Shown here: positions 1 to 42,310 of the stretch, piece after piece
Numbering within the stretch: the stretch's first letter is position 1
How the letters are laid out: each line of letters opens with the position of its first letter
Assembly (NCBI RefSeq): GCF_028292965.1
Contig: NZ_JAQGLG010000073.1
Coordinates: forward strand, 1-42,310
Direction: 5' to 3'
Length of the DNA: 42,310 nucleotides
Source: Sphingomonas bacterium
GTDB taxonomy: Bacteria; Pseudomonadota; Alphaproteobacteria; Sphingomonadales; Sphingomonadaceae
Notes under the pieces: model-generated
Told to the model about the DNA's origin: nothing
Seen by the model: only the letters and a program-made list of their open reading frames with translations
Databases searched by the model: none
Translations under genes and position numbers: made by a program

Positions 1-295
1 TCGCATGGCGATCGGCGCCGGTATCGATGCCCGGGTCGCGCTCATGTTCGGCACGGTTGAGGTCGATCCAGGCGCGCGCGCGGCGTTGCACCAGCATCGC
101 CTCGCCCTTCTGCGCCGCCAGCGCCAGCGTATCGGCGTGGCGATCCTCCAGCGGCCTGAGCGCCGTCAGCGGCACGCGCAACGCCGCGCGCAAGGGGAGG
201 GGATAATCGCGTCCGGCGTGCGGCACAGATAGGACGACGGGGCCATTGGTCTCGTCCAGCGCGTAACCGTCGAAGGGCTGCCAGTCCTGCTCCAC
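1..295 (-). CDS. N-formylglutamate amidohydrolase family protein (5' part, runs off the window)
   Basis: This is the N-terminal ~98 residues of a minus-strand gene cut by the window edge. The translation has PVVLSVPHAGRDYP near residue 20, LEDRHADTLA in the middle and RAWIDLNRAEHERDP towards the cut end. This is the layout of the N-formylglutamate amidohydrolase family (HutG/FGase type), zinc-dependent enzymes that release formate from N-formylglutamate in histidine breakdown or act on related N-formyl amino acids. The start is taken as GTG at 295, because conserved sequence begins within about 15 codons of it; the ribosome-binding site is weak. It is divergent from cpdR across a ~100-bp gap. 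The exact substrate cannot be read from this fragment. Confidence 0.82.
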   Translation of the reverse strand, partial: MEQDWQPFDGYALDETNGPVVLSVPHAGRDYPLPLRAALRVPLTALRPLEDRHADTLALAAQKGEAMLVQRRARAWIDLNRAEHERDPGIDTGADRHA

Positions 296-396
296 GCCCC
301 GGAGCCTAGGAGGTGAACCGGCTCACCGCAATCGGCTGGAAAATGTTAAGGGCTTGTGGCTATTATCGCGCCTTGGATTTGGGCGCGGGGCCGTTG

Positions 397-771
397 ATGA
401 TCAGGATTTTGCTGGCCGAAGACGACCGGGTGATGCGTGAGTATCTCACGCGCGCGCTGGAGCGTTCGGGTTATGCCGTCAGCGCGGTCGATCGCGGCAC
501 CGAGGCGATCCCGCTGCTCGAGAACGAGCATTTCGATCTGTTGCTGACCGACATCGTCATGCCGGAGATGGACGGCATCGAACTGGCGCAGCGCGCCGGC
601 GAGATGGTGCCAGATCTGCGCGTGATGTTCATCACCGGCTTCGCCGCGGTGACGCTGAAGGCCGGCAAGACGCTGCCCCAGGCACGCGTGCTGTCCAAGC
701 CGTTCCACCTGCGCGATCTGGTGCTGGAGGTCGACAGGCTGTTCGAGCGCGAGAATGTCAGCGGGTTATAA
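397..771 (+). CDS. cpdR: CpdR-type single-domain response regulator
   Basis: A 124-aa stand-alone receiver domain with no output domain. Acidic pocket residues E8, D9 and D10 (AEDD), phospho-acceptor D52 in TDIVMPEMDG, T80 in MFITGF and K101 in LSKPF are all present. Length and sequence fit CpdR, the alphaproteobacterial receiver that in its unphosphorylated form primes the ClpXP protease for cell-cycle-dependent degradation of substrates, and is itself controlled by the CckA–ChpT phosphorelay. ATG 397 is chosen because the receiver fold starts right there; the same frame is open upstream to a GTG at 313, but those 28 residues do not look like part of the domain. It is followed by a tRNA-Val gene and has an N-formylglutamate amidohydrolase gene divergently upstream. 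Confidence 0.9.
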   Translation: MIRILLAEDDRVMREYLTRALERSGYAVSAVDRGTEAIPLLENEHFDLLLTDIVMPEMDGIELAQRAGEMVPDLRVMFITGFAAVTLKAGKTLPQARVLSKPFHLRDLVLEVDRLFERENVSGL

Positions 772-844
772 TTTCGCGCATGCACAATAAGACCGTGACG
801 CGGGTTGCGCGGGGCAGAAACCCCGGCTAATGCCCGCTTCCCGT

Positions 845-919
845 GGGCGTGTAGCTCAGTGGTAGAGCACTGTGTTGACATCGCAGGGGTCGCAAGTTCA
901 ATCCTTGCCACGCCCACCA
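845..919 (+). tRNA. tRNA-Val (anticodon GAC), CCA encoded
   Basis: The acceptor stem GGGCGTG (845–851) pairs with CACGCCC (909–915), followed by discriminator A and an encoded CCA (917–919). The D arm contains TAGCTCAGTGGTAGAGC. The anticodon arm has loop TTGACAT with anticodon GAC at 877–879. The T arm carries the GTTCAA signature. The gene is 75 nt including CCA and shows no intron. Confidence 0.96.
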
Positions 920-923
920 TCAA

Positions 924-957
924 AAGCCCGCCAGCTCAGTGAGTTGGCGGGCTTTTT
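924..957 (+). terminator. Rho-independent terminator after tRNA-Val
   Basis: Bases 924–936 pair with 942–954 through a stem that includes AAGCCCGCC and GGCGGGCTT, with a 5-base loop and one G·T pair. A run of five T follows (953–957). It lies five bases beyond the tRNA CCA end, so it should end the tRNA transcript. Confidence 0.88.
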
Positions 958-1040
958 CGTGCCCAATTGCGTTGCGGCCATGCTGTTCCGCCGCAACGGC
1001 GCGTTGCAGCGGCGCTGGTGAGTTATGTCACGCGGGGCTG

Positions 1041-1054
1041 GTGACAGATGTCAC
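1041..1054. promoter_or_regulatory. Perfect inverted repeat upstream of the alpha/beta hydrolase gene (candidate operator)
   Basis: GTGACA and TGTCAC are separated by two bases, 62 bp before the ATG at 1116. A further TGTCAC half-site lies at 1026–1031. The symmetry is visible; a binding protein is not known. Confidence 0.35.
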
Positions 1055-1115
1055 TATGCGCGGTGGCCAGCTCGCGCCCATCATCGACCAATCAAAGGTT
1101 CATGCGGAGAAAGTG

Positions 1116-2027
1116 ATGACCAGCTATCGTATTAAAGGTCTGGCCGCCGTCGCGACTGTCCTGTTCGTGTCGATCGCGGTCCAGCCGACGACCGCCCGGG
1201 CGCAGGTCGCCGCGACTTCTTCCACCCGACTTTACGCCGACAGCAAGCTTATCTCCTCCGACCGCATATCGGTCGAAATCGTTGGAACCGGGCCGGACGT
1301 GGTTCTGATCCCCGGGCTCGCCTCCTCGCGCGAGACGTGGCGGCACACCGCGGATCGGCTCCGTGCCCACTATCGTCTCCACCTCGTCCAGATCGATGGG
1401 TTCGCCGGTGAAGCTGCCCAGGCCAATGCCAGTGGTCCCGTGTTCGATCCCGCGGTCGAGGCGATCAGCGCCTATCTCGGCAAATGCGGTCATGCCGTTC
1501 CGCTCGTGGGCCACAGCCTTGGCGGGACGCTGGGGCTGGCCATTGCCGAACGGCATCCCGGGTTGATCGCCAAGCTGATGCTGGTCGATACGCTGCCTTA
1601 TTATGGCGTGGTCTTCGCCGGTCCCACCGCCACACCGGATACGGTCAGGCCGATGGCGATGTCGATCAAGGCGCAGATTTCCGGGCCGATGCCCGACGCC
1701 ATGGCGCAGCGGATGGCGGCGCAGATGGTGACCGCGCCGGACGACATTGCCCGCATTGTCGGCTGGATGAAGGCGAGCGACCCGGTCGTGGTCGGCACGG
1801 CGATGACCGACGATATGCTCGCTGACCTGCGCCCCGAGGTCGGCGGCGTCAGGATTCCGGTGACCGTACTTTACGAGACCGCCCTGACCAGCCTGGTGAA
1901 GGCAGGCTATTCAGGCTTGCCGTCCGGGACATTAATCGAAGTGCCCAATGCCAGACATTTTCTGATGTACGATCAGCCCGCCGCGTTCGATGCCGCGCTG
2001 GACCGCTTCCTGTCCGCCAAACCCTAG
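1116..2027 (+). CDS. Secreted alpha/beta-fold hydrolase
   Basis: A 303-aa protein with an N-terminal signal peptide (basic start, hydrophobic stretch about residues 8–22, ARA|Q cleavage-like site near 29/30), so probably periplasmic. The rest is an alpha/beta hydrolase fold: the oxyanion segment around IPGLASS, the nucleophile elbow GHSLGG with Ser134, and a C-terminal His281 in NARHFLM. The substrate cannot be told; esterase or lactonase-like activity is the usual role of such proteins. ATG 1116 is preceded by GGAGA at 1106–1110; the frame is open upstream but enters the terminator region. It is convergent with the isocitrate lyase gene. Confidence 0.82.
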   Translation: MTSYRIKGLAAVATVLFVSIAVQPTTARAQVAATSSTRLYADSKLISSDRISVEIVGTGPDVVLIPGLASSRETWRHTADRLRAHYRLHLVQIDGFAGEAAQANASGPVFDPAVEAISAYLGKCGHAVPLVGHSLGGTLGLAIAERHPGLIAKLMLVDTLPYYGVVFAGPTATPDTVRPMAMSIKAQISGPMPDAMAQRMAAQMVTAPDDIARIVGWMKASDPVVVGTAMTDDMLADLRPEVGGVRIPVTVLYETALTSLVKAGYSGLPSGTLIEVPNARHFLMYDQPAAFDAALDRFLSAKP

Positions 2028-2069
2028 GCCAACAACCTGGGCGAGATCGCGTGCCCCCCGCAGGCAAGT

Positions 2070-2095
2070 CCACCCGCGCTATATGGCACGGGTGG
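2070..2095. terminator. Possible hairpin in the convergent gap between the hydrolase and aceA
   Basis: CCACCCG (2070–2076) pairs with CGGGTGG (2089–2095) across a 12-base loop, between two convergent stop codons. There is no T-run on either side, so it would be at best a weak or Rho-assisted terminator. Confidence 0.25.
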
Positions 2096-2114
2096 GCTGG
2101 ATGGTCGGAAGCGC

Positions 2115-3710
2115 TCAGGCGGCGAACTGGTTCATCGTGTTGTGCGCCCCACCAGCCTTCAAGGCCGCCTCGCCGGCGAAATAGCCCTTATGGTCGTCGC
2201 CGATATCGCTGCCCGACATGTTCTGGTGCTTCACGCAGGCGATGCCCTCGCGGATCTCCTTGCGCTGCACGCCCTTCACATAACCGAGCATGCCGGCGTC
2301 GCCGAAATACTCCTTGGCGAGATTGTCCGTGCTCAGCGCCGCCGTGTGATAGGTCGGCAGCGTGATCAGGTGATGGAAGATGCCGGCCCGCGCCGCCGCA
2401 TCGCGCTGGAAGGTGCGGATGCGTTCGTCCGCCTCGTCCGCCAGTGCGGTGCCGTCATAGTCGACGCTCATCAAACGCTGGCGCTCATAGGCCGAGACGT
2501 CCTTGCCGGCCTCCGTCCAGGCGTCGAACACCTGCTGGCGGAAGTTCAGCGTCCAGTTGAACGACGGTGAGTTGTTGTACACCAGCTTGGCGTTCGGCAC
2601 GACCTCACGGATGCGATCGACCATCGAGGCGATCTGCTCGATATGCGGCTTCTCGGTCTCGATCCACAGCAGGTCGGCACCATTCTGCAGCGAGGCGATG
2701 CAGTCCATCACGCAGCGATCCGCGCCGGTCCCCTCGCGAAACTGGAACAGGTTCGATGGCAGGCGCTTGGGCTTCATCAGCTTGCCGCCGCGATTGATGA
2801 TCACGTCGCCGTTGATCGTCGACAGGTCGGTGACCTCCTCGCAATCGAGGAAGCTGTTATACTGGTCGCCGAGATCGCCCGGCTTCTTGCTGACCGCGAT
2901 CTGCTTGGTCAGGCCGGCACCCAGCGAGTCGGTGCGCGTGACGATGATGCCGTCCTCGACGCCCAGTTCCAGAAAGGCATAGCGGCAGGCGCGGACCTTG
3001 GCGAGGAAGTCCTCGTGCGGCACAGTGACCTTGCCGTCCTGATGCCCGCACTGCTTCTCGTCTGAGACCTGGTTCTCGATCTGCAGCGCGCAGGCGCCGG
3101 CTTCGATCATCTTCCTGGCGAGCAGATAGGTCGCCTCGGCATTGCCGAAGCCGGCATCGATATCGGCGATGATCGGCACGACATGCGTCTCGTAATTGTC
3201 GATCGCCTGCGTGAGGCGCGCGACCTCGATCTCATTGCCGTTCTCGCGGGCGGCATCGAGTTCACGGAACATCATGCCCAGTTCGCGCGCATCGGCCTGG
3301 CGCAGGAAGGTGTAGAGTTCCTCGATCAGCGCCGGCACCGATGTCTTCTCGTGCATCGACTGATCGGGCAGCGGCCCGAAATCGGAACGCAGCGCGGCGA
3401 TCATCCAGCCGGACAGATAGAGATACCGGCCCTTGGTCGAGCCGAAATGCTTCTTGATGCTGATCATCTTCTGCTGGCCAATGAAACCGTGCCAGCAGCC
3501 GAGCGACTGTGTGTAATTCGCGGGATCGGCATCATAGGCGGCCATATCGCGGCGCATGATCGCGGCGGTGTAGCGCGCGATGTCGAGACCGGTCTGGAAG
3601 CGGTTCTGCAAACGCATGCGCGCGACCGCTTCCGGGTCGATCCCATCCCAGGTGCCGCCATAGCTGGCAACAAGCTTGACCGTCTGATTCTTGAAGTCCT
3701 GATATGTCAT
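2115..3710 (-). CDS. aceA: Isocitrate lyase (long form)
   Basis: A 531-aa isocitrate lyase, which cleaves isocitrate to glyoxylate and succinate in the glyoxylate shunt and so allows growth on acetate, fatty acids or other C2-yielding substrates. The active-site signature KQCGH is at residues 219–223 (catalytic Cys221). Other conserved blocks are IVTRTDSLGAG, WIETEKPH, NNSPSFNWT and HQNMSGSDIGDDH. The length and the KQCGH variant match the 531-residue subclass known from Pseudomonas aeruginosa rather than the shorter E. coli type. It starts at ATG 3710 with a GGGA-type ribosome-binding site. A 51-codon gene lies 89 bp upstream on the same strand. Malate synthase is not in the window. Confidence 0.96.
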   Translation of the reverse strand: MTYQDFKNQTVKLVASYGGTWDGIDPEAVARMRLQNRFQTGLDIARYTAAIMRRDMAAYDADPANYTQSLGCWHGFIGQQKMISIKKHFGSTKGRYLYLSGWMIAALRSDFGPLPDQSMHEKTSVPALIEELYTFLRQADARELGMMFRELDAARENGNEIEVARLTQAIDNYETHVVPIIADIDAGFGNAEATYLLARKMIEAGACALQIENQVSDEKQCGHQDGKVTVPHEDFLAKVRACRYAFLELGVEDGIIVTRTDSLGAGLTKQIAVSKKPGDLGDQYNSFLDCEEVTDLSTINGDVIINRGGKLMKPKRLPSNLFQFREGTGADRCVMDCIASLQNGADLLWIETEKPHIEQIASMVDRIREVVPNAKLVYNNSPSFNWTLNFRQQVFDAWTEAGKDVSAYERQRLMSVDYDGTALADEADERIRTFQRDAAARAGIFHHLITLPTYHTAALSTDNLAKEYFGDAGMLGYVKGVQRKEIREGIACVKHQNMSGSDIGDDHKGYFAGEAALKAGGAHNTMNQFAA

Positions 3711-3799
3711 GATCGATCCCGTGATGCGTAGAGTTCGGGAGAAATGTCCGCCGGCACGTCACCGCGCCGACGGACACCTTTCCTCCCCAGGAAATCTGC

Positions 3800-3955
3800 T
3801 CAGCCGAGGCGGCCGAGGCGATGATAGAGATTGGAGAATTTGGCCGAGCGCGGTTCGTCGGCGATTTTGCGGACATAATCGCCGACCGCTTCCTTCAGCA
3901 GGGAGAAGTCTTCCGTCGAGAAGACGGCGCGGCTGCGGGCTGGTTCGGTCTGCAT
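3800..3955 (-). CDS. Small uncharacterised protein (51 aa) upstream of aceA
   Basis: A 51-residue reading frame from ATG 3955 to TGA at 3800, with a strong ribosome-binding site (GGAAGGA, about 8 bases before the ATG). The peptide begins MQTEPARSRAVFSTEDFSLL and ends in a basic stretch, with no signal peptide or membrane segment. It is soluble-looking, charged and probably helical. It lies 89 bp upstream of aceA on the same strand and may be cotranscribed with it. Codon choice is normal for the genome, which supports translation. I cannot assign a function. A role linked to the glyoxylate shunt is only suggested by position. Confidence 0.7.
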   Translation of the reverse strand: MQTEPARSRAVFSTEDFSLLKEAVGDYVRKIADEPRSAKFSNLYHRLGRLG

Positions 3956-4077
3956 TAGTCTGTCCTTCCGTGCGTCGATTGAGATGTGTGATAATCGACA
4001 AAAGCGCAGGAAGGTAAGGCGATATGGAGCTAAAAACGTGTCTTGGTGTGGGCTGGTGCTATTCTAAGCTTGTACTA

Positions 4078-4094
4078 TTGTAAATTATTTACAA
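4078..4094. promoter_or_regulatory. Perfect 17-bp palindrome between mocR-type gene and aceA unit (candidate operator)
   Basis: TTGTAAAT and ATTTACAA flank a central T. The palindrome overlaps the stop codon of the upstream MocR-type gene and lies about 120 bp before the start of the small gene that precedes aceA. It is strongly AT-rich in a high-GC background. It could be the binding site of a regulator of the aceA unit. A TTGTA copy lies just beside it (4070–4074). Confidence 0.45.
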
Positions 4095-5561
4095 AGCAGC
4101 GCGCAGGCGGTTCTCGCGCTCGGCCAATCCCTCGTAACGGCATAACGGCGCGGCAGTGCCATGACCGGCGCCGGACAATAAGGTGCGCAACACCGTGAAC
4201 AGTCGTGGGTCCCCGCATTGCGCGACATTCACCCGCATGAACCCGCCGGCCGATCGCGACAGGCTGAACACGTCACCCGGCGCCAGTACCACCTGCTCGG
4301 CCAGCGCGGCGCGCGCGAGCTCGGCGGCGTCGATACCGGCGGGCAGGGCGCACCACAGGAACATGCCGGCGCGCGGCTCCAGCCACGGGGTGATGCCGAT
4401 CTCCCCCAGCCGGCCGATCGTCTCGCGCCGCGCCATCGCCAGCCGCGTGCGCAACCCCGTCAGATGGCGGCGATAGCTGCCGTCGCGGATCACGCGCAGC
4501 ACGAGTTCGCTCGACAGCCGCCCCGCGCCGAACGCGGTGGCCAGCGACAGGTCGACCAGCCTATCGAGCCAGTCGCGCCGGATCGCGACATAACCGCAGC
4601 GCACCGCGGCCGAGAGCGTCTTAGAGAAGCTGCCGATATGGATCACCCGCTCCAGCCCATCGAGCGCGGCGAGGCGCGGGCTCGGCTCGCTGTCGAAATC
4701 GGCGAAGATATCGTCTTCGATGATCGTCAGGTCATGGGCATCGACCAGCTTGAGCAGCCGGTGCGCGACCGCCAGCGAGAGTGTCGCACCGGTCGGGTTA
4801 TGGCTGCCGGCATTGGTGATGTAGAGCCGCGGCCGGTGCTGCTCCAGCGCCGCCGCGAAGGCGACCATGTCGGGCCCCTCGGGCGTCATCGGCACGCTGA
4901 CGATGTTGGCGCGGTGCGCCCTGAGCAGCGCGTGGAAATTGAAATAACAGGGGTCGTCGACCAGCACGGTATCGCCGGGCGCGATCAGCAGTCGGCACAG
5001 CAGGTCGATCGCCTGTGTGCCGCTCTCGGTCAGCATGATCTGGTCGGGCGCGGCATGCACGCCGCGCTCCGCCATGCGCGCCGCGAGCAGCTGGCGCAGC
5101 GCCGGCAGGCCGAGCGGCGTGCCGTAACCGTCCAGCGCGCCATCGCCGGCCCGCGCCAGCGTGCGCAGCGCGCGCCGCAGTTCGTCCTCGGGCAGCCAGT
5201 CGGGCGGCAGCCAGCCGCAGCCGGGCTTCAACGCCTGGTCGCCACTTTCCAGCGCTTGGCGCGACACCCAGAATGGGTCGATTTCGCGGTCGAGGCGCGG
5301 GGTCACATCGGCGAGTGACAACGGCGCGGGCTGACGCGCGACGAAAAAGCCCGAGCCGCGCCGCGATGTGATCGCCCCTTCGCTGGCCAGCCGCTCATAG
5401 GCATCGACCACGGTCGACTTCGACACGCACGCGGTCTCGGCGAGGCGGCGGATCGACGGCAGTCGCGCACCCGGCGGTAGCGCGCGCGACGCGATACGGC
5501 GGTGGATATCGCCCATCACCTGCGCCACCAATGTCCCGTCCGTGCGCGCTTTGTCGGTCAA
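4089..5561 (-). CDS. MocR-type transcriptional regulator (GntR HTH + aminotransferase-like domain)
   Basis: About 490 aa. The N-terminal winged helix of the GntR family (ALPPGARLPSIRRLAE...VSKSTVVDAYERL) is fused to a fold-type I PLP-dependent aminotransferase-like domain, with NPTGATLSL and the PLP-lysine motif SFSKTLS. MocR/PdxR/GabR-type proteins sense PLP or amino-acid aldimines and usually control a neighbouring gene. Here the likely target is the divergent phzF-family gene. The start is uncertain: TTG 5561 is preferred (GGAG about 11 bases upstream, just before the HTH domain). ATG 5624 and ATG 5684 are in frame but lack a ribosome-binding site and would bury the symmetric intergenic element inside the gene. 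Confidence 0.86.
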   Translation of the reverse strand: MTDKARTDGTLVAQVMGDIHRRIASRALPPGARLPSIRRLAETACVSKSTVVDAYERLASEGAITSRRGSGFFVARQPAPLSLADVTPRLDREIDPFWVSRQALESGDQALKPGCGWLPPDWLPEDELRRALRTLARAGDGALDGYGTPLGLPALRQLLAARMAERGVHAAPDQIMLTESGTQAIDLLCRLLIAPGDTVLVDDPCYFNFHALLRAHRANIVSVPMTPEGPDMVAFAAALEQHRPRLYITNAGSHNPTGATLSLAVAHRLLKLVDAHDLTIIEDDIFADFDSEPSPRLAALDGLERVIHIGSFSKTLSAAVRCGYVAIRRDWLDRLVDLSLATAFGAGRLSSELVLRVIRDGSYRRHLTGLRTRLAMARRETIGRLGEIGITPWLEPRAGMFLWCALPAGIDAAELARAALAEQVVLAPGDVFSLSRSAGGFMRVNVAQCGDPRLFTVLRTLLSGAGHGTAAPLCRYEGLAERENRLRAAL

Positions 5562-5578
5562 CCTTGTTGCTCCATGGC

Positions 5579-5611
5579 CCAGTACAGTTTCGCGAAAGCT
5601 TACTGGACTGT
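5579..5611. promoter_or_regulatory. Symmetric element in the mocR–phzF intergenic region (candidate MocR operator)
   Basis: CCAGTACAGT (5579–5588) and ACTGGACTGT (5602–5611) form paired half-sites: CCAGT complements ACTGG, and ACAGT complements ACTGT. Between them is the 10-bp palindrome TTTCGCGAAA (5588–5597). The element sits between the divergent genes, where MocR-family regulators typically bind. Confidence 0.5.
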
Positions 5612-5710
5612 CCCTGTCGGACATCGGCCCGCCCGGTGCAAGGGTGTCGGCGAGATGCTTGCCCTCGTCACGGTCGGGCGTCATCTCGCACAGGCAGGAG
5701 TCCCCGACGC

Positions 5711-6556
5711 ATGACCAGTTATCCGTTCCAGACGATCGACGTGTTCGGCGAGGGTGCCTTTGCCGGCAACCCGCTCGCCGTGATCACCACGCCGCACGAC
5801 CTCGACCTGGCGACGATGCAGCGCGTCACGCGCTGGCTGAACCTGTCCGAGACGACCTTCCTGCTCCCGCCGACCGACCCGGATGCCGATTACCGCGTGC
5901 GCATCTTCACGCTCGACCGCGAGCTGCCCTTTGCCGGCCACCCGACGCTCGGCACCTGCCATGCCTGGCTCGCCGCCGGCGGTGTGCCGCGTGCCGGCGA
6001 TATGGTGGTACAGCAATGCGGCGCCGGGCTGGTGCGCGTGCGCCGCGATGGCGACAGCCTCGCCTTTGCCGCGCCGCCGCTGATCCGCTCAGGTCCGGTT
6101 GATGACGAAAAGCTGCGGGAGGTTGCGGCAATCCTCGATATCGCGGTCGAGGACGTGGTCGATGCGGCCTGGGTCGATAACGGCCCCGGCTGGGTCGCTG
6201 TGATGCTCGGCTCGGCCGAGGCGGTGCTGGCGGTCGAACCGGCGCGCCATCATCCCGCGCGGGTCGAGATCGGCGTGGTCGGTTTCCATCCCGCAGGCAG
6301 CGCGGAGGCCTATGAAATCCGCTCTTTGTTCAGCGATTCCTTCGGCGGGCTGGTCGAGGATCCGGTAACCGGCAGCCTTAATGCCTCGGTCGCACAGTGG
6401 CTGCTGGGGACGGAGCGCGTCACGGCGCCTTATATCGTCGCACAGGGCACCCGACTCGGCCGGCGTGGCCGCATCCGCATCGATCAGGATAAAGATGGTC
6501 AGGTGTGGATCGGCGGCAATACGGCCACGTTGTTTTCGGGCGTGGCGGAGATCTGA
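5711..6556 (+). CDS. PhzF family isomerase/epimerase-like protein
   Basis: A 281-aa protein of the PhzF family (diaminopimelate-epimerase fold, two similar lobes). Visible features are the N-terminal FQTIDVFGEGAFAGNPLAV, catalytic-type Glu47 in LNLSETTF, the IFTLDRELPFAGHPTLG block and the C-terminal EDPVTGSLNA block. PhzF itself isomerises dihydro-3-hydroxyanthranilate in phenazine synthesis, but most homologues outside phenazine clusters have unknown substrates. No other phenazine gene is present here, so that pathway is not implied. ATG 5711 has AGGAG about 10 bases upstream. It is divergent from the MocR-type regulator, a probable control partner. Confidence 0.87.
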   Translation: MTSYPFQTIDVFGEGAFAGNPLAVITTPHDLDLATMQRVTRWLNLSETTFLLPPTDPDADYRVRIFTLDRELPFAGHPTLGTCHAWLAAGGVPRAGDMVVQQCGAGLVRVRRDGDSLAFAAPPLIRSGPVDDEKLREVAAILDIAVEDVVDAAWVDNGPGWVAVMLGSAEAVLAVEPARHHPARVEIGVVGFHPAGSAEAYEIRSLFSDSFGGLVEDPVTGSLNASVAQWLLGTERVTAPYIVAQGTRLGRRGRIRIDQDKDGQVWIGGNTATLFSGVAEI

Positions 6557-6697
6557 TCAGGTCAGCAACGCCACCGCCGCCACGATTCCCCAGATCACGA
6601 CCGAAGCGGCCGCCGTCATTACCAGTCCGCTGCCCGGGGGCAGCCTTTCCTCATATCGTCGGGGCGACGGGGCACCCTTCAGGGCCAAGGTTTTCAT
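6557..6697 (-). CDS. Small single-pass membrane peptide (46 aa)
   Basis: A 46-residue reading frame with a strong GAGGAG ribosome-binding site about 8 bases before ATG 6697. The N-terminal half is basic and proline-rich (GAPSPRRYEERLPPG). The C-terminal half is one hydrophobic segment, about residues 26–45. It is probably a small inner-membrane protein. Its stop codon directly abuts the phzF stop (shared TGATCA), a tail-to-tail arrangement. Function is unknown. Support comes from the ribosome-binding site and the clear amphipathic-to-hydrophobic layout rather than from a recognised family. Confidence 0.6.
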   Translation of the reverse strand: MKTLALKGAPSPRRYEERLPPGSGLVMTAAASVVIWGIVAAVALLT

Positions 6698-6849
6698 CAC
6701 TGTGCTCCTCACAGGAACGGCGACTATTGTCGTTGTACCGGAACACCCTTTGCGATGAATAAACCAATGGCACCCGATTTGGTTCAACGCCCATCCTTGC
6801 CCCAAACGCTTGCCGACCATGCTGCGGTGCGATAGGGGCGCCGACGAGA

Positions 6850-7035
6850 CGGGTTCCCGGAGACGGGATCCAAGGGAAAGCGGTGCGTGGGGGTAACCTC
6901 TCCGCAAAGCCGCTGCTGCCCCCGCAACTGTAACCGGATAGCCGGCGCCTCATTCAAGCCACTGGGCCTCAAGCCTGGGAAGGCGAGGTGCATCAGGCCG
7001 TGACCCGGGAGCCAGGAAACCTGCCTGTCCCACGT
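6850..7035 (+). ncRNA. Cobalamin (adenosylcobalamin-type) riboswitch
   Basis: This is the leader of the btuB operon. It carries the class's conserved blocks in order: GGTTCCCGGAGACGGGA, AGGGAA, GGTG, the B12-box-like core GCTGCCCCCGCAACTGTAA (about 6914–6933), GCCACTGG (6958–6965), GGGAAGGC, and AGCCAGGAAACCTGCC (7010–7025). About 135 bases separate it from the btuB ATG, room for an expression platform. By analogy, cobalamin binding should repress the downstream B12 uptake genes. Between the small membrane gene (6697) and the riboswitch I see no further feature. Confidence 0.93.
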
Positions 7036-7170
7036 CGATCCACTGCGCGGGCGGGGTGCACCGGGCGGACGAGGGGATTCCTTCGAGCGAGCGACATAAC
7101 CGGACCGTATGGCCGGGTGTCGCGCTGTTGCGTCATTCGGCGATCGGTCCCTCGCACAGGGACGTTACCA

Positions 7171-9075
7171 ATGACCAACCGCTATCGATCCGCCCTCTTC
7201 GCCGCCGTCGCGTTCGTCGCCGGCCCGGCCTTCGCCCAGACCACCCCGCCCGCCGATCAGCCACCGGCCGAGGCCACCGGCGACATCGTCATCGCCGACC
7301 AGCGCACCGAACCCGACATCATCGTCGCCGCCGGCGTGCCGCAATATGCGCGCGAGGTCGGCCAGGCGGTCACCGTCATCACTCGCGCGACGATCGAGCA
7401 GCGCCAGGCCGTGTCGATCGCCGACCTGATCGCCACCACGCCGGGCGTGACCATGTCGCGCAACGGGCCGATCGGCGGCTTCACCGCGATCCGCATCCGC
7501 GGTGCCGAGGGCGAGCAGACGCTGACCATCATCGACGGCGTGCGCGTCAACGATCCGTCTTCGCCGGGCGGTGGCTTCGACTTCGCCAATCTGCTGGCCG
7601 GCTCGGTCGATCGCGTCGAGATCCTGCGCGGCCCCAATTCGGTGCCATGGGGCAGCCAGGCGCTGGGCGGCGTGGTCAACATCGTCACCGCCGCGCCGAG
7701 CTACGGCGTGCAGGGTCGTGGCAGCATCGAATATGGCGCGCATGACAGCGTGTTCGCCAATGCCGCCATCTCGGGCGCCAACGACCATTTCTCCGGCGCG
7801 CTGACCGCGGGTTATCTCCACACCGACGGCATCTCGGTCGCCGCCAACGGCACCGAGCCCGACGGCTATCGCCAGTACGGCGCGACCGGCCGGGTCGGCA
7901 TCAACATCACCCAGGATATCGGGCTCGATCTGCGCGCTTATTATGCGCACAGCCGCGCGGCGCTCGATGGCTTCCCGCCGCCCAATTACACGCTGGCCGA
8001 CGATCCCGAATATTCGACCACGCAGGAACTCTACGGCTATGCCGGCGTGCACGCCAATTTCCTCGATGGCCGCTTCAAGAACCGTGTCGCCTTCACCATC
8101 GCCGACATCAACCGCGACAATTTCGACCCGACCTTCGGCACCGCGCCGAGCTTCATCGGTCGCGGCCGCAGCCAGCGTTACGAATATCAGGGCGACTTCC
8201 AACTGATCGATCAGGTCCGCCTCGTCGCCGGTGCCGAGCATGAGGATACGCGCTTCAACGACGGATCGACCTTCGTCTCGACCGGCGTGACCAGCTTCTA
8301 CGGCGAAGCGATCGTCAAGCCCGTGCGCCAGGTCACCGTGACCGGTGGTATCCGCCACGATCAGCACAAGGCCTATGGCAGCCACACGACCTTCGGCGCC
8401 GACGCGGTGCTGGCGCTCGACAGCGGCACGACGATCCGCGCCAGCTATGGCGAGGGCTTCAAGGCGCCGACGCTCTATCAGCTCTACGCGCCCTTCTACG
8501 GCTTCAAGGATCTGAAGCCCGAAACCGCGCGCAACTATGATGTCGGCGCGTCGCAGAGCTTTCTCGGCGGGAAGGGCAGTGTCGGGGTGACCTATTTCCA
8601 CCGCGACACCACCAATCAGATCGATTTCGATCTCGGACTATTCGCTTACCGCAACATCGCCCGCACCCGCGCTAATGGTGTCGAGTTCGAGCTGACGTTG
8701 CGGCCAATCAACGAGCTGACCTTCACCGCCAACTACAGCTATATCCATGCCGAGAATCTCAGTGCGGGCTTTGTGGGCAAGGATCTCGCGCGGCGCCCAC
8801 GTCAAACGGTCAACGTCTCGCTCGACTACAAGCTGCCCTTCGGCTTGTCCGTTGGTGGCACGATCAGCCATGTCGGCGACAGCTTCGACAATGCCGGTAA
8901 CACCACCCGGCTCGACGGTTACGTCTTGGCCGGCGTACGGGCGGAAATGCCCATCGGCGATTATTTCGCCGTCTATGGCCGGGTCGATAACCTGTTCGAC
9001 GAACGCTACCAGACCGTCTCCGGCTATGGCACGCTCGGCCGCGCAGCCTATGGCGGCGTGCGCGTGAAGCTGTGA
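7171..9075 (+). CDS. btuB: TonB-dependent cobalamin receptor (BtuB-like)
   Basis: A 634-aa outer-membrane receptor. It has a signal peptide (about residues 1–22, PAFAQ cleavage-like site), a TonB-box-like IVIADQ stretch in the mature N-terminus, a plug domain (QAVTVITRATIEQR ... VEILRGPNSVPWG ... GGVVNIVT) and a 22-strand-type barrel ending in KL. It should bind and import vitamin B12 with energy from TonB–ExbBD. The assignment to B12 rests on the cobalamin riboswitch directly upstream and the btuFCD-like genes downstream. ATG 7171 has AGGGA about 9 bases upstream. It leads the operon; btuF begins 4 bases after its stop. Confidence 0.92.
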   Translation: MTNRYRSALFAAVAFVAGPAFAQTTPPADQPPAEATGDIVIADQRTEPDIIVAAGVPQYAREVGQAVTVITRATIEQRQAVSIADLIATTPGVTMSRNGPIGGFTAIRIRGAEGEQTLTIIDGVRVNDPSSPGGGFDFANLLAGSVDRVEILRGPNSVPWGSQALGGVVNIVTAAPSYGVQGRGSIEYGAHDSVFANAAISGANDHFSGALTAGYLHTDGISVAANGTEPDGYRQYGATGRVGINITQDIGLDLRAYYAHSRAALDGFPPPNYTLADDPEYSTTQELYGYAGVHANFLDGRFKNRVAFTIADINRDNFDPTFGTAPSFIGRGRSQRYEYQGDFQLIDQVRLVAGAEHEDTRFNDGSTFVSTGVTSFYGEAIVKPVRQVTVTGGIRHDQHKAYGSHTTFGADAVLALDSGTTIRASYGEGFKAPTLYQLYAPFYGFKDLKPETARNYDVGASQSFLGGKGSVGVTYFHRDTTNQIDFDLGLFAYRNIARTRANGVEFELTLRPINELTFTANYSYIHAENLSAGFVGKDLARRPRQTVNVSLDYKLPFGLSVGGTISHVGDSFDNAGNTTRLDGYVLAGVRAEMPIGDYFAVYGRVDNLFDERYQTVSGYGTLGRAAYGGVRVKL

Positions 9076-9079
9076 ACCG

Positions 9080-10096
9080 ATGAAACCGACGATCCCGCTG
9101 CTCGCCTTGACGCTCGCCGGCTGCACCCAGCCGGCGGCGCAGGGCGGTGGCGGGATCGTTTCGACGAACCCGTGCGCCGATGCGATGCTGGTCGAACTGG
9201 TGCCGGCCAGCCGCATCGCGGCGATCAGCCATTATTCTGTCCAGGCCGATGCCAGCTCGATGCCGCTGTCGGTCGCCCGCCGCTTCGCCACCACCGCCGG
9301 CACCGCCGAGGAGGTGATCGGCCTGCATCCCGACCTTGTGGTGACGTCGAGCTTCACCCCGCCGGCGACGCTGGCGGCGTATCGGCGCGTCGGGCTCAAG
9401 GTGCTGACGCTCGATTCCCCCACCACCATCGCGGCGAGCGAAGCACAGATACGCACGCTGGCGGCTGCGCTTGGCGCGCACGGGCAGGGTGAGGCGATGG
9501 TGGCGCGGCTCGAAAAGGCTGCGAGCGAAGCGAGGCCTTGTCTCCCTCTCCCTGTGGGAGAGGGAAGGGGCCCATCGCGAAGCGATGGGAAGGGTGAGGG
9601 CAGGGCCATGACCAGCGCCACGAACTTCCTCGACCCTCACCCTCCCGCCGCTTCGCGGCTCCTTCCCGAATCGGGTCAGCCATTCCCCCGGAATGGCTTA
9701 AACAGCACGGGGTGCTGTTTACCCGATGCGCCCAAAGGGAGAGGGACATGCGCGCAACCGTCCGCCCTTCTGTTCATCGCCGGCGATCTCGCCAACGGCA
9801 CTGGCACGCTGCTCGACGAACTCCTCACCCGCGCCGGTTTCCGCAACGCCGCCGCCGATTACGGCCTGCACTTCACCGGTGGCCTCCCGATCGAAACCAT
9901 TGCCGCGCACCCGCCGCGCGTCATCTTCGCGCCCGACGCCTCGCGCACCGCGATCCTGCGCACCCGCGTCCTCGCCCGCACCGGCGCGATCGTCACCGAG
10001 GCCAATTTCCCCCGCCGCCTGGTCAATTGCGGCGGCCCGGCGATCGTCCCCGCACTCCAGCGCCTGAGCGAAGTCCGCCGGAGCCTCGGCTCATGA
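9080..10096 (+). CDS. btuF: Cobalamin-binding periplasmic lipoprotein (BtuF-like) with an in-frame repeat insertion
   Basis: A 338-aa substrate-binding protein of the class III (helical backbone) type. It has a lipoprotein signal (lipobox LAGC, Cys15), an N-lobe with VSTNPCADAMLVEL and GLHPDLVV, and a C-lobe with LLFIAGDLANGTGTLLDELL and ETIAAHPPRVIFAP. It should capture B12 and deliver it to BtuCD. The family is normally about 260–275 aa. Here about 68 extra codons (roughly residues 155–222) are encoded by a 204-bp palindromic repeat at 9543–9746 that keeps the frame open. The extra segment is Gly/Pro/Arg-rich and lies in the loop before the C-lobe, where it may be tolerated. The stop overlaps btuC (ATGA). 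Confidence 0.88.
   Translation: MKPTIPLLALTLAGCTQPAAQGGGGIVSTNPCADAMLVELVPASRIAAISHYSVQADASSMPLSVARRFATTAGTAEEVIGLHPDLVVTSSFTPPATLAAYRRVGLKVLTLDSPTTIAASEAQIRTLAAALGAHGQGEAMVARLEKAASEARPCLPLPVGEGRGPSRSDGKGEGRAMTSATNFLDPHPPAASRLLPESGQPFPRNGLNSTGCCLPDAPKGRGTCAQPSALLFIAGDLANGTGTLLDELLTRAGFRNAAADYGLHFTGGLPIETIAAHPPRVIFAPDASRTAILRTRVLARTGAIVTEANFPRRLVNCGGPAIVPALQRLSEVRRSLGS
9543..9746. repeat. Family A palindromic repeat inserted inside btuF
   Basis: The outer arms TCCCTCTCCCT (9543–9553) and AGGGAGAGGGA (9736–9746) are perfectly complementary. Inside are hairpins CCCATCGC/GCGATGGG (9571–9578/9582–9589) and GCCGC/GCGGC (9647–9659). The same element, without the nested part, lies at 24873–25018. 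Length 204 bp is a multiple of three. Confidence 0.88.
9668..9733. repeat. Nested cruciform-like segment within the btuF repeat
   Basis: ATCGGGT (9670–9676) pairs with ACCCGAT (9721–9727). Within it are two complete hairpins: AGCCATTCC/GGAATGGCT (9678–9686/9690–9698) and AAACAGCAC/GTGCTGTTT (9700–9708/9712–9720), each with a 3-base loop. This block is absent from the family A copy at 24873–25018, so it looks like a second insertion. Confidence 0.75.
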
Positions 10097-11058
10097 CTCG
10101 CCGCCTCGCTCTGCTCGCCGCGCTGGTCGTCGCCGCCTTCCTGATGTCGCTGATCGCCGGCAAATACTGGATCCCGCCCGCCATCTGGTTCTCGCCCGAT
10201 CCGCGCTGGGCGATCGTCACCGAGTTGCGTCTGCCGCGCGCCATCCTCGGGCTGACGCTCGGCGCCGGCCTTGGCCTGTCGGGCGCGGTCCTCCAGGGTT
10301 ACCTCCGCAACCCGCTCGCCGATCCGGCGGTGGTCGGCGTCTCGTCGAGCGCCGCGCTCGGCGCGGTCGCGGCGATCGTGCTTGGCATCGGCGGCGGCAC
10401 GCTCGGCATCTTCGCCTGCGCGATGATCGCCGCATCCGGCTCGATGGCGTTGCTCGCCGCGCTCACCTGGCGCGCGCAGAGCAGCGTGCAGTTCATCCTC
10501 GCCGGCACCGTGCTCGCCAGCCTGTCGGGCGCGCTCACCGCCTTCCTCATCTCGCTCGCCCCCAACCCCTATGCCGTAGCCGAGGCGATCGACTGGCTGA
10601 TGGGCGCGCTGACCGATCGCAGCATCGACGATGTCCGCCTTGCGGTGCCGTTCATCGTCGCCGGTTCGGTCCTGCTGTTGCTCACCGGCCGCGCGCTTGA
10701 CGCGCTCACCCTGGGCGAGGCGGCGGCGCGTTCGCTCGGCGTGCGGCTCGGCCGCGTCCAGGCGCTGATCGTGCTCGGCACCGGCCTGACCATCGGCGCC
10801 AGCGTCGCAGTGACAGGCGTGGTGGGTTTCGTCGGCCTCGTCGTGCCGCATCTGCTGCGCCCGATCTTCGGCCACCGTCCCTCGGCACTGCTGCTGCCCA
10901 GCGCGCTCGGTGGCGCGGCGCTGGTGCTGGTCGCCGACAGCCTGTGCCGCCTCGCGCCCGGCGCCGGCGAGGTCCGCCTCGGCGTGGCGATGGCGCTGAT
11001 CGGCGCACCCTTCTTCCTCGTGCTGCTGCTGCGCGGCGGGGGACGCTCATGGAACTGA
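10093..11058 (+). CDS. btuC: Cobalamin ABC transporter permease (BtuC/FecCD family)
   Basis: A 321-aa, very hydrophobic protein of the FecCD/BtuC permease family with about ten membrane helices. Family blocks: LRLPRAILGLTLGAGLGLSGAVLQGYLRNPLADPAVVGVSS near residues 40–85, and GVVGFVGLVVPHLLRP, the cytoplasmic coupling region, about residue 240. Two copies should form the inner-membrane channel through which BtuF-bound cobalamin passes. ATG 10093 overlaps the btuF stop (ATGA), and its own end overlaps btuD by 10 bases, so translation of btuF, btuC and btuD is probably coupled. Confidence 0.92.
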   Translation: MTRRLALLAALVVAAFLMSLIAGKYWIPPAIWFSPDPRWAIVTELRLPRAILGLTLGAGLGLSGAVLQGYLRNPLADPAVVGVSSSAALGAVAAIVLGIGGGTLGIFACAMIAASGSMALLAALTWRAQSSVQFILAGTVLASLSGALTAFLISLAPNPYAVAEAIDWLMGALTDRSIDDVRLAVPFIVAGSVLLLLTGRALDALTLGEAAARSLGVRLGRVQALIVLGTGLTIGASVAVTGVVGFVGLVVPHLLRPIFGHRPSALLLPSALGGAALVLVADSLCRLAPGAGEVRLGVAMALIGAPFFLVLLLRGGGRSWN

Positions 11059-11819
11059 GGATCGAGGCCGCCAGCGTCTCGCTTGGCGGGCGACAGGTGC
11101 TGGACACCATCGACGCCGACCTGGAGCCGGGGCGCGTCACCGCGATCCTCGGCCCCAATGGCGCCGGCAAGTCGAGCCTGATCAAGGCCATGGCCGGCCT
11201 GATCATACCCCATGGCGGCACCGTTCTCCTCGATCGCCGCGACGTCACCCGGATCGAGCCGCGCGAACGCGCGCGCCTGATCGGTTACCTCCCGCAGGAC
11301 GGCGCCGCCGCCTGGAACATCACCGCTGCCGAACTCGTCGCGCTCGGCCGTCTGCCGCACCGATCACCCTTTGCCGGCGCATCGCCGGAAGACGACGCGG
11401 CGGTCACGCGCGCGCTGGTCGCGACCGAGACGACGCATCTCGCGACCCGCACGGTCAACGAACTGTCCGGCGGCGAGCGCGCCCGCGTCCTCCTCGCCCG
11501 CGTCCTCGCCGGCGAACCGCGCTGGCTGCTCGCCGACGAGCCGCTCGCCAGCCTCGATCCCGCGCACCAGCTTGATATCCTCGATCGCCTGCGCGGCGTG
11601 GCACGGGCCGGTGCGGGGGTGGTGATCGTGCTCCACGATCTCGGCCACGCCGCCAGCATCGCCGACGATGTGCTGCTGCTGAAGGATGGCAAGGTCGCCG
11701 CCTTCGGACCCGTAGCCGAGATACTGACCGAGGAACGCGTCGCCGAGGTTTTCGAGGTGAAGGTGCGCTGGGTGGAGGTTGATGCGGGCCGGGTGCTGGT
11801 GCCCGTGGGGCGGATCTGA
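11049..11819 (+). CDS. btuD: Cobalamin ABC transporter ATPase (BtuD-like)
   Basis: A 256-aa ABC ATPase. Walker A GPNGAGKSS is at residues 35–43, the Q-loop Gln83 in LPQDG, the signature LSGGERAR at 139–146, Walker B WLLADEP about 159–165, the D-loop SLD and the switch His in VLHDLGHA. It should energise BtuC for B12 import. FhuC/HmuV-type importers look alike; B12 is inferred from the riboswitch and btuB. ATG 11049 lies inside the end of btuC. It is the last gene of the operon, followed by a family B palindrome. Confidence 0.9.
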   Translation: MELRIEAASVSLGGRQVLDTIDADLEPGRVTAILGPNGAGKSSLIKAMAGLIIPHGGTVLLDRRDVTRIEPRERARLIGYLPQDGAAAWNITAAELVALGRLPHRSPFAGASPEDDAAVTRALVATETTHLATRTVNELSGGERARVLLARVLAGEPRWLLADEPLASLDPAHQLDILDRLRGVARAGAGVVIVLHDLGHAASIADDVLLLKDGKVAAFGPVAEILTEERVAEVFEVKVRWVEVDAGRVLVPVGRI

Positions 11820-11833
11820 CACCCCCTCATGCT

Positions 11834-11936
11834 CCACCCCGGCGCAGGCCGGGGCCCAGTTGGGGAACATCGATGGCGCGCGGCGCACGTCGTTACTTTG
11901 ACCTCCCCAACTGGGCACCGGCTTCCGCCGGGGTGG
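11834..11936. repeat. Family B palindromic repeat
   Basis: 33-base arms at 11834–11866 and 11904–11936 are complementary except at three positions. They include CCACCCCGG and CCGGGGTGG ends and CCCAGTTGGGGA / TCCCCAACTGGG. It lies in the convergent gap between btuD and the oxidoreductase gene, so it may also act as a transcript-end hairpin. A related copy is at 39338–39439. Confidence 0.85.
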
Positions 11937-11950
11937 GAAAATAGGCTTGG

Positions 11951-12976
11951 CTACAACCCAACCACACGCCCCTCCGCCGCACTCAGCAACCCCGCTTCCA
12001 GCACCTCCATCACCGCGATCGCCTCGCCCGCCGGCACCGGGTTCGGCCCCGCGCCACGGATCGCTGCCGCCAGCGCGTCCCAGAACAGCCGATAGTCGCC
12101 GCGCTCATTGGCCGCCGGCGCGGCACCTCCACCGTCACCGCGCGTCAACATTCCCGGCACTGGATCGAACCCCCAGTCACCCTCACCGGGCGTCAGGCCC
12201 GCCACCGCCGCTGCCTCCTGGGGCTCGGTGCCGTGCTTGATCCAGCTCCCCGCCGTGCCGTGCACCGCAAACCGCAAGCCATGATCCGCCACCAGCTTGC
12301 TCGCATGCAGGATCACCCGGCGCCCCGGATAACGCAGCGTGACATGGAAATAATCGGGCGCCGGCGCAGCTTCCCGCAGGGTGGCAAGATCCGCGCTGAT
12401 CGCCTCGGGCATGCCGAACAATTGCAGCGCCTGGTCGACCAGATGCGGCCCGAGATCGAGCCACGCACCGCCCACGCGCGCCTCCTTCCACAGCGCCGCC
12501 GGCACCGGCCGCCATCGATCGAAATGGCTTTCGAACTGCACGATTTCGCCCAGAGCGCCCTGGGCGATCAACCGCTTCAGCGTTCGGAAATCGCTATCCC
12601 AGCGCCGGTTCTGGAACACCGTCAGCAACCGCCCGCCGACCTCCGCTGCTGCCGCTACGTGCCGCGCATCGGCCAGCGTCGTCGCGAACGGCTTGTCGAC
12701 CAGCACATGCTTGCCCGCGGCGATCGCCGCCAAGGCATGCTCGGCATGGAGCGCATCGGGGCTCGACACGATCACCAGATCGATCCCCGGTTCCGCCAGC
12801 AGTGCGCCGACATCGGGCACCACCCGCATGCCCGGCAGATCGGCGTGCACCTTGTCGGCATCGCGCGATACGACCGCGCGCAGCGTCATGCCCGGCGTCA
12901 CACCGACATAAGGAGCATGGAACGCCCGGCCGCCGAGGCCGTAGCCAATCAATCCGACGCCTATTTCACGCATCAT
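11951..12976 (-). CDS. Gfo/Idh/MocA family oxidoreductase
   Basis: A 341-aa NAD(P)-dependent oxidoreductase. The N-terminal Rossmann fold has GLIGYGLGGRAFHAPY at residues 8–23, and DKP is at 94–96 in VLVDKPFATT. In this family the motif is usually EKP, so Asp replaces Glu here. The C-terminal half carries DLGPHLVDQALQLFG, typical of the substrate domain. Members oxidise or reduce sugars, inositols and related compounds; the substrate cannot be predicted. Start ATG 12976, with a second ATG three bases later. It is convergent with btuD across a palindromic repeat and shows no operon partner. Confidence 0.86.
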   Translation of the reverse strand: MMREIGVGLIGYGLGGRAFHAPYVGVTPGMTLRAVVSRDADKVHADLPGMRVVPDVGALLAEPGIDLVIVSSPDALHAEHALAAIAAGKHVLVDKPFATTLADARHVAAAAEVGGRLLTVFQNRRWDSDFRTLKRLIAQGALGEIVQFESHFDRWRPVPAALWKEARVGGAWLDLGPHLVDQALQLFGMPEAISADLATLREAAPAPDYFHVTLRYPGRRVILHASKLVADHGLRFAVHGTAGSWIKHGTEPQEAAAVAGLTPGEGDWGFDPVPGMLTRGDGGGAAPAANERGDYRLFWDALAAAIRGAGPNPVPAGEAIAVMEVLEAGLLSAAEGRVVGL

Positions 12977-13118
12977 CTTGCCTCATATCTTCATCGCGGC
13001 GCACGCATCGTTTCCTCCTGTCCACCTGGGCAACGTTATAGCTCACCTGTTATGAGCAGCCAGTCTGGCTACGACCCGGTTGTGGCCGGTCAGGAATGAT
13101 GCGACCCTTCGATCGTCA

Positions 13119-13532
13119 ATGGAGACGATAGCCAATCTCGGAGTGCAGGCGGTGAGTGAACCTGTTCCTATTCTGAAAGACGAAGAACACGAGCATCCTG
13201 TTCCGTCCGAATGGAGGCCAAAGCTTCGGGACATTGCAGGTGCCTTCAAAGACGGCAATTACGGTCTGCGTGGTCTCGCGGATGTCGATCCCCTGGACGG
13301 GCACAAGGCGACACAGATTGCTCGATATATAGAGGATTATGGTTGTACGTTGATCTCGCTGTCGGACGAAAGCTGGGATACCTCGGTCTGCCAATGGCAA
13401 CTGGATTACTGGGAAGTGCTCGTCGACCTGTTCACCGTCGAAGAAGGGCGCAGTGATCTGGTTCTGCATGTGCACGTTTTCGAGGACACAGGCAGGTTCT
13501 TATTCAAAGTGCACTTGGTGTACGTGCCGTAG
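13119..13532 (+). CDS. Small uncharacterised protein (DUF7668-like)
   Basis: A 137-aa soluble, acidic protein with no signal or membrane segment. It has a central HKATQIARYIEDYGCTLISL region, a Trp-rich stretch (SWDTSVCQWQLDYWEVLVDLFTVEEGRSDL) and an end in VYVP. This arrangement resembles a domain I recall as DUF7668, but I am not certain of that label. ATG 13119 has no clear ribosome-binding site; TTG 13080 in the same frame is the alternative. Base composition is visibly lower in GC than the flanking genes, and the neighbours are unrelated (oxidoreductase, LysR), which suggests acquisition by transfer. Function unknown. Confidence 0.6.
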   Translation: METIANLGVQAVSEPVPILKDEEHEHPVPSEWRPKLRDIAGAFKDGNYGLRGLADVDPLDGHKATQIARYIEDYGCTLISLSDESWDTSVCQWQLDYWEVLVDLFTVEEGRSDLVLHVHVFEDTGRFLFKVHLVYVP

Positions 13533-13572
13533 CGCGAGCCATTCGAGCGTGCGATATTGACCTCCCCCACGC

Positions 13573-14445
13573 TCACCCAATCCCCACCACCACCTCGCGC
13601 AACCACCCTGTCACCGCCTCGATACGCGGGGTCGCATGGGTGTCCTCATGCGTCACCAGCCAGAAGGTCCGCCCCAGCGCGACTTGACCCGGAAGCACCG
13701 CGACCAGCCGCTCGTCGCGTCGCGCGATGAAGTCGGGCAGGATGCCGATTCCCGCCCCGCTGCGAATCATCGCATGCTGCACATTGATGCTGGTGCTGCG
13801 CGCCCGCGCCACCAACCCGTCATGGATCTCGCTGAGATAGTCCAGTTCGACCGCATGGATATGCTCGGGCACGTAACCGATCAGCGCATGCTCCCCCAGC
13901 GCCGCCGCGTCGCCCGGCACGCCATGCGCGTCGAGATACTCATCCGTCGCGTACAACTGCAGCCGGTAATCGGCGAGCCGCGCCGCGCGCAACTGGCGGT
14001 TGCGCGGGCGGGCTAGCATCACCGCGATATCGGCCTCGCGCTTCGACGGGTTGAGAAAGCCCGAGGCGGTGATCAGGTCGAGCCGCAACTGCGGATGCGC
14101 CGCGCGGAACCGCGCCACGCCCGGCGCGACGACATGCGTCGCCAGCCCCTCGGCGAGACTCAGCCGGACATGGCCTGACAGGGCCGATCCGTGCGGATCG
14201 CCCTCGCTCGCCGCCAGCACCGCCGTCTCGATCGTCTCGGCATGGAGCAGCAGCGCCTGACCCGTCTCGCTCAACCGTCGTTCGCCACCGATCGTTTCGA
14301 ACAGCGGCGCTCCCATCGCCTCGCCGAGTCGCGCGAGCCGCCGCCCCACCGTGGTCACATCGACGCCGAGCAACCGCGCCGCCGGCGCCAGCTTCTGCGC
14401 CCGCGCCACGGCGAGGAAAATTCGCAGGTCGTCCCAGTTGCGCAA
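13573..14445 (-). CDS. LysR-type regulator, probably of mmsA
   Basis: A 290-aa LysR-family protein. The N-terminal winged HTH (NWDDLRIFLAVARAQKLAPAARLLGVDVTTVGRRLARLGEAMGAPLFE, about residues 3–48) is followed by a periplasmic-binding-like effector domain (RFRAAHPQLRLDLITASGF, IRSGAGIGILPDFIA). It is divergent from mmsA, the usual setting for a local regulator, so control of valine catabolism is likely but inferred. The start is taken as TTG 14445, with GGGGA about 6 bases upstream and the HTH beginning immediately; ATG 14484 in frame has no ribosome-binding site. The effector is unknown. Confidence 0.86.
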   Translation of the reverse strand: MRNWDDLRIFLAVARAQKLAPAARLLGVDVTTVGRRLARLGEAMGAPLFETIGGERRLSETGQALLLHAETIETAVLAASEGDPHGSALSGHVRLSLAEGLATHVVAPGVARFRAAHPQLRLDLITASGFLNPSKREADIAVMLARPRNRQLRAARLADYRLQLYATDEYLDAHGVPGDAAALGEHALIGYVPEHIHAVELDYLSEIHDGLVARARSTSINVQHAMIRSGAGIGILPDFIARRDERLVAVLPGQVALGRTFWLVTHEDTHATPRIEAVTGWLREVVVGIG

Positions 14446-14469
14446 ACGCCGTCCCCAAACCGCAATGGC

Positions 14470-14523
14470 TGCAAAAATGCACATACTAGCCGCAAAGATG
14501 AAGGCTTGAATGCAGAAATGTGC
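14470..14523. promoter_or_regulatory. Twin motif between LysR gene and mmsA (candidate regulator sites)
   Basis: TGCAAAAATGCAC (14470–14482) and TGCAGAAATGTGC (14511–14523) are near-identical 13-base motifs 41 bp apart, about four helical turns. They lie in the divergent promoter region, a spacing that suits a LysR tetramer. Confidence 0.4.
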
Positions 14524-14579
14524 GGTGAGATAGGATCGCCCAACAATTTTCCCCCGGCCAAGAATCCCTGGAGCCAGTC

Positions 14580-16079
14580 ATGCGTATCATCGACCATCAC
14601 ATCTCCGGCCATGCAGCCGGCGCCGCCGCCCGCACCGGTGACGTGTTCAACCCCAATACCGGTCAAGTACAGGCGACCGTCAATCTCGGCACCCAGGTCG
14701 AACTCGACGCCGCCATCGCCGCCGCGCAAAAGGCGCAGCCCGGCTGGGCCGCGACCAATCCGCAGCGCCGCGCCCGCGTGATGTTCAACTTCAAGGCGCT
14801 GGTCGAGAAGAACATGGACGCGCTGGCCGAGCTGCTCAGCTCGGAGCATGGCAAGGTCATCGCGGATTCGAAGGGCGACATCCAGCGCGGGCTCGAGGTG
14901 ATCGAATTCTGCTGCGGCATCCCGCACGTCCTGAAGGGCGAATACACCCAGGGCGCCGGCCCCGGCATCGACGTCTATTCGATGCGTCAGCCGCTCGGCA
15001 TCGGCGCCGGCATCACCCCGTTCAACTTCCCGGCGATGATCCCGCTCTGGATGTCGGGCGTCGCCATCGCCACCGGCAACGCCTTCATCCTCAAGCCGTC
15101 GGAGCGCGACCCGTCGGTGCCGGTGCGCCTCGCCGAGCTGTTCCGTGAGGCGGGCCTGCCCGAGGGCATCCTCCAGGTCGTTCACGGCGACAAGGAAATG
15201 GTCGACGCGATCCTCGATCATCCGGCGATCTCGGCGGTCAGCTTCGTTGGCTCGTCCGACATCGCGCATTATGTCTATTCGCGCGGCGTCGCCGCCGGCA
15301 AGCGTGTCCAGGCGATGGGCGGGGCCAAGAACCACGGCATCGTCATGCCCGACGCCGATCTCGACCAGGTCGTCGCCGACCTGTCGGGTGCCGCCTTCGG
15401 CTCGGCCGGCGAGCGCTGCATGGCGCTCCCGGTGGTCGTGCCGGTCGGCGAGAAGACCGCCGTCGCGCTGCGCGAGAAACTCATCCCGGCGATCGACGCG
15501 CTGCGCGTCGGCATCTCGACCGATACCGAGGCGCATTACGGCCCGGTCGTGAACGCCGCACACAAGCAGCGCGTCGAGAACTGGATTCAGACCGGCGTCG
15601 ACGAAGGCGCCGAACTGGTTGTCGACGGCCGCGGCTTCAAGCTGCAGGGCCATGAGGAAGGCTTCTTCATCGGCCCCAGCCTGTTCGACCACGTCACCAC
15701 CGACATGCAATCGTACAAGGAAGAGATATTCGGCCCCGTCCTGCAGATGGTTCGCGCCAAGGATTTCGAAGAGGCACTACGCCTGCCGAGCGAGCATCAA
15801 TACGGCAATGGCGTCGCCATCTTCACCCGCAACGGCCACGCCGCGCGCGAATTCGCCGCGCGCGTCAATGTCGGCATGGTCGGTATCAACGTGCCGATCC
15901 CGGTGCCGGTCGCCTATCACACCTTCGGCGGCTGGAAGCGCTCGGCGTTCGGCGACACCAACCAGCACGGCATGGAAGGTGTGAAGTTCTGGACCAAGGT
16001 CAAGACGGTGACCCAGCGCTGGCCCGACGGCGGTGTCGGCGACGGCGCCAACGCCTTCGTCATCCCGACCATGGGGTGA
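14580..16079 (+). CDS. mmsA: Methylmalonate-semialdehyde dehydrogenase (CoA-acylating)
   Basis: A 499-aa aldehyde dehydrogenase of the MmsA type. It converts (S)-methylmalonate semialdehyde plus CoA and NAD to propionyl-CoA, the last step of valine degradation. Visible: the PFNFPAMIPLWM block near residues 147–158, KPSERDPSVP, the catalytic Cys280 in GERCMALPV (the E-R-C-M context is characteristic of the CoA-acylating subfamily) and the C-terminal FGGWKRSAFGD. ATG 14580 follows TGGAG. A LysR gene is divergent upstream. The other valine genes lie 4–10 kb further on, separated by unrelated genes. Confidence 0.95.
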   Translation: MRIIDHHISGHAAGAAARTGDVFNPNTGQVQATVNLGTQVELDAAIAAAQKAQPGWAATNPQRRARVMFNFKALVEKNMDALAELLSSEHGKVIADSKGDIQRGLEVIEFCCGIPHVLKGEYTQGAGPGIDVYSMRQPLGIGAGITPFNFPAMIPLWMSGVAIATGNAFILKPSERDPSVPVRLAELFREAGLPEGILQVVHGDKEMVDAILDHPAISAVSFVGSSDIAHYVYSRGVAAGKRVQAMGGAKNHGIVMPDADLDQVVADLSGAAFGSAGERCMALPVVVPVGEKTAVALREKLIPAIDALRVGISTDTEAHYGPVVNAAHKQRVENWIQTGVDEGAELVVDGRGFKLQGHEEGFFIGPSLFDHVTTDMQSYKEEIFGPVLQMVRAKDFEEALRLPSEHQYGNGVAIFTRNGHAAREFAARVNVGMVGINVPIPVPVAYHTFGGWKRSAFGDTNQHGMEGVKFWTKVKTVTQRWPDGGVGDGANAFVIPTMG

Positions 16080-16090
16080 TCCTTCTTAAT

Positions 16091-16221
16091 TCCTCCCCGG
16101 AACGGGGAGGGGGACCATGCTAAGCATGGTGGTGGGGGAGTGCCAAAAGCGCAGCGTCCGCGGCCCGCCCCCTCCACCACGCCGCTACGCGTCGCGGTCC
16201 CCCTCCCCGTGCCGGGGAGGT
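16091..16221. repeat. Family E palindromic repeat downstream of mmsA
   Basis: 26-base arms at 16091–16116 and 16196–16221 match as an inverted repeat except at two positions. Each arm contains its own small hairpin (CCTCCCCGG/CCGGGGAGG type). A second inner pair, GGTGGTGGGGGAG with CCCCCTCCACCAC, continues the fold. It occupies the first third of the 395-bp gap between mmsA and the hydroxylase gene. Confidence 0.82.
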
Positions 16222-16386
16222 ATGGTTCTGGAGAGTTCGTCATTGACCCTCGCCATCGTCCCCTCGGCTTCAACGAAGGAAGAGACGGCGGACCCATGCG
16301 AGCCTGATTCAATTCCCGGCCGAAGCGCCCATGGATAACCCCATGCGCCCGCTCGTCTCACCCACCTCTCGCTCCCGGCAAAAACT

Positions 16387-16459
16387 CCCTGCCGCCGCGG
16401 CGAAAAAATATCGAAATTCCCTGCCAAATACCCTGCCAGCCACCCAGCGGCAGGGAATT
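16387..16459. repeat. Cluster of CCCTGCC motifs with an inverted copy
   Basis: CCCTGCC occurs at 16387–16393, 16419–16425 and 16431–16437, and inverted (GGCAGGG) at 16449–16455. AATTCCCTGCC (16415–16425) and GGCAGGGAATT (16449–16459) form a perfect 11-bp inverted repeat. It lies just downstream of the hydroxylase stop. Whether it is a terminator remnant or a mobile-element scar is unclear. Confidence 0.5.
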
Positions 16460-16474
16460 CGCCCGGTGCCGCGT

Positions 16475-17290
16475 TCACGCGCCTTCGACGGCGACCTCAC
16501 CCCGTGCGTTCCCAACCCAAGGCTGCGCCACCGCCTCGAAACGCTCATGGTAACGCGGATGCTCGGTGCCCATCAGCCGGTCCCAATAGCTGAAGTACAG
16601 GCCGAAATTGTAGCGCCCCTCGCTATGGTGCAGGTCGTGATGCGTGGTGGTGGTCAGCCAGCCGGTCCAGCGCGAGCGGGTGAAGCCCGGCCAGGCCAGC
16701 TCATGCCCCGAATGGCCGATCGCGTTGCGCGCGATCTGGTGGCCGAGGAACACGAAGATCGCCAGCGGATAGATCGGCGAGATCCACGAAATGCCGAACA
16801 GCAACGCCGGCACATAGAGCGATTCGAACACCGACTCGATCGGCGCGAAGGCGTAGGACGCCCAGCTGGTCGGGGTGCGCGACTTGTGGTGCGCGGCATG
16901 CGCCTTGAGGAACAGCGCCTTCAAATGCAGCCCGCGGTGCATCCAGTAGAACCAGGTGTCGTGCAGCACGACCATTGCCACCAGCTGCGCGACGAACACC
17001 CCCGGGTTGAATGCCGTACCGTGATGCATCGCGATCACCCCGCCCTTGATGCCGGCAAAGGTCAGCAGCCCGACCACCGCGAACACCGCCACGGTCTGCA
17101 CCGACAGGAAGAATTCGCGCCGTCGGTCGGCAAAGGTCGCGGCGCGCTGCTGGATGCGGCGCGGCGCGGTCCAGCGGCGCAGCGCCCAATAGATCACCGC
17201 CACGCCGGCCGCGCCGATCAGGTAACGGATCATCTCGACTTCGAAACTGTGCGCCCAGTGCAGGGCGAAACTGGTCAGGGTGTCGAACAT
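16475..17290 (-). CDS. Fatty acid hydroxylase / sterol desaturase family protein
   Basis: A 271-aa membrane protein of the FA_hydroxylase superfamily. Several hydrophobic helices surround the histidine clusters that bind a di-iron centre: HDTWFYWMHRGLH, HAAHH and HHDLHH. Such enzymes hydroxylate or desaturate lipids, carotenoids or sterol-like substrates; the substrate here is unknown. ATG 17290 overlaps the stop codon of the upstream AraC-type gene (TGATG), which strongly suggests coupled translation and that the regulator controls or responds to this enzyme. Confidence 0.87.
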   Translation of the reverse strand: MFDTLTSFALHWAHSFEVEMIRYLIGAAGVAVIYWALRRWTAPRRIQQRAATFADRRREFFLSVQTVAVFAVVGLLTFAGIKGGVIAMHHGTAFNPGVFVAQLVAMVVLHDTWFYWMHRGLHLKALFLKAHAAHHKSRTPTSWASYAFAPIESVFESLYVPALLFGISWISPIYPLAIFVFLGHQIARNAIGHSGHELAWPGFTRSRWTGWLTTTTHHDLHHSEGRYNFGLYFSYWDRLMGTEHPRYHERFEAVAQPWVGNARGEVAVEGA

Positions 17291-18438
17291 CACGCGGCTC
17301 CGTCGGGAAGGGCTGTCCCGTCGGTCGTTAGCCCATCGTTCGCCGGCCGGCTGCGCGGCGCTGGAAAAGCACGATCGATTTCGGAATCGATCGGCATTTT
17401 TCGTTCTCCGATGATCGCCGCTCGACGATATTCGCTCGGGCTCTGCCCGGCATCCTCGCGAAACGCGCGGTTGAACGGTGCGAGCGAGCCGTACCCCAGA
17501 TCCATCGCGAGGGTCAGGACCGGCAGGTCGACCTTGGCCGGATCGGCCAGCCAGACCTTCGCATCGGCGATGCGGTGATGGTTCAGGAACGCCGAGAAAT
17601 TGCGGTAGCCGAGCCGCTGGTTGATCAGGCTGCGCAGCCGGTGCTCGGGTACGCCGAGCCGCTCGGCCAGGCCGCCGATCGTCAACCCGGGCTCGCGGTG
17701 GACCGCACCGGCCATCGCTTCGGTGACGCGCGCGTTGAGCACATGCTCGGCCGGGCTGAGGCTCGGCACGGGTGCGGGGCGGTCGGGGTCGAACAGCAAA
17801 TCGGGGTCGCTCTGCAACAGCGCGACGCCCATCGCGCTCGTCGCGATCAGGATGGCGCACGCCTGGCCGACCGCGAGATAGCTGCCGACGCGGTATCCGA
17901 AGATCATCTCCAGCGCGATGACGATGAAGGCCAGCGCGCCGACCACCACAACGAAGCCGACACGCAGCCGGCGACGCTTCTCGATCAAATCGTCGCCGCG
18001 CTCGCTCAGCGCGATCATGATGGCGTGGCCGGCGAACAGCAACGATGTGCCGCGCTGCACGATCGAGATCGTCCAGCGCCCGTCCCAGCCGAACAGTCGC
18101 GCGCAGAACAGGCCTGTCCAGCAACCGACCAGCAGGATCAGGCCCGCAATGGCCACGCGCCGATCGATCGGGCGCTCGAACAGCAGATGGGCGAAGACCC
18201 ACAGCATCAGCGGCACGCTCTGCGCGAAAAGCTCGATCAGCGCCCAGAACGGGCTGGGATGCAGCCGGAACGCCGGCGTCGCGATGGTCAGGTAGGAGGC
18301 CACGCCGAACAGCAGCAACGCCGTCGCCACCCGGATCGACCTGGGCGCGCCACCCCGGCCGATCACGATCGCGATCAGCAGCAACTGCCCGATCGCCAGC
18401 ATGCGCAGGATCGTGTCGATAAGGCTCAGCCGGTCCAT
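17290..18438 (-). CDS. Membrane-anchored AraC family regulator
   Basis: About 382 aa. The N-terminal two thirds is hydrophobic, with about six to seven predicted membrane helices (for example LLLIAIVIG, LLLFGVASYLTIA and GLILLVGCWTGLF). The C-terminal ~100 residues are an AraC-type double HTH (LTIGGLAERLGVPEHRLRSLINQRLGYRNFSAFLNHHRI ... LALDLGYGSL-like block, here LAMDLGYGSLAPFNRAFREDAGQSPSEYRR). Membrane AraC proteins of this layout are common in sphingomonads. ATG 18438 is preferred; ATG 18474 in frame would add a short basic leader. It overlaps the hydroxylase gene downstream and is its probable regulator. Confidence 0.85.
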   Translation of the reverse strand: MDRLSLIDTILRMLAIGQLLLIAIVIGRGGAPRSIRVATALLLFGVASYLTIATPAFRLHPSPFWALIELFAQSVPLMLWVFAHLLFERPIDRRVAIAGLILLVGCWTGLFCARLFGWDGRWTISIVQRGTSLLFAGHAIMIALSERGDDLIEKRRRLRVGFVVVVGALAFIVIALEMIFGYRVGSYLAVGQACAILIATSAMGVALLQSDPDLLFDPDRPAPVPSLSPAEHVLNARVTEAMAGAVHREPGLTIGGLAERLGVPEHRLRSLINQRLGYRNFSAFLNHHRIADAKVWLADPAKVDLPVLTLAMDLGYGSLAPFNRAFREDAGQSPSEYRRAAIIGERKMPIDSEIDRAFPAPRSRPANDGLTTDGTALPDGAA

Positions 18439-18499
18439 GCCCCGCTTATGGCGCGGGCGGGGCAGGGCGTCCATTGGAACGGGGCGCCATTACTTCTTC

Positions 18500-18585
18500 G
18501 TCATGCCGGACTTGTTCCGGCATCCACTCATCCACAAGCGCCAGGGTGTGAGGCGCGGTGGACCCCGGAACAAGTCCGGGGTGAC
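18500..18585. repeat. Family D palindromic repeat
   Basis: 28-base arms at 18500–18527 (contains CCGGACTTGTTCCGG) and 18558–18585 (contains CCGGAACAAGTCCGG) form an inverted repeat with four mismatches. The mismatches are compensated inside each arm's own hairpin. It lies between the AraC-type gene and the small lipoprotein gene. I saw one copy only in this window. Confidence 0.8.
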
Positions 18586-18594
18586 GGAAGCGGT

Positions 18595-18786
18595 TCAATG
18601 CGGCCGCTGCTGATTCTCCGGCGCGATGGCGCGTTGTTGCGGCGGGCCACCAGCCGTTGTCGTATCGGTCACCGTGCAATTGCGGCTGTCCTGGCAGGCG
18701 CCGACGGCGAACTGGTTGAGGCTGTCCGTGGCGCAGCCGCCGAGCAGCGCCAGCGTCAAAACGAGAAAGGCGTTGCGCACAGGCAT
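18595..18786 (-). CDS. Small lipoprotein (63 aa)
   Basis: A 63-residue protein with a clear lipoprotein signal: basic start (MPVRN), hydrophobic FLVLTLALL and a lipobox LLGGC with Cys18. The mature part of about 45 residues contains two further cysteines in ACQDSRNC, which could form a disulfide in the periplasm, and a Gln/Pro-rich tail. GGGAG lies just before ATG 18786. No family is recognised. It is an orphan, divergent from the polysaccharide deacetylase gene. Confidence 0.75.
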   Translation of the reverse strand: MPVRNAFLVLTLALLGGCATDSLNQFAVGACQDSRNCTVTDTTTAGGPPQQRAIAPENQQRPH

Positions 18787-18893
18787 GCTCCCAAAAGGCG
18801 AACCGAAAGGCTAGGGCATAACCCATCGCGGTTCCGCGCGATTGGATGGATCAGACCGATGCGCTCGCCTGCCATATGCCCGGGACTTGCCGC

Positions 18894-19997
18894 GTGAACC
18901 GGCTGCGCGCTTTCCTCATCCTCGCCATCGCGGCGGGGGTGACGTGGATCGCGATCGATCCGTTCGGCCATGACGGTCGCCGCCCGACCCACCGCGAAAA
19001 GACTATCGCGCTGACCTTCGACGATGTGCCGCGCGGCCCCGGCGCCTTCTACACGCCGGCCGAGCGCACCCGCCTGCTGATCGAGGCGCTGCGCAAGGCC
19101 GATGTTCGCCAGGCGGGGTTCTTCGCCAATCCCGGCCGCATCGGAACATGGAATGACGGCGCCGCGCACATCGCCGCCTATACCGATGCCGGCCACATCA
19201 TCGCCGACCACACCTTCTCGCATCGCGATGTCGGCTCGCAATCGGCGCCCGATTTTCTCGCCGATGTCGACAAGGCCGAGAACTGGCTCAAGGGCCGTCC
19301 GGGCTATCGCCCCTGGCTGCGTTTCCCCGGGCTCAATCAGGGCGGGCGCGATGTCGTAAAGCGCCATGCCGTGCTCGACGGGCTCGCCGCGCGCGGGCTG
19401 AAGGTCGCCTGGGTCACGGTCGACGGCTCCGACTGGAACATGGAGCATCTCACCATCGAGGCGAAGAAGGCCGGCAAGCCGATCAACGAGCCCGCACTGC
19501 GCGATCTCTATGTCGAGACCATGGTCCAGGCCGCCGATCTCTCCGACAAGGTGATGCGCCGCACGATCGGCCGCTCGCCGGCGCATGTCATGCTCCTGCA
19601 TGAGACCGATCTCGCCGCGCGCTATATCGGCGATCTGGTCGCCGCGCTGCGGGCGGACGGGTGGGAGATCATCACCTGTGATCAGGCCTATGCCGATCCT
19701 GTCTATCAGCCCTATCCCGAACTGATCGCCGCCAACGCCACCTTGCCCGAGGCGATGGCCTGGGCGAAGCATGTTCCCGGCCCGCTTTATTACGACCGCA
19801 ACGACATGCCGGTCGCCAACGCGCTGTTCGCCGAGCGCGTGCTGCGCCCCGTCGCGCCGCCTTCGTCGACCGTGCCGATCCAACCGCTCGCCGCGCTGCA
19901 TGATGATTGTGCCGCGCGGTATCGCGGGCCGCGTCGCCTAACCTCGCTTGTGCGTCTACAGCGCACCGATATTTGCCGCTCAGGGGCTTCAGCATGA
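18894..19997 (+). CDS. Polysaccharide deacetylase (NodB-type) family protein
   Basis: About 367 aa. A signal-anchor helix (residues about 4–22) is followed by a NodB-homology domain: motif 1 ALTFDDVP (Asp43, Asp44), motif 2 HTFSHRD (His106, His110) and later RFPGLNQGG and HVMLLHETD. These are the metal ligands and catalytic residues of family 4 carbohydrate esterases. It should remove N- or O-acetyl groups from an extracytoplasmic polysaccharide or peptidoglycan; the substrate is unknown. The start is uncertain: GTG 18894 (GGGA 8 bases upstream) is preferred, ATG 18876 and ATG 18846 are in frame. The stop overlaps the start of the acyl-CoA dehydrogenase gene (ATGA), although the functions look unrelated. 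Confidence 0.85.
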   Translation: MNRLRAFLILAIAAGVTWIAIDPFGHDGRRPTHREKTIALTFDDVPRGPGAFYTPAERTRLLIEALRKADVRQAGFFANPGRIGTWNDGAAHIAAYTDAGHIIADHTFSHRDVGSQSAPDFLADVDKAENWLKGRPGYRPWLRFPGLNQGGRDVVKRHAVLDGLAARGLKVAWVTVDGSDWNMEHLTIEAKKAGKPINEPALRDLYVETMVQAADLSDKVMRRTIGRSPAHVMLLHETDLAARYIGDLVAALRADGWEIITCDQAYADPVYQPYPELIAANATLPEAMAWAKHVPGPLYYDRNDMPVANALFAERVLRPVAPPSSTVPIQPLAALHDDCAARYRGPRRLTSLVRLQRTDICRSGASA

Positions 19998-21139
19998 CCA
20001 ACCAGTTCGACCTCACCGACGACCAGCGCGAGATCCAGGATCTCGCCCGCAAGTTCACCGCCGACCGCATCACGCCGTTCGCCGCGGAGTGGGACGAGAA
20101 GCATCATTACCCGGTCGATGTGTGGAAGGCTGCGGGCGAGCTCGGTTTCGGCGCGATCTATGTCGCCGAGGAATCGGGCGGCATCGGGCTCGGCCGGCTC
20201 GAGGCCGCGCTGATCATGGAGGCGATGGCCTATGGCTGCCCCGCGACCAGCGCCTATATCTCGATCCACAACATGTCGACCTGGATGATCGACCGGTTCG
20301 GCGACCATGCCGTGAAGGACCGTTTCCTCCCCGATCTGGTGAGCATGAACAAGATCGCCAGCTACTGCCTGACCGAGCCCGGTTCGGGCTCCGACGCCGC
20401 CGCGCTCAAGGCGAGCGCGAAACGCGACGGCGATCACTACGTCCTCAACGGCACCAAGCAGTTCATCTCCGGCGCCGGTTACAACGATATCTATGTCTGC
20501 ATGGTCCGCACCAGCGAGGAGAAGTCGAAGGGCATCTCCTGCCTGGTGGTCGAGAAGGGCACGCCGGGCCTGTCGTTCGGCGCGCCCGAGAAGAAACTCG
20601 GCTGGAACGCCTCGCCGACCGCGCAGGTGATCTTCGAGGATTGCCGCGTGCCGGTCGAGAACCGCGTCGGTGCCGAGGGCGACGGCTTCCGCTTCGCCAT
20701 GGCGGGCCTCGACGGCGGGCGGCTCAACATCGGCGCCTGCTCGCTCGGCGGTGCGCAGCGCTGCCTCGACGAGTCGGTGAAGTACACCAAGGAACGCCAG
20801 CAGTTCGGCACGCCCATCGCCGAGTTCCAGAACACCCAGTTCACGCTCGCCGACATGGCGACCGACCTCGAGGCGGCGCGCGCCCTGCTCTATATCGCCG
20901 CGGCCAAGGTCAGCGCCAATGCGCCCGACAAGTCGCGCTTCTCGGCGATGGCGAAGCGGCTGGCGACTGACAATGGCAGCTCGATCGTCGATCGCGCGCT
21001 CCAGCTCCATGGCGGCTACGGCTATCTGCGCGACTATCCCATCGAGCGCTTCTGGCGTGATCTGCGCGTGCACTCGATCCTCGAAGGCACCAACCAGGTC
21101 ATGCGCATGATCGTCGGCCGGGAGTTGATCCGCCAGTGA
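19994..21139 (+). CDS. Acyl-CoA dehydrogenase, probably isobutyryl-CoA dehydrogenase
   Basis: A 381-aa FAD-dependent acyl-CoA dehydrogenase. Visible: SYCLTEPGSGSDAAALKA, GGRLNIGACSLGGAQ, the flavin contact region LQLHGGYGYLRDYPIERFWRD and the catalytic Glu in ILEGTNQVMR. Overall sequence and the valine genes around it point to isobutyryl-CoA dehydrogenase, which makes methacrylyl-CoA. A short-chain acyl-CoA dehydrogenase with another branched substrate is possible. ATG 19994 follows CAGGGGC and overlaps the deacetylase stop; its own stop overlaps the GTG of the PHA synthase gene, so these two are probably translationally coupled. Confidence 0.9.
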   Translation: MTNQFDLTDDQREIQDLARKFTADRITPFAAEWDEKHHYPVDVWKAAGELGFGAIYVAEESGGIGLGRLEAALIMEAMAYGCPATSAYISIHNMSTWMIDRFGDHAVKDRFLPDLVSMNKIASYCLTEPGSGSDAAALKASAKRDGDHYVLNGTKQFISGAGYNDIYVCMVRTSEEKSKGISCLVVEKGTPGLSFGAPEKKLGWNASPTAQVIFEDCRVPVENRVGAEGDGFRFAMAGLDGGRLNIGACSLGGAQRCLDESVKYTKERQQFGTPIAEFQNTQFTLADMATDLEAARALLYIAAAKVSANAPDKSRFSAMAKRLATDNGSSIVDRALQLHGGYGYLRDYPIERFWRDLRVHSILEGTNQVMRMIVGRELIRQ

Positions 21140-22893
21140 CCGACAATCCCGAAACCCCCGACGTGGTCGCACTGTGGCGCAAGGCGCTGGAGGATGTCTC
21201 CGGCGCGATGATGGCCGCCGCGCGTACGCCGCCCAAGCTCGACACCACCCGGCCGTTCGACCCGATGGCGCTGTTCCGCACCATGTCCGACTTCGCCGTC
21301 GGCCTCGGGGAGCGGCCGCAGCAATTGCTCGAAGTGCAGATGGCGGCGGCGCGCGAATGGGGTGAGTTCTGGGCATTGGCCTGGCTGCCCAGGCCCCCGC
21401 TTGCCGAGGGCGAGGTGAAGCCGCGTGGTGATCGCCGCTTCGCGCATGCCGATTGGGACGAGACGCCTTATTACCGCACGATCCGGGACGCCTATCTGCT
21501 CGCCTCGAAGCAGCTGCATGGGCTGGTCGAGAGCGGCACCGGCGACACGCCCAATCGTGCGATGATGAACTTCCTGATCGACCAGTTTCTCAACGCCGCC
21601 GCGCCGACCAACTTCGCGATGACCAATCCGGAAGTGGTGCAGCGCACGATCGAGACCGGCGGCGCCAACCTCGCGGCGGGCTTCGCGCATCTTGTCGAGG
21701 ACGTCACGGCGGGCAAGGGCATCGTCCAGCGCCGCACCGACAAGAGCTTCGAAAAAGGCAAGACGATCGCCGCGACGCCGGGCAGCGTGGTGTTCCAGAA
21801 CCATCTGTTCCAGCTGATCCAGTACGACCCCGCTACGCCCGACGTCGCCGCCGAGCCGCTGTTGTACGTGCCGCCGCTGGTCAATCGCTTCTACATGATC
21901 GACCTTCAGCCGCGCTCCAGCCTGGTCAAATGGCTGGTCGATCAGGGCCGCACGGTGTTCGTCATCTCGTGGGTCAACCCCGACGAGCGTCACCGCGATT
22001 GCGGCGTCGAGCAGTACGTCCTCGACGGTATCGTCGAGGCGATCGGGGTGGCGCGCAAGGCCAGCGGGGCGGCGAAGGTCGATCTGTTCAGCTTCTGCCT
22101 CGGCGGCACGCTGGTCGCGGTGACGCTGGCATGGTTGCAGGCCAAGGGCCGTGCCGGTGAGGTCAACAGCGCGACACTGATCGGCTCGATGGTCGATTTC
22201 GGTGACATGCGCGACTGGGCGGCGTTCGTTCACGAGGCGCACCTCGAGGCGCTGGAGGGGCATCTCGAACAACAGGGCTATATCGATTCGACCGAGCTGC
22301 AGCAGCTGTTCGCCGCAGTGCGTTCGAACGACCTGATCTGGTCGTCGGTGATCAACCATTATCTGCTCGACCGCGCCGCGCCGGCCAGCGACCTGCTCTA
22401 CTGGTTCGAGGACGGCGCGCGCATCCCGCAGGCGTTCCTCAAATCGTATAATCGCGGGCTGCTGTTCTCGAATGCAATCAAGCACGGAAAGGGCTTTGAG
22501 GTCGGCGATGTGGCGATCGACCTGGCCACAGTGAAGACGCCGATCATGCTTATCGCGCTCAAGGATGATCATGTCTCGGCATGGGAGGCGGTCTATGATG
22601 GCGCGAAGCTGTTCGGCGGGCCGGTGACCTTCGTGCTCGGCGGCTCCGGCCATAATGCCGGCGTGATCAACCCGCCGGCGGCCAACAAGCACGGCTACCG
22701 GACCAGCGACGCGCGGCCCGAGGCTGCGGCCGATTGGCTCGCGGGTGCGGAGAAGCAGGTGGGGTCGTGGTGGCCGCTATGGGATAGCTGGCTGAGCGAG
22801 CATGGCTCGGGCGAGCGCGTGGTGGCGCGTGTACCTACCGATCCGATCGAGCCCGCACCCGGCTCCTACGTTTCGATCACGCATGACGCCTGA
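21136..22893 (+). CDS. phaC: Class I poly(3-hydroxyalkanoate) synthase
   Basis: A 585-aa PHA synthase of class I length. The N-terminal PhaC_N region (FAMTNPEVVQRTIETGGANLAAG) is followed by an alpha/beta hydrolase catalytic domain with the triad Cys321 (SFCLGGT), Asp478 (KDDHVSAW) and His506 (GSGHNAGVINPP). The enzyme polymerises 3-hydroxyacyl-CoA into PHA granules. The lipase-like box is SFCLGG instead of the usual G-x-C-x-G-G, a Ser replacing the first Gly. GTG 21136 overlaps the stop of the acyl-CoA dehydrogenase gene. Its position inside valine-degradation genes is unusual; the other PHA genes are 10 kb away. Confidence 0.93.
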   Translation: MTDNPETPDVVALWRKALEDVSGAMMAAARTPPKLDTTRPFDPMALFRTMSDFAVGLGERPQQLLEVQMAAAREWGEFWALAWLPRPPLAEGEVKPRGDRRFAHADWDETPYYRTIRDAYLLASKQLHGLVESGTGDTPNRAMMNFLIDQFLNAAAPTNFAMTNPEVVQRTIETGGANLAAGFAHLVEDVTAGKGIVQRRTDKSFEKGKTIAATPGSVVFQNHLFQLIQYDPATPDVAAEPLLYVPPLVNRFYMIDLQPRSSLVKWLVDQGRTVFVISWVNPDERHRDCGVEQYVLDGIVEAIGVARKASGAAKVDLFSFCLGGTLVAVTLAWLQAKGRAGEVNSATLIGSMVDFGDMRDWAAFVHEAHLEALEGHLEQQGYIDSTELQQLFAAVRSNDLIWSSVINHYLLDRAAPASDLLYWFEDGARIPQAFLKSYNRGLLFSNAIKHGKGFEVGDVAIDLATVKTPIMLIALKDDHVSAWEAVYDGAKLFGGPVTFVLGGSGHNAGVINPPAANKHGYRTSDARPEAAADWLAGAEKQVGSWWPLWDSWLSEHGSGERVVARVPTDPIEPAPGSYVSITHDA

Positions 22894-22907
22894 CGCCTAC
22901 ACCCACC

Positions 22908-22984
22908 GTGCTCCTGCGAAAGCAGGAGCCCAGGGCCACAAGCGCCGCGCCCCGAACCCTGGGCTCCTGCTTTCGCAGGAGCAC
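22908..22984. repeat. Family C cruciform repeat
   Basis: Perfect 28-base arms at 22908–22935 and 22957–22984, beginning GTGCTCCTGCGAAAGCAGG and ending in its complement. Each arm is itself a hairpin (CTCCTGC/GCAGGAG), so either a long hairpin or a double hairpin can form. It lies between phaC and the hydrolase gene within a co-directional gene series. A second copy is at 36061–36137. Confidence 0.9.
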
Positions 22985-23010
22985 AATGAACTTTGCACTG
23001 AGGCTCGAAC

Positions 23011-24087
23011 GTGAACGTAATGACCACCGATGACGTAAACACCTATGTCGAAGACGGAGCCGGCCGGTTGCGGCTCAACCGGCCCAAGGCGTTGCACTCG
23101 CTGAACCTCTTTATGGTGCAGCAGATGACCCGCGCGCTGCTCGACTGGCGGGGCGACCCGACGGTGCGCATCGTGCTGATCGACCATGCCGAGGGGCGCG
23201 GTTTCTGCGCCGGCGGCGATGTCGTGACGATCGCGAAGGACGTGCCCGATGGCGGCACCGCGGGGCACGCCTTCTTCTTCGAGGAGTATCGCCTCAACCA
23301 TCTGATGTACACCTACCCCAAGCCGGGCGTGGCCTTCATGGACGGCGTGACGATGGGCGGCGGGGTCGGCATCGCCTGCCCGTGTCGCTATCGCATCGCG
23401 ACCGAGCGCACCCTGTTCGCCATGCCCGAGACGACGATCGGCCTGTTCCCTGACGTGGGCGGCGGGCGGTATCTGTCGCGGCTGCGCGGCCGCAGTGCGC
23501 AATATCTCGCGCTGACCGGGGCGCGATTGAATGGGGCCGATTGCGTCGCGCTGGGCCTTGCGAGCCACTACATTCCGTCGGAGCGGCTCGACGAGGTGAA
23601 GGCGCAGATCTGCGCCAATCCGGAGAAGACCGAATCCATCCTCGCCGGCGCGATCGAAGCGCCGCCGCCGGCACCGATCGTCGAGCAACTGCCGCTGATC
23701 GACCGCCTGTTCGCCTCGGACGATTTCGAGGCGATCGTCGCCGCGCTCGAAGGCGATGGCTCGGACTGGGCGAACAAGCAGCGCGAGACTTTGGGCGGCC
23801 GCTCGCCTACCGCCTGCAAGGTCTCGCTGCGCATGCTGGTTGAGAGCCCCAAACAGCCGCATTTCGTCGACGAGATGCGCATGGAGTTCGCGATCATGGT
23901 GCGCATGTATCGCGGCCATGATTTCGCCGAAGGGGTCCGCGCCCTGCTGATCGACAAGGACGGTGCACCGGCCTGGGACCCGCCGACACCGGCCGGCGTT
24001 ACGCCAGCGATGGTCGATGCCCATTTCGAACCGCTCGCGCCCGACGAGGCGTGGACGCCACTACCCGTGAATTACCGAGGAGCCTGA
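23011..24087 (+). CDS. 3-hydroxyisobutyryl-CoA hydrolase
   Basis: A 358-aa member of the crotonase superfamily with the long C-terminal region typical of 3-hydroxyisobutyryl-CoA hydrolase, which releases free 3-hydroxyisobutyrate in valine degradation. Visible: GFCAGGDVV (oxyanion hole), MDGVTMGGGVGIA and ETTIGLFPDVGGGRYLSRL, the last being characteristic of this hydrolase as opposed to hydratases. GTG 23011 is used as start; ATG 23020 three codons on is possible. Enoyl-CoA hydratase follows after three bases, so the two form an operon that probably includes mmsB. Confidence 0.92.
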   Translation: MNVMTTDDVNTYVEDGAGRLRLNRPKALHSLNLFMVQQMTRALLDWRGDPTVRIVLIDHAEGRGFCAGGDVVTIAKDVPDGGTAGHAFFFEEYRLNHLMYTYPKPGVAFMDGVTMGGGVGIACPCRYRIATERTLFAMPETTIGLFPDVGGGRYLSRLRGRSAQYLALTGARLNGADCVALGLASHYIPSERLDEVKAQICANPEKTESILAGAIEAPPPAPIVEQLPLIDRLFASDDFEAIVAALEGDGSDWANKQRETLGGRSPTACKVSLRMLVESPKQPHFVDEMRMEFAIMVRMYRGHDFAEGVRALLIDKDGAPAWDPPTPAGVTPAMVDAHFEPLAPDEAWTPLPVNYRGA

Positions 24088-24090
24088 CCC

Positions 24091-24867
24091 ATGGCCGAAT
24101 ACGAAACCCTGCTGGTCGAACAGCGCGGCGGCGTGACTCTCGTCACGCTCAACCGCCCCCAGGCACTCAATGCGCTCAACAACCAGGTGCTGGGCGAACT
24201 CAACGCCGCGATGGCGGCCTATGACGCCGATGCCAGCCAGGGCTGTGCGGTGCTGACAGGGAGCGAAAAGGCTTTCGCCGCTGGCGCCGACATCAAGGAG
24301 ATGGCGCCGCAGTCGTTCGGCGACATGTATGACGGCAATTATTTCGCCGGCTGGGAGATTTTCACCCGCACCCGCAAGCCGGTGATCGCGGCTGTCGCCG
24401 GCTTCGCGCTTGGCGGCGGCTGCGAGCTCGCCATGATGTGCGACTTCATCCTCGCCGCCGACACCGCCAAGTTCGGGCAACCCGAGATCAAGCTCGGCGT
24501 AGCGCCGGGCATGGGCGGCTCGCAACGCCTCACCCGGGCGGTGGGCAAGGCCAAGGCGATGGAAATGTGCCTGACCGGCCGCTTTATGGACGCGGTCGAA
24601 GCCGAGCGCGCTGGCTTGGTCAGCCGTATCCTACCCGCTGCCGATCTGCTCAACGAGGCGATCAAGGTCGCGACGCAGATCGCCGGCATGGCGCCGCTCG
24701 CGGTCAAGGCCAACAAGGAGATGGTCAACGCCGCCTTCGAGAATAATCTCAGCCAGGGCGTGCTGTTCGAACGCCGCCTGTTCCACGGCCTGTTCGGCAC
24801 CGCCGATCAGAAGGAAGGCATGGCCGCCTTTGTCGAGAAGCGTCCGGGCAACTGGACGGGGCGCTGA
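24091..24867 (+). CDS. Enoyl-CoA hydratase (methacrylyl-CoA hydration)
   Basis: A 258-aa crotonase. The oxyanion-hole segments are [11 protein letters not shown] and [15 protein letters not shown]. The two catalytic glutamates of true hydratases lie in GGGCELA and in [20 protein letters not shown]. In this setting it should hydrate methacrylyl-CoA to 3-hydroxyisobutyryl-CoA, though general short-chain enoyl-CoA hydratase activity is likely. GAGGAG precedes ATG 24091 and the gap to the hydrolase gene is three bases. A family A palindrome separates it from mmsB. Confidence 0.92.
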
Positions 24868-24872
24868 CCTGC

Positions 24873-25018
24873 TCCCTCTCCCCTTGTGGGAGAGGGAAGG
24901 GGCCCATCGCGTAGCGATGGGAAGGGCGAGGGGGAGTTGCGGACGGGTCGCTCGGGGTAGTCCCCCTCACCCTTCCGCCGCTTCGCGGCTCCCTCCCTCT
25001 CCCACAAGGGGAGAGGGA
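24873..25018. repeat. Family A palindromic repeat between enoyl-CoA hydratase gene and mmsB
   Basis: Outer arms TCCCTCTCCCC (24873–24883) and GGGGAGAGGGA (25008–25018) are perfectly complementary. The interior CCCATCGC/GCGATGGG hairpin and the GCCGC/GCGGC hairpin match the copy in btuF almost base for base. It lies within an operon, just upstream of the mmsB ribosome-binding site. Confidence 0.88.
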
Positions 25019-25040
25019 AAAGAACAAGAAGGAAGAGTAA

Positions 25041-25934
25041 ATGGCACGCGTCGCATTTATCGGTCTGGGCAATATGGGCGGCGGGATGGCCGCGAACCTC
25101 GCGAAGAAGGGGCATGACGTCCGCGCCTTCGACCTGTCGGCCGAGGCGCTCGATCGGGCAAAGACCGCCGGCTGCCTGCCGGTCGAAAGCGCCGCCGCCG
25201 CCTGTGACGGTGCCGAGGCGGTGGTGACCATGCTGCCCGCCGGCACCCATGTCGAAAGCGTCTATACCGACAGCGTGTTCGGCATCGCGCCGCCCGCGGC
25301 GATCCTGATGGATTGTTCGACGATCGACGTCGGCACCGCCAAGCGCGTCGGTGAGGCGGCGCTGGCCAAGGGGCTGACGATGGTCGACGCGCCGGTCTCG
25401 GGCGGCATCGCCGCCGCCAATGCCGGCACGCTGACCTTCATGGTCGGCGGCGGCGCCGAAGCGTTCGATCGTGCCGAGCCGTTCCTCACCGATATGGGCA
25501 AGGCGGTGATCCATGCCGGCGGCAGCGGGGCGGGGCAGGCGGCCAAGATCTGCAACAACATGCTGCTCGGCGCCGAGATGATCGCCACCTGCGAAGCGTT
25601 CGCGCTGGCCGACAAGCTCGGCCTCGACCTGCAGAAATTCTACGACATCGCCAGCGTCTCGTCCGGGCAGAGCTGGTCGATGACGAGCTATTGCCCGGTC
25701 CCCGGCGTCGGCCCGGAAACGCCGGCGGACCGCGACTATCAGGGCGGTTTCGCCACCGCGCTGATGCTGAAGGATCTGCGGCTGGCGATGGGCGCGGCGC
25801 GCGATGTCGGGGCCGAGACGCCGATGGGCGCGCGCGCGGCGGAGCTTTATGAAGCGTTCGCGGCGGCGGGCAATGGCGGGCTCGATTTCTCCGCCATCAT
25901 CCGCATGCTCGGTCAGGACCAGACGCGATCGTAG
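25041..25934 (+). CDS. mmsB: 3-hydroxyisobutyrate dehydrogenase
   Basis: A 297-aa NAD-dependent beta-hydroxyacid dehydrogenase. The Rossmann motif FIGLGNMGGGMAANL is at residues 6–20, the substrate-binding DAPVSGG near 115–121, and GSGAGQAAKICNNMLL carries the catalytic Lys. It oxidises 3-hydroxyisobutyrate to methylmalonate semialdehyde, the substrate of MmsA. It closes the valine series on the plus strand, and its end overlaps the convergent alanine racemase gene by 22 bases. A GGAAGAG ribosome-binding site precedes ATG 25041. Confidence 0.94.
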   Translation: MARVAFIGLGNMGGGMAANLAKKGHDVRAFDLSAEALDRAKTAGCLPVESAAAACDGAEAVVTMLPAGTHVESVYTDSVFGIAPPAAILMDCSTIDVGTAKRVGEAALAKGLTMVDAPVSGGIAAANAGTLTFMVGGGAEAFDRAEPFLTDMGKAVIHAGGSGAGQAAKICNNMLLGAEMIATCEAFALADKLGLDLQKFYDIASVSSGQSWSMTSYCPVPGVGPETPADRDYQGGFATALMLKDLRLAMGAARDVGAETPMGARAAELYEAFAAAGNGGLDFSAIIRMLGQDQTRS

Positions 25935-26941
25935 CGGCGGCCCATGCCGGTCAGCAATTCGTATTGCGACATGCCGCTGATTGCCGACGCCTCGGGCAAG
26001 GCATAGTCGATCGTCACCCAGTCGCCCTCCGTCAATTCGGGCGCCGCGGTGACATCGATTGCGGTCAGGTCCATCGACACGCGACCGATGACGGGCAGGG
26101 CGCGGTCGCCGGCGCGGGCAACCCCTTTGTTGGAAAAGCCGCGCCAATAGCCATCGGCATAGCCCAGGTTGAGGATCGCGACCTCGGTCGGTGCCGGCGC
26201 GGTCCAGGTCGCGTTGTAGCCGACCACGCCGCCGGCCGGCACGCAGCGGCGCTGGAGGATCTGCGCCTCGGGCGTGACGACCTGCCGGATGCGCCGCTCG
26301 AATGCCGGTCGCTGCACGCCGCCGTACAGCGCGATGCCGGGGCGGGTCAGGTCGAAGGCGTAAGCGGCGCCGAGCGCGATGCCGGCCGAGTTGGCGAGGC
26401 TCATCCGCTTCGCGCCTGTCCTGCCTGCCAGCGCTGCGAAGGCGCTGCGCTGCGCCTCGTTGAGCGCGACGTCTTCGTCGGCGCTGGCAAGGTGGCTCAT
26501 CAGCGTGTTGATGGTCAGGCCGTTGAGCAGTCCCGCGGTGATCTCCCCGACCGAGACGCCGAGCCGGTTCATGCCGGTGTCGACCATCACGTCGCACGCC
26601 CCGCCGCCCGCCGCCTTCCAGCGCACGACCTGAAAGGCGGTGTTGAGCACCGGCCGGGCGATGCCTGACAGGGCGGCCGGTAAGTCATCCTCGCGAACAC
26701 CGTGCAGCACGGCGAGCGACACGCCGGACGGCGCCAGCGCCTCTGCCTCGCCCCAGGTCGCGACGAAGAAGTCGCGGCACCCCGCCGCAGCCAGCCGGCG
26801 CACCACCTCGCTTGCGCCGAGGCCATAACCGTCGGCCTTGATCGCCGCGCCGCATGCCGCACGCCCGCTCATCGCGCCGAGCGTGCGCCAGTTGTCGGTC
26901 AGGGCAGCGCCGTCGAGGCGCAGGCGGAGAGGAGCGGACAT
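25913..26941 (-). CDS. alr: Alanine racemase
   Basis: A 342-aa PLP enzyme interconverting L- and D-alanine, needed for peptidoglycan or for D-alanine use. PLP Lys35 lies in AIKADGYGLG; the catalytic Tyr242 lies in VVGYNATW; the barrel region has DTGMNRLGV and RPGIALYGG; the C-terminal domain has RVSMDLTAID. The length is slightly short of the ~360-aa average. It lies 32 bases downstream of the transporter gene on the same strand, so the two could be cotranscribed. It overlaps mmsB tail to tail. Confidence 0.92.
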   Translation of the reverse strand: MSAPLRLRLDGAALTDNWRTLGAMSGRAACGAAIKADGYGLGASEVVRRLAAAGCRDFFVATWGEAEALAPSGVSLAVLHGVREDDLPAALSGIARPVLNTAFQVVRWKAAGGGACDVMVDTGMNRLGVSVGEITAGLLNGLTINTLMSHLASADEDVALNEAQRSAFAALAGRTGAKRMSLANSAGIALGAAYAFDLTRPGIALYGGVQRPAFERRIRQVVTPEAQILQRRCVPAGGVVGYNATWTAPAPTEVAILNLGYADGYWRGFSNKGVARAGDRALPVIGRVSMDLTAIDVTAAPELTEGDWVTIDYALPEASAISGMSQYELLTGMGRRYDRVWS

Positions 26942-26973
26942 GTCGGGCGGTTAGCCGCGTCGGCTGCGTGGCG

Positions 26974-28590
26974 CTAGTCCGCGCTTGCCGTGCCGGGCTT
27001 GCTCTCGTGCAGGCCGAACGCCGTCACCACCAGCGCCATCGCCACCACCGCGAAGGTGTACCACAGGCCCGAATAGGGGTTGCCGGTCTTGGCGACGATC
27101 AGCTGGCCGATCACCGGCAGGAAGCCGCCGAAGTAACCCGTGCCGATATGGTAGGGGATCGACATCGAACTGTAGCGGATACGCGGCGGGAACATCTCGG
27201 TGAGCAACGCGGCGACCGGGCCATAGGTCATGCCGGACAAGGCGCTCAGGCCGAGGATGGCGAGCAGGATCAGCAGGATGTTGGCCGGTGTCGGTATGAC
27301 CTTGTCGAGCTTGTAGCCCGCCTTGGCCAGCGCGGCATCGAGCCCGGCATCGCTGATGTCCGTGACCGGCACCTCGCCGATCGTCACCACCGTCACGGGC
27401 GTGCTGGCTTTGGTATAGGCGACGCCCTTTTTGGAGAAGTAATCGAGCAGGCGGCCGCATTCCGTCGGCTGCTTCTTGACGAACAGTTCGTAGGAACAGT
27501 TCGGGCCCGAGACGACCACCGGCGCGCGCTTTGATGCATGGACCAGCGCCGGGTTGGCCGCGCCGCCCATCATCCAGAACAGCGGGAAGAGCAACGCCAG
27601 CGTCATGGCGTAGCCGAGGACGATCGGCGTCTTGCGCCCGACACTGTCGGAAATGCGCCCGAACAGCACGAAGAAGACGAGGCCCATCAATGCGCCCGCG
27701 CCGACGATCAATTCCGCCGCGGTGTCCTGCACGCGCATCGTCGTCTCGAGGAACGACAGCACGGTGAACATCGCGGTGTACCAGATCACGGTCAGTCCGG
27801 CGGCGATGCCGAACAGCGCGACGAACAGGCGCTTGAGGTTGCCCTGATAGGTGAAGCTTTCGATGAACGGGTTCTTCGCCGTCTCGCCCGCCGCCTTCAT
27901 CGCCTTGAACACGGGGCTTTCGGAGAGTTTGAGGCGCATCCACAACGACACCGCCAGCAACAGCAACGAGAACAGGAAGGGAAAGCGCCAGCCCCAGTCA
28001 TCCCATACCGGCTTGGGCAGCACGGCCTTGGTCAACAGCACGACGATCAGGCTGAGCACGAAGCCGCCGGCGACGCTCGCCTGGATGAAGCTGGTGTAAT
28101 AGCCCGATTTCCCCGGCGGCGAATGCTCGGCGACATAGATCGCGGCACCGCCATATTCGCCGCCCAGCGCCAGCCCCTGCAGGATGCGCAGGCCAATGAT
28201 GATGGCGGGGGCGGCGAGGCCGATCGCGGAGGCAGGGGGCACCAGGCCGACTGCGGCCGTGGCGAGACCCATCAGCGTGATGGTCACGAGGAAGGTGTAT
28301 TTCCGGCCCAGCTTGTCGCCGAGATAACCGAACAGCACGGCGCCGAGCGGGCGAAAGCCGAAACCGACGGCATAGACTGCCCATGTGGCGAGCGTCTGGA
28401 TCACCTGGTTGTCCGCCGGGAAGAAGGCGCGTCCGATGATGCCCGAAGCGGCGAGCGTGGCGTAGATGAAGAAGTCGTACCACTCGAACACGGTGCCGAG
28501 CGACGAGGCGGTGATGATCAGCTGGATGTCGCGCCGGCCCGGTCCGACGCCGCCCGTCGGATCATGTGCTATCCCTGAAATTGTCGCCAT
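26974..28590 (-). CDS. MHS-family MFS transporter with a large extra loop domain
   Basis: A 538-aa MFS permease of the metabolite:H+ symporter type. Visible: SSLGTVFEWYDFFIYATLA at the first helix, GYLGDKLGRK in the first cytoplasmic loop, LRILQGLALGGEYGGA and FGRISDSVGRK. It probably moves an organic acid or similar solute with protons; the substrate is unknown. Between helices near residues 345–432 there is an ~88-residue hydrophilic insertion with two cysteines (about 365 and 378), likely facing the periplasm. GGGGAG precedes ATG 28590. It lies upstream of alr and downstream of the TonB receptor gene's terminator. Confidence 0.88.
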   Translation of the reverse strand: MATISGIAHDPTGGVGPGRRDIQLIITASSLGTVFEWYDFFIYATLAASGIIGRAFFPADNQVIQTLATWAVYAVGFGFRPLGAVLFGYLGDKLGRKYTFLVTITLMGLATAAVGLVPPASAIGLAAPAIIIGLRILQGLALGGEYGGAAIYVAEHSPPGKSGYYTSFIQASVAGGFVLSLIVVLLTKAVLPKPVWDDWGWRFPFLFSLLLLAVSLWMRLKLSESPVFKAMKAAGETAKNPFIESFTYQGNLKRLFVALFGIAAGLTVIWYTAMFTVLSFLETTMRVQDTAAELIVGAGALMGLVFFVLFGRISDSVGRKTPIVLGYAMTLALLFPLFWMMGGAANPALVHASKRAPVVVSGPNCSYELFVKKQPTECGRLLDYFSKKGVAYTKASTPVTVVTIGEVPVTDISDAGLDAALAKAGYKLDKVIPTPANILLILLAILGLSALSGMTYGPVAALLTEMFPPRIRYSSMSIPYHIGTGYFGGFLPVIGQLIVAKTGNPYSGLWYTFAVVAMALVVTAFGLHESKPGTASAD

Positions 28591-28669
28591 GCTGCTCCCC
28601 CATCCTGACGGCAGGATAAGGGGTTTAATCAGCGGAGCAAAGCGCCGATCAACGGACGCCGCCGGACGC

Positions 28670-28698
28670 AAAAGAGGCGGCCACACCGTGGCCGCCTC
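28670..28698 (-). terminator. Rho-independent terminator of the TonB receptor gene
   Basis: Read on the minus strand, an 11-bp perfect stem (GAGGCGGCCAC/GTGGCCGCCTC) with a 3-base loop is followed by four T. It begins about 25 bases after the receptor stop and precedes the transporter gene. Confidence 0.8.
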
Positions 28699-28723
28699 CA
28701 GGATTTGAGTAGAGTAGCCGGTT

Positions 28724-31723
28724 TTAGAACTTCGCTGTGACGTTCGAAAACACGGTCCGACCGACGAAATCGAAACCGCTGTATAGAGGTGAATTACCAA
28801 GGCGGTTGAATACGTAAGCGGAGATCTGCGGCGGCTCCTTGTCTGTAAAATTCTTCACACCGACAGTGAACGAGAACTTATCGATCGCCACACGAACCGA
28901 AGCTGAATGAGTGAAGTAATTCGGCGTGGCGAATTGATAAATACTGTTATTCGGATCCTCGCCGACCGATGCAAAGCTGTCCATCTTGCCGACCCAGTTC
29001 AGGCCGTAATAAAGAGTGACCCTGCTGATCGAGTAGTAAGCGTCTAGCGTCCCAGTCCATTTCGGAAAATAGATTTGGCCGTTTGCATCGTTGAGCGGAT
29101 CCGTCGGCCGGAGCTTGCTAGACTGCTCCAGATATTTTGTAGCACCAAGGTTTAAACGAAGTGAACCAGTTGCAATCGGCAGCACATAGCGCAGGTTGAA
29201 GTCAAGGCCGCGGACTTTATTCGTCGCGATATTGACAAATGCGTTCGTCACCGTCGCGCGGTACGGGAGCGTGCCAGTTGATGGATCGCGCTTTACAAAC
29301 TGGCAAAGTTGCCCGCCGTTTGTTCCGCTGGTGAACAGCGGATCATTGTAGCACGACGAGATAATGCTTGCACCACCGTACTGAGCCACGCCGTTGTTCA
29401 CCGTGATATTGAAATAATCAACGGCAAACTCGAATTTGCCAAGCGAGCTCGGCAGGGATGGCTGCAAAACCGCACCAACGGTCCAGTTCTTCGACTTCTC
29501 GGCGGCAAGGCCCGAACCTGCGCCGCCAGTCGTCAGAACCTGAACACTTTGGGCAAGCGGATCACCGGCATTGCCACGACCATAATTTAGCGGAACGCCC
29601 GCCGTCTGGCAGTTCTTGTAGATCGTCGTGGTCGGAGCGCTGTTGTAATACTGATAGCAAGGATCGGTATTGGTCGACAGGAACCCGGCGGTCGGCGCCT
29701 CGAACTGTTCGGACAGTGCGGGGGCGCGGAAGGATGTGCCGTAGGTGCCGCGGAACAGAACTCCCTTTACCGGCGACCACACTCCGCCAAACTTATACGT
29801 CCAACCGGTACCATAGCTATTGTAGTTGGTGTATCGCCCGGACGCGTTGAAGGTCAGCGTTTTGAAGAACGACTGATCACGCAAGAGCGGAAACTCAACT
29901 TCGCCGAACACCTCCTTCACCGCATCTTTGCCTTGGGTGATGCCGGCCGTCGAATACGAATAGAGCTGTCCGGTCTGCTGCTCGATCGGCGGCTGATCGT
30001 CGATCGTCTGCCTGCGGTACTCGGCGCCGATCGCAAGGCCGACATTGCCGCCCGGTAACGCGAAGAGGCTACCGCCAAACTGCGCTGAGAACGTCGTTTC
30101 ACCGAACTTTGTCGTGCCCTTCACTTCGGGAGCGACGAAATTGAGGTAAGCCTGCGGGATGTTCCCGTTGATCACGTCAGCGGTCAGAGCCGGCGCGGCG
30201 ACGCAGCCATTAGAGGTGTCGGTGCAATTGTAACCACCGGATCCGTTCGCAACGACACCCTGTGACTGGATGAGACGCGAGGTGATCAACTGCTGAAGGT
30301 AGTATTTCCCGCTGGTGTACGACCGGCCCGCATAAAAATCATACGTCCAGTCATTGAGCGGTAACTTGCCGCGAATGCCGCCGCCGAACCGCATGTAATC
30401 GACGGTCTGGCGGCTTTGATAGTTGCGGCTGCTGAACACGCGGACACCGACGGGAAAGCCACCTGACTGATCGGTGACGCCGAGGTTCGAAAACGCGAGC
30501 ACCGACGGGATCAACGGGCTACCCAGTCGGTAGTCGAGGATCGCCTGGAAGAATGCCGGCTGGACCGACGACCGGCGCGTGAACAGGCCGTCGAAGTACA
30601 GCGTCGCATCCCCCAGCGCATGGAGGTCAAACTCGCCCTGCAGATAGCCGCTGAAATTCTCCGTTGGCGAGACTAGCGAGCGTTTGAAGAAATTGTCGTT
30701 CACCGTATCGCGATTACCCAGCCCGGACGATCCACCACCGTTCACGCCCTCGAAGCCGGGAACGCTGCCCCCTGCCCCGGGATTGACGCGGAACCGGTTA
30801 AAGCTGCCGATGGCCGCGTTTCCCGGACCGCCGGCCGCGCCCGCGCGCGTGCTGGTGCCGATGGTGTTGACAGTAACGCCGCTATCGCCGGTCGGGCCGG
30901 TCGGATAGCATTTGGCCTTGCCTGTGCGCGGATCTATAGTGCTGCCGCTGTCCAACGGCTGACCCGGTGCCGAGCGGACATAGTCGGTCTGGCAACGCAG
31001 ATAATCATGCGCGGCGAACGACAGCATATCGCGCTTGTAATATTCGGCCGATCCCGAGATCCTAAGCCGGTCCCCATTGTAGCCGAAAATTGCCGCGATG
31101 CGCTTTGTGGTGCCCTCGCCGACCGTCGGAACGGATACACCGCCATCAAGCGTAAGACCCTTCGTCCTTTTATCCGTGATGATGTTTACCACGCCGGCAA
31201 TCGCGTCCGAGCCGTAGATCGACGACGCGCCGTCTTTCAGAATTTCGATACGCTCGACGATGGCACTGGGCAGAACGTTGAGATCCGCTGAAACCACGCT
31301 GCCGCTGGTACCCGATGGCGCCAAACGACGACCGTTAAGCAGAATAAGGGTCCGCGCAGCGCCCAGGCCGCGCAACGACAGCGTGTTGGCGCCCGGGCCG
31401 CCATCGGTGATGAAGCCGGCAAAGGTATTGTCGATCTGACGCGCGCCGGCAGTAATAGCCGTGCTCTGCAAGAGTTCTGACGTGGAATTGAAGCCGGCGG
31501 CGGTCGCGTCGTCGCGCGTCACAACGGTAATCGGGGACGCCGAGTTGAAAGTGTCATGCTTGATGCGCGACCCCGTCACGACGACTTCGGGTGCAGTTGG
31601 GTCGTCGGCTGCCGGGTCAGGCGCCGCTGCCGGCGCTGCGGCAGTCTGTGCCGCTGAAATTGCTGGAAAACCGGCGAGAACGCCGACGAGCGCGGTCGCG
31701 CCCAAAAGCCCCTTGATAGACAT
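28724..31723 (-). CDS. Large TonB-dependent receptor
   Basis: A 999-aa outer-membrane receptor. It has a signal peptide (about residues 1–25, ISAAQ), a short Ala/Pro-rich linker, an EVVVTGSRI plug start, NTLSLRGLGAARTLILLNGRRLAP, ERIEILKDGASSIYGSDAIAGVVNIIT and a long barrel ending in F. This is the TonB receptor type abundant in sphingomonads for oligosaccharide, peptide or other bulky substrates; the ligand is unknown. ATG 31723 has AAGGGG about 9 bases upstream. The gene is clearly less GC-rich than its neighbours, especially in its C-terminal half, which suggests a separate history. The nearby MHS transporter could act on the same nutrient. Confidence 0.92.
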   Translation of the reverse strand: MSIKGLLGATALVGVLAGFPAISAAQTAAAPAAAPDPAADDPTAPEVVVTGSRIKHDTFNSASPITVVTRDDATAAGFNSTSELLQSTAITAGARQIDNTFAGFITDGGPGANTLSLRGLGAARTLILLNGRRLAPSGTSGSVVSADLNVLPSAIVERIEILKDGASSIYGSDAIAGVVNIITDKRTKGLTLDGGVSVPTVGEGTTKRIAAIFGYNGDRLRISGSAEYYKRDMLSFAAHDYLRCQTDYVRSAPGQPLDSGSTIDPRTGKAKCYPTGPTGDSGVTVNTIGTSTRAGAAGGPGNAAIGSFNRFRVNPGAGGSVPGFEGVNGGGSSGLGNRDTVNDNFFKRSLVSPTENFSGYLQGEFDLHALGDATLYFDGLFTRRSSVQPAFFQAILDYRLGSPLIPSVLAFSNLGVTDQSGGFPVGVRVFSSRNYQSRQTVDYMRFGGGIRGKLPLNDWTYDFYAGRSYTSGKYYLQQLITSRLIQSQGVVANGSGGYNCTDTSNGCVAAPALTADVINGNIPQAYLNFVAPEVKGTTKFGETTFSAQFGGSLFALPGGNVGLAIGAEYRRQTIDDQPPIEQQTGQLYSYSTAGITQGKDAVKEVFGEVEFPLLRDQSFFKTLTFNASGRYTNYNSYGTGWTYKFGGVWSPVKGVLFRGTYGTSFRAPALSEQFEAPTAGFLSTNTDPCYQYYNSAPTTTIYKNCQTAGVPLNYGRGNAGDPLAQSVQVLTTGGAGSGLAAEKSKNWTVGAVLQPSLPSSLGKFEFAVDYFNITVNNGVAQYGGASIISSCYNDPLFTSGTNGGQLCQFVKRDPSTGTLPYRATVTNAFVNIATNKVRGLDFNLRYVLPIATGSLRLNLGATKYLEQSSKLRPTDPLNDANGQIYFPKWTGTLDAYYSISRVTLYYGLNWVGKMDSFASVGEDPNNSIYQFATPNYFTHSASVRVAIDKFSFTVGVKNFTDKEPPQISAYVFNRLGNSPLYSGFDFVGRTVFSNVTAKF

Positions 31724-31826
31724 TGATATCCCCTTGCCGGCCAAAACGGCCGAATGGGATTCATTAATCCGACATCAACCCGATCGCGCAAGGCGAAACA
31801 TGAACGCTAGATGACTAATTTATTTG

Positions 31827-31844
31827 TGTTGCAGCTTTGCAACA
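31827..31844. promoter_or_regulatory. Inverted repeat in the TonB receptor promoter region (candidate operator)
   Basis: TGTTGCA and TGCAACA are perfect inverted halves around four bases, about 105 bp before the receptor start. The surrounding sequence is AT-rich, as a promoter would be. The regulator is unknown. Confidence 0.4.
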
Positions 31845-31884
31845 TAGATTTGGTTGGCAAAGCCCGTGCGATTAACGCCGGAAA

Positions 31885-33057
<1,173 letters not shown>

Positions 33058-33086
33058 GGCGCGACTCCGGCTGAATTGGTCGGGCG

Positions 33087-34166
33087 CTATCTAGGGGCGG
33101 GCAGTCCATTTAGCCAGTGCAGCAAAGGCTCCCATAATTGCGCCCGCGCGCCGCGTCCGACGATCATGCCGACATGGCCGGCGCCGAGATCGTGGCGGTC
33201 GGGCAGGTCGGCGGCGCTGGCGGCGGGAACGATGCGATCGTTGAGCGACACGAATTCGATCGCCGGGCAGTCCAGCGCACCGGGCGAGACGATAGACCCG
33301 CCGACCTTCCAGCCGCCGTTACCGGTCAGGTCGCCGCCGACGAAATCCTCGAACAGCTGGCGGCCGGCGGCATAGGGCAAGGGCGCGCCGGCATTGGCCC
33401 AGTCCTCCAGCGCGACGAACGATGCCGCCGCCGCGCTGCCCGGGACCATGCGGCCGAATGCCTCATATTTGGCGATCGTCTTGGCCGGGTCGAGTCGCCA
33501 GAAACCCGCCTGCAACACCTCCATCGGTACCATGCCGATCGCTTCGCAGGCTGGTTGTGCGGTGCGCCATAGGTCCGCAATGGCCTCCCGTGCTGCACTG
33601 CCGAACCCTGTGTAACGCCAGGGGGTGGCGATCAGGGCGAGCCCCGCGACCCGCGCCGCGCAGGCCGCGGCGAGCGTCATCGTGCCACCCAGGCAATAGC
33701 CGATCAGCACCGGCGGCTGGTCGAACCTGGCGATCAACGGCAGCAGGCGTCGTTCGACATGGGCGCTCACGTCGAGGTCGCGATCGGCCGGCAGCGGGCA
33801 GCCCCAGTCGAGCAGCAACGGGTGAAATCCCTGCGTTGCCAGCCATTTCACCAGAGAGATATCGGGCGCGAGGTCGAGAATGGAGGGCGGATTGATCAGC
33901 GAGGGGACGAGGATCACCGGCCGCTCGCCCGCACCGGGCAGGCCATAATCGCGCAGCCGTGCGCGCCCCTTGCGATGGCGCGCCGGGGCGAGCCGTCCGC
34001 GTCGGGCACGGGGCGCCTGCTGGAACGCGGATAGGCCAGCGAGCGCCGCCGCGCGTCGTTCAGACGATGCTGCGGTTTCGCTGCGCAACATGTCGAGAAA
34101 CAGCGGCAAGGGCCGTGGCCCGTGTTGCGGTGCGGTATCGCTTGGTGGTAGAGACGGATCAAACAC
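33087..34166 (-). CDS. Short PhaC-like alpha/beta hydrolase (PHA synthase family)
   Basis: About 359 aa. Only the catalytic half of a PHA synthase is present, without the class I N-terminal domain. The box is canonical here: GYCLGGT with Cys158, followed by an Asp in SLNDRIVPA and a His in [23 protein letters not shown] and LLLDWGCP are typical of PhaC. The size equals class III PhaC, but no PhaE partner is seen. It could be a PHA synthase or a granule-associated hydrolase. The start is uncertain: GTG 34166 leaves only 22 bases to the divergent phaR, while ATG 34091 would trim the conserved [10 protein letters not shown] segment. Confidence 0.82.
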
Positions 34167-34188
34167 GGGCGGGGTCGGAGGCCTTCTA

Positions 34189-34746
34189 ATGAAGAAGCAC
34201 AATGCGGGCGAAGGCCCGGTGACGATCAAGAAGTACGCCAATCGCCGGCTCTACAATACCGAAACCTCATCCTATATCACGCTGGAACATCTTGCCGCGA
34301 TGACGCGCGAGGGGCGCGACTTCAAGGTCGTCGACGCCAAGACCGAGGAAGACATCACCCACAACATCCTCACCCAGATCATCATGGAGGAGGAATCGCG
34401 CGGCCAGACGATGCTGCCGGTCAATTTCCTGCGCCAGCTGATCGCGATGTACGGCGATTCGATGCAGGCGATGGTGCCGGGCTATCTCGAGGCGTCGATG
34501 GACAGCTTCCGCCGCAACCAGGAGCAGTTCAAGACGGCGGTCGAGGGCGCCTTCGCCAACTCGCCCTTCGCCGAACTGGCCAAGCGCAACATGGCGATGT
34601 TCGAGGCGGCGACCCAGGCGTTCAAGCCGGGCGCCAAGCCGGCGGGCGACGCCCCGGCGGCCAGCCCGGATGCCGAAGCCGAAATCTCAGCGCTCAAGGC
34701 CGAGCTGGGCCGGCTCAACGAGAAGATCGAGAAGCTCGGCAAATAG
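34189..34746 (+). CDS. phaR: PHA synthesis repressor PhaR
   Basis: A 185-aa protein with the N-terminal PHB accumulation regulator DNA-binding domain (IKKYANRRLYNTETSSYITL, about residues 13–70) and the second PHB_acc region (FRRNQEQFKTAVEGAF...PFAELAKRNMAMFEAATQAF). It ends in a helical, coiled-coil-like tail. PhaR binds both DNA and PHA granules and represses phasin and its own gene until polymer forms. ATG 34189 has GGAGG just upstream. It is divergent from the short PhaC-like gene, and its promoter must lie within that gene's 5' end. Confidence 0.95.
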   Translation: MKKHNAGEGPVTIKKYANRRLYNTETSSYITLEHLAAMTREGRDFKVVDAKTEEDITHNILTQIIMEEESRGQTMLPVNFLRQLIAMYGDSMQAMVPGYLEASMDSFRRNQEQFKTAVEGAFANSPFAELAKRNMAMFEAATQAFKPGAKPAGDAPAASPDAEAEISALKAELGRLNEKIEKLGK

Positions 34747-34775
34747 GCTGCGCCGCCGGCTTCTGTCGCGCGCCC

Positions 34776-34860
34776 TAATTCGGGGACATAATACTAAATA
34801 GCGTGCACGGGTGACCTGTCACATGGCTGCGCAGCTATTTAGTATTATGTCCCCGAATTA
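34776..34860. repeat. Family F element: perfect 27-bp terminal inverted repeats
   Basis: Arms 34776–34802 and 34834–34860 are perfectly complementary and AT-rich at the inner end (they contain CGGGGACATAATACTAAATA). The 31-base centre holds a small palindrome GTGAC–CT–GTCAC (34811–34822). It lies in the convergent gap between phaR and the protease-like gene. The size and shape are those of a miniature element; I recall similar CGGGGACA ends beside Y1-type REP-associated transposases, but no transposase is present here. Confidence 0.85.
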
Positions 34861-34878
34861 CGAACCGGGTGGAACGGT

Positions 34879-36033
34879 TCAGTAGAAATTGCGCAAGGTC
34901 AGGGCGCGGTTGCGGCCGTCGCACAGGCCGAGCTGGACGGTACGGCCGGCGGGGCCGATCGGCCAGGACAAGGCCGCCTCACCCGGCACGCGGCCGATGA
35001 TCGCGCCGTCGACGCTGCAGATCATGTCGCCGGTGCGCCAGCCGGTGGCGGCCGCGGGCCCGCCGCGCATGACGTGTACGACGTTCAGGCGGTTACCGTC
35101 GCGGCGCAGCAACAGGCCGCTGGTCGAGCGCGACGGTAAAGCGCCGGCGAGGCGGCCGGGCGCGAGGATCATCTGGCCGGCGCCGGGGTCGAGCAGCACA
35201 TGGTAGCGCTGGAGCAGGCCGTTGCCGATCCGCCCGGACACGCCGGCGCTTTGCGAATAACCGCCATCGGGCTCGATCGCGACCTCGGTCGCTTGTGCGG
35301 GGAGGGGGCCGAGCGGGAGTGCGGGATCGACCGCCAGTTCGGTCACCGACATGCCGCCGATCCCGTAGGACAGCGTAGTGGTGACGCGCGCGGGCGAGGC
35401 GAGATTGCGCCAGGTCGCTGCGGACAGGGTCACGGCGTTGCCGTCGCCGGTGTCGACGATCATGCGTGTGCGCCGGCCGCCGATGGTCAACTCGCTGAGA
35501 TAGGTCGGCGCCGCGCCGCCCACGGTCAGCGGGACGCGTACGCCGCGGAACGGCATGCGGCCCGAGGGCAGCAGGCGGAAACGGCCGGCGTCGTAATCGA
35601 TTTCAAGCGCAAAGCCGGCCAGCAGGTCGCGGCCGACGAACAGATCGACGGTCTCGCCGCCGGTCGCATTGCCCGGTGCATCGACCACGGCGATCTTGCC
35701 GCCGCGATGGTCGAGGCCGCCGAACGCGACGCGCGGTGATGTCATCCAGCCGATCGCCACCGATCCGCCGATCGCATTGGCGGTGCCGATTTGCGCGCCG
35801 CGCGGTTGTTTCGGGGAGAGGCGGCGCGACATGGCGGAATCGCTTACCCCGGTGTCGAGGATCGCGCCGACCGGGCGGCCGTCGACGGTGGCGACGAAGC
35901 GGATCTGATTGCCGCCGGTCAGTGTGAACGGCACCCAGCGCGCCTCGCTGTCATTGGCGAGCCAGGTCTCGATCGCCTGTTCGGCGATCGGGATGGCGGC
36001 GACGACGAGGAGGATGGGGTAGATGAGTTTCAT
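34879..36033 (-). CDS. Double retropepsin-like aspartyl protease with C-terminal PDZ domain
   Basis: About 384 aa. An N-terminal signal-anchor helix (residues about 1–20) is followed by two retropepsin-like repeats, each with an active-site DTG: AILDTGVSDS (60–62) and MIVDTGDGNAV (194–196). A PDZ domain follows (about 305–375; GPAAATGWRTGDMICSVDG). The two DTG halves could pair within one chain, as in pepsins. It should be extracytoplasmic; the substrate is unknown. ATG 36033 is used; TTG 36057 in frame has an AGGA upstream and is possible. A family C cruciform lies immediately upstream. Confidence 0.84.
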   Translation of the reverse strand: MKLIYPILLVVAAIPIAEQAIETWLANDSEARWVPFTLTGGNQIRFVATVDGRPVGAILDTGVSDSAMSRRLSPKQPRGAQIGTANAIGGSVAIGWMTSPRVAFGGLDHRGGKIAVVDAPGNATGGETVDLFVGRDLLAGFALEIDYDAGRFRLLPSGRMPFRGVRVPLTVGGAAPTYLSELTIGGRRTRMIVDTGDGNAVTLSAATWRNLASPARVTTTLSYGIGGMSVTELAVDPALPLGPLPAQATEVAIEPDGGYSQSAGVSGRIGNGLLQRYHVLLDPGAGQMILAPGRLAGALPSRSTSGLLLRRDGNRLNVVHVMRGGPAAATGWRTGDMICSVDGAIIGRVPGEAALSWPIGPAGRTVQLGLCDGRNRALTLRNFY

Positions 36034-36060
36034 CGGCGTGGTCGATCGGCTGGCCAAGCC

Positions 36061-36137
36061 GTGTTCCTGCGAAAGCAGGAACCCAGGGCCGCGAGTGCCC
36101 CGCCTGTGATCCTGGGCTCCTGCTTTCGCAGGAGCAC
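36061..36137. repeat. Family C cruciform repeat, second copy
   Basis: 27-base arms at 36061–36087 and 36111–36137 with two mismatches between arms. Each arm forms its own hairpin (TTCCTGC/GCAGGAA and CTCCTGC/GCAGGAG). It is the same family as 22908–22984. It lies between cpaF and the protease-like gene, both on the minus strand. Confidence 0.9.
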
Positions 36138-36180
36138 ATTTGATAGGGCGTGCGTTACCGGCACGGCGGCAATCCGCCGG

Positions 36181-37722
36181 TTACAAACAGGCTTCGAGAT
36201 ACGCCTGGTCGAAACCGAACTGACGCGCCTTTTCCAGCGTGTAGGGGCGCAGGCCCATCGAGCGGTATTCGCCGATGATCTTGCCGTCGGCGCTCTCGTC
36301 GAGATATTCGAACTTGAACAGCTCCTGCGTCACGATGACGGGGCCTTCCATGCCGATCACCTCGGTGACGTTGGTCACGCGGCGCGAGCCGTCGCGCAGG
36401 CGCTTGACCTGGATGATCAGCTCGACGGAGTCGGCGATCTGCCGGCTGATCGCTTCCTTGGGCACCTTGATGTCCGACATCATCACCATGTTCTCCATGC
36501 GTGCGAGCGCCTCGCGCGGGGAGTTGGCGTGGAGCGTGCACATCGAGCCATCGTGACCCGTGTTCATCGCCGCGAGCATGTCGAAACACTCGGAGCCACG
36601 AATTTCGCCGAGGATGATGCGGTCCGGGCGCATACGCAGCGCGTTCTTGACGAGATCGCGGATGCTGATCTCGCCCTGGCCCTCGAGGTTGGCGGGGCGC
36701 GTTTCGAGCGGCAGCCAGTGCGGCTGTTGCAGGCGAAGCTCGGCGGCGTCCTCGATCGTCAGCACGCGCTCGCCCGGATCGATCATCTTCGACAGGGCGT
36801 TGAGCATCGTCGTCTTGCCGGAGCCGGTACCGCCGGAGATGACGCAGTTGAAGCGGCAGGCGCCGGCGATCTTCAGCGCGGTCGCCATTTTCGGGGACAT
36901 CGAACCGAAGCCGGCCATCATGTCGAGCGTGATCGGCTTGGCGGAGAATTTACGAATCGAGATGGCGGTGCCGCGCAGTGACAGCGGCGGGACGATGACG
37001 TTGACCCGGCTGCCGTCCTTGAGGCGGGCGTCGGCCAGCGGCGAGGTCTGGTCGACACGGCGGCCGACCGAGTTGCAGATGCGCTGCGCGATCTGGAACA
37101 GATGTTCCACGTCGCGGACCTGGATATTGGCCAGTTCGAGCTTGCCCTTGCGCTCGACAAAGGTCTGCTCCGGGCCGTTGACCATGATGTCGGTGATCGA
37201 CGGGTCGGCCAGCAGCTCCTCGAGCGGCCCGAGACCGAGCAGCTCGTCGACCAGCACCTTTTCCAGCGCGAACTGTTCGCGGCGGTTGAGCGTCAGCTTC
37301 AATTCGGCGAGCACCTCGCCGATGATCGGGCGGAATTCCTCGGCCAGCTCGTCCTTGTTGAGCGTCGCGGCGGCTTCGGGATCGACGCGCTCGAGCAGGC
37401 GCGGCAGCACCTGTTCCTTGATCTTGTGGATCGAGCTTTCAAAGCCCTCCATCTTGCTCGCGCCGGCATCGCCCGAGGCGTTCTGGCGCTCCTGCAGGCG
37501 CGCCATCGCGTCCTGCTGGGTGCCGGGCATATTGCCGATCGGTGGCTCGGCGGAATCGCCGGCCGGTGCACCGGGCAGGGTGTTGATCGAGGGGAACTGA
37601 TCGCCGCCCTCGGTGTCCGCCGGCCGTGCCGGGCCGCCGCCCTGCATCGGGCGTGCGACGCCGAAAGCCGGACGCGCGCCGGGGCCTTGCCCCGCGCCGC
37701 TGCGGCGTCCGAATGCGCTCAT
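36181..37722 (-). CDS. cpaF: CpaF/TadA-type pilus assembly ATPase
   Basis: A 513-aa secretion ATPase of the type II/IV family, CpaF/TadA branch, which powers assembly of Flp/Tad pili. The first ~90 residues are Gly/Pro/Ala-rich and probably disordered. LGPLEELLADPSITDIMVNG opens the conserved region. Walker A GGTGSGKT is at residues 297–304, followed by IEDAAELRL, the Asp/His boxes and LGEIRGSECFDMLAAMNTGHDGSMCTLHAN. ATG 37722 overlaps the stop of the upstream glycosyltransferase-like gene (ATGA). No other Tad/Cpa gene (cpaB, C, E, tadB, C) is next to it, so it is detached from the usual cluster. Confidence 0.93.
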   Translation of the reverse strand: MSAFGRRSGAGQGPGARPAFGVARPMQGGGPARPADTEGGDQFPSINTLPGAPAGDSAEPPIGNMPGTQQDAMARLQERQNASGDAGASKMEGFESSIHKIKEQVLPRLLERVDPEAAATLNKDELAEEFRPIIGEVLAELKLTLNRREQFALEKVLVDELLGLGPLEELLADPSITDIMVNGPEQTFVERKGKLELANIQVRDVEHLFQIAQRICNSVGRRVDQTSPLADARLKDGSRVNVIVPPLSLRGTAISIRKFSAKPITLDMMAGFGSMSPKMATALKIAGACRFNCVISGGTGSGKTTMLNALSKMIDPGERVLTIEDAAELRLQQPHWLPLETRPANLEGQGEISIRDLVKNALRMRPDRIILGEIRGSECFDMLAAMNTGHDGSMCTLHANSPREALARMENMVMMSDIKVPKEAISRQIADSVELIIQVKRLRDGSRRVTNVTEVIGMEGPVIVTQELFKFEYLDESADGKIIGEYRSMGLRPYTLEKARQFGFDQAYLEACL

Positions 37723-39286
37723 GCCGGTTGATCCCTCATAGTCGAGGGAGAGAGGTAGCGGCCAAGGCTTGATAATTGCCTAACCAAATCTCGTCGCCGC
37801 CACACAATCAACGATTCTCGTCCGGCGGAATAGTGGCGGTGCGGAAGGCTGGCCGTGCGCACATAGTCGCGTGCGAGGGTCGCGGCGATGATATGGTCGT
37901 TGGTGGTATTGCGTTCGGTCCATAGCGACGGGTCGAGGGTGAGGATGGTGCCCGGGCGTTTGGCCAGCGCTTCGCGCAAGGCCGCGTGCGAATCCTGACC
38001 CAGCGCATCGGCCTCCGCCGACGAGCGCAGATGGTCGGTGAAGGCGTAGCCCGTGACGAGGCAGGCATGGGTGAGGTGGTAATAGATCACCGGGCCTTCG
38101 TAGATGAACAGGCAGCGCGTCGATGCGTCGGCGGGAATCGCGGCGAGCGTGGCGGTTGCAATGCGGCGTTCGTCGGCGGCGGTGACGCGGTCGAGCAGCA
38201 GCGCGTCGATGCAGGGGTAGGCAATCAGCACGGCGAAGGCGATCTTGCCCCAGCGCGGCGCGGCAAAGGCGTGGCCGGCGAGGATCGCGGCGGGCACGGC
38301 GAAGGGCAAAGCGTAATGCGGCCAGAAGCCGCCCAACGCGAGGGCGTCGATCAGGCCGATCATTGCCCAGCCGGCGAGCAGGATGTGTTCGTCGCGCCAC
38401 GGCCTGATGCGGGCCGCGCCGAGTGCGGCGATCGCCGCAACGGGCCCGAGCAGGCCGGCCATCTCGCGCAGGCGGAGCAGGGCGACGGGGCCGGCGGTGC
38501 CGTGCTTGAGCAATTGCGATTGGTAGCCGGCGAACCACCAGGCCTGGAAATGGCCGGTCGCGGCGTAACCGACGGCCACGGCGAGGGTGGGCAGCAGGCC
38601 GAGCAGGGCGAAGCCGGTGACGATGGCGCCGATGCGGCTGAGCGGCACGCCGGCGCGGCGCATACGCCATAACAGCCACAGGCCGATCGCGGCGCCTTCG
38701 AACACGGCGTGGTCTTGATCTGGATCGCGAGGCCGCACAGCAGCATCGCGCCGAGCGCGCGTGTCCTGTCATGGCGGCCGGTGAGATCGGGCGTCGTGCG
38801 TAGCGCGAGCCAGGCGGCCAGCACTACCGGCAGATTGTAGAAGACCGGGGTCTGGGTCGTGCCGCCCCATAGCGACTGCAGCGCAACGAGATAGAAGACG
38901 CCGGCGAGGATCGCCGGGGTAGGGGGCAGGGTGCGTCTGGCGATGGCGGTCACCACCAGTGCGGTGGCGGCGGCGAACAGGGTCGCGACCAGCTGCGCCT
39001 GCACCACGCCGTCGCCACCGAGCAGGCGGATCGCGGCGAATAGCGCGAACAGGCCCCAGGGCTTGCGATCCCACAGATCGACATAGGGCACAGCACCGTG
39101 GAGCATGCGGTCGCCGACCAGCAGATAATATTGCTCGTCGAGGCCGTTGATGGCGTTGCCGAACTGCGCCGAACGTAGCGCGGCCGCGATGCCGAGCAGC
39201 AACAGGCCGATCGCCCACCAGCGCATCGGGGCGGGCGCGATGGGGATTTCGCGGTCCACCAGCCAGTCGTTCGATTGCGCGGTCAT
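37719..39286 (-). pseudogene. Membrane glycosyltransferase-like gene (ArnT/PMT type) split by a frameshift
   Basis: Two minus-strand reading frames join into one membrane protein of about 522 residues if one base is restored near 38709–38713. The first frame (from 39286) gives the N-terminal ~192 residues with LDEQYYLLVGDRMLHGAVPYVDLWDRKPWGLF, the N-terminal pattern of polytopic GT-C glycosyltransferases acting on lipid-linked sugars. It ends its sensible sequence at LAIQIKTT. The other frame continues with AVFEGAAIGLWLLWRMRR and further membrane helices to the stop at 37719. That stop overlaps the cpaF start. The break is a real loss or a sequencing error; there is no slippery motif to suggest programmed frameshifting. 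Confidence 0.78.
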
Positions 39287-39337
39287 CGCCGCGACGGTGG
39301 CGGATTGTGGTTAGCGGCAGGTTAACATCCTCAAACT

Positions 39338-39439
39338 CCACCCCGGCGAAGGCCGGCCAGTTGGGAAGGTTAGGGTTGGTGAGCGTCGCGCTTTGCCATG
39401 GCAGCCTCTCCGACCGGGCCCCGGCCTTCACCGGGGTGG
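39338..39439. repeat. Family B palindromic repeat, second copy
   Basis: 19-base arms CCACCCCGGCGAAGGCCGG (39338–39356) and CCGGCCTTCACCGGGGTGG (39421–39439) differ at one position. It shares its ends with the copy at 11834–11936, but the centre differs. It lies downstream of the AraC-type gene and upstream of the glycosyltransferase-like gene, both minus strand. Confidence 0.83.
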
Positions 39440-39461
39440 AAGAAGTGAGCAGGTTCGCAGG

Positions 39462-40187
39462 TCACACATCCCCGGGCAGAAACGGCCCCTTCGCCTTCGC
39501 ACGCGCCGATCCAGGCGGCGTGCCCGCAAGCAGGCGGAAGTCGCGCGCCATATGGGCGTGGTCGGCGAAACCGCTCTTCGCTGCCTGATCACTCAACGTC
39601 GTCGGGCCTTCGGCGAAGTCGACCATGGTGCGGCGGAAGCGGATCAGGCGCAGATAGGCGCGCGGGGTGATGCCGACGACGCGCTCGAACCAGCGCTGCA
39701 CCATGCGGTGGGAGCAGCCGCTCACATGGACGATGTCGGCGACGCTGGTCGCAGCGAGGACGGCGGGGCCGAGAGGATGTGGTGCAACGTCGGCAAGGGC
39801 GGCGGTCAATGCCGCGACGGGATCGGCCAGCAGCGCCGCGATCGCGCTGTCGGAGGCGATCGGGATCCAGTCGTCTGCGAAACCCGGGCAGGGCGGCCCG
39901 CCGAGCATCTCCCACGCCCAGGGCCACAGCCTGATACCGAGGAAGCGCGCATCACCGCTGACGCGAAAGCGCACCGGCGAAAGGTTGAGGCCGGTGACGA
40001 AGACATCGGGCTGCTCGGTGCCCCAGATCGAGCGGCCGTGTCGGCGGTGGATCAGCTCGATACAGCCGTCGGGCGTCGCCTCATGCTCGATCCAGTCGTC
40101 CGCCGCGCCGCCCGCGTCGATCGTCCAGATCGCGGCAACCAGACCGTCGAGCGCGGGCGGGAGCGGAAGTTCGGCATAGTCCACCAC
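39462..40187 (-). CDS. AraC family transcriptional regulator
   Basis: A 241-aa regulator. The N-terminal ~140 residues form a ligand-sensing part with no recognised ligand (ELPLPPALDGLVAAIWTID ... FVTGLNLSPVRFRV). The C-terminal AraC double HTH is visible as SVADIVHVSGCSHRMVQRWFERVVGITPRAYLRLIRFRRT and LSDQAAKSGFADHAHMARDFRLLAGTPPG. The start is GTG 40187. It is divergent from the DUF6265-type secreted protein gene (85-bp gap), a possible target. Confidence 0.86.
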   Translation of the reverse strand: MVDYAELPLPPALDGLVAAIWTIDAGGAADDWIEHEATPDGCIELIHRRHGRSIWGTEQPDVFVTGLNLSPVRFRVSGDARFLGIRLWPWAWEMLGGPPCPGFADDWIPIASDSAIAALLADPVAALTAALADVAPHPLGPAVLAATSVADIVHVSGCSHRMVQRWFERVVGITPRAYLRLIRFRRTMVDFAEGPTTLSDQAAKSGFADHAHMARDFRLLAGTPPGSARAKAKGPFLPGDV

Positions 40188-40272
40188 GCCGCTATCCCAT
40201 GTCGTGTCGGTTCAAGCCAGCCGCCCGCAATCGCGTTATGACCGGCGGCAACACACAAAAGGGGAGAGCATC

Positions 40273-40740
40273 ATGCGCACATCCATTACCCTATCGATTG
40301 CCCTGGCGAGCCTGGCACTGGGCGGCGCGAGCACCGCGCAATCGACCGCGCCCGACACTGCCGCGCCCAACTGGATGGCAGGCTGCTGGTCGCAGGATAA
40401 GGCCCCGAAATGGACCGAGGAATGCTGGATGGGCGCGCGCGGCGGGGTGATGCTCGGCGCGGGCCGGGCCGGCACCGGCGACAAACTCAGCGATTGGGAG
40501 GCGACGCAGATCATTCCGGGGCGCGACGGCAAGCTGGTCTATTGGGCGTCACCCGATGGCGGGGCGCGGGTGAGTTTTACCGAGGTGTCGCGCGCGCCGA
40601 CGGAGATCGTCTTCGCTAATGCGGGCCATGATTATCCGCAGCGTGTCCGCTACTGGCGCGAGGGCGCGATGCTGAATGCGGAGATTTCGCTGATCGACGG
40701 CAGCAGGGCGATGCGCTGGCAGTATAAGCGCGACCAATAG
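40273..40740 (+). CDS. Secreted DUF6265-type protein
   Basis: A 155-aa protein with a signal peptide (MRTSITLSIALASLALGG, cleavage-like ASTAQS). The mature part has WMAGCWSQDKAPKWTEECWMGARGGVMLGAGR, YWASPDGGARVSF and FANAGHDYPQRVRYWREG, the order typical of the uncharacterised DUF6265 domain as I recall it. It is probably a small periplasmic beta-barrel. ATG 40273 follows GGGGAGAG. It is divergent from an AraC-type gene and convergent with atpC. Function unknown. Confidence 0.82.
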   Translation: MRTSITLSIALASLALGGASTAQSTAPDTAAPNWMAGCWSQDKAPKWTEECWMGARGGVMLGAGRAGTGDKLSDWEATQIIPGRDGKLVYWASPDGGARVSFTEVSRAPTEIVFANAGHDYPQRVRYWREGAMLNAEISLIDGSRAMRWQYKRDQ

Positions 40741-40753
40741 GCCGCGGGCCGGC

Positions 40754-41083
40754 TTAGCGGTCGGGCAGGCGCGTCTTGTTCTGCGCTGCGGCCGCAGCTG
40801 CGGGGCGTGCGGGGTCGATATGAACGACCGTGTCGCCGGTGCGCTCCGCGAGCACCGTCAGGCCGGATTTGCTGACCTCGGCGAAACCGCCTTGGATGGC
40901 GAGGATTTCCGGCTCGCCCTTTTCGGTGTGATAGATCGACAGCGCGCCGTCGCGGATCGTCGACATGAACGGCGCGTGGTGCTCCAGCACGCCGAAGTCA
41001 CCCTCGGTGCCGGGCACGACGACCATATAGACGTCCTCCGAGCGGACCAGCTTTTCAGGCGTGACGAGTTCGAAGTGCAGCAT
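40754..41083 (-). CDS. atpC: F1 ATP synthase epsilon subunit
   Basis: A 109-aa epsilon subunit of the F1 sector, which couples the rotor to the c-ring and can inhibit ATP hydrolysis. The N-terminal beta-sandwich is clear ([38 protein letters not shown] ... [16 protein letters not shown]). The two-helix C-terminal domain of E. coli epsilon (about 139 aa) is missing. Instead there is a short Ala-rich tail, as in many alphaproteobacteria, where inhibition is taken over by the zeta subunit. ATG 41083. It is the last gene of the atp series and separated from atpD by a palindromic repeat. Confidence 0.94.
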
Positions 41084-41094
41084 TTCTAGTCCTT

Positions 41095-41204
41095 CTCCCT
41101 CTCCCTGCTTGCGGGGAGAGGGTCGGGGAGAGGGGGCGTTCGGCGAGCGGGGCGCTTGTGGCCTCCCCCTCTCCCCAACCCTCTCCCCCAAGGGGGAGAG
41201 GGAG
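41095..41204. repeat. Family A-like palindromic repeat between atpD and atpC
   Basis: Left arm 41095–41122 (CTCCCTCTCCCTGC..., ending GAGAGGG) and right arm 41179–41204 (CCCTCTCCCCC...GGGAGAGGGAG) are complementary with small internal hairpins. It ends seven bases from the atpD stop codon and begins 12 bases from the atpC start. It therefore fills the whole intergenic gap of an operon. Confidence 0.82.
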
Positions 41205-41210
41205 TAAGTG

Positions 41211-42310
<1,100 letters not shown>

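Follow-up and report, generated by a model that had tools for sequence, protein, structure and literature searches.

Rickettsia and Wolbachia provide the best-known cases of palindromic repeats that have become part of coding sequence (PMC3767692, PMC2229807). In Rickettsia genes they have been described as RPEs (PMC2229807, PMC10969869, PMC3767692, PMC2635572), and WPE-like inserts that keep reading frames have also been reported (PMC4224334). The Gmk protein with an RPE insert is active with a changed substrate affinity, and its insert is perhaps neutral or slightly harmful (PMC2229807). Whether repeated insertion at the same locus reflects hotspots or a common origin was left open for Rickettsia, as far as the accessible text of PMC3767692 goes. 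Another class, the REPs, is reported inside genes of many bacteria; in S. alaskensis and E. 'lithoralis', the genes concerned encode tRNA synthetase and tRNA pseudouridine synthase B (PMC3733652). The general phenomenon of palindromes in genes is thus already known in sphingomonads, and the first-pass annotation of the DNA analysed here, to which no description in this group was known, has to be corrected on this point. We take S. alaskensis and E. litoralis to be Sphingopyxis and Erythrobacter, respectively. In the accessible text of PMC3733652 we found neither a btuF case nor a genus-wide count of occupied sites, and the open-licence literature yielded no report on btuF, on glyS site occupancy or on the repeat family described below in Sphingomonas. 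The novelty here lies in this class of long elements and in the finding that palindromes unrelated to one another have filled the same linkers more than once.

The window, i.e., the whole analysed stretch of 42,310 nucleotides from a Sphingomonas genome, carries a cobalamin riboswitch at 6834–7044 on the plus strand (Rfam RF00174, 100.6 bits, E 3.7e-24), followed in the 3' direction on the same strand by btuB-, btuF-, btuC- and btuD-type genes, which make up a B12-type operon. The btuB-type gene for a TonB-dependent vitamin B12 receptor lies at 7171–9075 (TIGR01779, 6.3e-81; the profile scan covered 7180–9075, and the start at 7171 was taken from the ORF). The btuC-type ABC permease gene at 10093–11058 (NF003001 BtuC, 1.1e-60) overlaps the btuF stop with its start at 10093, and the btuD-type ABC ATPase gene at 11049–11819 matches TIGR03873 best (3.8e-72) and the BtuD model NF002981 less well (5.2e-38). 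The matches of these three neighbours of btuF are all below the curated cut-offs. The btuF gene itself (9080–10096, plus strand) encodes a 338-aa substrate-binding protein matching Pfam PF01497 Peripla_BP_2 (4.4e-18, residues 26–152). In a Foldseek search with its predicted fold, heme binders came first, and the BtuF structures of Vibrio cholerae (4.6e-9) and Escherichia coli (1.2e-8) ranked lower. For this reason, the assignment of B12 as the ligand rests on context, that is, on the riboswitch and the btuB- and btuC-type neighbours. No second BtuF copy that might act as a backup was recognised among the matches listed in the genome, a draft of 270 contigs (94% complete, 6.5% contamination); the two BtuF matches counted there were taken as the two lobes of one gene.

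The first-pass annotation had noted a 204-bp palindromic repeat at 9543–9746, in frame inside btuF and adding about 68 residues. Both arms are present, TCCCTCTCCCT at 9543–9553 and AGGGAGAGGGA at 9736–9746, the 204 bp amount to 68 codons, and the frame stays open, with neither stop nor frameshift, across all 338 codons, palindrome included. From repeat matches and folding, we delimit the inserted compound palindromic element at 9541–9748 on the plus strand and refer to its repeat family as family A. That its length is a multiple of three holds for 9543–9746 but depends on the chosen ends: the BLAST-delimited spans of four copies inside genes are 208, 135, 143 and 144 bp, and flanking bases complete the frame. 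The similarity to an intergenic element at 24873–25018 was also borne out, as positions 9536–9600 match 24868–24932 at 88% and positions 9634–9667 match 24964–24997 at 94%. The left half of the element (9543–9603) consists of an outer hairpin, TCCCTCTCCCTGTGGGAGAGGGA, followed by a CCCATCGCGAAGCGATGGG hairpin and GGGTGAGGGCAGGG. The inner part of the right half, CCCTCACCCTCCCGCCGCTTCGCGGCTCCTTCCC, occupies 9634–9667, and at 9669–9735 the right arm contains a nested second palindrome, ATCGGGT...ACCCGAT, which folds with two inner hairpins. Because of this nested palindrome, the btuF copy is ∼60 bp longer than the copy at 24.9 kb (208 vs. 147 bp as delimited). The compound right arm also occurs in two other genomes, G040 (L091) and G017 (L092), with 86–88% identity over 111–113 nt, and a related nested palindrome is found in another copy in the same genome (L088:2120–2185); hence, this is an existing subtype of the element. 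The btuF insert probably arrived as a single unit. The RNA fold of 9512–9780 has a predicted energy of −146 kcal/mol, a value without a shuffle control for the btuF copy.

Because repeats are easily misassembled and this genome is a draft, a repeat copy could in principle have been joined into btuF by an assembly error. The frame, however, is exactly kept; no second full compound copy was present among the matches listed in the genome (40 of 70 candidates scored), which included just a related one, L088; and analogous inserts exist in the single-contig genomes G047 (in btuF) and G033 (in glyS). We therefore regard such an error as extremely improbable.

With the btuF region as a query, 108 matches were listed in the genome and grouped by hand into about 40 places. 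Family A comprises 45 stretches there; full copies are mostly 120–150 bp long, the btuF copy having 208 bp. The common architecture is an outer hairpin, a GC-rich inner hairpin and a spacer, followed by a rough mirror image. The full copy at 24873–25018, our reference, is intergenic, as the coding test described below shows no coding frame extending into it, and has terminal inverted repeats with 32-nt arms that are 94% complementary. Family A ends in CCCTCTCCC/GGGAGAGGG. In 21 aligned full copies inspected by eye, an adjoining CGTC or GTAG tag was absent, and no target-site duplication was seen in their flanks. Rfam gave no match to the btuF element at gathering thresholds. A family-A peptide search matched 132 of 295 genomes of the genus; it used the PSPLVGEGRG frame only, and so its matches cannot indicate a frame preference. 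As for a possible mover, Y1/RAYT-type transposase genes are present in three of the four genomes checked, including the one with the window, and no transposase related to family A was identified among them. The family-A arm motifs were absent from five of the six loci examined, with a single one in the sixth, giving no support to a Y1/RAYT enzyme as the family-A mover.

The window contains other repeats. A 27-nt inverted repeat, TAATTCGGGGACATAATACTAAATAGC, whose two perfectly matching arms are separated by 31 nt, lies at 34776–34860. Its start recurs in nearly identical form at three places around a Y1 transposase gene in another part of the genome (L326), which suggests that the repeat is a non-autonomous element mobilised by this enzyme. 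Further palindromic repeats of several kinds lie at 11834–11936, 16089–16223, 18499–18586, 22906–22985 and 36059–36138; the one at 18499 is CGTC-tagged, and the one at 11834 is of the kind present inside btuF of Sphingomonas sp. AR_OL41.

To see how family A relates to genes, we applied a coding test, a simple codon score with no frame chosen beforehand, which can miss genes, to the 45 stretches from this genome and 25 from G033, with partial pieces as short as 29 and 22 bp, respectively, included. Four of the 70 stretches lay inside genes, two in the genome with the window (btuF and thiD) and two in G033, both in glyS. All four were in frame and open, and none of the 70 stretches was judged to separate coding halves that lie in different frames. 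In extragenic copies of at least 100 bp, 89 of 174 and 40 of 90 frames were open, and the lengths fell into all three modulo-3 classes. A random insertion would thus be both in frame and open in about one case of six, and four of four would occur by chance about 6 times in 10,000, a figure calculated post hoc. Purifying selection on insertions would produce just such an in-frame, open pattern. The thiD copy (L066:378–512, contig G000:C60) lies in a gene with a TIGR00097 match above the cut-off (8.9e-76, in two stretches) and is read in a frame different from that of btuF. A single fixed element frame is thereby ruled out: the PSPLVGEGRG frame is read in btuF and in the observed glyS and ileS copies, but thiD uses the LSLWEREG frame. 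One more copy in this genome (L065:2049–2182, contig G000:C40), scored as in frame but with a stop, supplies the last residues and the stop codon of a gene, presumably for an AllA-like protein judging by eye.

We then compared the btuF insertion site across orthologues. Among the best 80 of 147 confirmed btuF genes, 77 could be parsed (three were left unparsed), and in 73 of these the interlobe linker is 13–20 aa long; in the window it has 84 aa. The 68-codon segment is thus absent from most orthologues in this set, and the net gain relative to them is about 68 aa, as the first-pass annotation had estimated. The four remaining linkers, of 36 aa in Sphingomonas sp. AR_OL41, 41 aa in S. psychrolutea, 47 aa in S. 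oligophenolica S5.1 and 49 aa in MAG ANT-58 (together genomes G044, G284, G288 and G177), contain other palindromes. Hence, it is not the case that all orthologues have a similar segment; rather, that point is occupied by different palindromes in a few other species. At the junction, no clean duplicated target was seen in DNA alignments, and the adjacent linker bases also differ.

In the wider search, 185 of 295 genomes had a BtuF match at 1e-30. Among the matches listed, plus 11 split- or weak-looking ones that were followed, in-frame palindromic inserts were found in at least five genomes besides the window, namely G047 and the four named above. In G163, btuF is split by a frameshift (L105, L113), and a palindromic insert was not noticed there. 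Three kinds of insert can be told apart, family A in the window, a CCGTTCGCGCTGAGC-type in G047 and a CCCCGGCGNAGGCCGGGG-type in G044, G284, G288 and G177. Three families, between which we found no common sequence, thus occupy one linker across at least six carrier genomes, window included, adding from 25 to about 68 aa. At least four gains or losses of the insert are required on a 79-row BtuF tree, and three of these are forced by well-supported branches. The closest relative found, AR_OL41, is the sister of the genome studied here and carries a different palindrome, while G047 is the sister of ERG5 (L248), whose linker is without an insert. A common origin of all btuF inserts was rejected, since those of AR_OL41, G047 and the window are different DNA, and ERG5 has none.

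An AlphaFold2 run on the window protein with 40 relatives in the alignment predicts two confident lobes around a disordered insert. The signal region, N-lobe and backbone helix (residues 1–151) are encoded by 9080–9532, and the C-lobe, starting from PSALLFIAG at residue 227, by 9758–10093, both on the plus strand and placed from the model and alignments. In ten-residue blocks, residues 31–150 and 231–338 have pLDDT of 90 or more. The insert (residues about 161–220) is predicted as coil with pLDDT 40–55, values that may partly come from the absence of anything aligning to it. It would lie between the helix at 134–151 and the first C-lobe strand at 228–234. The earlier placement of the site in the loop before the C-lobe, with both lobes intact, thus agrees with the model.

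These data bear on whether btuF has been freshly inactivated, the element being open and in frame by accident and the protein dead. A single open frame is weak evidence against this, since about half of the frames of extragenic copies are open. The N-lobe, compared with ten outgroups, is 0 to 6 residues (of 126) further from them than that of AR_OL41 and never nearer, a hint that it may be changing slightly faster in this BtuF. However, the gene has no stop or frameshift, the protein conforms on both sides of the insert at the columns invariant in 41 sequences, and in its identity to the ten outgroups the C-lobe differs from that of AR_OL41 by no more than 2 residues. In addition, the adjoining transporter genes match their models over nearly the full length, and comparable insertions that leave the frame open occur in at least five other genomes. 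The NG86 dN/dS values relative to AR_OL41, 0.15 for the N-lobe and 0.30 for the C-lobe, are based on 111–127 codons and include divergence that may predate the insertion. Together with the outgroup distances, they fit a constrained btuF, although much of the divergence may be older than the insert. We thus consider recent inactivation improbable. A dispersed compound palindrome inserted in frame into the interlobe linker, giving about 68 probably disordered residues in a protein that still folds and works, is an account in which we have considerable confidence.

Similar cases occur in other genes. Among 30 loci retrieved by family-A peptide matches, there were in-frame copies in glyS (the GlyRS beta subunit) and ileS; six of these loci, and seven of all the glyS and ileS loci used, were named by a family search, the rest by eye. 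The glyS gene of the single-contig genome G033 (L093:2233–4851) has family-A palindromes in frame at two places. Three Sphingomonas-group genomes (L118, L135 and L137) have an in-frame family-A insert in ileS, between FIPMD and LRGIALDAIE.

A match to GlyS was present in 153 of 166 genomes, and we sampled 80 of 150 listed places (5 chosen, 75 random). One of the 80 had no readable frame, four of the other 79 were left unparsed, and 65 of the 79 were used for a tree. At site 1, the 75 parsed genes fall into 56 with a long linker of 61–129 aa and 19 with a short one of 36–54 aa. Strong hairpins (z < −3 from 30–40 dinucleotide shuffles) were found in 50 of the 56 long linkers, one of the 19 short linkers and one of 75 downstream controls. 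Matches to DNA outside glyS were found for 52 of the 56 long linkers, none of the 19 short ones and one of 75 controls, against a background of 134 loci and the window that is enriched in family A, as many of the loci were fetched for containing it. Since six of the 56 are not strong hairpins and four lack an outside match, not every long linker is such an element. Nor is the short class strictly empty, as six of its 19 members have 44–54 aa and one is a strong hairpin. The gene also has a second linker site, which was read as well.

The short state requires 13 changes, of which 10 are forced, on the 65-row glyS tree. Sister genomes, for example G010/G191, G136/G031 and G107/G221, have visibly different inserts, and an insert present in G301 is missing from the corresponding place in its near relative G328. 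In the genome with the window and in AR_OL41, site 1 is short. Single-linkage grouping of the inserts was discarded, as it lumped 50 of the 56 because conserved ends had remained; a stricter grouping gave 12 clusters from the 56 long linkers and is rough, its largest cluster mixing visibly different peptides. The aminoacyl-tRNA synthetase encoded by glyS is expected to be essential, and its inserts must therefore be tolerated. Indirectly, this supports the btuF case better than any other observation.

The same data could be read as a sign of usefulness, with an mRNA hairpin or a protein loop tuning B12 uptake and selection keeping the linker long. Unrelated palindromes do fill the btuF linker in several lineages, and the prevalence of long linkers at glyS site 1 (56 of 75 parsed) could reflect selection for a spacer or hairpin. 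Still, 73 of the 77 BtuFs parsed from the best 80 of 147 do without an insert, the three btuF families have no common sequence that we could find and differ in size from 25 to about 68 aa, and gains and losses are frequent on the trees. Hence, we hold usefulness of the btuF insert to be very improbable. A broader scheme, in which a few slots in conserved Sphingomonas proteins (GlyS sites 1 and 2, an IleS loop and the BtuF linker) time and again lose one palindrome and receive another, unrelated one at a pace exceeding the divergence of species, and slot length is selected as a disordered spacer or mRNA hairpin, is possible, although we are inclined to doubt it. The presence of unrelated palindromes in frame at the same linkers of orthologues does favour hotspots, i.e., tolerant linkers, over a common origin with subsequent divergence.

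The likeness to the coding palindromes of Rickettsia, suggested by the first-pass annotation, extends to several features: family A is dispersed (about 40 places, 45 stretches) and mostly intergenic, lies in frame and free of stops in conserved protein genes (btuF, thiD and, twice, glyS of G033), is absent from most btuF orthologues and in BtuF forms a predicted disordered loop. RPEs and WPEs are likewise palindromes of ∼100–150 bp, both intergenic and in frame in conserved genes (PMC3767692, PMC2229807, PMC4224334). Their inserts are described at solvent-exposed places; that of BtuF, a predicted coil between the lobes, may lie at the surface as well. Different RPE groups have also been reported near the same locus in orthologues (PMC3767692, PMC2229807); in Sphingomonas, clearly different families occur at one site in sister species. 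Further differences are the host and the size of the btuF element, ∼208 bp with a nested palindrome, and the likeness drawn here is one of features. Like GTAG and CGTC REPs, which lie within ORFs and otherwise are mostly intergenic, and of which different ones are found at about the same site in recB of two Xanthomonas species (PMC3733652), the palindromes described here recur at the same places in genes. CGTC REP units, however, have 8–9 bp stems, a CGTC tag and mostly form head-to-head dimers (PMC3733652), whereas family A lacks such a tag and its full copies are mostly 120–150 bp long. Finally, MITEs such as ERIC and the Correia element are short non-autonomous inverted-repeat elements capable of in-frame gene fusion (PMC10969869, PMC2229807); family A shares terminal inverted repeats with them, and a target-site duplication was not seen by eye in 21 full copies.

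The most probable course is that non-autonomous palindromes become scattered over many sites; insertions disrupting a gene would be removed by selection, and in-frame arrivals in flexible interdomain linkers may persist as disordered loops. In btuF, a copy of a mostly intergenic palindrome would have entered the short linker between the lobes and would be translated as about 68 residues projecting from the folded protein. BtuF with the insert would then still work, and the insert may be close to neutral, persisting since a flexible linker was hit. The earlier statement that an intergenic repeat has been turned into coding sequence stands insofar as an open frame runs through the repeat; we read the repeat as tolerated, with no gained function implied. 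Because close relatives in this genus have sites that are short, long or filled in different ways, they offer a natural experiment in how dispersed DNA becomes protein.
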